Assembly: GCA_032622095.1 (NCBI GenBank)
Contig: CP136064.1
Coordinates: 192,293,948-192,357,947 of the forward strand
Reading direction: 5' to 3'
From: Siphonodentalium dalli
Lineage: Eukaryota; Mollusca; Scaphopoda; Gadilida; Siphonodentaliidae
Length of the DNA stretch: 64,000 bases
In this document: piece by piece, positions 1 to 64,000 of the stretch
Layout of the letters: every line of letters begins with the position of its first letter
How positions within the stretch are numbered: position 1 is the stretch's first letter
The notes under the pieces: model-generated
The model's input: the letters and a program-made list of their open reading frames with translations, nothing else
The model's database searches: none
Told to the model about the DNA's origin: nothing
Made by a program: the position numbers and the translations under genes

Positions 1-1580
1 TGAGCTAAAAACTAGAATCGCATGATCAAATACATTTTGAAATAACACACTCATAAAATTATATCTACATGAGAATAGATGATATGGCTCAAAGTTAGCG
101 GAGTACACACTGATGATCATTACCAGACATCTATTTTACACAGACCCTCATTGCAAGAAATTATATATGCAAAGACAGTCACCGATTTTCAGATGCATTT
201 CCAAAGGAAAGAAAAATATTTATGTGAGCATTTTTCTCACCCGAATGACATCAACTTGCGAAGCAGCAACAATCGGTAAATTCTTTTTGCGGTTGCATTC
301 TGGGTTTTTGCACATACAAAATATAACTTAACCCTTTCTTTACTAAATACTAATTGATGTGTAGTTACTGTTTATTGGCAAGGGAATAATCATATTTGTT
401 CTCAGTAAAAGGAGTTGTACTAATGATGGAGGGACTTTTCTTTTAAAGGAATTATTTTCTCTTCATAATACTAATTATATATATTTAAAATGCCCATTTC
501 GCCAAGAAAATTCAAAATCCAGTAGATATTATTTTTTTGACATAAACAAAAATTGCGAATGTTGCTGAAGATTTAATCAGGTAAGTCACTTGACATATCA
601 TCTGATAGGCGCGGTCACATGACTGTATTTTCTGGCAAGATCACCTGTTTTGCTAACCAGTGACAGTGGTGGGCGGAGTTTAAAATAATTCCGCCAATTG
701 CGAAACGAGTTGATAATTACATATGAAATATCGCAATCTCTCCGATTAAATACCTTTATATGATAAATAAATAGTGATCATTAGATAACTGGTTGAATGT
801 GCTGATTATGAACTGGATTTGCTAGAATATTAGATTATATAATGAATAATGATGACTAAAGTGTAATTTGAAATGATAAAAGTGGAGTGAAATGAAATTA
901 TTTATGCGGATATCAAATGAGCGGAATATAGTGCGAAACGAAATTGTGTTGTTTCTACAAGAAATAAAATTTGGGCCTTCTTCTTCGTTTTATGGTACAA
1001 ATTTCGAAAGCTAATTTATTCCACTGAAATATTGTCATACTGTTGTGCGTCAGAGGAGTGCAATTAAAAATCAATGGTGCATCATTCAAAAAGTGTGTTA
1101 AATATCATGATGGCTTATATTCATCATATTCTTCCTCTTTGTTTCCTCCCATGAAGCCTTTTGTGTGAAGAAGAGCACGACTGCCATTAAATTAAGCATT
1201 ACTAAATAATTACTAAAAAAGAGGGTTCGATCACAAGCCATAGCTATAATATTTTAATGCTTTAGAAGGAATTAATCCGCTTCAGTTCACTTGAAAAGCT
1301 TATGATTTATATCTGCGAGCCGCTTTCTAAAATCCCACAGTCAAGACATCGCATAAAGAAACAAATTAACTCTAATACATAACAGAAACTACAACACGGC
1401 ATAACAGTACTTTTTTTTTCGAAATTGTAGGCAAGTTATACTTGGCCGGGCATTGTTTTTTCAGTTTTTTTTTTTTTTTTTTTCCTTTTTGTTTTATTTG
1501 TTTTATGTTTTGATGGAAGATATCGACTTTCAAGAGAGAAATTTTTAATTGTCAGCTTAGAAAAAATCCAATGATCGCCT
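1..1580. other. No gene seen
   Basis: AT-rich sequence with a T run near 1465. No BRAP-like exon was recognised on the minus strand, though the missing coiled-coil exons would be expected in this direction. Confidence 0.5.
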
Positions 1581-1582
1581 CT

Positions 1583-1850
1583 TATAAAGAGCGTATACGC
1601 TTCTGTCGCCCAAATGTGGTAGACGATAAAGAGCGTTCTCAGTTATGAATGCTGTGATCATTTTCGAGGTAACATGGGTGATTTTGTATGTGGCATAGTG
1701 ACATTTGAATATAAAGAGCGTCCATGCTTCTGTTGCCCAAAAGTGGTAGACAATAAAGAGTATTCTCAATTATGAACTTTGTTGTCTTTTTCAAGAAAGT
1801 ACTAGTACATAATAGGTGACTTGTGTGTGGCATGGTGGAATTTGGATATA
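1583..1850 (+). repeat. Degenerate tandem duplication, about 127-bp unit x2
   Basis: TATAAAGAGCGTNNACGCTTCTGTYGCCCAAA-GTGGTAGAC recurs at about 1583 and 1710, followed in both by CTCA(G/A)TTATGAA. Single related fragments occur near 37988 and 54255. Confidence 0.7.
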
Positions 1851-2567
1851 TGGAAATAACTTACAAAAAAACAACAAATGACACACCAAATTATAGTTAA
1901 CATTATTCCGCCCAGTGTTTTTACAATGTTTGGGTGCATATTATGACAAAGTTGATGCGATCGTCTGTTGCCCTTATCACTCATTTTGGGTCCCATTTTA
2001 TAGTGCAAACAATTTCGCCGGTTGACACTGATGAATAGTCGCTGAGTGATGACAAGTCACTGAGTGAATAAGAGACTATCAAGGCACTAGTAACATATAT
2101 TCAACAAATCAAACACGCTGTGGCATGTCATTAATGGCTGCAGAAACAACCATCCTAGGTGCTACTAATTACTTTATTCATATAAGTATGGTCTGCTATA
2201 CGAGAATGATTTCAGAAGTCAACCACACTATCTTGATTAATTAAATAACTCATCGTATTTCGACGTAATCTATACAACACATGCTCACAAACCGATTCAG
2301 TATTTTAATATCGGCTGACTAAAATTACGTAAAAATCGTATTTGGGATAATAAACTCTGGCTCCAAATCTGTGTTTTTAATTTGCTCACCCATTTTGATG
2401 TCATCGTAGTTTAGTCACGGAAATATGCGAAAACCGGTGGAGGAATTATTTATAAATTTTTTGGCTTATTTATTATGCGATTGGAATAGGACTTGGGTCA
2501 TATTAATCACAATCAGGAGGGCTCTCCGAATGTGTTTGGAGGTTTGTAGACAATATGAATCCTTTAA

Positions 2568-3374
2568 CCCTTTCAGTGCCAAGTCCGTTTTTTGTATCAA
2601 CCCATATTCCTTGATCATTTTACTGTCCCAATGGGACTACGGATACCCCCTGTTTTTAAAATACTAAGATGTTTCACATGTCAGTAAACATTTAGTTAAA
2701 ATAATAAAATAACATTTCCCATTGCAGGTGTACAACCATAACCCTAATCTTAAACCTATTGACCAAAAAATGTAGGAATAAAAGCTTGGACAAAATTATG
2801 TATGTTGCAAAAAAAGTTTCTAAGTCGAAAAAGGGGGATAACTCCACCAAAACATGTCGGACAGACGTCATAATCGCAGGTGTACAGGTTCCCATGGTAC
2901 TAAATATCAGTGCCAAGATTAAAAAACATTGAGCGAAAAATGTAGGAATAAAAGCTCGGACAAAAGTATACATGTTGCGAAAATTTTCTAAGTCGAAAAA
3001 GGGGGGATAACTCCAGCAAAAAAAGTCCGACAGACGTCATAATCGCAGGTGCACAGGTTCCCATGGTGGTTGATGTCTGTACCAAGTTTCACGGAAATTG
3101 ATCAAAAAACGACTGAGAAAAACTCCGGACAAATTTGTGTCCACGGACGGACGACAGACGACGATGACGGACGACGGACGGACGACGGACGGACAAGCTG
3201 ACTCCAGTATACCCCCCCTAACTTTGTTGCGGGGGGTATAATAATGTGATACATTGATGGAAAGAGCTCTTAGAGCCCTTTCCATCAATATATCACATTA
3301 TTATAATCAATAAATTTGAAAAATGATCAAGGAAATATGGGTTGATACAAAAATCGGAATTGGCACTGAAAGGG
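2568..3374. mobile_element. TTAA-flanked element (CCCTTTCAGTGCC ends) with internal tandem repeats
   Basis: TTAA at both sides and roughly 60-bp inverted ends (CCCTTTCAGTGCCAAGTCCG / inverse with CGGAATTGGCACTGAAAGGG). The interior (about 2690-3240) is a different repeat with two or three degenerate units around CAGACGTCATAATCGCAGGT. It ends in a GGACGGACGAC-type tract and a C-rich/G-rich hairpin. Termini suit piggyBac-type MITEs. Confidence 0.75.
3238..3303. repeat. Perfect-type hairpin inside the TTAA element
   Basis: TATAATAATGTGATACATTG and its inverse face each other around GAAAGAGCTCTTAGAGCCCT. Confidence 0.6.
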
Positions 3375-3662
3375 TTAATAGTCCAGCAATTCATGGTGGT
3401 GGGATACAGTTTATGCAGTATCCATACTACAAGTTAAAATTGTTCAGTGAACTAATAATAAATAGAGCATGTCGTGTCGCGCCATGAACTATACCCATGT
3501 AGTCAACTCCGAGCTAAGCTCTATTGATTAATTTATAGGCTGACAAGATTATTTTATTATGCTGTCTTTTCCAAGTCAAAAGGTAAAAAAACAGCAGCTA
3601 CACCCTCCAAAATTGAAGCAAAATATTATGTTGTATCAAACATAGTACTGCATGGTACCCAT

Positions 3663-4365
3663 ACTAATAACGACCCCGCTCGGCGCGCTTGCACGCTCGA
3701 GCTCGGGTCGTGTATAGGTAACAGGTGGGCGCGCGTACTTGTGACGTTACACATAAATTACAGTATACCGTGAAGGAGAAATTTGTATTCACACAACATT
3801 TTCGTGGAAAAATCACGTGACTTCCGGCAGTGGTTTCACAAAATCGCGGAATCGGCAATGAAACGAATTTAATACTTCACAACTTCCGATATGTGGCAAT
3901 GGACAACTGAAGTATTTATTTATTTATAACAGTAAGTTGTTATGAATATGTCCTGCAAAGGTTAATATTAGATCAGTTTCATTTGTTAGCTAAATGAAGG
4001 CAGTTTACGGCGTTGTGACGTCAAAACGTCATTTGTCTCTGCGGGCCAGAATCCAGACATGACTGGACGCGTTGTGTCGTCTTCGCTTAATCGCAGCGAC
4101 GTACATTGTAGTCTATAGCATTCACTATATACATTACAATATAGAGGCTTTTATTATCAAAGGCCGATAGGCTATATTAAGGCATTATGTACTTATCGAA
4201 GTCCACTGGCATCCAAAACGATCTACACTAACAATCAAGTATTCGCGTCGCTGACATGCGTAGAGCCTATAGGCCTAATATATATGCATATTATAGTTCC
4301 ACGACTATTTGCACGATCCTTTGCATTGTCCGTCTTCTAACTATTATGTCGGGGTCGTTCTATAT
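3663..4365. mobile_element. Possible inverted-repeat element with CpG-rich left end
   Basis: AACGACCCCGCTCGG at the left and GTCGGGGTCGTT at the right are inverted. The left 80 bp is unusually GC-rich (GCGCGCTTGCACGCTCGAGC). No gene and no clear target duplication. Confidence 0.35.
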
Positions 4366-4650
4366 ATGCCTTGCATATTATCATATTACTAATAGTAGTA
4401 TGTATGAGATGGGTGCAGTTAATTGCTCCCAATAATTTTAAACCCTTGGTGACCTTTCAATAAATTTTATCAGGATTTCCAGCCTGCAAGTTTATTTGGG
4501 TCTGCATGTTTATTTGGAACACTAGAGTAAGCTAAAACTAATTTTTAACAGAATATTTTTGTTTTATTATCTTGTGCCACTGTTTTAGAAATGAAGCCTC
4601 TATTCCTGTATACTAGCTCGGGGAGTCCTAAATTCCTAATATTCACTTAC

Positions 4651-4740
4651 TTGCTGACACGCATCCTTTTTAACTTGAGAAAACTGATCTTCAAAGTATA
4701 GTCTTTGCGATTCAAGCTGATTAGTAAGCAGGTACGTGTA
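4651..4740 (-). CDS. BRAP: BRAP exon k: start of coiled coil
   Basis: Acceptor CTATTTCTAG and donor CAA|GTAAGT. It encodes 30 codons beginning [20 protein letters not shown], matching the YLLTSQLESQRIYWE segment that follows the zinc fingers. It ends in phase 0, so further coiled-coil exons are expected at lower coordinates, outside the window. Confidence 0.93.
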
Positions 4741-7700
4741 CTAGAAATAGAAGAGATATTTAACACATTATACACTAAATGGATTCTCCCATCAGTTATA
4801 AAAGTAGATAGTGGTTTAGTCTATCCTTCATTTGGAAGAAGTTCAGGAAATGTAAGCAGACGAAAGGCAAAGGAAAATATAATTCAAGTGCAGAAGAATT
4901 CATATTCATTGGTGGGAAATGTTCAGATTAAAAGTTCAACAAATGACCATGTATTCAACAAACGACCTATTGTCAGACGAGAGGGACCTGGTGGAAGATT
5001 TTACTTTTGAGGTTAATCATCAGTAGAATTAGGACTTGTGAGGTGCACATTGAAAATTCTTACGAGTGATGTGCTGTGGGGTTTGGTGTCTTTATCACAG
5101 GGTATCTGCCCATTTCTGGTGAATGAATTCAAGGAGTTTCAAGGAGGTTCCAGTAGTCAATTCAAGGATTTTCAATGGCTGCCCCGACAATTTTCAAGGA
5201 GTTTCCAGGAACCAACTGTTGAACATTACATCGTGGGTTGAGAGCAACAACCCGCCATCTGCAATTTTTTTTATAAAATCACTTTTTTGCGTTTTTGGCA
5301 TTATTTTGTTGATATCTAGGATATGTGAAAAAATTTACATGAAATTCCGTCCACAAGGGGTCAAACTGTGATGCACCAACCAGCCAAGTGAAAATATCAT
5401 AAAAAGCGGCAGCATAAAACTGCCATCTGCCTAGCTCTGTTACATGGCGGGTTCTTGTTGCCGTAACTCAATTAACTCCCAGTCATTCTGATATCAGAGA
5501 GTTGTGAAAGTGATTTGTATGGCGTTATCCTAATGATGCGATAAGATGATGCAATAAACCCAACAGTTGGATACTGCTATAATAAAGTAGATTTTAAATT
5601 GAAAGTTTATGGTTCCCACTTTATAACTTGTTAACTTAATCAAGGAGTGTATCAGATTAATAAAAGATAAAATCAAATTCCTATATTATGTTGGCTGTTG
5701 GCATTGTGTTCATTTAGTTGGTTCTGTTCCACAAAGTAACACTATTTTGTACGACAATAACTATATACCAAAGCTATGGATTATGAAGATGATTGGATTG
5801 ACACCACAATTGATGAATTGTTAATGAATACCTGTGATGCCACTGATATTTTGCCACATGTAAATGTTGAGAAAACATCTGATTTGGTGCAGAGTGGGAT
5901 CAATAATGCCACGGATGATCGAATGGAACCCACTAGTGACACGGTACAAGAAGTATTACGACCAGTTACCCACCAGCAAATGTGCCACGGACCAAGTACC
6001 CGTGCTTGACTTTGATGACAGCGAGTATGACACTGACAGTGATTATTGATCTTAATTGGGATCGGGATATTTATTAGTGATCTTTGTGCTTTTACTGTAT
6101 TATAATTCTGTCATTTTGATGCCAGTGTGGATTAAATTTGTTTGTGTTGCATACATATAATTAGCCGTGATATTATTGGAGTGTTGCCATGCCCAGTGAT
6201 TGATTGGTGAGTAGTTTGACATTAAATTATTTACAACAAAAACTAAACAAACATGCAATGATTGCAACCAACAAATAATTTTAAATCAATTATGTTAATA
6301 ATTAATTTGATAAAATGCCAGTGGACGCTCTATTGTACGTTTTAATAATTATTGTCATTCAATAGAACACACAAAATTAATTCAAATTCTAAATTTCTCA
6401 CCTTAACCAAACTTCATTTAAGCAAACTTATTTGGTATATAATTCATTAAATTTTTAATTAAATTGCTCACACATGTTCACATACAACAATCTTGTTGAA
6501 AGAACAAACAATTTAATTCCGAAGGTGCTAAATTCACCACCCCCATAGCAAAGACAACACAAGCTATATTAACAGAAGTTAAATTTCCATAGAGGATTTT
6601 CACACATCCCGGGAGCAACAGGCAGCCATGTGTCAGTTAGTGGTTTATTGCTGCCACATTAACAGAGCTGTGTGAGAACACTAATGCTCCATCTGTATAA
6701 ATTAGCTAATTATGGCCAATTATCAAGTCCCACATGTGTTAAAAATTTACTACATAATAGCACTTACCAATCTGTATTTGATATGTGTCTATCATTTATT
6801 TAATGGCATGAGACAATAAAGATTTTTGGAGAAGAAATCTTTAAATGGCTTTATCTCTGGTTCATAAAATATGTAGATGGCGGGTTGTTGCTCTCAACCC
6901 ACGACATGTGATACCACGTTTTCCACCATAATTTTATCATTTTGGGCTTTTTACGTAAACAGGAAATGAAGGTCATCGGAAGCGGATGTGATTTTTTTGT
7001 TTCGGTTTCGTTTTTGTTAATTTGTACGTTTTGATGTAAATAATAATAATAATAATATTTGTATAGCGCTTATCCCCAATAAGCGGGCCCTAATGTCGAA
7101 TGTCTATATAATATACAAAATACCTCAATCCGATACAATAAAAATACACTAATTACGGTACCTGAATTTGAAAAGCTTGGAACTATTTTTTGTTGTGTTC
7201 AATTTTATGATGCTTCATAGGGGGATCACATAATTGAAATAGACTCGAGAGAATTGGTGTTGGCGGGAAATGGAGTTACGTCCCATATACCAACAACAAT
7301 ACCACACTTCATTGGGGGGGGTCACACAATTACAATTGACTTGAGAGAATTGCCGCCAGGAGAAATTCAAAATGGAGTTACTTCCCATATACCAACAACG
7401 CGTTCGGAACTAAACTATCTATATTTATTGACTCCCGATGAATCGATATACCTGGGTTTTAGGGCTAGACGGAATTCCAGGGTTTTCAAGGGGTGGGCAT
7501 TCAATTCAAGGGTTTCACGGCCCCGGAAAATTGATTTTCCAAATCAAGGAGTTTCAAGGAATTCAAGGAGCCGCGGATACCCTGTATCAGTGTGGGGTTC
7601 TCTTGTCCATAAGCTACAGGGGTTAAAAATAGTCCATTGATATCCTATGGGTTCAATATTTCAGATTATTTATTAGGTTGTTTTGTCCAGTATGGGGTTA

Positions 7701-10700
7701 TTTTTGCATAATATTTCCAAATATTAATCATGATTCATCATGCTGACAAGTTCCATCGACACTCCCGAGTTATTCTTTTAACCCATGATTGGTGCAAAGC
7801 AGTCACATTACGAGCAACCTTGCTCAAGGGTCACAACTTGGCACGAAATTTGAACAGCGAATGAGCCAACAATAGCATGTCACTTAATTCGACCAAGCCA
7901 CTGTTTGTGTTGCGAATTCATCTCGATGTATTGACATCGAAGACAAGTCAGACATGCTAGCCACTGGATCATGGAGCTCCACGAAATGACATCTCATAAG
8001 TAAATACTTAAATGAATCCTTGCCATGGATTCATTATTTGAAACTAAATTTTTAGCAGAATTCTTACCTCGAGTGTTAAGGAATCCAGCTTCTCTTCCTG
8101 TATATAATTCCCATGTTCATCTATCTCAACAAGTTTCCCATCACTCTTGTTCTGAACAATACGATGGACATAGTTGTCCCCAGCATAGTCCCACACCTGG
8201 TTGTTACCCAACTGCATCGAATAGGTGTGCTGTGTTTCCTGAAAATGCCTGCCAAGCGGATAAAATACAGGTTCAGACACATGATTTGTGATGTGTGCTA
8301 CTATATTATTATTATATATTTAATTTAATCATAAGCTGTCAATCCATGAATACTGCAAAACAATTGGTTGACACATAATTGGCCATTTAGGTTATTTCTC
8401 GATAACCTAACTTTCTTGATTACTTCCCCCGACAACAGAAATGACAGAAGCGCTGAGTGACCACGCCTATACCACGTGCCTAAAAATGTACATGGAAACT
8501 GTTTGATACTTCCTATGCGTAAATATGAAATTTTGATGCTGCATCATAATTCCTTCGGGTATGACTGTATTGACAATAACCGTGCTAGATGCAGATATTC
8601 AGTTCACAAGTAACCTGTCAAATCAACAAGATTGAATATTGCAAAGAAGTGAAACACTGAAATTAAAACCAACACTGGTTAGTGCCAATCAAAAGCGCTG
8701 AATTGCCAGCGCGATTTCATCACTTGATGAACACCAGTTTTGAGTGACAGGTGTCTCTTTCAACTCAACATGTCTTTTTCATTGGTAAAAGTCTCTCAAT
8801 GTTTTATGCTCGTTATACTTCCAACTTCTACTTGTCTGGAGGTTCTCCTGTGAAATGATGGATAAAATTATAAGAAATAACTCTTTTTTCGATTAAAGTT
8901 ATGAGTTATAACAGAAAAGTTTGAAGATAAATTTTCTATATCAAAACAAGAGTTATTTCTTAAATATACATTTAGTTTAAACAGTATTTATTTTTCCCTC
9001 TATGGACATTCAGATAAATAATTACAATAGATACAAATTTAGAAGAAAAATATACATTTAAAAATGCATCAGACATCAATTAGTTTCAATGCTCTTTACA
9101 TAAGAAAGGCTTTCCCAAGACCTGATAAAACAAATTGGTCAACAGCAACTAAGACATTTCAAATACGGACAAAGGGATAAAATATCGGCATCACTAAAAC
9201 TATATACATCCGTAATAAAGATAATTGTATATATCAGGAATTCATTTTTTATGACACACCTTGACTCCAGATGTTGTGGGTAGCTAACTCCCTGGGTGAC
9301 ACAAAGTCTGACATGTCTCAGCATTGTTTGAACTTTATCATTGTATGAAGATTTGGTGGTTATTTCTCATTGAATAAATTATTTCTGGACTAATGAAAAA
9401 TCTTTCAAGCATAATGTCATAAAGAGTCAGTTAATAACTTAATATGTATCTGATTTACCTGTATGCATGCATCCCAACATAGCGACCACATCCAATGTTA
9501 CCACATACTAGGCAAATCCATAAGCTCTGCAACATTATTAAGAATAAACATATAGATCTCATATATGAAATTACATCCACAATGATAGAAGGTATTTTAA
9601 ATAGAAAATATCCTGGCATTCGTATAAACCAATACCTTTAATGAGAACAAATGTGTGTACGTGTTCAGTTGGACCATAACTATTGCAGTTCAAATTTGTC
9701 AGTCAGCAGAGAACAAATTCATGAATGAGATATCACTCTTAGTATTTGACACATGGTATACCCTATCGTTACCCCCCCCCCCCCCCCCACCCACTCCACC
9801 CCAAGTTCACTGTAGTGTGTATGTTGAAATATTGCATAGATGTAATAGAAGGGAAATTGCAAATCAATAGTACATTTTGAGAACTATACAAACTTGTAGT
9901 ATACCATCGTGTTATACATTCATTTTTAATTGATTCCGGACCAGCCTCTCATATACCAGTACGGATATGTCTCTACAGCATATATAAACCTTATATTCTG
10001 ATTATAATGGTGTCCTTACTCATTATAGTTGTTTTATTATTGGGCTATTGTATTGAATAAAACTTATTGGATCATAGAACGATGATATTTGGGGTGTAAA
10101 TTGAACTTGAGCCATTATGACTTCTCCTTGGTAACAATCGTCCACTTCTCCATAATAATCAAATAGGGAGAAGTGACTTCTCCTGAATTGCAACCTCTAA
10201 GCTGGTCCCTGTTCCTGGAGTTATCATTAAGGCAAACAAAAAAAGATACTATGTTTCCGCTAACGGTGTGGTAAAATTAGGGTTTTTTTTTTTTAATTTA
10301 ATTTAATATTTTTTTATCCAGCTACAGAAAAATTGAACTACCTCGACCAAAGTGACATAAAACGCCAACTCATGTTGTTTGGAAAGTATAATCTATTACT
10401 TGAACAACAGAGTGGAAATATACATTAAGATTGAATAAAAGATCAAACTTGGTTTATGCTTAAGTGTGTGATTTGTTATTCACATACCGCATTTTCATAA
10501 TTTTGACTACCTGTATATTACTTGGTATGAAATTGATGTAACTAATGTTTTATGAGAATTTTACCCATAATACCACCATTATACCGGTACTTGTATGATG
10601 ATGACTACATCCCATTGGTCTGGAGGTAGCCAGTACATGTACATCCAACCTACTAGTAGCATGCCTGGTTTTTGGAAACAGTAGCTATACCCCTACCATG

Positions 10701-13700
10701 TGTGGTGATAACGTCTATATATATACTGATACACACCCACCATGTCTGTTGATAGTTCCCAAACAAGGCTTAAAGCAGGCCTGGGATCCACTCTCAGGAA
10801 ATTAAAATCGCAAAATCATGCCCATCAATCCATCAATCCACACCTGGAGTTTTAACTGTTGATCGAGGTCCAGCCATCACTTTATGGTCACTTTACACAG
10901 GGATATGTTAGAAACCTTGTGTTTTGCACACTAATGAACATCATTATGATGTGCATTGGTGGTAAAAAAAAAAAAAAAAAGTCCGCGGTTATTTTTAGGG
11001 TCGGTCGATGTGCGAAACATAGTATCTGTTTTCTTTGGCCTAATCAAATAGAGAAACAATATGGCACCTAACATGCATCAGACTCATATTGCTTTGTGGA
11101 CAGCAATGCTAAGTGGAATGTTCAAACAAATGGACATCCAAGCTTGCATGTTAATAGTTCAATCTATACATTACCTCGTTAGAGCCACACTGCATACATT
11201 TATTGTTCAGTACCTCTTCTGGAGTTTGACAATATCTGCATATCGGGCAGCTAAAGAGAGACATTTAAAGATTTCTTCAGTTAGCATTCTGACACACAAT
11301 CAACAGCACAATAGTTTATTCATCTTTAAAGGATTTATCCAGTCTGGAAACTACCAAATGTAATCGGAAAGCCCTCCCTGTTGTGATTAAAATGTCCCAA
11401 GTCCCATTCCGATTGCATAATAAATAAGCCGAAAAATTAATAAATAATACCACCACTGATATTCAGGGATTTCCATGACTAAACTACGGATGACGTAGTA
11501 GTGAGCGAGCAAGTTTAAAACATAGCTTCGGAGCTGGAGTTTATTATGCCGACTATGATTACATAATCATAGTCAGCCGATACTAAAATACAGAATCGGT
11601 TTGTGCATGCGCTGTGTATATATAGATTACATCGCTATGCGATGAGTTATTTAAGTAATCAAGATAGTTTAGTTTAGTTTTAGTTTAGTTTCTCTATACC
11701 CCCAAATTGGCAGATGACACCATCACCATCCTCAACAGCTGGAAAAATAAATCTGAGTCTATGTCTCCCATAGCAGATGAGGCCATGCAGAATGAGGTCT
11801 CAAGAGGATGAACTTGGTGATGCGACCCCACTATCAGGGGCAGAATAACTAAATTCACCTTCAGGGGACCTCATTTTCAAATATCTGGCACCACATTTTG
11901 AGGCACGTCACATCATTTTGCTGTTTGCTAGAATTCACAATAATCTGACGGGTATTAATTGCTATCATTTTAGATCGAACTGTCCCAATTTAATAAAGAA
12001 TTTTGTAGCAATAAATTCATCCTGTCACAGACATAAGTACTTTAACCCTTCCATGACTGCAGCTTCTTGAAATTATGTGAAAACTGTGTGCCAATGTATT
12101 CTCTTATATATGCAAGTCTCACGTAGGGAGCCTCGCATATATAATAGAATGCATTGGCCTAACAATATTTACCATGCCCTTGTAAGCCAGTGCATCCCCT
12201 TATATATGTGAGGCCCCCTATGGAAGACCCGCATATATAAGAGAATGGACTGGAACATGATCATTACTGCTGCACCAGCATAGCTTCCCGTCATGAAATG
12301 GTTAAAGCCACACATATAATTGCAACATTAAACATTTTAGAAATTAGTAGTGTACAGTGGAAAGAGAATTCAAAGTCAATCATAAAAATGTTAATAAAAA
12401 ATAATTGTCAAATGAATGTTGCATGTGACTTGCCCATGATATTTTGCACATTCAAAGATGATTTCACACCACAAAATTTCATCTTTATGAGATTGTTTTT
12501 AACAGATATTCACGAACCTTGTGTCACTCCATTGTGCCAGGCATGTCATATGGAATGTGTGATTGCAAAGAATAGTCAGGATACCGTCAACTGATTCTTC
12601 CTGGAAAGGGGAAATAATCATGAAATAAAACGTCCCTGTGTGCTTGCTGGATAAATTAAAAATTATGCTCTATTATGCTTTATGCTTAGTTGTTTTTATA
12701 TAGCGAGCATACAGCGTAAGTACTTTTATTCCGGGTTTGGCAGAGGGAGGCAATCCGCCGGAAGTAAGAGCTTCATAAAAATGTTCTTCTACTGGTCAGA
12801 ACTTACATGTACAGTATACCCCATGTCATTGTTTGTCATTGTCATTTTGTGTGCCTTTTGTCAGCTTCAATATGGAGTGGTTGTTTGCCACAACTTGTTA
12901 TTATTTTCATTAAAGCTGACCTTTGATCGTATATAGGTGTTTATTAGTTTTTATTTTTACGGACATGTTGGTAAAAACATACCAAAATAATTTTGAAAGA
13001 AAATTTTAATTTTTTTTGTTATACTTGTTTTGGTCATAATATCAAAAATCAAAATAAAACATACAATGCTGGCCATTTATTTCAATGCGGCAGTATCTGA
13101 GGCTCAAATGATATTTTTAGTTTAGCCTTAACCCTGCTTAATCTGTAATTTTTCAAGTTACATACATACATTGTACTATGACTCATATGTCTATGAGGTT
13201 ATAATATACTGACCATTCTTTCTAGACATAATTGACAGTTAAGAGGCTATAATTCACTCACCATTTTTTATAGACATTCCGATCAGTTTGTTATTTATCA
13301 TGGCATAAGATATGATTTTTGAATGACATGCAATGAGGTTATTGTACACTCACCATTCTTTCGAGACATACAGGACAATTTGGTAGTTCTGTGAATCCTG
13401 GCACAGGAAAGCTTGCTCCCTGCAATTCATAGATTTGTTGCCATTAGATGACAATCACCTAGGCTCAGGTATTATATCACCCGGTAATCTAAAATTGCAA
13501 TCTGCCAATTTAAAAAATAAGGTGTAATTTTCAATTGAGGTGCTATAATAATCTATGAGAGTGTCACCCCCCCCCCCCACCCCCACTTTTTTCGTATGCA
13601 GAATTCAGGCCATTTTCAGGCAGTATGCGGGATTCATACTCCACTGTGAGCTGTTATTCAGGATCCATGGCCCAACTTAAATTGTATCCGAGATTTGAAT

Positions 13701-16700
13701 AAAAGGCTGTAAGCGACTTTGATGGTGACAAATGTTGTATCTGGTAGTTTTTATCCTTTTTCAATTCTTGTTCTGGAAATCTCACACTAATTTCCCCCCC
13801 ATGACGGGAATTCACAAATCAACCATGTTGCATCCGGTCATCACTATGCCAGAAAGTAGAGTTTTTCTCTTAAAATGTTACAGTTTGGCAGATTACTATT
13901 GAGAAAAGTGATGAAAATATATGGTATATTGAAGTGTGAAATATATGTGTTTCGGCTTCATCACACATTTTCTCAACTGTTATTCAGTATTCACCCCCTC
14001 CATTAACTAGCATTCAGTACTAGTATTCAGGATTCAGTGTGGAGGGGGGTTAAACCCTCATCTAAGGACACACTCTAATGAGAGCTTCTCAATCTGATTA
14101 GGCGGATTCCTGGGTGTCAATTGCCTATATCTGCAGCCCGATGAATTACTATTCAATTGGACTAGGCAATAGGCAATGCCTGTGTAAAAGCAGAGGCAAA
14201 ATTAGTTTGCCTAGGTAAAATATGGGGTTACTAAAATTTCCAAAATGACTTCCGTTCACTCTTCTACATTGTTTTCCAATAGCATCCATGGGACTTGGGC
14301 ATCAACTATAAGGACATTGTTTGGGAGATGGTTGGGGAATTCTACATATTATATTGAGTCTAGAAACAATGTTCCCCAAAAATAACTATAATATAGATGA
14401 CGGTAATTTGAGTGAACTAGATGGAGTATTGTCTACATTATCTTTTATAACTAATCATAATAAAATATCATACAGTAATGCTCTAAATAATCGACTCCTT
14501 AACCACAGCAGAATTATGGGTAACTTTACAGGATTTAGTCACTGAGAGCTTTCCGATGAATGGCAACAAGCCATATTTCCGACTAAATCCCTGAAAAGTT
14601 ACCCATAATTATGCTGTGGTTAAGGAGTCGATTATTTAGAGCATTACTGTACCTGGGTTGTGAGGTTATTATTGATTTGAAATGGCAATACAAATGTTTT
14701 GTTGAAAAACTGCCCAGGTAATATCAGTTTTTAATAGGCCAATTTCTTCCATCTACATGCAGAAAAAGTATGTCCTTGTCATCTTTTCCTCAATTCCCAG
14801 GGCTATAACTTCTGTTTAGAATTTTAGCTTTCACCTCTCATCTGCATGACTTCAAATGTCATATTGAACACTTTCAACATCAGAAATGAAAATAGTGTCT
14901 TCTATTATATTGATACCTGGGTTGTGAGGTTATTATTGATTTGAAATGGCAATACAAATGTATTGTTGAAAAACTGCCCAGGTAATATCAGTTTTTAATA
15001 GGCCAATTTCTTCCACCTACATGCAGAAAAAGTATGTCCTTGTCATCTTTTCCTCAATTCCCAGGGCTATAACTTCTGTTTAGAATTTTAGCTTTCACCT
15101 CTCATCTGCATGACTTCAAATGTCATATTGAACACTTTCAACATCAGAAATGAAAATAGTGTCTTCTATTATATTGATATATTTAAGAATTGAATAATGA
15201 GAATTTGACTTGAATTGGGTTATGAATCGAAGTTCAGTCTATATATTTGTCTTATTATCATAATAGAAATCAAAGAATAGAAAAGAAGACAATGAGGGTC
15301 ATCACACAAAACCTATATTTCCACTTCTGTAATTTACCAAAGACTTTTCTCACATAATGTCAAATGATCGCTGGTTAGGCCAATATAAAAATATTGCTTG
15401 ATTTATAGCCACTCCCGACCCTATTTTAACTCCCCTCAATTGTTTTTATTTGCATATCATTTATGCAAATTGTTTTTCTCATTCCTTAACTCTTTCGTGA
15501 CGGGAGCTGCGCTGGTGCAGCATTAAAATCCCTGTGCCAGTGCATTCAATTATACAAGATCAAGGTAAATATTGTTAGGCCAATGCATTCTCTTATATAT
15601 GTGAGGAGCCCTATGGGCGACTCGCATATATAAGAGAATGCATTGGCACAGGGTTTTTCGCAAAAAAATCAGGAAGCTCCAGTCATGGAAGGGTTAATCA
15701 TCAAACTACATTTCAATGATCCATTAATCAGTCTAATTTGACAATCTAAATCACCTTGTAATATATAAGATAGGATACTGCTTCAGTATATAGAACTGTC
15801 CATAGCCATTTATGTTAGGAATAATAAAATAAAATTAAAAAATTGGCCCTCCGTCCAATTTTTCTAAAAAAATAGTTGGATGTAAATCTAACAATTTATT
15901 TATATTGGCCTTATAGGAAGTGTCAATGGTTGATTTGTCTATATTTTTCCATGGATAATATCAGCATAAAGACCTGAACTGACTTCAGTGAGAAAGAAGT
16001 CCAACAATTTTAACCCTTTCTACACTATAAACTCATTGACGAGTAGTTTCCTTAAGGAACTGTTAAGATAATAAATTCAACAAAAGATCATTGGTCGTTT
16101 GTTAAACTTATTATCTGAACATTTCCCACCAATTATATTAATAGGAATCCTTCTCCACTTGTATTATCTTCTGTCTGCTTATACTTTCTGAACACCCTCC
16201 AAATGAATAATGGACCATTCCAATGTATACTTTGTAACTGATTGAATGGGAGAATCCATTTAGTACAGAAAGAATAAAAAAAAATAAAAAATGCACTGCT
16301 GGGCGGAGGTAACGCCCCCGACTGTACAATCAGAGAGGATTTTTCTTATTTTTGTGCAAATACTTATTAAATGCCACTTTGTAAAGTTATGTTATTCATG
16401 AGTATTTAGTATGAATGTTGTTCTATATTAGCTTCAAATTTGGTCTAGTGCCACAAAAATAGAAGGAAAACTGAATTTTCTAAAAAAAAAAACTTAATTT
16501 TTTAAGTCGAAAAAGGGTCATAACTCTCACAATAACTCTCACAATTATCCGATTGAACCAAAATTTTACCTTGACCTGTATTGCGATATTGGTAATACAC
16601 AAAAAAACGGGTTTTGCAAATAAACAATCCAAAATCAAGTTATCATCTGGAAACCAAAAAAAGTAGCAGAAAACCTGAATTTTCTAAGTCCAAAAAGGGG

Positions 16701-19700
16701 CGTAACTCTGGAAAAAATGGGCAGACAAAACCACGGCTATGGGGAAATATTGTCCCCCCGGCTGGTCTATTGGCATACCAAATATCAACTGAATTGAATT
16801 AGCGAAACCAAAGTTATGAGTTGAAACGTTCGTATGCCACAGAAAACTGAATTTTCTAAGTCCAAAAAGGGGCGTAACTCTGGAAAAAATGGGCGGACGG
16901 AACCACAGTTATGGGGAAATCTTGTCCCCCCGGCTGGTCTATTAGCATACCAAAGATCAACTGAATTGAGTTAGCGAAACCAAAGTTATGAGTTGAAACG
17001 TTCGGACGGACGGACGGAGGGCTCCACTATATACCCCCAAATCTCCATCGGAGACCGGGGGCATAATTAAATAAGATACTTACATCAGACTCTTTGACTG
17101 ACTCGACTTTTGAAACATAAACAAGATGACAAATATCAGACTCGATCGAGTTGTATGGTTTGTTGTTATATTGGCTGAAGAACTCATCTGCAAATTTCTG
17201 TAATATATAATGCAGTGTATTTTGTAGGCAGGGATTTATCAACCAATTGGAAAATATCATGTCAATATCTACCATAAAGAATTGCACATGTCATTGGTGG
17301 AGATTAGAGAGGGGTGTCCCTATACCAGCAGTTAAAAGGTGTTTGAGTATCTGCTAGTAATAAACAGTCAAATTTAGTTTACAAACAGCCCCTACCCAGG
17401 TCAAAATCCGGTAGCTGCCAAGCTGGAAATGGCTGAATTTAGGAACAAAAGTCTTGATGTGTACAAAAAAGTGTTGAATTCTATGAGGACTATTTACTTC
17501 TGCTGGTTTTTAGGCCAATTCTGATTTTTTTTGACAAAAAAAACTTTGGCCAAATGAAATCCTCATTTTCTGGTTTAACAATTGATGACTATTTTTTACT
17601 TATTTAACATCTAGCATGCTATATATGTCCATACCTTCAAATACTGTGTTTAGACCATTGTTACTTGACAATATACCACTACCCCCATCTACCATTCACC
17701 CTTATGACAGACAAAGGATTCATTAGTGTTAATCCTCATTACTGTTTTATTGCATTGTTTGATAGTGTAGCTGCCTTGAGTGCTTTTTGTTACCCATTAA
17801 GGTGTATCATTAATAAATCAATTAGCAGATGATCACACTATAAATTTTATTCTCATGTTGCTCCCGTTACAAGTTACAAAAAAAAAATTCAAAGCTCTTT
17901 CAAATCCTCCAGGGTCAATCTCCAAACTCCCAATAAATAAACAATCCCCTTTAAAAATTAATTTGGGTTTTTGAATTGGATTTCCTATTATGGGGTAAAC
18001 AAAAACTTTGGCCAAATGTTTTTATTTTTGCCATTTTCATAAAAAAATGGTCATTGACCAATTTGGCCTGAGTCATACCTGGCTTGAACATTTTATGAAT
18101 AGTAACATATACCCTGGTATTGGTTAAAGAGACTAGCTTGAAGTTGCTTCCTACCTGTGTGGAGAATTTTATGAGGACCATGTACTGATTGGGTATAGAG
18201 TTCCTGATGATTCTCATGAAGTCAATATTTCCACTGAAACAGAAAAAAGACCTTGTATAGTGTTTAGAAAGCAGTTTATCAGTAATGATATGCACTCTTC
18301 ACACTCAACCGACCGGTAGGCAGAGATAAATACACTGTATTATTGAGTAATACTAGTATGGTCTTCACACTGCCATTCTTTGAAAAATTGTGGGTATAAT
18401 ATTCACCAGAGAGATCAGCAATACAGTTCATACAGGGTGAATACTTACTTGACAGAAGAAGTGAAGGTGAGCAGATCGTGGATCATGTAAGCAGCTGGAA
18501 CGGCCAACATACATATCATCTCACTACGATTGGAGTTGTCCTTTATTGATATTCTTTCACTAATAAAATGAAAATAGAAATCAGGGTTTAGTCCAGGGCT
18601 TAACACTTAGGGAGATTTTGACATTTTCTGCTGATCATTCTTCGGAATAAATGTGAAATTGCTATGAATGACCAGGACTGTCAGTAGAACATATATGTTA
18701 TTGTGATGGATCGACGGTGGGAGAATCCATTCAGTAGAGAATGGGTTAATGTGGTAATTATATCACTTGTAACATTCCAGCAACCAAGACAAGTCAATAA
18801 TATATACTAATTTTATGAAAAGACTTCCTGAAGTCATAGAAATTTTAAGTAGTCTTCAACTTTCTTTACATAAGTGATACAAATGCTTTTGTTTTACCAT
18901 ATCAGAAAAGTACTAGCAGGGAATACTCATTAATGTTCCACCTCAAGTAAGAAACAACATCTTTGATTGGTCAAAGAGCTGCACAACATATCCCATGTTT
19001 ACGTCCAGAGCTGTCAACATAAGGCAAATCAAGACAACCGTTTCATCGCCTCTCGCTGGCCTGCATTTTTCATGACGTCATTTACATTGAACAACGTTAT
19101 GGAGAGAGAGAGAGAGTCATAGGAGATTTCGACATTTTCTGCTGATAATTTTTCAGAATAAATGTGAAATTGCTATGAATGACCAGGACTGTCAGTAGAC
19201 CATATATGTTATTGTGAGGGATTGACGGTAACATGGTGTAACATTGATGGCTTGTCCATAAACTCCAAGCCGCCTATGGCACACCATGTTACCGTCAATC
19301 TACCACAATAACTTATAATGTTGTATGCCACAACATACACTGCAAGTTGAAGAAAAAAATGTGATCATTGATTTTTGCTGAGGTAGTAAATTCTATGACT
19401 TTAATGAGTTCCCCCCCCCCACCAAATATTTAGAGTGCATCTATAAGTATTAATGAGTGAAGTCAATAGTTTTGAGTCATATGATTAGACTATTTGAATA
19501 TTACTAGTCACTTTAATTCCAGTATTACCTATCTTTATAAAGATGCATGATTCCCTTGGTCTGCTCCACTGTTGGATTCCCTGAATAAAAATGTATGGCT
19601 CCTGCTGTAACTTTGATCCCTTTGAATGAATTTTTAGAAGATTTATGTTCACTCGGTGTCGAATCACGTGAACTACTAGATCGACCACTACCACTGCCTT

Positions 19701-21337
19701 GAGACCGAGACTCACTGCCCTGCCTTGATGATCCTTGGCTACGAGTGCCATCCTCCTTTGCTAGACCTATGATACTGGAATCTTTTCCATGCCTCTGTGA
19801 ACTCTGACCTGAGACATCATCATTGGAAGTATTTTCCCTTCTCGTTTCTATATTGATTTCCTCAGCCTTCATTATGGTAATGTCTTCAACTGTGGAAATG
19901 TTCAAAAATCACAACATGAGTAAGTATGCTGTTGAAAATATTACCGGCACTATGAATATGCATTAAATTTGCCAACAAGTGTCATCTATAGGCGTCTTTA
20001 CACTCTTTAGTCGCGCCTAGTGGGGGGGGGGGGGTCATTTTATATTTAGACAATATTTGACAGAAATGAGTATTTGACCTTGTTTATTGAACCAGGGTCT
20101 GTAAATAGGCTTATTTGGTTGGCGCTTTAATTGTCTATAAGTTTACATACTGATTTACTCTGTCAAGTCAGTGAGATCTATGGTGCTTCGTTGTCCAAAT
20201 CTGCCTAAATTACCTCCCTGTTTTTCAATGAAGTCATTCAGATTTTATGAGAAAAGTAAATAAGACAACCTATACCTTTTGTGGCTTATTTTCAATGTAT
20301 CTTTCCTGTTGCCTCTTCTCCTGAATTTCCAGTGAAATACAAGAACCGTATTTTTTTTCAATTGAGGGTCAAATATAGGCAAAAGTTTACAAAAATCAGT
20401 TCAAATAAGGATGAAAACAGGCTTTTTTCTAAATCACGGTCAATTGACATATTTTCAAGTTGCCACCTGTTGTTATTGTTGCAACACATGCCAAATTTTA
20501 TTTTTATCAAATAAAAAGTCATAAATCAGTTTGAAAATAGGCATAGGTCTAGTAGACCTGAAGTTTTTATATGTCTGAAGCCCAATCCTGGCTGTTGAAT
20601 CTCAAATAAATTGACAAATCTAGGGTTATGTTAAATATCCTTGATAATATGGAAGTGTAACGGTACCATAAATGAATCCTGTTTGGCTGTAGAAACATGT
20701 AGCTGAGTAAGTCTTTCGTCAATATAACTATCATAAGAATGATGCATATGCATCATTTCAAATCACTTAAATATATATACGATCTTTGATCCAGAGAGAT
20801 GTATTGGAACAACATATCGGAATGAAGGCTGAATACTTTGGACACTTGATATCCATAGGGCCATAGGCTGTGTTAGAGCATTGCTACAGAAATGTTTTTT
20901 GGTAGGCCTACTTGGACAGGTGACTTCCAATAGAAGTCCAAGCTATCCCATAACAGCGACTAATCTGATAATGGAGCAGTGAAGAGTAAATGTTTCAATC
21001 AGTCTTTGATTCTTTGAAACTCATGTCGTATTGTGATTATTTAAATAATAATGTACTTCAAATAACATTTTTCAGACACCCAGTACATTAGATTTTGAAA
21101 AACAATCTCTTAAAGGGTTGGACTTAAATGTGACAATGTATGAATATAACAATAAGACAAGACCTGGTTTAATATAAGTTTCAATTGATATCTCTCTGAA
21201 CTTTCTTTGACCCACAAATTGCCCATATTCTGGTTTCTGTTGGTGTGACTCAGTTGACTTCAGACTTCTAGCAACTGCAGCATAGCTTTTAAGCTTGATA
21301 AATTCGCTACTCTGCTTGTCTAATGGGTGTCTGGTGA
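4651..21337 (-). CDS. BRAP: BRAP homologue (BRCA1-associated protein / IMP, RING E3 ligase), partial, 11 exons
   Basis: Eleven minus-strand exons (listed separately) join with consistent phases and GT/AG borders into 468 codons collinear with animal BRAP. Order in this partial product: Ser/Gly-rich linker (about 70-160); BRAP2 RRM-like domain (about 167-280, starting [18 protein letters not shown]); RING-H2 with C295, C298, C314, H316, H319, C322, C331, C334 all present; ZnF-UBP (about 337-390, including C348, C351, C360, C363, C368, H375, H379, H385); then the start of the coiled coil (439-468). Known for the family: a cytoplasmic Ras-responsive E3 ubiquitin ligase that restrains KSR-dependent MAPK signalling and retains NLS-bearing proteins. 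All metal ligands are intact, so an active gene is inferred. The exon with the initiator Met was not found above 21337, and the rest of the coiled coil was not found below 4651. Introns hold many transposons. Identity is very secure. Confidence 0.95.
4756..5005. repeat. Decayed copy of the GTTCAACAAACGACC MITE subfamily
   Basis: Shares TTATACACTAAATGGATTCT, GTAAGCAGACGAAAGGCAAA, AGTGCAGAAGAATTCATATT and AACAAACGACC with the TTAA MITEs, but the CCCTTT ends are no longer clear. It directly abuts the acceptor of BRAP exon k. A 101-codon open frame here (4705-5010 +) is a repeat artefact. Confidence 0.55.
5232..6903. mobile_element. 1.67 kb transposon nested in the previous element
   Basis: Inverted ends CGTGGGTTGAGAGCAACAAC / GTTGTTGCTCTCAACCCACG, flanked by ACAT on both sides (5228-5231, 6904-6907). 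The ends continue with CCGCCATCTGCA / TAGATGGCGG. The 4-bp duplication is compatible with Sola-like or unclassified superfamilies. Contains a possible coding remnant at 5776-6049. Confidence 0.7.
5776..6049 (+). pseudogene. Acidic ORF remnant inside the nested transposon
   Basis: ATG opens [20 protein letters not shown] and continues 77 codons to a stop. An overlapping frame carries on with [17 protein letters not shown], suggesting a single reading frame broken by a small indel near 5950-6000. It is acidic with no recognised domain; possibly the tail of a transposon protein. Confidence 0.35.
7038..7110 (+). repeat. (TAA)n with TTGTATAGCGCTTATC, SINE/LINE-tail-like
   Basis: TAATAATAATAATAATATTT followed by GTATAGCGCTTATCCCC, a tail pattern common to invertebrate retroposons. 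Fragment only. Confidence 0.4.
8068..8248 (-). CDS. BRAP: BRAP exon j: end of ZnF-UBP
   Basis: Acceptor TTGGCAG and donor GAG|GTAAGA. It encodes [20 protein letters not shown] followed by YAGDNYVHR and ends [11 protein letters not shown], all near-identical to other animal BRAP proteins. Confidence 0.96.
9459..9526 (-). CDS. BRAP: BRAP exon i: ZnF-UBP core
   Basis: Acceptor GTTGCAG and donor AG|GTAAAT. It encodes [20 protein letters not shown] plus AY, the signature W-C-x2-C-G-x2-GCGRY of ZnF-UBP. Confidence 0.95.
11175..11250 (-). CDS. BRAP: BRAP exon h: last RING pair and start of ZnF-UBP
   Basis: Acceptor CTCTTTAG and donor GAG|GTAATG. It encodes [20 protein letters not shown] then CGSNE. 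CPIC closes the RING and the following cysteines open the ZnF-UBP. Confidence 0.95.
12046..12301. mobile_element. TTAA MITE with TATATA hairpins
   Basis: TTAA-flanked, CCCTTCCATGACTGCAG left end and degenerate inverse right end. Contains two copies of a hairpin built on CTCTTATATATGCRAG...CTYGCATATATAAGAG. In BRAP intron between exons f/g and g/h sides. Confidence 0.75.
12518..12600 (-). CDS. BRAP: BRAP exon g: central RING
   Basis: Acceptor CTTTCCAG and donor AG|GTTCGT. It encodes [20 protein letters not shown] and LAQWSDT, supplying the C-x-H-x2-H-x2-C ligands of the RING-H2. Confidence 0.95.
13354..13419 (-). CDS. BRAP: BRAP exon f: first RING cysteine pair
   Basis: A 22-codon exon with acceptor ATTGCAG and donor ATG|GTGAGT. 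It encodes [14 protein letters not shown], the start of the RING finger. Confidence 0.95.
14473..14649. mobile_element. TA-flanked fold-back MITE, copy 1
   Basis: Starts CAGTAATGCTCTAAATAATC and ends with its inverted copy; TA on both sides. The arms fold into a long hairpin. The left arm lacks the segment around GGAAATATGGCTTG present in the right arm. Confidence 0.85.
14651..15178 (+). repeat. Near-identical tandem duplication, 264-bp unit x2
   Basis: Units begin ACCTGGGTTGTGAGGTTATT at 14651 and at 14915. Only a few differences were seen (for example TGTTTTGTTG/TGTATTGTTG, CCATCTAC/CCACCTAC). MITE copy 1 abuts the left unit. Confidence 0.9.
15490..15693. mobile_element. TTAA MITE with TATATA hairpin
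   Basis: TTAA on both sides, CTCTTTCGTGACGGGAG at left and inverse-like TCATGGAAGGG at right. Carries the hairpin CTCTTATATATGTGAGG...ACTCGCATATATAAGAG. Confidence 0.75.
16014..16272. mobile_element. TTAA MITE of the GTTCAACAAACGACC hairpin subfamily, right end damaged
   Basis: Left TTAA and CCCTTTCTACACTATA; internal GATAATAAATTCAACAAAAG facing its inverse. The right side reaches GGGAGAATCCATTTAGTAC and then runs into A-rich sequence. Confidence 0.65.
16675..17060 (+). repeat. Tandem repeat (172-bp unit) ending in a GGACGGACGGAC tract
   Basis: CTGAATTTTCTAAGTCCAAA begins units at 16675 and 16847, with a more diverged unit upstream (about 16473). Both carry TCCCCCCGGCTGGTCTATT and CAAAGTTATGAGTTGAAACG. 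The right end is TTCGGACGGACGGACGGAGG then GAGACCGGGGGCATAA. The layout parallels the interior of the 2568-3374 element. Confidence 0.75.
17084..17197 (-). CDS. BRAP: BRAP exon e: end of BRAP2 domain
   Basis: Acceptor TATTACAG and donor GAT|GTAAGT. It encodes [20 protein letters not shown] then [13 protein letters not shown], matching the F-NGR-FNSIE-D-C-LVYV block of BRAP. Both borders are phase 0. Confidence 0.95.
18155..18233 (-). CDS. BRAP: BRAP exon d: BRAP2 RRM-like domain
   Basis: Acceptor GTTTCAG and donor ACACAG|GTAG. It encodes [20 protein letters not shown], one of the most conserved BRAP segments ([15 protein letters not shown] in other animals). Confidence 0.95.
18449..18559 (-). 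CDS. BRAP: BRAP exon c: BRAP2 RRM-like domain
   Basis: Acceptor TTTTATTAG and donor AA|GTAAGT. It encodes a segment including [20 protein letters not shown], corresponding to the RRM-like core of BRAP. It joins exons b and d by codons split after the second base. Confidence 0.93.
18609..18725 (+). repeat. Interspersed repeat, copy 1
   Basis: GACATTTTCTGCTGATCATT to TATATGTTATTGTGATGG; about 90% like 19122-19235. Confidence 0.7.
19122..19320 (+). repeat. Interspersed repeat, copy 2, with hairpin
   Basis: Starts as copy 1 and then continues into GATTGACGGTAACATGGTGT, which faces ACACCATGTTACCGTCAATC around a 40-bp loop, then TTATTGTG inverse. Confidence 0.7.
19529..19889 (-). CDS. BRAP: BRAP exon b: Ser/Gly-rich linker and start of BRAP2 domain
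   Basis: Flanked by TTTCCACAG and AG|GTAATA. It encodes [12 protein letters not shown], a low-complexity stretch rich in Ser, Gly, Gln and Arg, then [20 protein letters not shown], which matches the conserved opening of the BRAP2 domain. The Ser-rich insert (about residues 95-150) is likely disordered and may be a phosphorylation platform (inference). Confidence 0.92.
21164..21337 (-). CDS. BRAP: BRAP exon a (upstream-most found)
   Basis: Acceptor TTTTTTTGCAG precedes 21337 and donor CAG|GTCTTG follows 21164. It encodes a basic segment containing [10 protein letters not shown] and [13 protein letters not shown]. It begins after one base of a codon, so at least one upstream coding exon exists. 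It ends one base into a Val codon completed by the next exon (KP-V-ED). Assignment rests on phase, orientation and position; this N-terminal part is weakly conserved. Confidence 0.75.
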
Positions 21338-21849
21338 CTGCAAAAAAACAAAAGGTAATATTGATCATATATAATGATGTAATAACCTTTCTCCATACTA
21401 GTACGATTTAAGTTAATAAACACCTAAAAAAAAGTTAAATCTTTTCCCCTCATGTAATACCCCGTATACCCGTATTATTTGGGTAAACAATGTTGGATTG
21501 TTGTCAATGACCTCATTACTGCATGGGAAACTTGTGAAAGTGACCAGTTGCCACACTGTGGGAAGTTAGTGGCAACATCCCGTCTGACACATTGCATTCG
21601 CTCAAAAGGAACCATGCCCCATATTTGTCTCAAAATGTAATATGCCGTTTCCAAAAGTGCCATATATACGAATACAGCAGCACAGAATGTACAATATCAT
21701 GCTTTAAAAATCTCACTATTTTTCCCGAAATCTAAAAAATATTGTACAGGTGAATCTTAAAGAAAGTAGTGATGACGATTGTAATGTCTTATATTGATGA
21801 TGATTATGATACAAAATGAGCTAATTACGGTCATCCTCTGTGTTAGCCT

Positions 21850-21975
21850 GATTGAACTAAATTTTTAATTTGATTTATATCTGTTTCCTCAGTTCAAGAC
21901 AAGGTGAAGAAAAGCGCAACAAAACGCGACTTCTACTGGGCTTACCTAACATTGAGCATCACAAAAACACCTTTT
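21850..21975 (+). repeat. Fragment related to the 25253-26199 element
   Basis: CTAAATTTTTAATTTGATTT, CCTCAGTTCAAGAC and CATCACAAAAACACC parallel the left arm of that element, in the same order. Confidence 0.5.
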
Positions 21976-24345
21976 GCTCAACTACAGTCTTGATACATTT
22001 TTCATGATATTTGCTTAAAGCCACATGGCTGTTAGCACTCCAATAAAAACCAACTAATATTCAATTTTGAATTTTTCCCATTATCGAAATAGGTCGATAA
22101 ATATCTGAACTATCTTTCTACGAGCATTATACATGTATGTCCCTGAAAGATGCATTGAAGTCTTAAAAATTTAACTTTGAACACGATGATTAGGTCCCAA
22201 TCAATAACAGCCATTTGTGTTTATCGGAATCGGAAACGGAATGTCCAGAAAAAGTATATTCGTTATCTATTTTTAAATTTAACGCACTGCTTTCTCAATC
22301 ATCAAGATTATGTAATACCACAAGCGTTTCAGAGTGATGGCAGCTCTAGATTTTCTTATCATTGTCTACAAACTACAGTTGCAATTTTTACGCGCCAGCT
22401 GACAATAAATTGAACGGCACTTAAACAAAATGATCTGAAATTCTTCAAAAGATATCAGAAACAAAACACATATTTTAAGCGTTATATCGCTATTTGTTTG
22501 GAAATCTTCCGCATTGGTAAATTTTTAGATTTAATACCAAATGATGTAATTTTGGGGTTAAAGTGAGCCATGTCCATTTAACAATTTAGCCATATATTTG
22601 CATTAAAATGAATGCAGTTTTTAATTTAATTTTCAATCAGTTGATTTACTCAATTCAAAATCAATCCGCGTACATAATTTGTAATTTTGATAGGAAGATA
22701 AAATAATCTCCAAAAAGTGTTAATAAAAATTTACCCAAAGCTGATGCAATTAGTTGTACCAATGTTGTTTCTGTGAAGCTTTATGTGTATGGGAAGCTGT
22801 TTGAATTTTTTTATTGTGAAATATACCCAACAATCAAACAACAGGTTAGTGGTCCGTGTTCTATGTTCCTACATTGCTCGGATAGTCATGATTTAAATTG
22901 AGCATATGTTTCGATTCACTTTTCCACTATAGTATGATAGTGGTAACGCAGAATTTCATCAGGGAACAGCATGATAAATAGATCGGCATAATATAGGTCA
23001 ATTTTAAATGTGATTGGTCTGATTTGTCGAGGCCAGTAGCACCATTTCTTTGGGCATGCACGATATGTGCCAATTTTATAATTCGGCATATTCTATGCCA
23101 CTTTAATGAGTATTCTGAGCACGGAATTTATAGATTCCATCGAGTTTAGATCGAGTGACTTGTGCTGCTTATTTAATTAGAGCAGTCGATCGTATCACAC
23201 CCAAGTTTTGCACTTTGAGTTAGTGATGTCAGAATTTGATCCAGCATAGTACATGCCTATATTGTGCATTTTATATACGGAATTATTTTGTATTTGCATA
23301 TAACTTTTTTTTTTTTATTGTGAACAAAGAATAACAAAAGACATAATACACACACTCACTCATGCTCTCGATCCAGGACATGGAAGAGCAGACTCTGCCA
23401 TGACATGGCCTACTTTCGTACCAGTGACATGACTTTCGGAAATATTTAAAGGCACATTATATGCAAACTTGATCGGCATGACCTGTCTCTATAGGACAGC
23501 GCTTTCTAAGGTATACACGTTTGTTTAGTGTGAATATAATAAGAATGCTTCTGGATTTATGCATTGAGTACCACCAAACTGAATAGAACCAGATTAATCC
23601 GGTCTCAGTTAATGATCAATTCACACATGAGGCGCGACATGATGTCGTCTATAGCTTTGAATTTGCGAGATTAGATACCATTGCTTCTGTCGGAGCCGGT
23701 AATTAATCACTATGCGTAGTTTGCTTCAATGGTATGATCTCTTTATCGTATATAACTGTTGTGTCAGTATAAATTGGCGCGTTTGTTTTAATTTAATTTA
23801 ATTTCAAATTCCTGCATGAGTAAGAGGGAATCTGTTTCCTTAGGATATCATTCAGTTACATTACGTAATCTGTTATGGTGCCTCTCCTTTGTGAGAGACG
23901 CGTGGCATTTTATGGCTGAATAGAGTTACCCATATGGTTCCGAACAGGGTACTGGCTTATTGCTAGTCTCCGAGTTCTAACAATTATTTTGTTTGTATGT
24001 CGACCTTTTTTTTAGACAAAATTTCACCCAATTTTTGGGTACGCTTAAAGATGTTTTTAGTTTGTAGGTTGTGGGAATAGGCCCAACAGTTCAATGGTTT
24101 TGTTTTTAGATCATATACATTGTATATATAGTGAATAATGTCAGATAAATTTGGGTATAGTATGCCATATTTGTTGGCATCTGGTGATATATGTTCATTC
24201 CATGATAGCGTGATAGAGCATAGTACACACCTCTCTTCTCAGATATATGGGTTGAAATAATGGTGCATGCTAGTTGGCTCGCATGTGTGTATATTTCACA
24301 TTTATTAATAATTGGAATTAAGCACAATTCAATTAATAATCGGAC

Positions 24346-24917
24346 TTAAGGAGTACTGTACACCATTTTCAATAAATTCCTGTAATAACAATGATCTAAT
24401 ATTGATAATAGAAAAATAAGCATTCTATTTCAGTCGAAGATGTAATATGTAAATGTTCAGGTTAATAGGTTATCTTCAAATCAAAGTAAATAATTTGATA
24501 TAAATTTAATTTATTGCTGGAGCCATAAATTAAATTACGAATTTCCACGTACAAGACATAAGCAAATTAGTTGCTGGATAGTGGTTTGGGCAATGCGTGG
24601 TACACGTGTGAAATATTATGGTGATAGGGGCATAAACTCAAGCTACTCACTGACTAGTGACTATACAAGAATTTAAATGAGTATACCGGTATGGGACAAG
24701 TGTGCATAATAACATTTATTTGATACATTTGCTTGAACACTGTACAAAAATTACTATAAACAACAATTTGAATTTTCGCATTCCGGCTAATCTGCCATCC
24801 GTAACATTACTTCGTACTTAAGACTTTCAAATAATGGAAATCTGGTTACCTTATTCTATGACTCAGAGACTATAGAAACCAGCAACAACATTTGAGTACG
24901 GTACAGTATCCCTTTAA
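24346..24917. mobile_element. Diverged relative of the GGTACTGTACC fold-back MITE
   Basis: TTAAGGAGTACTGTACACC at the left and GGTACAGTATCCCTTTAA at the right. The inner arms are no longer clearly complementary. Confidence 0.45.
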
Positions 24918-25252
24918 GGTTTGGCCGGATAGTCAACCTGCAGACTATTCTATAAGAAATAAGGGGATTTTGTTTATGGTTATCAATAATTGCGCTTAAC
25001 TTTAAGCGCAATTGAAATTACTGAGTTTTTAATAGCACATATTAAGCACAATTGCTGCCCACATAATGTTAAATGAATTGCACTGAATTACAACTAATTA
25101 CGCAGCGCAATTCAATTACACTTTAATAAGTCCAATTATTTAATAAATGTGAAAACGGCCTCCCATAGAATGATACTTGATAGATGTGGTGTCTAAGAGT
25201 AAGACTCTAATAGTCTCTAGCTAATGAAAGTTAAGTTTTGTTGCTTGTTTTT

Positions 25253-26199
25253 CAGGTCGGGCACAGGTGCCAAATGAGCTAAATAGCTCATTTAAGCTCA
25301 TGTAGCTAAATCGAGCTAAATTTTTAATGTGATTTCAGTCGGTTCCTTCAGTTCAACACCTAACACGAAATATCGCAATGCGATTTTAATTTCATTGGGT
25401 AGATCGCACGTGAAGCTTCACAGAAACACCTCCGGCACATCTGATTAAAACAGACGTGGTGCGATCAAAGGCGATTTTATTAACACTTTTATGAGATAGA
25501 TTAATCTTTTTATCGAACTTACGAATTGTGTACATACGGTACAACTGCCGCTTCTGCATATGAATTTACCTGGAATGTATTTCTGAAGGTTAAGACACAA
25601 GGTTGCAACGTCTTGTCTGATTGGATAAACCACTGGCATCCATTTACGAGAAATAGTTTTCCCAAAGTGACTGGACTCCCATTAGGACAGGAAGAAATAC
25701 GGGCGGTCAAGCACGAGCGGTCAATACATTCGTATTCTACTGTATCGCTTACTGTGTTTTCTAGCGAGAGCTAGCACGTTTTGAGTAGCCAATCAAAATG
25801 TTTGTTTCATTTAATCTTGGGATAAGATCAAAGATGTCGTGGCAAAGCTGACATGGCAAGATTTACCGAATGAAAAGTCAACTATAAACTATTTTCTCTT
25901 CCAAATTTTAATAAAAACATATAGGTAAATACTTAAGCAAATGACACTTAAAATATTTCAAGACTGTTGTGAGTAGATGAGCGGTAGATGAGCGCAAGGT
26001 TTTTTTTTTTGTGAAGCTCAATGTTACATCGTACATGTATGTTGATCCAGTAAAATTTAATTCGCAACGCGATCATTCACATTAGGTGTTGAACTGAATG
26101 AACAGACTGAAATGACAGTAAAAATTTTGCTCGATTTAGCTACGTGAGCTCAAATGAGCTACTCTGTACTCAGCTCACTTGGAACCTGTGCCCGACCTG
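25253..26199. mobile_element. 0.95 kb inverted-repeat element (CAGGTCGGGCACAGGT ends)
   Basis: CAGGTCGGGCACAGGT at 25253 and its inverse ending at 26199. The inversion continues imperfectly for about 120 bp (GAGCTCATTT..., AGCTAAATCGAGC, GTTCAACACCTAA). No clear target duplication. Open frames in both directions (25519-25774) overlap and show no recognisable domain. Confidence 0.75.
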
Positions 26200-27189
26200 A
26201 GTTGAGTTATTTATTCATTCAACATATTCAATAGACAATAGACCTGTTTTTTTTCCGCCTTGTCACTTACAAGTGTCAAACTGAGGAAACGAATGGTCTG
26301 ATCTGATGATAATGGTTATCAAAATTACCAATGATGAGAATGACACAGATGATTTGCATTCAGCATTGCGAGATAACTAGAGGAAAAAATATCAGTCTTA
26401 GACTTAGTTTTACCTTCAAAATCAAAGTTTTGAGGTTTTAATGAATTGTCCTGTATTTCCAGGCGAAAGGCAACTAGTGATATGGACATTTATCTAGTGG
26501 CTATTTCAGCGCCTTGGTATTTAACTTGTCGGTTTTCTCATAAACATAGGATAACAATGAATGATAAATTTTCATAACCGGAAGTATAAGGAAATCAAAA
26601 TTAATCTGGTCGGAAGAAATAGAACACCGTTTTAAGCTATATGAACGAACGCAGTCTATAAAATTATTTTCACTTCAGTCTTTCAAAGTTAAATGTAGGA
26701 CAAGTAGGTACCTAATTAAAGAATTCTTAATTTCGTACACAGAAGGATAATTCTGAAACATTGGATTGTATTGCCAAGTTTTAAGAGGTGTAACAGGGTA
26801 TATGATGTATGTATCATGTGACAGTGTATGTTTTGTCCGGCTTGGCTGGAGAAAAAATTTACGGGAAATTATACTTGGCAAGTACTTCCGCGTTCATGGT
26901 AACAGTTTATTTTGCAACTTGAAAAAAGCGAAATTTTCATCATTTTGACTTGAAATGGCAATATATTTTATGATTGAACTATATTTTAGTATTGGTAGAG
27001 TAATTACTTCATCGTTTCGAGGGAATATATTTATTCTTGGATGGATGTGATTCATTTAAAAAATAACCCTCTCCTAATTTCGTTAGCTCTAGACTCTACT
27101 AGTACAGTAGTAGTCTCTAGCCCATGGGCACACACTAAAAGTTGTAGTCCGAGTCTGAATCGGGGAAAAGTTGTAGTTTGGAGTTTCAA

Positions 27190-27420
27190 TATAACAATAA
27201 CATGATTTTGGAGGGCATTATGGTTTATTAATTATTAACAGCCCGAGGGTCTATTAATTCGTCTCGGGCCGTTAATACTAATAGGCCAGACTCCCAGTCC
27301 CATAGCCTGGCATAGGGCTGTTAATAATTCATGAAGGGCCTTAAATTGGCTTAATAAAACTGTAACGCCCGATAATATCATGTTATTACTATTATTACCA
27401 CTGACATGTACTGTTATTTG
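27190..27420 (+). repeat. Repeat paired with 34705-34895
   Basis: Both contain ATTATGGTTTA or TTATGGTTTAATATTAA, GGGCCGTTAAT/GGGCTGCTAAT-type units, and TCATGTTATTACTATTATTA / TCACGTTATTACTATTATTA. Dispersed copies of one family on either side of the ankyrin gene start. Confidence 0.6.
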
Positions 27421-28347
27421 AGGCCAAAAATTGTACAGAAGCAATAAATTACCTACCATTTCTGTTCCATTTCACAAACAATATATAAGAACACCACTCT
27501 GAGGTGACTGCATGTTGCATGCCTGCACAACTGTCGAACTGAACACATCGGGTGAACTAAGCTGCTTGCACCCCTCAGTCCAAGAAGCAAGCCTTCACTC
27601 CAAAATGAGATTTCACAAACTTAATAGATGTATTCAGTTTATTGGGAACCTATATATTTTCTCATCTGCTTATTTCTGATAAAATATTTCTGATAACCAT
27701 GGTGACTGCAGTCCCTCAAGTGATCAGAACTGTATGGGGTGTCTATATATAATATAAACATGAAAATAGGATACATATTCGAGGTGGAGTCCAAAACCAT
27801 TTTCCCCAAACCGGATGCGGGCCGCGGGCGTTAATGAAAATTTGTTTCAGTAATTATGATGTTTTAACGACCTGGAAAACTATGTTAATATATATACCGT
27901 ACCAGAGAACGTCAGGTAAAGCATGGTAATAATTTCGCTTATTGTCGTTAATATATATCCAAACAAAATTATTTTGGTTTGTGATAAACTATGCTAATTA
28001 CAAATAAAAGAAATTAAGGGGGAGGTCAAGACTCAAGTGACCAATTTTGAATGGGGATTTCCATGTAAATCTCCGGGAGCAAAAGTTATGTATGAAGCAG
28101 TTGTTCAGAAACTAAAGCAGGCATATTGTTGAACAGTCATAATATTTTAACTGGCAGGTGCACTAGGAAAATTATAATATTTAGCAATAAATAAATTTTT
28201 GAGAATTTTTTTCTGGAATTACATATGTACATCACATGACCTACCTTGGAAAAATCAACATAAAATTCAAAAATATATACACCAACTTTCAAAATTGGTC
28301 ACTTGACCTCGATCCCCCATAAAAAGATAATTTGTAAGTCTTATACA

Positions 28348-28460
28348 GATAGATAGATAGTTTTATTTGGTTTAATGTAAAAAATACAGATTTACAAAAG
28401 GTAACATACTAGTAGCAAATGCTGTGTTGTATTACAATGTGGTTGTTTACAGTATTTGAT
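28348..28460 (-). repeat. Retroposon 3'-end-like fragment with (CTAT)n
   Basis: On the minus strand, TACATTAAACCAAATAAAAC is followed by TATCTATCTATCTG, resembling the tetranucleotide tail of CR1/L2-type retroposons. No reverse transcriptase segment was recognised upstream. Confidence 0.35.
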
Positions 28461-29763
28461 ATTAAGATACAATAAAAATCTAAATCGTGTCAGTCATTTA
28501 TATGAATGTTTGGAATCCAGTTTGATGAAACATATAGCTGTTTTATTAAAGTGGTCATGAAGTGTAAAAAGACTCTCCCATCGCACCAACGATACCATTG
28601 AAAAGTCTCCCATAAATGGGTAGACTTATTTCCACAATGGCCTCAGGTTAATAGCTCATATACATTTTTTTCCCCAAGGGATCGAGTCCAGGGACCCACA
28701 CCAATTAATAATAAACATTTAAAACTATTAACAATGCATACAAATGGTGTATTAAATGTAAATATGTGTAGTAGCACACTAAAATCATAAAAAGTACCAA
28801 GAATAAATGGAAAACCCAAACAAAACCACTCCACTTATAAACACAAATTAATATGAAATACAACATTATATATTCCTGTGGTTGGTGGTTCGAATACCTG
28901 TATTACCATCCAAAATGCTGAATAATTAAGTACAGATCAATGAAGCTTTGCCCTCACTTAAGATGTAATGCTAATCTATTAATTTTTTAATAAAATATAT
29001 AATCAAAATAATCTATATTTCTCACACGGTACAAATGACCAATTAAAATTGGTACGAATTGACCAAACAATTGGTAAGAAACATCCTGGAAGATACAAAA
29101 TGTCATGGTTGGAAAAACTGTTTTAGAATGTCTTAAAACCATGTATAATAGTCTCAGATAAAATATAATATTGACAATATGCTACTAAGTGAAGGGATTT
29201 TTAGAATTTTTTATACTCAGTTATGTACTGTAGGGATGCGGACCGGTGGTCCGGTCCACTAACAAGGTGGTCCTGTTTGGTCCAGCCACTACTCTGCAGT
29301 CTAGTTCTCATGCCTGGACTAGTCCAAAGCAGTCTGGTCCATCTTTACATTTATATGAATAAATTGCTTCGTTTAGCAAATAGGGCAACATAAAACTTGA
29401 AAATCAAGTCCACAGCATTGAAATTAGGTTCATTTAAATCATGTCTGTAGTTCACACTGTCTTGTTACTAGAACATATAATTGTCATACTGCAATAGTTC
29501 CCAGTCTGACTATAATTGGAATAGTTGTACCCCTTATTTCTCACAAGCGTTGTTGAAAACTTATCTTCAATTGCAGTCGAAATAGCAACATACTCAGTCC
29601 TTATGTTAATATAATATTGGGTTGTGTTTGTTGTGTCTGTTATCGACATCAACAGCATGGTGTTTCTAATTTATTATGTATCTTAGACTAATATTGGTAC
29701 CTCCATACTATATACTGACAGTCTGACAAGGTATATATCTCATTATGAAATGTGCATGCAATT

Positions 29764-30113
29764 TAAAGGGGTACTGTACCCCAAATCTGGCCATTTATGG
29801 GACCATCTACTTTAATACTCAATAGAATATATGTAACAAATGAATGAATTTGAGACATGGGTTGTGCAAAATACACTCATGTGCTCTCTGAACGATGCAA
29901 TCAACATGGTAATTATACTGAAAATGAATTTATGGCTGGAGTCATAAAATCATATTCATTATAATTATCAAGTTGTTTGCATCGTTCGGAGAGCCATTAG
30001 TGTATTTTGCACTCATCCATGGCTCAAATTCATTCATTTGTTACATATATTCTGTTGAGTATAAAAGGAGATTGTCCCATAAATGGCTGGATTTAGGGTA
30101 CAGTACCCCTTTA
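29764..30113. mobile_element. Fold-back MITE (TAAAGGGGTACTGTACCCC ends)
   Basis: TAAAGGGGTACTGTACCCC and its inverse, with long complementary arms (GCCATTTATGGGA, TATATGTAACAAATGAATGA, GTGCAAAATACACT, GAACGATGCAA). Almost the whole 350 bp folds back. Confidence 0.8.
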
Positions 30114-30273
30114 AAGCGATGATTTTGAGGTTTTCAATTTTTTAAAGATAGGGCCTATAGTCCTACACTTGACATGTAGCAATTAAAGTCCAACCATGCA
30201 CACTATGGTGACATTGTTCACTTTAATCAGCACATCTACCTGTCAATTTTTTAACAACAATAACAGATTAATC

Positions 30274-30616
30274 CAGGGGCGCCGGAAGAGGGGGGGGGGG
30301 GGGGGCGAGCGGGGGCAGCACTTGCCCTTTTTCTGGAGACAGAAAATGCTCTTTGTGTGTTTAATCTCGTGTTTTTATAGCAAAATGTGACTTTTTTGGT
30401 CCAAATACCACCAATTTCACAAGGAAAATTAATTTTTTGTCAATTTTATCACAAAACGGCCATAAAAACCGACAAATACCATTAAAATAGGGATTTTTGC
30501 CACAATGAATTTATGGTTAGTTTCCCGAGTTTGCAGAGAAAATGACCTTTTTTGCGGAAAAGTACCCTTTTTGTAGGCTCTGCCCCCCCTGCCCTTGGAT
30601 GCTTCCGGCGCCCCTG
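30274..30616. mobile_element. hAT-type MITE with exact 8-bp target duplication
   Basis: CAGGGGCGCCGGAAG / CTTCCGGCGCCCCTG ends, flanked on both sides by GATTAATC (30266-30273 and 30617-30624). The interior has a G-rich tract and CTCTTTGTGT/inverse-like sequence, but no gene. Confidence 0.9.
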
Positions 30617-30968
30617 GATTAATCAACCCTCTCTGAAAATAAGATATAGGCACAATGTTTCATTTCCGATTTCATCCGATACCCATTACCCAAGCTAGGG
30701 TGAAAGTGGACCAGACCGGAAAGTACCAGACTGGGGAGGTTGGACAAGTCCAAGGTGATCCGTTCCACATCCCTAATGTACTGGTGTGTCAATACAGCAG
30801 ACTAAATGAAGCACAGCCAATGCTAACGAATTAGGTTATAGATGTTCTGGATTTCAGAACTTCTGTGAGCACCTTGTTTTAATTTGTCTCTAATATCTGT
30901 TCACAGCACAGCTGAAGATGGGCTAGTTTTATGATATAAAAGAAGCTCCAAATAAGGGGTTAGTAATC

Positions 30969-30998
30969 ATGGCCGGAGAAATGGTACAGCTTTCTGAG
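30969..30998 (+). CDS. Ankyrin gene exon 1 (start codon)
   Basis: ATGGCCGGAGAAATG... encodes MAGEMVQLSE, followed by donor GAG|GTATGT. The upstream sequence is AT-rich with several stops, consistent with a 5' UTR. The start is inferred. Confidence 0.65.
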
Positions 30999-33900
30999 GT
31001 ATGTATTTGTAAGCATTCATTACTTATGTAACAACAAATGGATCAGTCATGGGGGTAATAGTTTTTTTTTCCGTTTTTTTTATTTTGGGCTTTTTTATTC
31101 ATGTTTATACTGTGTCTCTGCCATGTATCAAACTAATTTTTGTACAATAACTACAATATATTTCATTTTATCATTTAATACCAAACAGCTATCATGCACC
31201 TGCGTGGTAAACATCACCAAGATGGTGAGTCACAGACGAGCGAGAGATATCTCGACTCTGGTTTATCTGATTAAAAAATAGACTTAACCCTTTGAACCCG
31301 TAACACCGATATTTAGGTGCAAACGAACCGTGACTATATCCCGTAACACCGATATTTCGGTGCAGCGACGACATGATTCGGTAGCAAATTTATATATAGT
31401 ATAACGAGCGTCAGACCCACTGATTTATATTTAAATTTCCCCCACACATGTCAGCGGCGCCCATGGTGCATATGAAATGGTTGACCGCTAGTATCGGGTA
31501 GAAATATATGCGCATGCGCATAGCATATAATCTGCAAAAACATACGATGTTTTAAGCGAACTGTGCCGCTATATTTACGGCATATAATTTCGTGTTCCCC
31601 GTGTGTGTACAGAACAGACATAATTTAGACACACAATTTCAGTTTAAATTACCCTCGCGTATATTAACCAGTGTTCTGCTACATATGGGGAAGGGTCTAT
31701 CGCATATGAAGTTGATTTATTCGCGCATGCGCAGACTAGCGCAATGACAAATAAATGGTTTATAACGTACTTATACATGACCTACCCACTAATATATATA
31801 TTTAAATTGGCCCATTGAAGTCAGCGCTGGCAAAGGTGTCTATGTGGATTGGCTGCCCGCTAGAAACGGCTAGGAAAATATGCGCATGGGTATGGCAAGC
31901 CGTTTTAACATTTTCGATTGATTTAGACTTAAGTCCAATTATTTGGACTTAAGTCCAAATAATTGGACTTAAGTCAAAATAATTGGACTTAAGTCCAAAT
32001 AGCGAATTGGACTTAAGTCCAAATACCACATAATTGTGAATTCGGCGAGGAATTGGACTTAAGTCCAATTGATTTGGACTTAAGTCCAAATACCGATATT
32101 TTCATCTATTTGGACTTAAGTCCAATTCCTCGCCGAATTCACAATTATGTGGTATTTGGACTTAAGTACAATTCATTTGGACTTAAGTCCAATTCATCTG
32201 TATAAGAAACACCCCCATCAGATATTAAGCAGGTCTGGTTTTGCTCATAGGGCGGAGTTGTGGGAAAATGGCCGTTTACATTTCTGTTCTTCATAATTGT
32301 CACAACATTGTTTCAACTGCGTTGATTTCCCAAACTATCGTCAAAGCACTCTTTCATGTTTGTCAAAACTCGCTTTCGTGTCTGTCAAAACATTACATCG
32401 ACTGAGTTGACATCGCTTGAGGTGGCCTCACTGACCATGCTTCACTGATCAGTCAAAGCATTCTTTGATGTCTGCATTTTATTAGTATGGTGGGTAAATG
32501 TCCGGTGGGTAATTGTCCGGGTGGGGAAAGGGGAGTCACTCTAATCTATTGTTTTGGCATAATTCGACTTTCGAGTACACCCTTATTACATTGACTTTGA
32601 AAATCGAGCAAATTATACAAATAAGACACTTAATAAATGCAATAAACGAAACTGCGTGTAGCCTACACTACATGCTGTCAAATAACAATTGAATCAAGTC
32701 GTGAATTAATTTTACTTCATTCATTCATGCAGTTAGCATTTATTAAGATGCCAATTCGGATTCGAAACATTTTCAATCTCGGCATGCCGAAAACAAGCCA
32801 CGTGGCAAAGGGGATGTACGGAGTTAGTCTTGGAGTCAGGAATGCCCTGGTTAGTACGGAGTTTGACTGTCAATCAAAACTTGCAGGAATATACCATTAC
32901 AAAGAAGGGGACTATCGTTTCAAACCAGATGAATTGGACTTAAGTCCAAATGAATTGGACTTAAGTCCAAATCAATTCACTAATTCGACTTAAGTCCAAA
33001 TAATTGGACTTAAGTCCAAATAATTGGACTTAAGTCAAATTATTGGACTTAAGTCCAATTATTAAGTCCAATTGATTTGGACTTACGTCCAAATCAATTC
33101 GCTAATTGGACTTAAGTCCAATTATTTGGACTTAAGTCCAAATAATTGGACTTAAGTCCAAATAATTGGACTTAAGTACAAATAATTGGACTTAAGTCTA
33201 AATCAATCAAAAATGTGAAAACGGCTTGCCATACATGGGCGCAGGCTATAATTCATTTTTAAAAATGCGTTTAAGTGAAATGTGGCGCTATATATGACAT
33301 TTTGTTGCATTTTTCACATGTTAGTACAGTAGACACAATCTAGACAGCTTACTTGAACAATGGGGCCACGATATTTTACGGGAAATTACGTTGTTTCTGG
33401 TCTCTGTAATATCAGTCTCTGTTGTTCCACATGCAGCAAAAAGTCTATCGCATATCAAGTTGACTTACTCGCGCATGGTCAGGTATATCTTAATTTCACA
33501 TTAGGATATTGGTTGCATCGAAACGCAATTCGCTGATGTATAATTACAACGTTATAAGCTAGAATTCGTTTATCCTGCAAATTTCGGTTATTTGCCTAGT
33601 AACCGTTTCTAAGGCGAGATCGGGTGGCAAAGTCTCCCGGTCTTACAATGATCAGTGGTCCGTGCATGCATATATCATGCCTGCACAGTTTCAGGTAGGT
33701 GTCCCCTTTCAACATAAGCAACACTGTCTAAATTAAGGCAAAACATACCACTGAATGGTTAGTGCAATTATGTCATTCGATCAGTTGTGGTATTTGCTTA
33801 GCAACCGTTGCTATCCTTAAATGGGATATTTGGTTCACTATTCTGGTCGGGTATATCTCAAATTTCACGTTAGGGTAGTACCTGCATCAGAAACGCAATC

Positions 33901-36900
33901 ACTGAGGTTGAATTACGACGCTATAAGCTATATTTACATTTTCCAGTCAATTCCGGGTAGTTGCCTAGCAACCGTTACCAAGGAGTTGCCGCGAGGCAAA
34001 GTCTCGCTATCTTATAATGATCGCTGATCCATGGGGGACAAACCTGTAAAGTTTCAGACCGGTTTCGCAATTTGAACATAATCAACACCATGCTACTAGA
34101 CACTGTCTAATTTAAGCGGACATACCACTGGGAGCCCCGGGTCAGGGTGTCGATCACTGTGGGGCGCCAGGGTTCAAAGGGTTAACATGGAATCAATATT
34201 TAATGTCAAATGAACTTTACATGTACAAAGCTAAATTATACCCACTTTTTAAAGTTATTCCAGAGGTGGCTAAAGACGATTCACAATGTTCGGAAATGAT
34301 TGAATGAGTGATTTTGCTGGAAATTAGCTCTAGATGCAGAATTCACTGAAGATGCCATTGTCCAACATATACATGCACATGCAGCTCCCTCTGTAGAATT
34401 GCACATGTATATTTCATACATTTCGCATTGCTATCTGGAAAGACATTTATATTCTAATTGGGTATGCTCCTTCTATAATAGAACAATATTTTGAAAATGT
34501 ACCAATAGAAAAAAATGGACAGGAATATAAGAACAGTACCAAGAATAATGCGTATATATTCTTCTACATTTTCAGTCAAAAATAGGACAAGCTATTAAGG
34601 ATGGCGATCCCAGGGGATTGAAACAATTGATAGCCTCTCATGAAAATGTTCAGTTCAAAGACAGGGTAATGTAATTTTGTTTTCATTATATTTAATATAC
34701 CAATGACATGATTTCGAATGGCGTTATGGTTTAATATTAACGGCCTGATAAGAATGATTAAGAGCCTGAGGGCCTTTAAGCAGCCCGAGACGCAGTTAAG
34801 GGCTGCTAATAGGCCTGAAGGCTGTTAATTATTCCTGGACGGACGTTAATAAACCATGATGCTGACAAAATCACGTTATTACTATTATTACCACTCCATC
34901 CTCACGTGATAGGTGACTTAACTGGCAGTGGGCACCAGGCTTTAATGAAAACAAAGATTCCAGTCAACTTCGCCTTAAAATTATGGAATATTATCATGTG
35001 TGTAAATACAGTTAATCTACTAGAGAATGTCCTCTAAAGTGGTAATAATTGTTGTTAATGATATCACATTCACCAGATCGTTAATACTGTTGTCCAATGC
35101 ATAGATCTTACCTCACTGCTATCTAGTTTACAGCTAGTTTATTTTCCTCTGAATACATTGTTTGATCATAATGGTTCTTACTAACTTGCTGCAAGATGTA
35201 TTAAGCACTCAATAAACTTGTGTGGTGTTGTTCCATATTGTATCTGTATTATGTGTGTATCTTGATCAACTGGCATCTGATTTGATAGAGTCATTTCTTC
35301 TAACAGTGATTGTTATATTGGTGATGGGATTAGCAGTCTTAGAGACTAGTCTTGTCAGGTCAATGTTGCTGTTTGGTCCATATATTAGGAAATTTTAATA
35401 ATCCTGTTGCCTGCGTGCAAAGCTATAAGACAATAATTGTGTTGTCAAGCTGAAATGGATGGATGAATCCGATGGTCATGGAATAACACTCATATGACTT
35501 AATTGGTGCAGCTATTGAATACCTGCATGAAAAACACACAAGCTTTATACATCTTGTCACTGATTACAAACCCAAAATATCCTGTATTTTTAGAAGGGGA
35601 ATACATATCTCCATTATGTGGCTACAATGTACAGACCTTATGTTCTACAAATACTCGTTGATGCTGGAGTTAAAATTAATGCTCAAAACAAGGTTAGTCT
35701 TTTTTGTTTATTATCTTTTTACATGTTACAAATAGGACATGTACTAGTGTCTAGTTCCAACCGTCATTGGTGGTTGGTTGATAGTTGAAATTTGTTGAAG
35801 ATGACTTTGTCGACAGTGCGATAATATACATCTGTGAATACATGTTTTCATTTTTAAGATGCCAATTCCAATTTGGCCCCCCAAAATTTGTATTTCTTCA
35901 TTTGCTTTACCTGAAAATAGTAATATTGAAACTATGAGGCCATTATTAAAGGTGAGTTCTTGATGTTCTGATATCGACTTTTAATAAAGACAGTTTTATC
36001 TGATTTTGAATTTTGCTCAGGTGCCCAAAAATAAAATTCTCACCAGATTAATGTGGATGTTCTTGTGTGATATTATTGATGCCTACATGTTACAAATGTT
36101 GAATGCAATTCATTTTCTTATTTAATTCAGCTTGCAAGCATAAAGTTAACTTTATAGCACATTTTGACTAATTTTATGTTAAATCTGATAGGGCATCTTT
36201 AATTATTATTATTTGAATGACTTTCAGCATGGAAACACTGCTCTGCATGTGACTGCTCTGAGAGATGACTGCCGTCATGTAGGAGATCTCCTTGCATGTG
36301 GAACAGACCCATCACTCTGTGATAAGGTCGGTATTTATCTAATGATAAATGTATGTTGTGATAAATGTGATTGTTCTCATTTGCCTCAAACAGCCTTTGA
36401 CCATATATTTGAATCTACATTATTATCTGAAGATTTCCTACAAGTGAATGAATGGGATTCTTATAGTTTCTGCACTTCTATCATCAAAATACACTTCCAA
36501 CTAAATAATAGACCCCTCCAACTAATACTTGTTTAACTGAATGAGAGAATCCATATTTAATAATGGCAGGTTTGACCACATCGTTTTCAGAAGATTGATT
36601 ATTATATATAGTTCTCATTCAAATTATGCATTTTGAATTTTTCAAAGTGGATTGATATGAGGAAATTTTATTACTTTTGATGCCTTCTTCTGTTATGACA
36701 AATTTTGTGTACACATTTTAAAAACTATCTTTTTAGGATGGAAAGACTGCTTATGATATCAGATCTAAGAATAAATTCTGGAACGATATATACAGCAAGT
36801 ATGAGGTAAATAAATCAAACCCAGATTACATCCACATTCTGGTGCCATTCTGGAAACATTGCTACTGACGACAAATGATTTCTATATAAATGATTTGTTT

Positions 36901-39900
36901 TATATAGTGCTTTGTCAATTACTAGCTTTAAGTATACCTGTAGGTTATATGATGGTGAGAAATTGAGAATCGAATACGAGAAATATCCATGAGTCTTTGA
37001 TGAGTGGCTATTTCGAGTAAATGATTCTCACCATGATATAACCTACTTATAGCACACAATAAGAAAATTATTATTTACCGAATTTAATCAACAACTGCCC
37101 AATTTTGTATTGATTGAACAGTATACAGTAATGCCCTAAATAATCTACTCCTTAATCACAGCAGAATTATGGGTAACTTTTCAGGATTTAGTCTGAAATA
37201 TGGCTTGTTGCCATTCATCGGAAAGCTCTCAATGACAGCTTTCCGATGAATGGCAACAGGCCATATTTCCGACTAAATCCTGAAAATTACCTATAATTCT
37301 GCTGTGGTTAAGGAGTCGATTATTTAGGGCATTACTGCTCTCATGTATGTGTGATACTTAATCAACACTGTCTGGACAATGAGATAGAAAGTCTCTTCGG
37401 TCACTTCGCTAGATATAATACATGATTAAGGCCATTAATTAATATTGAACTTTTTAGCTAATTCTCATTTGTTTATTAATATCTGTCGTGGTTCAAATTT
37501 GTCATTTTTACAACTGCCCTGCCAGCAATCTGGAATAAAGCACATACCCACATATAAAATAGTGGGTCACATGACCTTTCGTAGAGTTTTCATTTTCCAA
37601 TGCTGCGATTCCACATCAGTATAGCACCAATCAGAACTCACTATTAGTAGCACCAAGATAAAGGGGTCCAATCAAAATGATGTGACGTAATTCTGGGGAA
37701 TACCACAAGCCTTCATGGGAAATTTAGTGGTAATACGATAGACTCAGTATCTGTCTGAATCTGAGTGTATGTTTAGATAGACTGCCCTGCCAGCAGCCAA
37801 CTTAGAATTAAACAAAAATATTGTGTTTTATAGTTCAAACAATTTTCATTGCCAAATGTTTTTGCAAAATTTACAATCCAGTTTGGGCACATATGTTGCT
37901 ACTTAGAATTGCTGCGGTCAAAATAATGGTATGTTGGATGGCAGTCAAAGTACTTATTATGCAATGGGATTCCAGTTGTACCTAATAATAAAGAGCGTTT
38001 CTGGTTGTTTTGATGCAAAAAATAAAGAACGTCTGCATGGAAACTTAAGAACAGCTAATATCACTCCCTATCAATTCTTTAGACCTTTTCATAGACTATA
38101 GTCTCCATATGACTATTTTGTTATATTTTCATTATCTTTCGACCTATTTGGACCACTGGAACGCAACACAGATCAGTTATGACTATAGGCTCAGTTTGAG
38201 ACTCTAATACAAAGTCTAACATTACTTAAAATTAAAAACTGTAACTTTCTTTTCAATGTTACAAATTCATCCTGATTTCACCAGTTACTAGTATGTTCAT
38301 GCTTGATATGTTTAACATTCATGGTTAAAACTCAATAAAGTTAACTTGTGAAGTTTTAGCACCCCCCCCCCCCCCCCACCGATGCCCTGACATATACACC
38401 CTCTGTGCAGGACTCAGCCTAGGGGTCCAGAACAGGGAGACTTGAAGTCTCCCTCCAGGAAATTTAGGGAGACTTCAGGAAATTTAGTGAGACTTCAGGG
38501 TGGGGAGACTACCAAAAATTGACAATTTTCAAATATCGCTTTATTTTATAACATCTGACAATAAAAAATTTAAAAAGATAAAAAACTAAAAATAAATTGA
38601 CTTTATCTGAAATTAGTTTAATTAATTGTTATTATACATTTAAAATTTTTGGAAATGTTTTGTGTAGCTATCATTTAAGCAAGACAATTATCAAGTTACA
38701 GTAATAGTTTTTTAACTAAATGAAAGTAGTATTATTTCCTAGACTGCAGCTTGGAAGATACGTTTGTACCGTCTGACTCTGAATCATGATGCATGTAACT
38801 TTTTAAGTTTAATTTGGTAACGGCTGTAATGTGGGTGTCCGCTAAAATAAACAATAAGGACTAACTAACAAAGGAGTTGCAAAAGCTTTTATTAATTAAT
38901 GGCCTCCCTTAATTAATGCCAACATCACTGGTATAATCCGATTAAAGCAATAAACTTGACATTATTTTATTTACGGAAGTCGGTCTCTTCAAAAAGTCCG
39001 ACGCGGTCTCTTCAAAAAGTCCGACGCGTTACCGAAACGAACTTCCGAAGCGCCTGGTACATACTCTGATAATGTCGTAATTGTTTTATATCTGAAAAGC
39101 GGGACGGCGGTCTTTTAAGTTAATAAAAACATTTATTTGTGACACTCACGATGGTCAGTAACAACACAGATGGGAACATCTCATCGTGTTTTCAGCGTGT
39201 CAAAACATTCGTTATTAACATTCATTACCGCAAAGGGAACAAAGGCGACGGAATAACAACACAAAACAATAGGTCATATTTTATTTTTTTATTTTAAACA
39301 CTTGGGTCTTTGGCTCTGCATCGTCTGTTTCTTTTTGGGATGGCCGCCACAATTCATCTATATACGGACATGTCCGGAAAAAAAACTAGAAAAAAAATTA
39401 AGAAAAAAAAAATTCCCCCTAAAATTGAAGGTGACTTCGATTTCGCCTTAGAGCGACGATAGGGCGAAGTCAGCGACAGTAAGGCGACAATCTCGCCCGA
39501 GTCGCCTTGTGAGCTGAGGCCTGCCTCTGTGAATGTTTGAATCATTTGTCGGCACATGCATATTTCCATTTTCTTGTCTCTTATATGCATTGCTAATTTG
39601 GTCCACTTTAGATTAAACGTCCATAATTGCACTGTAACAGTAGTTTTAACCCTTTGAGTGCCAGGTCAATTTTTGTATCAACCCATATACCCTGTGCCAA
39701 TGCATTCTCTTATATATGCGAGTCGACCATAGGTCGCCTTGCATATATAAGAGAATGCATTGGCCTAACATTTTTTTTTTTTTATTTTTTTTTATTTTTT
39801 ACAATTTTAATAATTTATTCTTATATTCTTTAACAGACTTATTTTGCAGGTTTAGGGCCGATGAGATCGGCCCCTGGCACTCAAAGGGTTAACACAACAA

Positions 39901-42900
39901 AAGTTTTGACATGCAAAATCTCATTATTTGAGAGTTATTAATAATGAAAATAAGAACAAAGTTTATCTATTTTTCATGTATTTGTTGATGATAGTTGTTT
40001 ATATAGTTTTGTTTTATTTCACATGAACCCACTTTGAATTATCTGAGTCCCTTTAACTTTGATGTCCATTTTTTTTCAGCCAGGACTGTTCAAAGCTATA
40101 GAAGACCACAACAAGGATAGGGTTGTAGAAATACTCAACTGCTGGGGTAAAATCGACATTCAAAAGGTAATATGAAGTTACTTCTGCTGAAAAACTAGTG
40201 TTCATATACATGTATGAGGCGATTTGATATCATATTGTACTTTATAATATCATGACAAAACGAAGACAGATGGCCAGTGGTAAATCCCATTAATCATGTT
40301 CAGTCAAAAAATCATCAACGATTTTCCACTCATGCAACTTACTTCTTAAAAATTTCTCATGCGCAAGATCATGAAAACATTGTTTTGTTACACTTTATGC
40401 ATAGTTACATCATTATTTGAATATATTATCAGGATTCGCAGCTCTATTATATATATATATATTCTAGTATACAGTAATGCCCTAAATAATCGACTCCTTA
40501 ACCAAAGCAGAATTATGGGTAACTTTTCAGGATTTAGTCAGAATATTGGCTTGTTGCCATTCATCGGAAAGCTCTCACTGAGAGATTTCCGATGAATGGC
40601 AACAAGCTAGTTTATCCCCAGACTAAATCCTGAAAAGTTACCCATAATTCTGCTGTGGTTAAGGAGTTGATTAATTACTGTATATATGAATAAATATTCT
40701 TAGTCAAGACCTATTTCTGCAAACAAAATGTTGCATATCAACTTTTTATGCAAATATATTTTTCATAAAATCAGAAGACTCAGAGCAGAATATTAAGCCT
40801 TCAAGAATATAAATATTTTTAAATATTTTAATAATGTCTCGATAATTGTTGCAAAGTGATATAATCAGGATGGCTCTTCTGACCGATCTTCAACAACCAA
40901 TGCAGCTATTACAGAATACTTTAGAACATATATGTTCTTGAATGTTTCTTGCAGGCACCAGCTTTTCCTCAAATTGCTGGTATTAACCAAAGTCAGCGAA
41001 ATTGATAATTTAAGAAAAATAACAGAGCGTCCCCAACATAGCTCAATCGGCAGACCCACCAATATCATAGCTGGACCATTTGACTACGGTGAAAACTATT
41101 ATAATTATGGAGTTTGATTGCTTATTATTATCCTACTATTTTGTTGCAGAATGGACAGTCTCTAAGGCAGTTTGCTGCAGCTTTAAAGTATCATGATATC
41201 GTCTGGATATTGGATCAGTACAGGGAGACTATGGTAGGACTGTTACTTACAGTAACATTGACACCTATGAAACCACACAAACAATAAAACCTTTTTGCGA
41301 TAGTGTAAGAAAGCCTAGATATAAAAATTCCTCCCATTATAGTAGCATGGTGGCACATATAACTAACAAACTTAATATAAACAGTGTTTAATTTAAATCA
41401 CATGAAACCCAACAATCATTACGTACTTTATTTTTCATGCATACATTGTATGTACAGTAATGCCCTAAATAATCGACTCCTTAACCGCACCAGAATTATG
41501 TATAATTCAGGATTTAGTCGGAAGTATGGCTTCTTGCCATTCATCGGAAAGCTCTCAGTGAGAGCTTTCTGATGAATGGCAACAAGCTAGTTTATCCCCT
41601 CTCAAAATTGAGCTACAGCGTCATTGACACTTCTATTTCTTTGGCCTTTAATATAGTTTTGGTTTTATATCGATAAAATGTGCAGCTATTTGTTTTATTG
41701 GTTGAGAAAAGACAGCAGAGCGAGTTAATTCCCCTGCATGTAGAAACCATTTATGATCCAAGCAAAGGTACGACCTGTAGCACATGCCAAAGGATTTCGT
41801 AATGCTAAGAGTAAAATCCAAGATAGCTGCCGGCAGCCATGTTTTATGGCCAAAAGAACCCAAAATGACTTGTTCACATCTATGTGTCAATATTAACGTC
41901 CATGACAAATTTCATGATGATCAGACGAACACTCCGGCCTGTAGCACGTGCTAATGGATTGAATTGTGAAATCCAAGATGACCGCTGGTGGCCATGTTTT
42001 ATAGCCGAATGACCCTAAGCTGACTCGTTCCCATCTACATGTCAATATCAACATCCAGGACAAATTTCATGATGATCCGAGCAAAGGTACGACCTGTAGC
42101 CCATGCTAATGGACATTGTTGACGAAATTCTCCAAGCGCACACGCACACATGGATGATGGATTCCAACCCATGGCAATAGCTCAAACTTAACAAAGTAAA
42201 GTTGAGCTAATATTAAAATACTATGTTCTCAGATACCTCCATCATCATCAGAAATAGGTTTCATCGAACATTTTTCTTTCCAAATTTACACAGAATATTA
42301 CAAGTGTTCAAATCTCAGCCATTTGTTAACAATTGGAAACTTTGATAGTTTGCTGATGAAGATGCAGTGACCAAAGGTACTGTAATAATATTGATTGCAT
42401 GGAGAATTTTAGATTTTATTCCAAAAAATTATCTACGCACCCTGAAACATCAATATAAAATTTCTAGAATTCTTGGAAAATATGAAAATAAAAGCATCCC
42501 TCCATCATAAAATTGTCCATGAATAATTGCCTGAGGAACCAGGTATTTATTTTCTATGGTCTAACTATCCAACTGCTATAATGGGAATCACAAACAAATG
42601 CAAAGATACAATAGGAGCCCTTCCCACTTTGTGATCTGTTAAACCTATTACATTCTCTATCTTTCACCAGGATGCAATCTATGGAGTTATGGAGCTGAAA
42701 TATGATAAAGTGTTGGATGTTTTATCAAAATCTAGATGTAACATCAATCTACTGAACAAGGTTGGTATGGTAACTTTGGTAACTTTTATAATCAACCATT
42801 TATGCGGGATAGCGTCACTAAATTCCCCCTCTGGGGTTCTCATGTGATACTTACCAGTATAATAAGCACTGGCTGGTGAGTGGTGTGAAGCCTTCGCAGT

Positions 42901-45900
42901 AGGAGTGACCTTGTTCAAGTCTCACAACTTCGCACAAGATTTGAACAGCATAAGATTTTACAGTCACACATCGCTTAATCCATCCAAGCCACTATTGTGG
43001 AGAGACAAGATTGTCCACTGGCAGGCCGTTAGCTTATATCACTGTGTTGACAATGCTACAAGCCGACCATGCTAACCATTAGATCAACGAGCTCCCCAAA
43101 TTAAGCCAGTATGAGTTCATGAATGTTTCGGATTCTGTCAATATTTTATTTTTTGCATAGTACATCAGTTAGTAGTATCAAGGCTCAATATTACAACTTC
43201 ATTGAAACTCAAAGATGTTAAATTAAAGGCACTTGGCGGCTTGAATCCTAAATTTTTTATCACTTTTGACATATTTGGGACCTGTTCTGGGGATTAAAAT
43301 AGGTCGATAAATACGCGCAATACTAATTATATGGACTTTATTTGGTACAGAAAAACCAATTCAATTCATATAGTTTTTCAACCAGCACTACTAATTATGC
43401 AGAAAGTTCAAATATTGTAGTCTGAACATGATTTTCAAAATATTTTTCAATGCTTTGACCTTTTCCAAGATTTACTGCCAAGTTTTGATTAAACTTTGGT
43501 ATTTTATTGGACTAAATGGACTTTTATTAGTAATTCCACTGTAACAGTAATGTTTACATTACAGTGGTTTTGACATGCAAATTATTATTGGAGAGTTATT
43601 GGCAATCAGAACAATATCAATATATTTTTCATGTACTTGTTAATGATGATTTTTTTTTACAGATTTAAATTTTATTTCGCAATTTGAAGGCTTTCAAGTC
43701 CCTTTAATATTTGTGTATTGTTAATTTATCTTTTTGCTATGGATGGCTTGATTAACAAATAAACTTAATATCTTGTTCCTTTTATTACTCCTGGCCAGTG
43801 TGCAAATTTGATGCATAAAATCTTTACAGGCTTGTCGGCAGCAGCACATTCTTCAGCATGCCTTGACATTAAGAGACATGAGGATGGTCAAAATTCTCTG
43901 TGATGCTGGGGCACACGTCAACACTCAAGTTCTCGTTTATGGATACTTCTTGGTAGGCATATTTGTTAATAGCTAATACAGTATAAGAAATATTGTACCA
44001 TTAATGGCATATGCTATGCTTGTTTCGGTATTTCAAAATGACATTGTACCATTTTCGAAACACAAGATCTGAACAATACAACAGTGAAATAGTGGGTCTG
44101 TCATTTGTATAGTAGTCTGGTCGTTGAGACTCGATTTTGAGGTGAACCTAGAACAAATTGTTTACAAGCTGTTTTCGGTGTCATTCGACGCGGAAAAGCA
44201 TCAGGAACAACATATCCAAAATCCGCAAAAATCCGCGTTGGGGAAACTTTGTTATCCACGATGGCGTCCAACATGGTTGTCTTTACTACATCAGTTCTCG
44301 ATATAAGTCATTATACGATATATAGTGGCATCAGAATTATGCCGTTATATCAGTTTGTGTTAAATTAGAATGCGGGAGCGAGTAGAGTGACACGGACAGA
44401 AATTTATACAATCGTGGCCATGAAATGGCTGTCAAAATGGCCGCAACTCCAAACCATACCACTTAGAAAGCAACATATTGGGTAACTACATAAGAGTGAA
44501 ATACGTATTGGCAATATACAAGTCGGTGTTAAATATCTTTAAAGGTACACACATCATTAAAACAGATCAATCTGAAGGATCATCGGTCACTGCACAGCAA
44601 GTCAACCCCCCAATGATTTACGTCTTTAACGTTTGGGTGTTCTGCTTATCCAACATCCAACTGTTGGGCAAAACAAAAATAGCTCGTGCATGCAACACAC
44701 GAACTAATGTTTTGCCTCACAGTGCATGGTAGTTTCATTCGGCATGGTGATTAAATATTGAATGCAACGCCGAAATTTTAGTGCATACTCTAGAGGTATA
44801 AATACTAGTTATATTTCCAGAATTGTCAACACTCCCGTGATAATAAACGATACACGTATGTCGCAATGGTTATTATACTGTAAATAAACACTCATATCTT
44901 CAATGTATTAGCACCGAATCTCACCAGGTCAAAGAGACTGTACATAGTACATTGTATGTAAGACTAATTTTCATTCTGCTACCAACCCGGTTTCTTAGTA
45001 GACAATTTTGTTAAAATTACTTCAGTGGCCACTTTACAACTAGAATAAGCTACAGCGCAATGCACACTATTAGTTTTCAGTATATTTTTGTTTGAAAATA
45101 TATTACCATTACCACCCACGTAATCGTGCTAAATATCAGGTGATCATTGTTTAAGATGTTATTCCAACGTTGAACATTCACCCAATATTGATAGTTGTGG
45201 TTCTGTGTGCAACAGACATGTGTAACATTATGGAAAATGGGTAAACGCGGTGATGCGGTTGAAGACAACGTAGTAAGTTTCGCGTAGATGTGGCCTTGGT
45301 GAATTCAACCAAATATAATTTCCAGGTATAAACACAGTCTCTCTCACAGATTATGTAGGCAATTTTAGTCAAGTTTTGAATTTATTGAAGACATTCTATG
45401 GTACTCATTTGTGATTTAATCAATTTAGTTCATGGTACACCATCACGCATTCTTGTGATAAAAGCGAAATATTCGTGTTTTATCACTTGATCTGAGGCAA
45501 CTATAACTACTATTTTGAGAAACGTACAATAGGATCTACGCATTCTCCCCAGTACAATATGAACATAATTCATACCGTTTTATAGCAATTAATTTTTTAA
45601 GGTTTTATACCGTAGATATCAAAATAAATGGTGACTGCTCTGAATACATATATTTCTGCTTCTAGAGAAAGGCTGCATAGTCAATACATCCCTACTAAAT
45701 CCTGTTTAGCTGTTTAATTACACATATATCACACAATTCAAGATTAGCGGTACAGATAAAACTGCATCATTTTTCCGTTTCTGGACACCCAAAAGTCCAG
45801 ATTTAACCGTTCCACAAGACCCTGATTTCGCTTGCTCTCTCGTGAGATACATCAGAGAGAATTCGTACATCTCTAATAAAAAGTTTCTCTTATACTTGTA

Positions 45901-48900
45901 GTCATTCTTCCTCGCAATATTCGAGCGTTTGTTCACTCGTATAGGACAAGCTATTCAATTTTTCACTAAATGTAAATTTCATTCGATTTTGTCCATTTTG
46001 GTGGCCATTTTGTGAAAAATATTCTACATATATGGTTATGACTAAGCACTGTTTGTGTATATTTCAATTTATTACGAATTTGGCATTAATTGGAGCACCT
46101 GCCGCAGAATTCAGTGTTTTCCGATAACAACAGACATTATGGACGCCATCTTCAATAGAAAATTTTCCCCAAAGCAGATTTTAGCGGATTTTGGATATGT
46201 TGTTCCCTACATTCTGCCCGACAATATGACACCAAAAACAGCTTGTAAACAATTTGTTCTAGGTCCAATGCTTCAACGACCAGACTATAGAATTAATCGC
46301 TGATAAACATACAAATATGATTCTGCTGATGAGAGTCAGTTCATGTACTTTATATATGAGAATTTATACATGAGAATTATGTTGTGTGTGACCCATTTTG
46401 ATTAGACAAGATAAGATGATAACTACATTAACCCTTTCGTGACCATAATGCTTGCCTTGTTGTTTCTGGACCAAAACAGTATGAAATAAATAAAAAATAA
46501 ATGCTGTTAGTCATACCAGGCCATCGTCACTTAATAATCACCTGGAGCAGGTTACATTCCAAGTCTGGCCATGCAAATACTATTGGTAGATATTGATCTA
46601 GCTTAATACGAGGACATTTCTTGTATGAAGCGACCATTTCTTAATCTTTTCTGTACTAAATACTCATTAACGAGTAACGAGTAGATATCCCTTAGGAAAT
46701 GTTCAGACAATAAGTTCAACAGATGACCATAGGTCATTTGTTGAACTTATTATGTGAACATTTAACTCCAATAAATATAATTCCTTCTGTACTTGTATTA
46801 TCTGTCGTCTGCTTACTTTTTCCTGAAAAACTCTCCACATGAGTAATAGACCATTCCAATGGATACTTTTATAACTGAGTGGGAGAATGGTTAATATAGG
46901 TGGCCGAGATGCCAATGTGCCAACTGAGCCTCCAGCAGATTACCCGAAACATTTGTGTTAGAGTTAAGTAAGAATATTGGGCTAATCCGAAAAACAGCAG
47001 CATAGTCTTTAACCCTTCCACGACTGGATCTTCCTGATTTTTTACCAAAACCTGGTGCCAATGCATTCTCTTATATATGCGAGTCGCCCTTAGGGCACCT
47101 GACCTAAAAATATTTACGTTTACCTTATAAGCCAGTGCATTCTCTTATATATTTGAGGCTCCCTATGGGAGACTTGCATATATAAGAGAATGCACTGGCA
47201 CAGGTTCTTTAATGCTGCACCAGCGCATCTCCCATCATGAAAGGGTTAAGACCACTTTAATTTATCTACCTTGTTGTTCTGTTAACTCCCTTTTTCACAC
47301 TTCTAGCACTACCCTTCTTTTTGTAATTACTGTATCTAGGCACGTATAATCACACAATGCAGTCCATTTTTATGTTCTTTTCAGGGTCCCTTCTTCTTTG
47401 AAGCAATCAGTGAAAAAGTTCCCGAGGAAATCATGTGGAAAATCTTAAAGTCAGGTGCAGATTTGAGTCAGAAGGATGAGGTTGGTACCAGAATTATCTT
47501 TTCACTATTCATGAGATCATTCATGTAGAAAATATTATTCCACAACAGTTGACGTGAGGCACATGTGTCCAACAGCATCACGGCTATTGAATACATATTG
47601 TTATATACCACATTTTGAATACAACCCGGTGTAACAGGATATCTTCCCCACTGAATATCTCCCCCCCCCCACCCTGGATATCTCCCCCCCCCCATGTATG
47701 ACTAAAAAATAATTTCACTCATTTGATATCGTTTGGTTCTTAAATGGCCAGAAAAATGTTTTTTGAGATTAAAAAAAAAAAATTATTTTTAAAAAAAAAG
47801 TGACAAAATTATTGTTTTCACGAATTTGATTGTCTGTTCATTGACCAGAAAAATGTTTTTTTTTAATTCTCATTTTTTTCTTTTCTTTCAAATGTCCAGG
47901 CTTGGATATTCCACCACCCCCAGCACCTACCCCACACCCAGATCCTACATGACAAAAAAATCATCTTATGGTTTTATCGCTTATTTTGCTTTATATATTC
48001 ATGAGTCAGGGTTTGGGGTGGGGGGAAGATGATAATGATAATAAGATGATTTTTTTTGTCATGTAGGTGCTGGGGGGGGGGGGAGATATCCTGACCTGGA
48101 CATCTCCCCCCCCCCCCATCCCAAACCCTGACTCAAAAAACTTGTTCTCAGAAGAAGTTAATTTCTCGCTGTTTCATGACTATATAAAGCAAAACAAGCG
48201 ATAAAACCATAAGATTATTTTTTTTCATGTAGGTGCTGGGTGGGAGGGGGTGGGGAGATATCCTGACCTGGACATCTCCCCCCCCCCCCCCCCCAAACCC
48301 TGACTCAAAAAACTTTTTCTCAGAAGAAGTTAATTTCTCGTGTTTCATGACTATATAAAGCAAAACAAGCAATAAATCCATACAATGATTTATTTGTCAT
48401 GTAGGTGCTGGGTGGGGGGGAGATATCCTGACCTGGACATCTCCCCCCCCACCCCAAACCCTGACTCAAACAACTTTCTCTTGGAGAAGCTAATTTCTCG
48501 CTGTTTCATTACTATATAAAGCAAAATAAGCGATAAAACCATAAGATGATTTTTTTGTCATGTAGGTGCTGGGTGGGGGGGGGGGGGTGGAATATCCAAG
48601 CCTGGACGTTTGAAAGAAAAGAAAAAAATTGAATTAAAAAAAAACATTTTTCTGGTCATTTCATGAACAGACAATCAAATTCGTGGAAAAAAATAATTTT
48701 GTCACTTTTCTTTTTTAAATAAAAAAAAAATTAATTTGTTTTTTTAATTGAGGCCATAGTCAAGGATTGAACTTATCTGCACAAGGATCTGATACCATAA
48801 TCTCAAATCTTTCATCAAACTCATTGCGGACGGCGCATATTTATATTTACTTGAGCTCTGCTCTCGTGAAATAAATTGTTGCACTGTACGTGACTTATTC

Positions 48901-51900
48901 AATAAAAGATTGTAAAATAAGGTGTGCATTTTGTTTTGTCTATTTATAGTAAGATTTGATTGGTAAATGCAATAACTGACATTGTAGGTTAACTATGTCA
49001 CTCTCCTTCAGCAATATTACTCAAACTGTTATTTTTTTTATTATTTGATTTCTTAGATTCAATCATCCATAAATTTGAATATTTGCTCAATCATAATTAA
49101 ATATACCTCCATCCCAAAAGATCGCTTTTTGCCTCTGTCCATCCGATCATTCGCTCATATATCTCAACCATGGATTATTGTATATTGATGAAATTTGGCA
49201 TCAGGAGGGCTTTCGAAAGAGGGTTCATTGATGTTGTTTACAATTTCCATTCAAGAGTTATCAGATCTCAATGAAATTTGGTGGGCAGGTTCAAGAGTTA
49301 TCCCTATTTTTTTGTCTGAAAATGTTGGAATTCCGTCTGTCATTCATAAGAATTGTCCAGTAATTTGTTCGTTCATCACACTTTTTTTCACAATTTGTTT
49401 TCCGACCTGCCCATATTTCAATTTTCACCATGGGGATATTCCAGCACCCGTGGTGCAACCTCTTTGTTCATTAATGTTTTTACTTAAAGATGCATAATCT
49501 GAATTAACGCTCCCAAATTACTATTTATTTGGTTTCGGGTTAAAAAATATTTGATTTGAGTCAAGGAACCTGCCCATCAAAGCTCAGTGATCAGATATTG
49601 ATTTTTGCAAATTGTTATTTCCGAGATGTGTAATATTTGGCGGCCTGGCAAATATTCGTCAAGCCGACGGCCTCGGACCAAATTGCGGATGAAGATGGAT
49701 TACTTTAAATCAAGTGGCTTTTTGTGTTAGATATTTGACAATTCGGCCAAATTTCATTGAACAAAATGTTGATAAATAACACGTTTTGGGCAATTTTGTA
49801 CTTTTGTACTGAAGCAGTATTTAAAAAAATGTTGTTGTTGGAATATGATGATATGGGAACCAGCGAATAGGATTGAGTACCTTTAACCTGCACTTTTTCA
49901 GCTGTATCGTCAAAAAGATTATTCCAGAATTGTGAATCTACATTGTTTTGTCTACCATATTGGAACTTATGTTGATACTTTAACCCTTTCTATACTAAAT
50001 GGATTATCCCAGTCAGTTAATAAGTGTACATCGGAATGGTCTATTATTGATTTGCAGGGACATACAGGTAATATAAGCAGATGACAGATAAATAAAAATA
50101 CAGACGGAGTCATATTTATTGAGGGAAATGTTTAGATAATAAGTTCAACAAACGACCTGGTCGTTTGTTGAATTTATTATCTGAACATTTCCTATGGGAT
50201 AACTACTCGTCAATGATGCTTTTTATAGAAAGGATTAAACTAGTAGCAAGCACCCTAACATGACAGCGTGGACATAGGAAACTGGTTCTACTAAATTGAA
50301 TGAATTTTCTTGCAGAGAGGAAGAAACGCAATGATTTATGCTATGGATAAATGGCACGGACAATGCCCTATAGCTCTCATCAAATATTTACTGGACAGTG
50401 GGGTAAACATTGCTGATCGAGACCAGGTGAGGTTGTTGCTGGGAAATTCGACTTTTCTGCTATTTCTTCCAGTGAATATAACAAAAAAGTTGTTCAAAAC
50501 AGAGAGGAAATAAAATTTTATATGTCTTCCACCTAATCGTCTACTTTTACCTAATAAATACAGGTCAAGTTTAAATTTGGGTTCTGTCTGCCAATTTTTA
50601 GCAGAGTTATGGTCCTTTTTGACTTAGATTTCGCCGATTATTTTGGTTTCAGTGTGATAACTTTAGTTTTAGTTATCTGACTGTTTTAAAATTTTGTATG
50701 TGGATTAGTCACATGAAAATACAGGTCAAGTTCAAATTTGGGTTTGGTGTGCCCATTTTTATCAGAGCTATGGTCCTTGTTGACTTATAATTTGCTGATT
50801 ATTTTGGTTTTTGGATGATAACTTTAGCTATTGTTTTCAAATTTTGTGTGTGGATTACTCACATGAAAATACAGGTCAATATCAAATTTGGATGTGGTCC
50901 ACCTATTTTTATTTGGCCACAAACACAGCGATCAGTGGTAGAGATATAATTTTGTTTTTTACTTTCAGACTGGAGTGACAATCAGAGATGTCATCAAGTT
51001 TCAAAGAAGAAAAGATCTCTTCTCTCTAATGGAGCATGTAGGTATCAATATCAGACATCTTTCCTGTGTACTTACAGTAATGCTCTAAATAATTGACTCC
51101 TTAACCACAACAGAATTATGGGTAATTTTTCAGTATTTAGTCAGAAATATGGCTTGTTGTCACTGAGAGCATTCTGATGAATGGCAACAAGCCATATTTC
51201 CGACTAAATCCGGAAAAATTACCCATAATTCTGCTGTGATTAAGGAGTCAATTATTTAGGGCATTACTGTAGCTATAAAATATCTACTAAATGTTTATAT
51301 AGTTTTTAGTAGCTTTCTATCTGGTGATAAAATAGATCTATAACCAGCCCTCGAAATTAGGAAAAATGCAAATTTAATGATGTGGCATGTTAGATTTCAA
51401 ATGTTGCGACAGCATTTCTCACAGCATTGCTTATTGCCATGGCTGATTTCGAGGACTATAGCTATATGAAATGATTTCCATACTGAGTTCATTTGCCCCG
51501 GACAGACTTTTGGAAGTCATAACATTCAAACTTCAGAGACAAAATATGGGTCCTTTATTTCTTCCAGTTGCATGGAGAGCACATGTCAAATAATAATAAA
51601 GAATGTTTTTGTTTTCAATGCTTCATTGTCATGTTTCGTTTGGAAATATTATTCATCTGTCTGCCCAAATTATGTATATGCATGACAGAATTATGTGTGC
51701 ATAATTTAGAGGTTCAAACGAGCCAAGTCTGAGTTAGAAAAAGTCAAAACAATTAGGTGAAATTTAGCAGCAGATCACTGTAGTTACAGCAACAAACGAA
51801 AAGGCATTACCACACTTCATTAAATTACCTCTGAGAAGGCCTGATAATAAGGTGCCTGTCATTTACAGAATGAGGTCCCAAGAGGGTGAATTTAGTGATG

Positions 51901-53427
51901 CTATTGCACATAGTGGGCTAGCATCACTAAATTCACCCTCTGGGGATCTCATTCTGCTTAGACCTCATCTTCTCTGGAAAGATTCTTTATTATCAAAATT
52001 CTATAGAAACTTCTTCACATAGATTCTATTTCTTTTTAGTTTCTCTATACATGTATCCCCAAATTGGCAGATGACACAATGTATAATCGAGGTTCCCGAT
52101 GGGTGTACATCGCAATATTCACCATTTTGGAACTGCAAACTGAGTCTATGTCTCCCGTAAGAAATGAGGCCATGCAGAATGAGGTCCCAAGAGGGTGAAT
52201 TTGGTGATGCTAGCCCACTGTGTGGATAGCATCACTAAATTCCCCCTCTGGGGACCTCATTCTGCAAAGGACAGGCACACTAAACTCAGGCATGCCTCTG
52301 AGGTGTCATAACAAATTTTGATCCATTTTCAAATACATATTGTGTTGTAGCTTTAGAAATTGTATACTATATACCTCTTTCTTACAGAAAATGATAAACT
52401 TAATAAGGGAACAAGATTTAAAGTCCATGAAACAGTTATTGACTGATGGATACGATGGTCTCCTCATGAAATACAATGTGAGTTTGATGTTATGGAAATT
52501 TGTATAGAATCATTGGGACAAACTAAATTGTTTACCAAACATCCATTGATTTGTTCCGAGTGGCCAAACTTGTGTTTCAGTGTATATGTGATAGGGTATT
52601 CGCTGTCCTGAGTTATTTTTTAAGTTGTACCAAATGTATAATTTTGCCACATTTTCTCAAAAGTTGCCAAACACATTTTGCACGCACTAGGAAAATAACT
52701 TTTCATGTTTAGGTATGGTTATGTTTCTGCATGGCTGGATAAGACTTAGTTATTCAAACCTTGAGTGTTCGAGCAATTAGCAACTATGCTGCAGGTTTTT
52801 CTAACAATGTAATGGAATTAACTGATGACCAGATCACTATACCATGTTGATAAGAATAAGATTAATAGGTTGAGCTCATGTTTTTTTGAAAACTCAACTT
52901 CCAGTTTGGTGAGGTCGGCTCATGGGCAGGCATGCATTGTGGTGGTCTACAGCGCAATAACTTGAACAAATATCAACTGATTTTGTTGCTATTCGGTATA
53001 TGAGACTTGCTCAACAGATTTGTCTGTGATAGCCGGTTACAATTAATGCATTTTCAATCCATGCCCATGTTGTGCATATACAGTAATGCCCTAAATAATC
53101 GACTCCTTAACCATAGCAGAATTAGGGTAATTTTTCAGGATTTAGTCGGAAATATGGCTTGTTGCCATTCATCGGAAAGCTCTCACTGAGAGCTTTCTGA
53201 TGAATGGCAACAAGCCATATTTCTGACTAAATCCTGAAACATTACCCATAATTCTACTGTGGTTATGGATTCGATTATTTATGGCATTACTGTAGCTTCC
53301 CCAACTTGACCCCACATCTCTGATGAGATTGTTGTGCCTTTGACAGTATAAAGACTCTCTGATATATGCTTCTGGAAATGAGACAGATGAAGTGGTGAAG
53401 TTCATTGAATATGTTCCAGTCTTCCAG
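30969..53427 (+). CDS. Ankyrin-repeat protein gene, 14 exons (406 codons), end uncertain
   Basis: Fourteen plus-strand exons (listed separately) each have an AG acceptor and GT donor, are open throughout and join in frame. Every intron is phase 0. Exons are 23-41 codons, close to a single 33-residue ankyrin unit. The clearest repeats are residues 41-73 (KGNTYLHYVA...VLQILVDAGVKINAQNK) and 74-106 (HGNTALHVTA...LLACGTDPSLCDK). Others are diverged, with signatures such as ILCDAGAHVN (exon 9), ILKSGADLSQKD (exon 10) and LLDSGVNIADRD (exon 11). No transmembrane segment, signal peptide or catalytic domain is visible in the part read. The chosen start (MAGEMVQLSE) has GCC after ATG and a clean donor. 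I do not recognise a named orthologue; a protein-binding scaffold role is only the general expectation for ankyrin proteins. It faces away from BRAP, about 9.6 kb from BRAP exon a. Confidence 0.85.
31921..32200. repeat. Array A of the palindrome TTGGACTTAAGTCCAA
   Basis: Ten CTTAAG cores, most within the full 16-bp palindrome, separated by short AT-rich spacers (AATAATT, ATACC, AATAGCGA). The array itself contains an inverted pair based on TACCACATAATTGTGAATTC. Confidence 0.9.
32935..33210. repeat. Array B of the palindrome TTGGACTTAAGTCCAA
   Basis: About twelve copies (eleven CTTAAG, one CTTACG) with the same spacer style. Several units carry single changes (GTCAAA, GTACAA, GTCTAA). Confidence 0.9.
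33480..34065 (+). repeat. Degenerate direct duplication, about 350 bp period
   Basis: Shared blocks include GGTATATCT-AATTTCAC, ACG-TATAAGCTA, TTGCCTAGYAACCGTT and GGCAAAGTCTC, in the same order and direction. Confidence 0.65.
34576..34665 (+). CDS. Ankyrin gene exon 2
   Basis: Acceptor CATTTTCAG and donor AGG|GTAATG. It encodes SKIGQAIKDGDPRGLKQLIA followed by SHENVQFKDR, a helical ankyrin-cap-like segment. Confidence 0.85.
34705..34895 (+). repeat. Repeat paired with 27190-27420
   Basis: See the partner: ATTTCGAATGGCGTTATGGT opens it and CACGTTATTACTATTATTAC closes it. Starts about 40 bp after ankyrin exon 2. Confidence 0.6.
35594..35692 (+). CDS. Ankyrin gene exon 3
   Basis: Acceptor TATTTTTAG and donor AAG|GTTAGT. 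It encodes one full 33-residue ankyrin repeat with GNTYLHYVA and VLQILVDAGVKINAQN. Confidence 0.92.
36228..36326 (+). CDS. Ankyrin gene exon 4
   Basis: Acceptor GACTTTCAG and donor AAG|GTCGGT. One 33-residue repeat: HGNTALHVTALRDD then HVGDLLACGTDPSLCDK. Confidence 0.92.
36737..36805 (+). CDS. Ankyrin gene exon 5
   Basis: Acceptor CTTTTTAG and donor GAG|GTAAAT. It encodes DGKTAYDIRSKNKFWNDIYS then KYE, an ankyrin unit opening of the DGKTAYD type. Confidence 0.88.
36941..37045. repeat. Small fold-back repeat
   Basis: TAGGTTATATGATGGTGAGAA faces TTCTCACCATGATATAACCTA around a loop with TATTTCGAGT-like inverse pairs; 80 bp before MITE copy 2. Confidence 0.7.
37126..37337. mobile_element. TA-flanked fold-back MITE, copy 2
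   Basis: CAGTAATGCCCTAAATAATC at the left and its inverse at the right. Nearly a perfect palindrome centred on a short loop near AAAGCTCTCAATGACAGCTTT. Left TA present; the right TA is mutated. Lies in the ankyrin gene intron 5. Confidence 0.85.
38408..39523. mobile_element. 1.1 kb hAT-type element with exact 8-bp target duplication
   Basis: CAGGACTCAGC left end and GCTGAGGCCTG right end, flanked by CCTCTGTG on both sides (38400-38407, 39524-39531). The left subterminal region repeats GGGAGACTTCAGG-like units; the right has GGCGAAGTC/GGCGACA units. No transposase frame is left. In ankyrin intron 5. Confidence 0.8.
39650..39888. mobile_element. TTAA MITE with TATATA hairpin
   Basis: TTAA flanks; CCCTTTGAGTGCCAGG / CCTGGCACTCAAAGGG inverted ends; internal hairpin with GCATTCTCTTATATATGCG. 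About 95% like the copy at 57760. In ankyrin intron 5. Confidence 0.85.
40080..40166 (+). CDS. Ankyrin gene exon 6
   Basis: Acceptor TTTTTTTTCAG and donor AAG|GTAATA. It encodes PGLFKAIEDHNKDRVVEILN then CWGKIDIQK. Confidence 0.87.
40472..40680. mobile_element. TA-flanked fold-back MITE, copy 3
   Basis: Same family; TA on both sides. The right end has lost about 10 bp (TTAATTACTG instead of TTATTTAGGGCATTACTG). It shares AACAAGCTAGTTTATCCCC with copy 4, marking a sub-lineage. In intron 6. Confidence 0.85.
41150..41233 (+). CDS. Ankyrin gene exon 7
   Basis: Acceptor TTTGTTGCAG and donor ATG|GTAGGA. It encodes NGQSLRQFAAALKYHDIVWI then LDQYRETM. Confidence 0.86.
41455..41600. mobile_element. 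TA-flanked fold-back MITE, copy 4 (truncated)
   Basis: Left arm and loop present, right arm lost after AACAAGCTAGTTTATCCCC. In intron 7 of the ankyrin gene. Confidence 0.8.
41755..42220 (+). repeat. Degenerate tandem repeat, three units of 155-164 bp
   Basis: Units start GATCCAAGCAAAGGTACGAC (41755), GATCAGACGAACACTCCGGC (41919) and GATCCGAGCAAAGGTACGAC (42074), each followed by CCTGTAGC-C-TGC-AA-GGA. Closed by CAATAGCTCAAACTT. In ankyrin intron 7. Confidence 0.75.
42671..42760 (+). CDS. Ankyrin gene exon 8
   Basis: Acceptor CTTTCACCAG and donor AAG|GTTGGT. It encodes DAIYGVMELKYDKVLDVLSK then SRCNINLLNK, a diverged ankyrin unit. Confidence 0.86.
43830..43952 (+). CDS. Ankyrin gene exon 9
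   Basis: Acceptor TCTTTACAG and donor TTG|GTAGGC. It encodes ACRQQHILQHALTLRDMRMV then KILCDAGAHVNTQVLVYGYF and L. At 41 codons it is longer than the others; the tail after AHVNTQ does not look like ankyrin, so the donor could be internal. Confidence 0.8.
44113..46287. mobile_element. 2.2 kb element with about 190-bp inverted ends
   Basis: TAGTCTGGTCGTTGA at the left and its inverse at the right; the arms stay alignable for about 190 bp (shared CCTAGAACAAATTGTTTACA, GGAACAACATATCCAAAATC, GATGGCGTCCA). Interior holds short frames on both strands (44478-44732 +, 45718-45936 -) with no recognised domain. In ankyrin intron 9. Confidence 0.75.
46645..46890. mobile_element. TTAA MITE of the GTTCAACAAACGACC subfamily
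   Basis: TTAA on both sides, internal inverted pair GACAATAAGTTCAACAGATG / inverse. Ends decayed. Confidence 0.65.
47013..47245. mobile_element. TTAA MITE with two TATATA hairpins
   Basis: TTAA flanks, CCCTTCCACGACTGGA / TCCCATCATGAAAGGG ends, two hairpin modules. Ends 139 bp before ankyrin exon 10. Confidence 0.8.
47385..47480 (+). CDS. Ankyrin gene exon 10
   Basis: Acceptor TTCTTTTCAG and donor GAG|GTTGGT. It encodes GPFFFEAISEKVPEEIMWKI then LKSGADLSQKDE. Confidence 0.88.
47770..48760. mobile_element. Fold-back structure with internal 160-170 bp tandem units
   Basis: The left arm (47770-48000) and right arm (about 48540-48760) are inverted copies: CCAGGCTTGGATATTCCACC faces GGTGGAATATCCAAGCCTGG, and GACAAAATTATTGTTTTCAC faces its near-inverse. 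Between them CATGTAGGTGCTGGG recurs at 48060, 48226, 48398 and 48559. Each unit also carries GATATCCTGACCTGGACATC, a CCCTGACTCA block and GCAAAACAAGCGATAAA. Flanking G/C runs vary in length. The layout resembles Foldback-type transposons. Confidence 0.7.
49984..50234. mobile_element. TTAA MITE of the GTTCAACAAACGACC subfamily
   Basis: TTAA flanks, CCCTTTCTATACTAAATGG / inverse-like right end, and the pair GATAATAAGTTCAACAAACG / inverse. Ends 81 bp before ankyrin exon 11. Confidence 0.75.
50316..50426 (+). CDS. Ankyrin gene exon 11
   Basis: Acceptor TTTCTTGCAG and donor CAG|GTGAGG. It encodes RGRNAMIYAMDKWHGQCPIA then LIKYLLDSGVNIADRDQ, a clear ankyrin repeat. Confidence 0.92.
50561..50915 (+). 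repeat. Degenerate tandem repeat, 150-161 bp units
   Basis: CAGGTCAAGTTTAAATTTGG at 50561, with related starts at 50722 and 50872. Each unit has a GAGTTATGGTCCTTTTTGAC-type segment and TTTTGGTTT. Confidence 0.7.
50969..51037 (+). CDS. Ankyrin gene exon 12
   Basis: Acceptor TTACTTTCAG and donor CAT|GTAGGT. It encodes TGVTIRDVIKFQRRKDLFSL then MEH. Confidence 0.86.
51075..51269. mobile_element. TA-flanked fold-back MITE, copy 5
   Basis: Intact termini and TA on both sides; the arms differ by a small deletion near the loop. In intron 12. Confidence 0.85.
51868..51958. repeat. Hairpin repeat: AGAATGAGGTCCC...GGGATCTCATTCT
   Basis: AGAATGAGGTCCCAAGAGGG and its inverse, with GAATTTAGTGATGCTA arms. 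A second copy lies at 52178-52266; single arms lie near 11790, 42808 and 59495. Also associated with CCCCAAATTGGCAGATGACA at 11702, 52058 and 59639, so these belong to one composite family. Confidence 0.7.
52178..52266. repeat. Second copy of the AGAATGAGGTCCC hairpin
   Basis: GCAGAATGAGGTCCCAAGAG with its inverse, and a short loop containing CCCACTGTGTGGATAGC. Same family as 51868-51958, 220 bp away, in ankyrin intron 12. Confidence 0.7.
52388..52477 (+). CDS. Ankyrin gene exon 13
   Basis: Acceptor TTTCTTACAG and donor AAT|GTGAGT. It encodes KMINLIREQDLKSMKQLLTD then GYDGLLMKYN. Confidence 0.87.
53081..53292. mobile_element. TA-flanked fold-back MITE, copy 6
   Basis: Intact fold-back element ending only 54 bp before ankyrin exon 14. 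TA on both sides. Confidence 0.85.
53347..53427 (+). CDS. Ankyrin gene exon 14
   Basis: Acceptor CCTTTGACAG and donor CAG|GTACGT. It encodes YKDSLIYASGNETDEVVKFI then EYVPVFQ, an ankyrin-like unit (DSLIYAS...VVKFIE). A good donor follows, so at least one more exon exists. Confidence 0.86.
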
Positions 53428-53831
53428 GTACGTTATTCACCATGTTTCTACTTCATTTAATATATTAACAACATTTTTACATGTTATCATGTCATACTGG
53501 TATTTTTACAGCGCTTACTCTAATGCCCTAAATTATCTACTCCTTAACCACAGCAGAATTATGGGTAATTTTTCAGGATTTAATCGGAAATATGGCATGT
53601 TATGTGATTGACAGCACAAAAGAGCATCTGATTGGCCTGCGCAAATGCCTTAAGGAAAGACACAAAGGTGCAGATGCCATCAAGATTATCACAAAGGCGC
53701 ATGGGCGTGGTTTACTCCCTTTCACGCGCCGAAGTCATGCGGAATTGGATTACATGTTGTCACAAACAGGCATGGGCGTGGTCTTCTAAGACGCGTGTTG
53801 GTAATTATGATCACATCGTGCGTGAATCGGA

Positions 53832-54124
53832 TTAGGACCAGACAAATGGGCAGCGCCTAATTAAACATTTGCGCATATGCCTAATAACACATTCACGCAT
53901 TTCGCCCAACATTGCTCTCACATTTGGAGCTATTGTCTTACAGTTCAGAAGATCTTTCAACAATGGACACGTTATAATAACTAAACCGAAATCACTTTGT
54001 TTCGTTGGATCAACAAGATTAGTTTGTCCTTTAACAACTTGTGTCAATATTTTTGGGACCTTTTCAGCGCCGCCGAATTGCAGAATAGCACATGTGGGGC
54101 TACCACGAGACAGTTCTCCAAGAG
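53832..54124 (-). CDS. Open minus-strand exon inside the 2.6 kb transposon, function unknown
   Basis: After acceptor TTTATTTTCAG (54125) the minus strand is open for 97 codons to a stop. It reads LGELSRGSPTCAILQFGGAE, then LTQVVKGQTNLVDPTKQSDF, then GLVIITCPLLKDLL and ends CPFVWS. Composition looks protein-like and it runs opposite to the NRF-1-like frame. No family was recognised. A possible upstream exon (54393-54472, start MKSALRLLKKNQ, donor AAG|GTAAG) does not join in frame from its ATG, so the gene model is unresolved and may be decayed. Confidence 0.3.
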
Positions 54125-54875
54125 CTGAAAATAAAAATAAAAATAGTTTAATATAAAGAATTTAATATGTAATAAAGTACATTAAAGGCATGGGCGGCGT
54201 TCGTTGCAGAAATATTTATATTTGTTCTATTGGTTAATCACACAAAATTTATATAAACGCTCTTTATTATTTCCATATCAGGAAAAAAGTAACAACCAAC
54301 GCTCTTTATGTTTACCATATCCGGTTTAAGTTACAAATTTATCTGGAAAAGTGCATTCACAAATAACAATTATAAAAATATGTTAATCTTACCTTTCTGA
54401 TACAATTGGACGTCGAGTCGTATTCGGGTTTGGTCGCTGATTTTTTTTCAGTAGTCTCAATGCACTTTTCATTGTGAACAAAATGAACTACAAAGAACTA
54501 AAACACATCATGTACGAACATAGGTAAAATAATTTATGAGGAATTGTATCCCGCGTATACTTGGCTTTGCTATTTTTTCACCGCAATTGAATGGGTTGCG
54601 CAATATTTAATTACCTGTCATAAATAAAGCAATTTTCTACTCAAATTCATAATAGACTTTGTAGAATGGGCGCCAAACACATTAGCATATAAAACCAGCA
54701 TCCGGAAGTCATATTAAGAAAGCTGAATAGAAGCCTCATTTATGCCTGGTGAAAGTTAAATACCACTTAACAACTCGCCTAATACTCTCACCTAACGCAT
54801 GGAATGTCATATACAGATTAAATAGTTGGTGTCGAGTTAAACCGGAATAATTGGCTGCTCCTAATCCATGTTGTG

Positions 54876-54882
54876 TATATAT
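54876..54882 (+). promoter_or_regulatory. Possible TATA box for the NRF-1-like ORF
   Basis: TATATAT about 60 bp before the ATG at 54938, within TTGTGTATATATGTATC. The spacing would put transcription start near 54907. AT-rich background makes this tentative. Confidence 0.35.
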
Positions 54883-54937
54883 GTATCACGATAAGGGTTC
54901 ATAACAAATCGCAATAGTCACATACATCACACAAACA

Positions 54938-55678
54938 ATGACAAGTCTTCGTAAACGTGAAATCGAGCGCCTTTTGTCGAAAGCAAAAGATGCCACCTAC
55001 AAATTTATGCAGGGTGGATATCCAGTGGCGTTCGTTTGTCTTACACAGGACGCAATGGTTACAACACATGGCCATACTTCAATAACTAGCGTTGTGTTGG
55101 ATTATTCCAACAGAATAATTGCTGATGCAAGTTCCGGAGAAATAAGTGATGTCAAGAACACGTCAGCTTTTGTGACGTTCGACGACGCAGCACATTTTGA
55201 GAGTCTGCCGGCACATACTTTGAGGAGAGTGGTGACTGGCCTGGTGCGTTTCGAGAGCGGAGGTTACAGTCAACCAAACTGGGGTGGCGATCCCAAGCCG
55301 GCCTGGTGAAGTGACGACATTCCGTGGGCGAAGGTCGGTGTGAAACAAGGTGTAAAAGTCGGAGACTTGCGAACACTAGTGGCTGCAGCATACGAAGCCC
55401 ATGAACAGAAACTGTTCCTGACCGGGGAGCCGGAATTTGAAGGCGGGAATGATGGAGATGGTGACGGTGATGACACAATCCATACTGCCGTGAACATAAC
55501 TACATCCCCGGAATCGGATGCAGCTAACTTCACCGTTGCCTTATCGGAATGTGAATCCCAATTGGAAAGTTTAACAACGGACGACCACGAGGAACCTGAT
55601 CATCACAGAGAAACGCCACAGAGACGAATCCAGAGACAAAGAAAACCATGCATAGTGTTCACACCAAGTAACCAATGA
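54938..55678 (+). pseudogene. NRF-1/Erect wing-like DNA-binding protein ORF inside a transposon, one in-frame stop
   Basis: One frame of 247 codons, split by TGA at 55307-55309. The first part begins MTSLRKREIERLLSKAKDAT and contains GGYPVAFVCLTQDA and TSITSVVLDYSNRI. It then reads LPAHTLRRVVTGLVRF, QPNWGGDPKPAW, stop, SDDIPWAKV, LRTLVAAAYEAHEQKLFL. This follows the NRF-1/EWG DNA-binding and dimerisation domain in order: the L-A-...-Y-...-G-A-V-C helix/strand region, VV-x2-Y, the LR helix, P-x-WG, KPxWW-x-x-DIPWA-x-V and LRT-x-V-x4-Y-x2-H. The stop replaces the second W of the WW pair, a single G-to-A change from TGG. An acidic tail (EGGNDGDGDGDD) and a basic C-terminus (RRIQRQRKP) follow. 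TATATAT lies about 60 bp upstream and AATAAA about 80 bp downstream. It is intronless, unlike the host genes. Alternative: a host NRF-1-like retrocopy that happens to lie inside the element. Confidence 0.7.
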
Positions 55679-55757
55679 CTTTCAAGTTTTTAATAATGTA
55701 AATCAAAGTTGTGGTTATTGTGTTAAAGTTTGTGATATAGCTCGATTTCACCATTTA

Positions 55758-55763
55758 AATAAA
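55758..55763 (+). terminator. Polyadenylation signal AATAAA after the NRF-1-like ORF
   Basis: A canonical AATAAA 80 bp after the TGA that ends the 247-codon frame, followed by a T/GT-rich stretch. Confidence 0.5.
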
Positions 55764-56162
55764 ATTTTATATTCATTTGCAAAAACGTTTGTCTTGTCCT
55801 TTGTATATAAGACATTATAACACAAAATAGTCATGTGCAATTTCCATGTGTTGGTTTATGAGACATGTTGATTGTCATGCGCAATTTCCACTCTGCGCAT
55901 GTGTTGGTTTATGAGACATATGCGGGTGTGTGGATATCCGCAGCCTCAATAGAACTGTCAGCGCCTGCGGGTTTGTCAATACAAGGATCATGTTACCGCA
56001 GAGCCACACAATGCTCCTTTGTCGGCTTAACTACGGCAAACCCGCTGTGCGCCTTTGTTTAAATCCCGCTAAATTACATACCTCATTATTTAGGGCATTA
56101 CTATAGCTTGAACATTGGCCCACATATACATAGAACTAAATTGTTATTAAATTGGCTATTAA

Positions 56163-56699
56163 CCCTTTCTATACTATATGGATTCAGTTATAAAAGTACC
56201 AGCTGAAACAGGCTCCCTTCAGAATCCTTTATTCATTGTCGGAGTGGCCTGTGGCCCTGTGTGCGCTTTGAGCACATTTTGATCTCGGAACGAGGTGTTA
56301 AATCAGTGGTTGCCCCTTTGTGGGCTTCACGCATATTAAATTTATACATTAACAATTTTTTTTAAATAAATTTGTTTTGTATTGAACTCCTTGCTCAATT
56401 TATCAAAACATTTTTTTTTTTCATATTAAATTTTTTATAAATCGATCCAGGGGTCTGGGAGAAAAATCTGAACAGACAAAAAGATCCGACTCTTTTATAT
56501 ATATATAGATACATTGGAATGGTCTATTGTTCATTTGGAGGGATATTCAGGTAATAAGAGCAGACAACAGACAAAGAGATAATACAAGTATGGATTATAC
56601 ATATTCTTAGTGGGAAATAATATATAATAAGTGTTGAACTTATTATCTGAACAATTCTTAAGGGAACTACTCATCTATGAGTATTTAGCATAGAAAGGG
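56163..56699. mobile_element. TTAA MITE of the GTTCAACAAACGACC subfamily with inserted AT-rich sequence
   Basis: TTAA flanks, CCCTTTCTATACTATATGG / GCATAGAAAGGG ends. The left half is interrupted (about 56205-56510) by unrelated AT-rich DNA; the subfamily sequence resumes at ATTGGAATGGTCTATTGTTC. Confidence 0.65.
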
Positions 56700-57759
56700 T
56701 TAAACTACATGCAGATCTTTGTCATACGTCTGACCAGCACCTACTATCCAGGGATGTGGCTACAGGGAGGTTTGTACTCCCCCCCCCCCCCCCCCAACTT
56801 TGGTCATAATTTTTAACATATGGAAATTTCATGCCTGACTCAACAGTAGTTGGAAATTTTACACCACATATATAGGTTGAAATTGTTTTAAATGTTTAAT
56901 TTTGCAGCCAGTAATTAGTGGGGAATTTGTTGTTTTTAGACTAACAGTAGCATATTTTCTTCTTTCGGTAAATTTTTTGGTCTGAAATGGCCTTCAGTTG
57001 GAAATTTTCCAACCTTAGGTGGGTGTCTGATTGAAAATTTCCAACATTTGGAATGTTTAAGGTATTAGTTAGTGCCCTCCTCCTCAACAAAGACCCTCTA
57101 GCCACGACCCTACTCCTATCTGGTTTTATATCTGAAGATTTCTCCATGTTCTGTTCTCATTTTGATATTTATATTGATTATGTTTTTGAAGTTCAAGTTA
57201 TGTTGTCAAGTAAAATGTCATTTACAACATGTGTCTCCAATGTCTTTCCATTTGGACATGTGGGTTAAAACTTAATATGGAATGGTTTTACGCTCAAATA
57301 TTTGTTTTCAATATAGTTTCACTAGTTGCCAGTGATTATTTTGGAGTGAATTCTGAAACCACCCAGATCCCATTATAAGCTGTCACTTACTATATGCTGC
57401 TGAAAACAACATACACGCAGTAAGTTAACATCAGATTAATTAACATAAATCTGGAATGGATATTTTTCAACAAATAACATGTAAAAGCTATCAGGAGATA
57501 ATCACTCAATACAAATCCTGTCAAAATTCATAAATATCTGTGGATTTTAACCTATATTGTAACATTTTATTTGATAATTTTGCTTGAAAATTAATGGTAA
57601 CTATACTAATTACTGTGTTCCATTTCTACTTATAATCTTCTCTGGAATAATTCTTACCTTAAGCTATTAAAAATAAATAGTTGTGTTCTCAACTTCTCAG
57701 GCAATTTAATATATATGGAAAAAAGATAATTTTATGAAACATTAATAATTAATAATTAA

Positions 57760-57994
57760 CCCTTTGAGTGCCAGGTCCGATTTTTGTATCAACCCATATA
57801 CCCTGTGCCAGTGTATTCTCTTATATATGCGAGTCGACCATAGGTCGCCTCGCATATATAAGAGAATGCATTGGCCTAACAATTTTATTTTTTTTTACAA
57901 TTTTTTACAATTTTAATAATTTATTCTTATATTCTTTAACAGACTTATTTTGTAGGTTTAGGGCCGATGAGATTGGCCCCTGGCACTCAAAGGG
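57760..57994. mobile_element. TTAA MITE with TATATA hairpin
   Basis: TTAA flanks, CCCTTTGAGTGCCAGGTCCG / inverse ends and the same hairpin as the copy at 39650. Confidence 0.85.
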
Positions 57995-58106
57995 TTAATA
58001 TAATTAATATCCTACAGTTTTCAAGCAGGCTATAGGTCCTTTTATTGGTATTAAACCCCAGCTCCTCTACCTCGTCCTTCTATTTTTCTGAATGAGTACT
58101 TTATAT

Positions 58107-58232
58107 CATGCTTTATACTACAAGTTGACATTCGTAATCTAGAACGTTCATGCTTTATACCACAAGTTGACATTCGTAATCTAGAACGTTCATGCTTTAT
58201 ACCACAAGTTGACATTCGTAATCTAGAACGTC
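58107..58232 (+). repeat. Three tandem 42-bp units
   Basis: CATGCTTTATACYACAAGTT + GACATTCGTAATCTAGAACG + TT, at 58107, 58149 and 58191. Only single-base differences. Confidence 0.9.
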
Positions 58233-58939
58233 CATGTCCCCAAATTTATGCGCAATGATCTCCCCACGCAGGCCTCTAACCGAGAAAAAATTCTCTCCTA
58301 CACACGCCCACAAGACTGAACATATGCACGTAATTCAATTACTTGTTGGTAGAGGCGTGCTGCTCATTTGCATACCAGGGGGTATATATCACATTGAATC
58401 CTAACATCAGCAGTAATGTAGTTACTGTTCTTCAGAATTCTGGACACAACAATATCATGACAATAGGAATGCATTGTTCAAGTCAAACATATATTTATGA
58501 GCATATGTGACCAAGATACAGATTCATTTGCATCGACACTATATATTATGTATATATACTACAATTATGTTCAGCCCAAAACAAATATTTTATGATCTTT
58601 GTGTACATCAACATTTATTTTCAAACAAAGTTATACCGCATGGTATTGTTTCTATTGTGTTCACTGCAAAGTCCACATGCAATTACAACTCACACGATCC
58701 ATATCAAGGGGTGCTGTTTTTTGTTGTCAGCCAAGGACTATTTGTTTTTCCAGAAAAATGTTTGTAAACATCTCATTTATCGAGATTTATTGGAATCTTT
58801 TTATCTGTATAAATGAAATTTCTGCTTGTAAATCTTAAAATTGTGTTTTAAGTCTGTTAATGGACTCAAGATGGGAAGCATATCGATTTCCTGAAACCAA
58901 TTATAAAGGGGTTTTAACATATTTCATAACTGAATTTAA

Positions 58940-59154
58940 CCCTTTCTATTCTATACACTCTTTCCTTTAGGAAATGTTCAGATTATAACTTCAACAAACG
59001 ACCATACACTTCCGACCAATGAATAGAATTTCTTCTGAACTTTCTATTGTCTGTCATCTGCTCATTTTTATGAACATCCCTCCAGATGAATAATACACCC
59101 TTCCAATGTATATCTTTACAACTGAGTGGAAGAATCCATTTAGTATACAAAGGG
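58940..59154. mobile_element. TTAA MITE of the GTTCAACAAACGACC subfamily
   Basis: TTAA flanks, CCCTTTCTATTCTATACAC / TTTAGTATACAAAGGG ends; one hairpin arm lost. Confidence 0.7.
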
Positions 59155-59270
59155 TTAATGTATAATTTATATATGGCATATTTCGCAATGCTTATTTAAA
59201 CTTCTGGTGTTCATGAATATTCCTCTGAACATGTTATGAACCTTTAATTATATTGGGTCAACCAGAACAG

Positions 59271-59336
59271 GTGCAGGAACTTCAATTCCACAATATTTTG
59301 TCACTGGATGAAAGTTATAAGACTGCAGATGGCTGA
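59271..59336 (+). CDS. Possible last exon of the ankyrin gene
   Basis: After an AG at 59269-59270, a phase-0 frame reads VQELQFHNILSLDESYKTAD then G and TGA. A second AG six bases downstream would give the same frame starting ELQFHN. The frame and hydrophilic composition suit a C-terminal tail, but the polypyrimidine tract is poor and no homology was recognised. The nearest alternatives lie outside the window. Confidence 0.3.
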   Translation: MQELQFHNILSLDESYKTADG

Positions 59337-59899
59337 CACTTGAAATTAACATGGTAGAAGTCAGATACAAGATGTCAGAGTGAAACTAACACACACATGA
59401 GAAGATGCAGGTGTTCTTACTATCATGGAAGATTGTGACTGGTTTGGTTCATGTGCACTCAAATCAAGCCTGGTTATAGCTTGTCTGTCATTGCAGAATG
59501 AGGTCCTCAGAGGGTGAATTTAGTGATGCTATCCCATATATAGCCTCATCTCCTCTGGAAAATTTTTTTATTATAAAATTTCTCTAGAAACTTCTTCATA
59601 TAGATTCTATTATTTGTTTTTGTTTAGTTTCCCTATATCCCCAAATTGGCAGATGACTTATTGCATAATCGAGGTTCCCAATGGGTGGACACCATCAAAA
59701 GATCTTTCAATAAAATCTTGGTGATTTTCACATTGTTCCTTTTAGAGTTATTTATCCTTTGTTTATTCTAACTTTGTGTTCCAACCCATGTTTCAATGTG
59801 GGGTATTATGCCAGCACCCGAGCTGCAACCTCTTGTTATTTATTTTCTCTTTTTTGGTTATGTACGTGATATCAGTTCATTTTATGTTGTTTTATTTTT

Positions 59900-60560
59900 A
59901 GATATGAATGTGTTGTATTGGGGTATGAAAGACATGACCCAATTGGCAATTACAGTAACCCTTATCGAAATGGTTGTTTGCTGCAAGTTAGCGGCAAATA
60001 TGCGGCATGTTTGCAGCAAATGGTTTGTTCGCAGAAAGTCAATTGCACATATTCGCAGATCTTTGCCGCAAACTTTTTGTTTGCTGCAACTTTGCAGTAA
60101 ATTTAGTTTGTTTGCTGCAACTTTGCAGAAAATTTAAATTCAAAGCAAACCATTTGCGATAAGTTCACAGTAAATTTTAGATTAGTTTCAAGTTTGCGGT
60201 AAGTGTGCTGGAATCTTGGTTTGGAATATTTGTTCGCTGCAAGTGCTTTTCAAACTTGGAATTTCATTTTGTTTTTCACTAAATATTTATTTAAAGTTTG
60301 GATTTGATCATTTGAAACATTAAATTAATTAAGGCATCAATCCTTGGCCGAGTGTTTTTATTTTAGCAATCCACAAATATTTCATGTATATTTTTTTGCA
60401 GTAAATTTAGATTGGATGGAAAAGTTTGCGATAAGTTCACAGTTAATTTTATATTAGTTTCAAGTTCGTAGTTAGTGCATTGTGAATCTTTGTTCGCCAC
60501 ATGTGCGTTTTAAACTTGGAATATTTCAATTTATTTTTCACCATATATTTGTTTAAAATT
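59900..60560 (+). repeat. Diffuse repeat region built on TTTGCTGCAA/TTCACAGTAAATTT
   Basis: TTTGCTGCAACTTTGCAG occurs twice near 60085 and 60112. GATAAGTTCACAG and GTTTCAAGTT are shared between 60155-60260 and 60425-60520, indicating a larger duplication. A 113-codon frame here is a by-product. Confidence 0.55.
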
Positions 60561-60599
60561 TGGGTTTGATAATTTGCATCATTGATTTCAACATAACCC

Positions 60600-63100
60600 A
60601 CAGCAAAATAAAGCAATGCTGTGTGAAACACCGTGGTAACATGTGATTATTGTGATATCTATATTCAGCTTGATTAAATTTGCCATGGGCATGGGGACAT
60701 TTTTCCTAATTTCGGGGGCTGATTATTTTTTTTTAAATTCCGATCTAACAAGCGATGGATTATGCAATTTATGGACAAAAAAATTCCATATAATGTTTTT
60801 AAAAGGTTCAATACCCCATGTGGCTTTAACAGTTCTATTGTCGGATAGCTTTATTGTCACGATCCTGGGATTGTTATCATGAAAACAAAACAAATATATC
60901 ATGGCGGATGTGCCTTTTGAAATCGAAAGTTATAAAATTAAAAAGTGAAACGGGAACTGGAATATAGAATTGAGTCATACAAAATGTGTGCCGTTTTAGA
61001 TATATCAGTTATTAATATAATGCCAATGTAAATCATTGTTTGTATATACTTTGTGTAGAAATAATCCAGATGAAGCAAAATACCCATAAAACAACCTCAA
61101 TGATCCGTTTCTTTCTGCAAGCTGCCTTTTCAAACAGGCGAAATTTGAGCGCAAAATTTTTGAAATTAAAACTGCCGCTGCGATGATTCAGTGGATCTGT
61201 TAAGTTGATGGAACATTGAGGAATATAATTAATTAATTATATGGAATATGATTATTATGACAGTGTATGCACATCGTGAAACAAATAAATTGGAATACCG
61301 TAATCATTCTTGATCATTATTATATTATGTGAACTTGAAGTTGAAGGAAATAGTACTGTTTACAATAGGTCAAAATGAGTCATGACCGCTTTCGCAGATT
61401 GATGCTTCCAGAAGGATGTATACGTACGCACTACATGTACGTTCATGACTGAACTATGTTTACAATTACATCCAAATTTCAACTCAAACTTCGAAGTGAA
61501 ATGGTGTGTTGACACACAGGGACTTTGTAGAAAATATATTTATAAAATATACATAAACAATACGACAAGGGGAGACACCTGTCGGCACCCAAAAACCACA
61601 GTAGCGTTGAATTCCAACTCGCAACACCGATTTTGGTTGTGTAAACGGCAATTTCGCATATATTTCGACTAACAAATGTGATAGAAGCTCTCCTTACCTT
61701 GTTATATCATCAGAATAACCGTTTAAACGTGTTTTACAACTTTGAGGTGGGATAAAATCACCTTGCTTGACCATCAACATGCAGGGGAAATAACTCTATC
61801 TATCATACCACAATTGGTCTCTCAGAATAGGTCCCTCTATAAGGCGGTGTATAAAAGAAATGGTAACATTTCAACCTCGCAGATCAAGACTATCTTATAT
61901 CATGTTCAACAACAATTTTAACATTTACAAGTATGCAATAATATATAATATAATAATAGATAATAAAATATGTAATTTAATGAGACCAATAATTTAGTAG
62001 TTTACAAATTATGAATGGAGTGCTCCTAACACAAATGGTTACAATACACCAAATGATTTACATAGGCCTCAGTGTTAACAAATCCCGCTGGCCTATATTC
62101 GCTGCAAAGCTTTGACCTGCACGAGTATTTGAAATTAAAGAACGTCCTTTTAGACACACAGAAATGTGCAAAAAAGTACTTGTTAACATGGTAGATCACA
62201 CTGGAGCTTGACAAACGTCACACTACCCTTAAAATTGTGAAAAAAATGACATCGAAAAAAACACAAACACCTCCCATAAATTATTCGCCACTTGCACAGC
62301 CATAACCATTACCATGTGGTTATATTTGATGTTTCTCGACGGGAAACACATCTGTGCATTTTTTCGTGCACTTTTCATCCATGTATCATTGACCATTCAG
62401 CTGCCAGAATTTTTTTTATGCTGATCCTAGCTTGGGGGTCCCAGGGGAAATCACTCTACTAATTTGTATTTGGTGTATTGTAACCAAATGAAGGACCTCA
62501 GAACAGAACTGTGTAGTTTACTGTGTCACGTTGCATTAATAAAATATTACATATGTACTTGTTCGGGTATGTGAAACTGAACAGATAGTATTCAGGAGCT
62601 ATACCAACTGTAGGAATTTAGCATTCTACGAAGATCACCAGTAATCTGAAGCAAATGGACTGTATCACTCCATAGACAACGCGGCGATAAACTGACGAAA
62701 GTGATTTCGCCATCGAGAGTCACTGCATTCAATTAATATATAAGAATGATGGTGTTTATTGTCAATTTGGATATAATATTTGTAAAAAATACCTACTTTG
62801 AACAAGATTAATCTACATTTTTAATAGATCACCCTACTGGAGTGATCACATCACTTTAAAAACATGGAGCAGAGCCTGGCAGAGGCGACTAAAACGACAT
62901 GCAGTTACATTCATGGTGCTGCACTCTGGTGTGATACCAGCAGGCAATAACTTATATGACCGAATACCGTATATTAGTCTCCAATATTGTCATTGATGAT
63001 GTCGCTTACTGATTTAGACTGAAGTTTCGATTGTTTATCTTTCTCCACATTGGGACTTTCATGCATTAATTCTGCGAGTTTTAATAATATTTGGTGAACC
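60600..63100. other. No gene seen
   Basis: AT-rich, with short frames on both strands that lack splice context or similarity. May be 3' intergenic or an intron. Confidence 0.4.
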
Positions 63101-63125
63101 AAATTGACGTAGAAGTGTAATAAAT

Positions 63126-63274
63126 AGAGTAATCAATTAGTTTCGAGAATTACGTTAAATAATTCGCTCGAGGCATGAGACGTTTGGGTAAGAAACGCGC
63201 ACTCGTTTCTTGCCGACGTCTCTCGCCTCTCGTGAATTATTTAACGTAATTCTCGGAACCAATTGATTACTCTC
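63126..63274. mobile_element. Short fold-back MITE
   Basis: GAGTAATCAATTAGTTTCGA and its inverse at the right, continuing through GAATTACGTTAAATAATTC; the loop contains AAGAAACGCGCACTCGTTTC. Confidence 0.75.
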
Positions 63275-64000
63275 TATATATTTGATGCAACTCAAGCATT
63301 TATACTAACTAGCAATCGATTTCGTTGTTTGCCAATTGTATTTCTGATTCATAATAAGTACCTGCTTGAATTTGATAATCTTCAGAGACACAAATCGAAA
63401 ATGATATACATGTAGCTAACAATGTGGTAACAATTTCAGTAACTTTTTTTGCACAAAAAGCCATACAAAGTTATTGTCATTGTGATAAATCCACTCTACA
63501 CATAGTTCTAATTTTTCATATATAACACCATATCATGCATACGATAATTGATCATTGCAAATATATGTGCTAATTGTTTTTTCTCTCTTCTACCCAACTG
63601 TAATCCATCAGTTCATTAATCTTCTCATCATGCTCTTTATCCCTTTAGCTTAATCTACTCTTCCACTTCTCACTGACCACTATATGTAATCTGTTCTTTT
63701 CTGAGGAGATGGCTCTATATACGCATCTGATGCTTGTTGTCAAATCATCTTCCTCCCTTCTAGTCTCATGTGAGCCTATGCATAGGCCTACATGTGTCAT
63801 GTTTTATAATTATATGTTTTTGGGAAGAAAATCACAGGTAAGAATATTTTATATATAACAAAACGTTCAAATCAAAATATAATATAAACTAGTATACACT
63901 TTAATTACAACTTAAAATGTTGTATTATGATAATAAAATAACATACAACAGAAAAATATATTTTAACATCCAAACGTTACACAGTGATATTCTGTTCTTT

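What the first reader, a model, noticed from the sequence alone, without database searches (positions are those of the whole stretch)
53518..56103. A transposon-like element encoding an NRF-1/EWG-type DNA-binding protein
Seen: the element ends in the same inverted terminus as six nearby MITEs, is flanked by TA, and contains one intronless 247-codon frame. That frame follows the NRF-1/Erect wing DNA-binding domain in order, including KPxW-x3-DIPWA-x-V, LRT-x-V and the earlier VV-x2-Y segment. Known: NRF-1/EWG is a conserved single-copy metazoan transcription factor and is not, to my knowledge, a standard transposon component. Inference: an element lineage has captured this domain, perhaps as an end-binding accessory protein or a self-regulator.
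Basis: partly seen in the sequence, partly recalled or inferred. Interest (0 to 1): 0.88.

Follow-up and report, generated by a model that had tools for sequence, protein, structure and literature searches.

The report
Jumping gene carrying NRF-1-like protein
A jumping gene in this large animal genome carries, back to back with a transposase gene, a gene for a DNA-binding protein related to NRF-1, an animal gene-control protein that we did not find described as part of a jumping gene.

Summary
The window copy (53599-56084) is a truncated, internally deleted member of an interspersed family that landed in a MITE; the MITE ends are not its own. Other copies end in CATATATGTAATT and GAGGTATGTAA, with exact 7-bp target duplications in 20 of 25 loci examined. 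Head to head with the NRF-1-type gene lies a transposase related to the KDZ (Kyakuja-Dileera-Zisupton) superfamily; the window keeps a 75-codon remnant. Of 83 NRF-type loci, 29 lie within 5 kb of a KDZ locus, all 29 divergent, 0.03 expected. The pair recurs in four diverged lineages, and the protein is 23-31% identical to pieces of the host's two multi-exon NRF-1 genes. So this is an old two-gene transposon lineage, not a host retrocopy. The protein most likely binds sites near the ends, as Harbinger's Myb-like protein does. NRF-1 half-sites are enriched at the ends of the window's family but not of two sister families, so that function is inferred. No NRF-1-type transposon gene turned up in the papers and protein collections searched.

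The parts
53599..56084 (.). Left-truncated, internally deleted copy of the NRF-1-type/KDZ transposon (family A)
   Evidence: Most family copies align with the window from 53599 and up to 56083-56085, a few some bases further; about 43 bases of the left end are missing by comparison
54938..55678 (+). NRF-1/EWG-type gene, single exon, 246 codons plus stop, interrupted by TGA at 55307-55309 in this copy
   Evidence: several other copies lack the internal stop
55758..55763 (+). AATAAA, possible polyadenylation signal after the NRF-1-type frame
   Evidence: Read in the sequence; not tested
53898..54122 (-). Remnant of the KDZ-type transposase gene (75 codons)
   Evidence: 93% identical to residues 168-242 of P0002; 41-57% to L047, L043 and P0003
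56071..56084 (.). NRF-side terminus AAATTACATACCTC (reverse complement GAGGTATGTAATTT)
   Evidence: Same 14 bases in families A and B apart from single changes in some copies; family C differs by one base
56085..56091 (.). ATTATTT, probable right copy of the 7-bp target duplication; the left copy is lost with the left end
   Evidence: Position by comparison with the 20 duplications; inferred for this copy
53521..53601 (+). Left part of the MITE into which the element inserted (its last bases overlap the junction at 53599)
   Evidence: 85-91% identity to MITE 51073-51273
56085..56107 (+). Right end of the same MITE
   Evidence: 95.7% identity to MITE positions 179-201
53638..53643 (.). TGCGCA, NRF-1 half-site (others start at 53870, 54597, 55878 and 55894)
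   Evidence: 5 in the window copy, 0.84 expected from shuffles

Best explanation
The locus is a decayed copy of a cut-and-paste DNA transposon related to the KDZ superfamily. The whole element has two genes transcribed away from each other: a transposase, by its relatives about 750 residues with an RNase H-like DDE core, and a protein of about 245 residues made of the NRF-1 dimerisation and DNA-binding domains plus, by eye, an acidic stretch and a basic tail. The transposase cuts at the CATATATG / GAGGTATG ends and leaves 7-bp duplications. The NRF-1-type protein most likely works as a dimer that binds repeated sites inside both ends and helps the transposase find or pair them, much as the Myb-like protein of Harbinger does; it may also regulate the shared promoter. 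Shown: the two genes, their order, the ends, the duplications, the conservation. Inferred: dimerisation, DNA binding, cutting, and the role in transposition. I put the anatomy at about 0.95 and the end-binding role at about 0.5.
Against: N242, another base-reading residue, is not kept, and 10 residues of the NRF1 DNA-binding domain are missing, so TGCGC need not be the site. Families B and C show no significant excess of NRF-1 half-sites. In an open scan of six-letter words at the A ends TGCGCA is not significant after correction (0.36); the related seven-letter CATGCGC is (0.013). The A copies are relatives, so they count as one observation. No single copy examined has both genes whole. Element transposases hit Pfam KDZ only weakly themselves (E 0.0012 and 0.024, below cut-off; L047 no hit). 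L013 against L015 has dN 0.016 and dS 0.000. 54 of 83 NRF-type loci had no scored KDZ match within 5 kb, though only 93 of 336 KDZ candidates were scored. No binding or transposition was measured.
Confidence: 0.6

Rival explanations
1. The NRF-1-type protein is chiefly a transcription factor for the element: it activates or limits the shared promoter between the two genes and takes no part in cutting.
For: Head-to-head genes share one intergenic region; cellular NRF1 is a promoter-binding factor (PMC10810270, abstract and passages).
Against: In three A copies most half-sites lie in the outer 450 bp of the ends: 11 of 11, 10 of 12 and 8 of 10 YGCGCA counts.
Confidence: 0.25
2. A passenger or decoy: a captured host domain that mimics NRF-1 to reach open, unmethylated host promoters or to blunt silencing.
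For: Element CpG observed/expected is 0.96-1.22 in eight copies against 0.63 in the window; transposons of fungi, KDZ among them, carry TET/JBP genes thought to counter methylation (PMC12730594, abstract and passages).
Against: The base-reading residues of NRF-1 are only partly kept; the 17 distinct target sequences are varied. Preference for promoters was not tested.
Confidence: 0.12
3. A host NRF-1 retrocopy that happened to land in a MITE.
For: The frame is intronless and this copy does sit in a MITE.
Against: Own termini and target duplications in other copies, 29 of 29 pairings with a transposase divergent, 23-31% identity to pieces of host NRF-1.
Confidence: 0.02
4. The element belongs to the MITE family and the MITEs are its deletion derivatives.
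For: The window copy is flanked by MITE ends.
Against: Other copies have different ends; L011 is a second copy that interrupts the same MITE family, with duplication ATAATTC.
Confidence: 0.01

Closest known systems
KDZ superfamily of DNA transposons (Kyakuja, Dileera, Zisupton)
   Same: Related transposase; target duplications in the known range (Kyakuja of Laccaria 7 bp, Zisupton and Dileera 8 bp: PMC12730594 passages; Cryptococcus KDZ elements 4-8 bp: PMC12810828 passages); some fungal KDZ elements also carry an extra gene (TET/JBP)
   Different: The extra gene here is an NRF-1-type DNA-binding protein; the ends are CA...TC with short imperfect inverted repeats, whereas that Kyakuja has CA..TG and no inverted repeats; the transposase lies far from Pfam's KDZ model
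NRF-1/Erect wing/P3A2 transcription factors
   Same: Dimerisation plus DNA-binding domain in the same order, with KPxWW, the W of PW, LRT in most, and R206
   Different: Intronless, multicopy, about 245 residues, 23-31% identical to pieces of host NRF-1, N242 not kept, R244 replaced by lysine, 10 residues missing in the DNA-binding domain
Harbinger transposons with their Myb-like protein
   Same: A transposase plus a separate, less conserved DNA-binding protein; in Harbinger that protein binds the terminal repeats and enters the nucleus with the transposase (PMC9179366 passages)
   Different: Unrelated transposase and unrelated DNA-binding domain; function not tested here

Membership tests
KDZ superfamily | KDZ-type transposase | tested here: met
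   Met through relatives: direct Pfam hits are below cut-off (0.0012, 0.024), but 20 of 47 relatives at E 8e-180 to 3e-28 carry precomputed Pfam KDZ, above cut-off in 3 of 7 rescanned
KDZ superfamily | Cysteine-rich (CxC) N-terminal cluster | tested here: inconclusive
   Relative P0042 matches CxC4 above cut-off, P0027 just below; L047 shows CTTC..CTTCQH by eye but has no Pfam hit
KDZ superfamily | Target duplications of about 7-8 bp | tested here: met
   20 of 25 loci examined have an exact 7-bp duplication; L043 reads as 8 bp
KDZ superfamily | Placement in Kyakuja, Dileera or Zisupton | not tested
   No tree with reference KDZ transposases was made
KDZ superfamily | RNase H-like DDE core | tested here: met
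NRF-1/EWG family | NRF-1 dimerisation and DNA-binding domains | tested here: met
   8 of 8 family members hit PF10491 at E 0.01 or better; 8k4l at 2.7e-13; one of five single proteins, L048, was below the curated cut-off of the three NRF-type ones
NRF-1/EWG family | Base-reading triad R206, N242, R244 | tested here: not met
   R206 invariant; N242 replaced by K or S; R244 aligned with K
NRF-1/EWG family | Multi-exon cellular gene | tested here: not met
   Each host gene is split over five matched stretches on C1; the element gene is one exon in several copies
MITE family of the window | Shared terminal inverted repeat and TA duplication | tested here: not met
   Other copies have different ends and 7-bp duplications
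Harbinger/Myb-like system | Harbinger transposase and Myb domain | tested here: not met
   Pfam on the two element proteins at E 1 or better gives KDZ (weak) and Nrf1_DNA-bind only

The most novel reading that the evidence does not exclude
The direction may be the reverse of capture: cellular NRF-1/Erect wing may descend from the DNA-binding protein of a KDZ-type transposon that early animals domesticated. Five element lineages in this one genome differ more among themselves (38-54% identity) than the host genes differ from human NRF1 (72% over exon pieces), and in the unrooted tree the cellular clade attaches beside the L067 piece with support 0.855. Fast change in transposons could give the same picture.
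Probability: 0.12. Interest if true: 0.92.

Novelty: new variant of a known kind. Interest (0 to 1): 0.72.

Why it matters
NRF-1/EWG is a conserved animal transcription factor whose DNA-binding mode its structure paper calls novel (PMC10810270, passages). Diverged transposon-borne lineages would give that family mobile relatives, to my knowledge the first, would add a new accessory gene to KDZ transposons, and make it testable whether a metazoan regulator came from a transposon or was taken by one.

Tried and rejected
MITE membership and host retrocopy: rejected. Protein search with one NRF-type sequence (351 candidates) and with an eight-member profile (2,938 candidates): no hit. That search reaches only proteins of 0.55 to 1.75 times the query length that share exact words, so cellular NRF-1 of about 500 residues (recalled) is outside it, and absence elsewhere is not shown. 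Viral contigs: 31 pattern matches, none a relative. Structure of the window protein from one sequence: pLDDT 35, useless. Foldseek on the KDZ relative: no match at E 0.001; only the second alignment was informative. Solved structures with the transposase profile: one match at E 0.72, not meaningful. NRF-1 half-sites in families B and C: no significant excess. Other repeated words at the ends (TGACACAA in B, ACGCGCAG in C) came from a scan and stay leads. Papers: nine searches, seen as listings with starts of abstracts; two of them were for NRF1 structure and Harbinger. Passages were seen of five papers and a term search of a sixth gave no occurrence. None showed an NRF-1-type gene in a transposon; supplements and most subscription journals were not searchable. 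The host species was not identified.

Full report
What the sequence shows. At 54938-55678 it has one frame broken by a single TGA at 55307-55309. With that stop read as tryptophan the protein matches Pfam Nrf1_DNA-bind at E 4.5e-6, above the curated cut-off, and NRF1 structure 8k4l at E 1.1e-7 over residues 3-155. The same frame without an internal stop in another copy (L013) gives 7.7e-7. Eight of eight proteins in alignment A3, none of them the window's, hit the profile at E 0.01 or better, best 5.1e-10, and the profile of A3 hits 8k4l at 2.7e-13. In an earlier scan of three NRF-type proteins L048 scored 21.2 bits, below the cut-off of 23.5, while L050 and L042 were above it.

The real ends. 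A DNA search of the genome returned 99 matching stretches, 40 of 3,816 candidates being scored. Twenty loci were fetched. Most align with the window from 53599 and up to 56083-56085, a few some bases further, and two (L018, L025) lack the left part. Extending them shows a terminus CATATATGTAATT on the left and GAGGTATGTAATTT (reverse complement) on the right. In one search, 25 loci were examined; the two end patterns were found in 22, and 20 of these have an exact 7-bp duplication, with 17 distinct target sequences. Where several pattern pairs were possible the script took the pair with the best duplication; the ends agree with those read by eye. Of the two others, L043 reads as an 8-bp duplication and L009 lacks its true right end. 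Some copies share a duplication (L013 with L014; L020, L021 and L022), so they look like segmental copies, not independent insertions.

Why MITE ends are there. The window holds a palindromic MITE of about 200 bp, complete or partial at six other places. Its left part (53521-53601) and right end (56085-56107) flank the element, while about 90 bp of the MITE and about 43 bases of the element's left end are missing. The simplest reading is insertion into the right end of a MITE at ATTATTT, then a deletion across the left junction. L011 is a second copy inside a MITE of the same family, with duplication ATAATTC.

Pairing. Protein searches gave 111 NRF-type matches (141 of 141 candidates scored) and 100 KDZ-type matches (93 of 336 scored). 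Merged, these are 83 and 84 loci. Twenty-nine pairs lie within 5 kb, against 0.03 expected for random placement, and all 29 are divergent; 13 of the 29 involve NRF-type proteins under 75% identical to the window's. The window's own copy is not among the 29, its remnant not having been scored. Two decayed loci, L066 and L067, hold pieces over nearly the whole transposase (P0003 residues 1-743) beside the NRF-type gene, about 1.8 and 0.7 kb apart. In L067 no terminus was found by exact pattern, in L066 only one. No copy examined has both genes whole.

Lineages. Families A, B and C share both termini apart from single bases. The A transposase is 63-68% identical to those of B and C, the A NRF-type protein 37-50%. 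A tree joins human NRF1 and the two host genes with support 1.00, on a long branch away from the element proteins. Over joined exon pieces host genes are 73% identical to each other, 72% to human NRF1 and 23-31% to element proteins; element lineages are 38-54% identical to each other. The host genes are each split over five matched stretches on contig C1, near 133.9 and 137.3 Mb. The tree is unrooted, so it does not say which came first.

Constraint. Between lineages third codon positions differ at 0.63-0.71 of sites, first and second at 0.22-0.48; synonymous distances are mostly saturated. Within families: window against L013 dN 0.051, dS 0.157; B 0.025 and 0.057; C 0.045 and 0.064; but L013 against L015 0.016 and 0.000. 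Frames were picked for being open, which biases towards constraint.

Function. In NRF1, R206, N242 and R244 read the bases and W224 is among the residues that hold the backbone (PMC10810270, passages). In the alignment of six element proteins with human NRF1, R206 and the tryptophan of GxGxPxWG are invariant, R244 aligns with lysine, N242 is replaced by K or S, and 10 residues before LRT are absent (the residue numbering on the alignment is mine, from the chain offset). In the decayed copy L066 the R206 codon is followed by a stop. In four A copies TGCGCA occurs 5, 5, 8 and 5 times against 0.84-1.07 expected, and in three YGCGCA occurs 11, 10 and 8 times in the outer 450 bp against 2.1, 2.4 and 1.4, with none of 1,000 shuffles reaching it (the palindromic TGCGCA counts twice there, in data and shuffles alike). 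An open scan of words at the A ends does not single out TGCGCA after correction (0.36) but does CATGCGC (0.013). B and C show no significant excess (P 0.064 to 0.554). So an end-binding role fits family A, and the site may have shifted in others. In Harbinger a separate Myb-like protein binds the terminal repeats and enters the nucleus with the transposase (PMC9179366, passages); that is the closest functional model.

Known or new. Transposons of fungi, KDZ ones among them, with an added TET/JBP gene are described, with 7-bp duplications and CA..TG ends in Kyakuja (PMC12730594, abstract and passages; the word Nrf does not occur in its main text). A survey of transposon-derived transcription factors in animals does not mention NRF1 or KDZ in its main text (PMC10027918, term search), nor does a survey of transposon domains mention Nrf (PMC12062965, passages). 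Nine paper searches showed no NRF-1-type transposon gene in their listings; the library is open-access only. I rate this a new variant of a known kind.

Noticed in passing
G000 C1:133911756-133923904 and C1:137296317-137313571 (L051-L056): The host has two multi-exon NRF-1 genes 3.4 Mb apart on one chromosome, 73% identical over joined exon pieces, although NRF-1 is usually described as single copy (recalled).
   Followed up: partly
window 14471-14651, 37124-37337, 40470-40677, 41453-41587, 51073-51273, 53079-53296: A palindromic MITE of about 200 bp beginning TACAGTAATGC; in two places seen (window, L011) it is the landing site of the NRF-1/KDZ element.
   Followed up: partly
window copy, L012, L016, L017, L046, L048, L049, L050: Element copies keep CpG at 0.96-1.22 of expectation, the window as a whole at 0.63; young age or lack of methylation could explain it.
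   Followed up: no
family B ends (L048) and family C ends (L049): Family-specific words recur near the ends: TGACACAA five times in B, ACGCGCAG four times on one side in C, CGTAACGC at both ends of C.
   Followed up: partly
window 48067-48581: Repeated units spaced 161-172 bp with G-run/C-run palindromes.
   Followed up: no
window 47131-47199 and 57807-57875: Two 69-bp repeats, 80% identical and also inverted to each other, perhaps a second MITE family.
   Followed up: no
L013: A second stretch of the element's left part lies about 1.1 kb outside the first, pointing to a nested or duplicated insertion.
   Followed up: no
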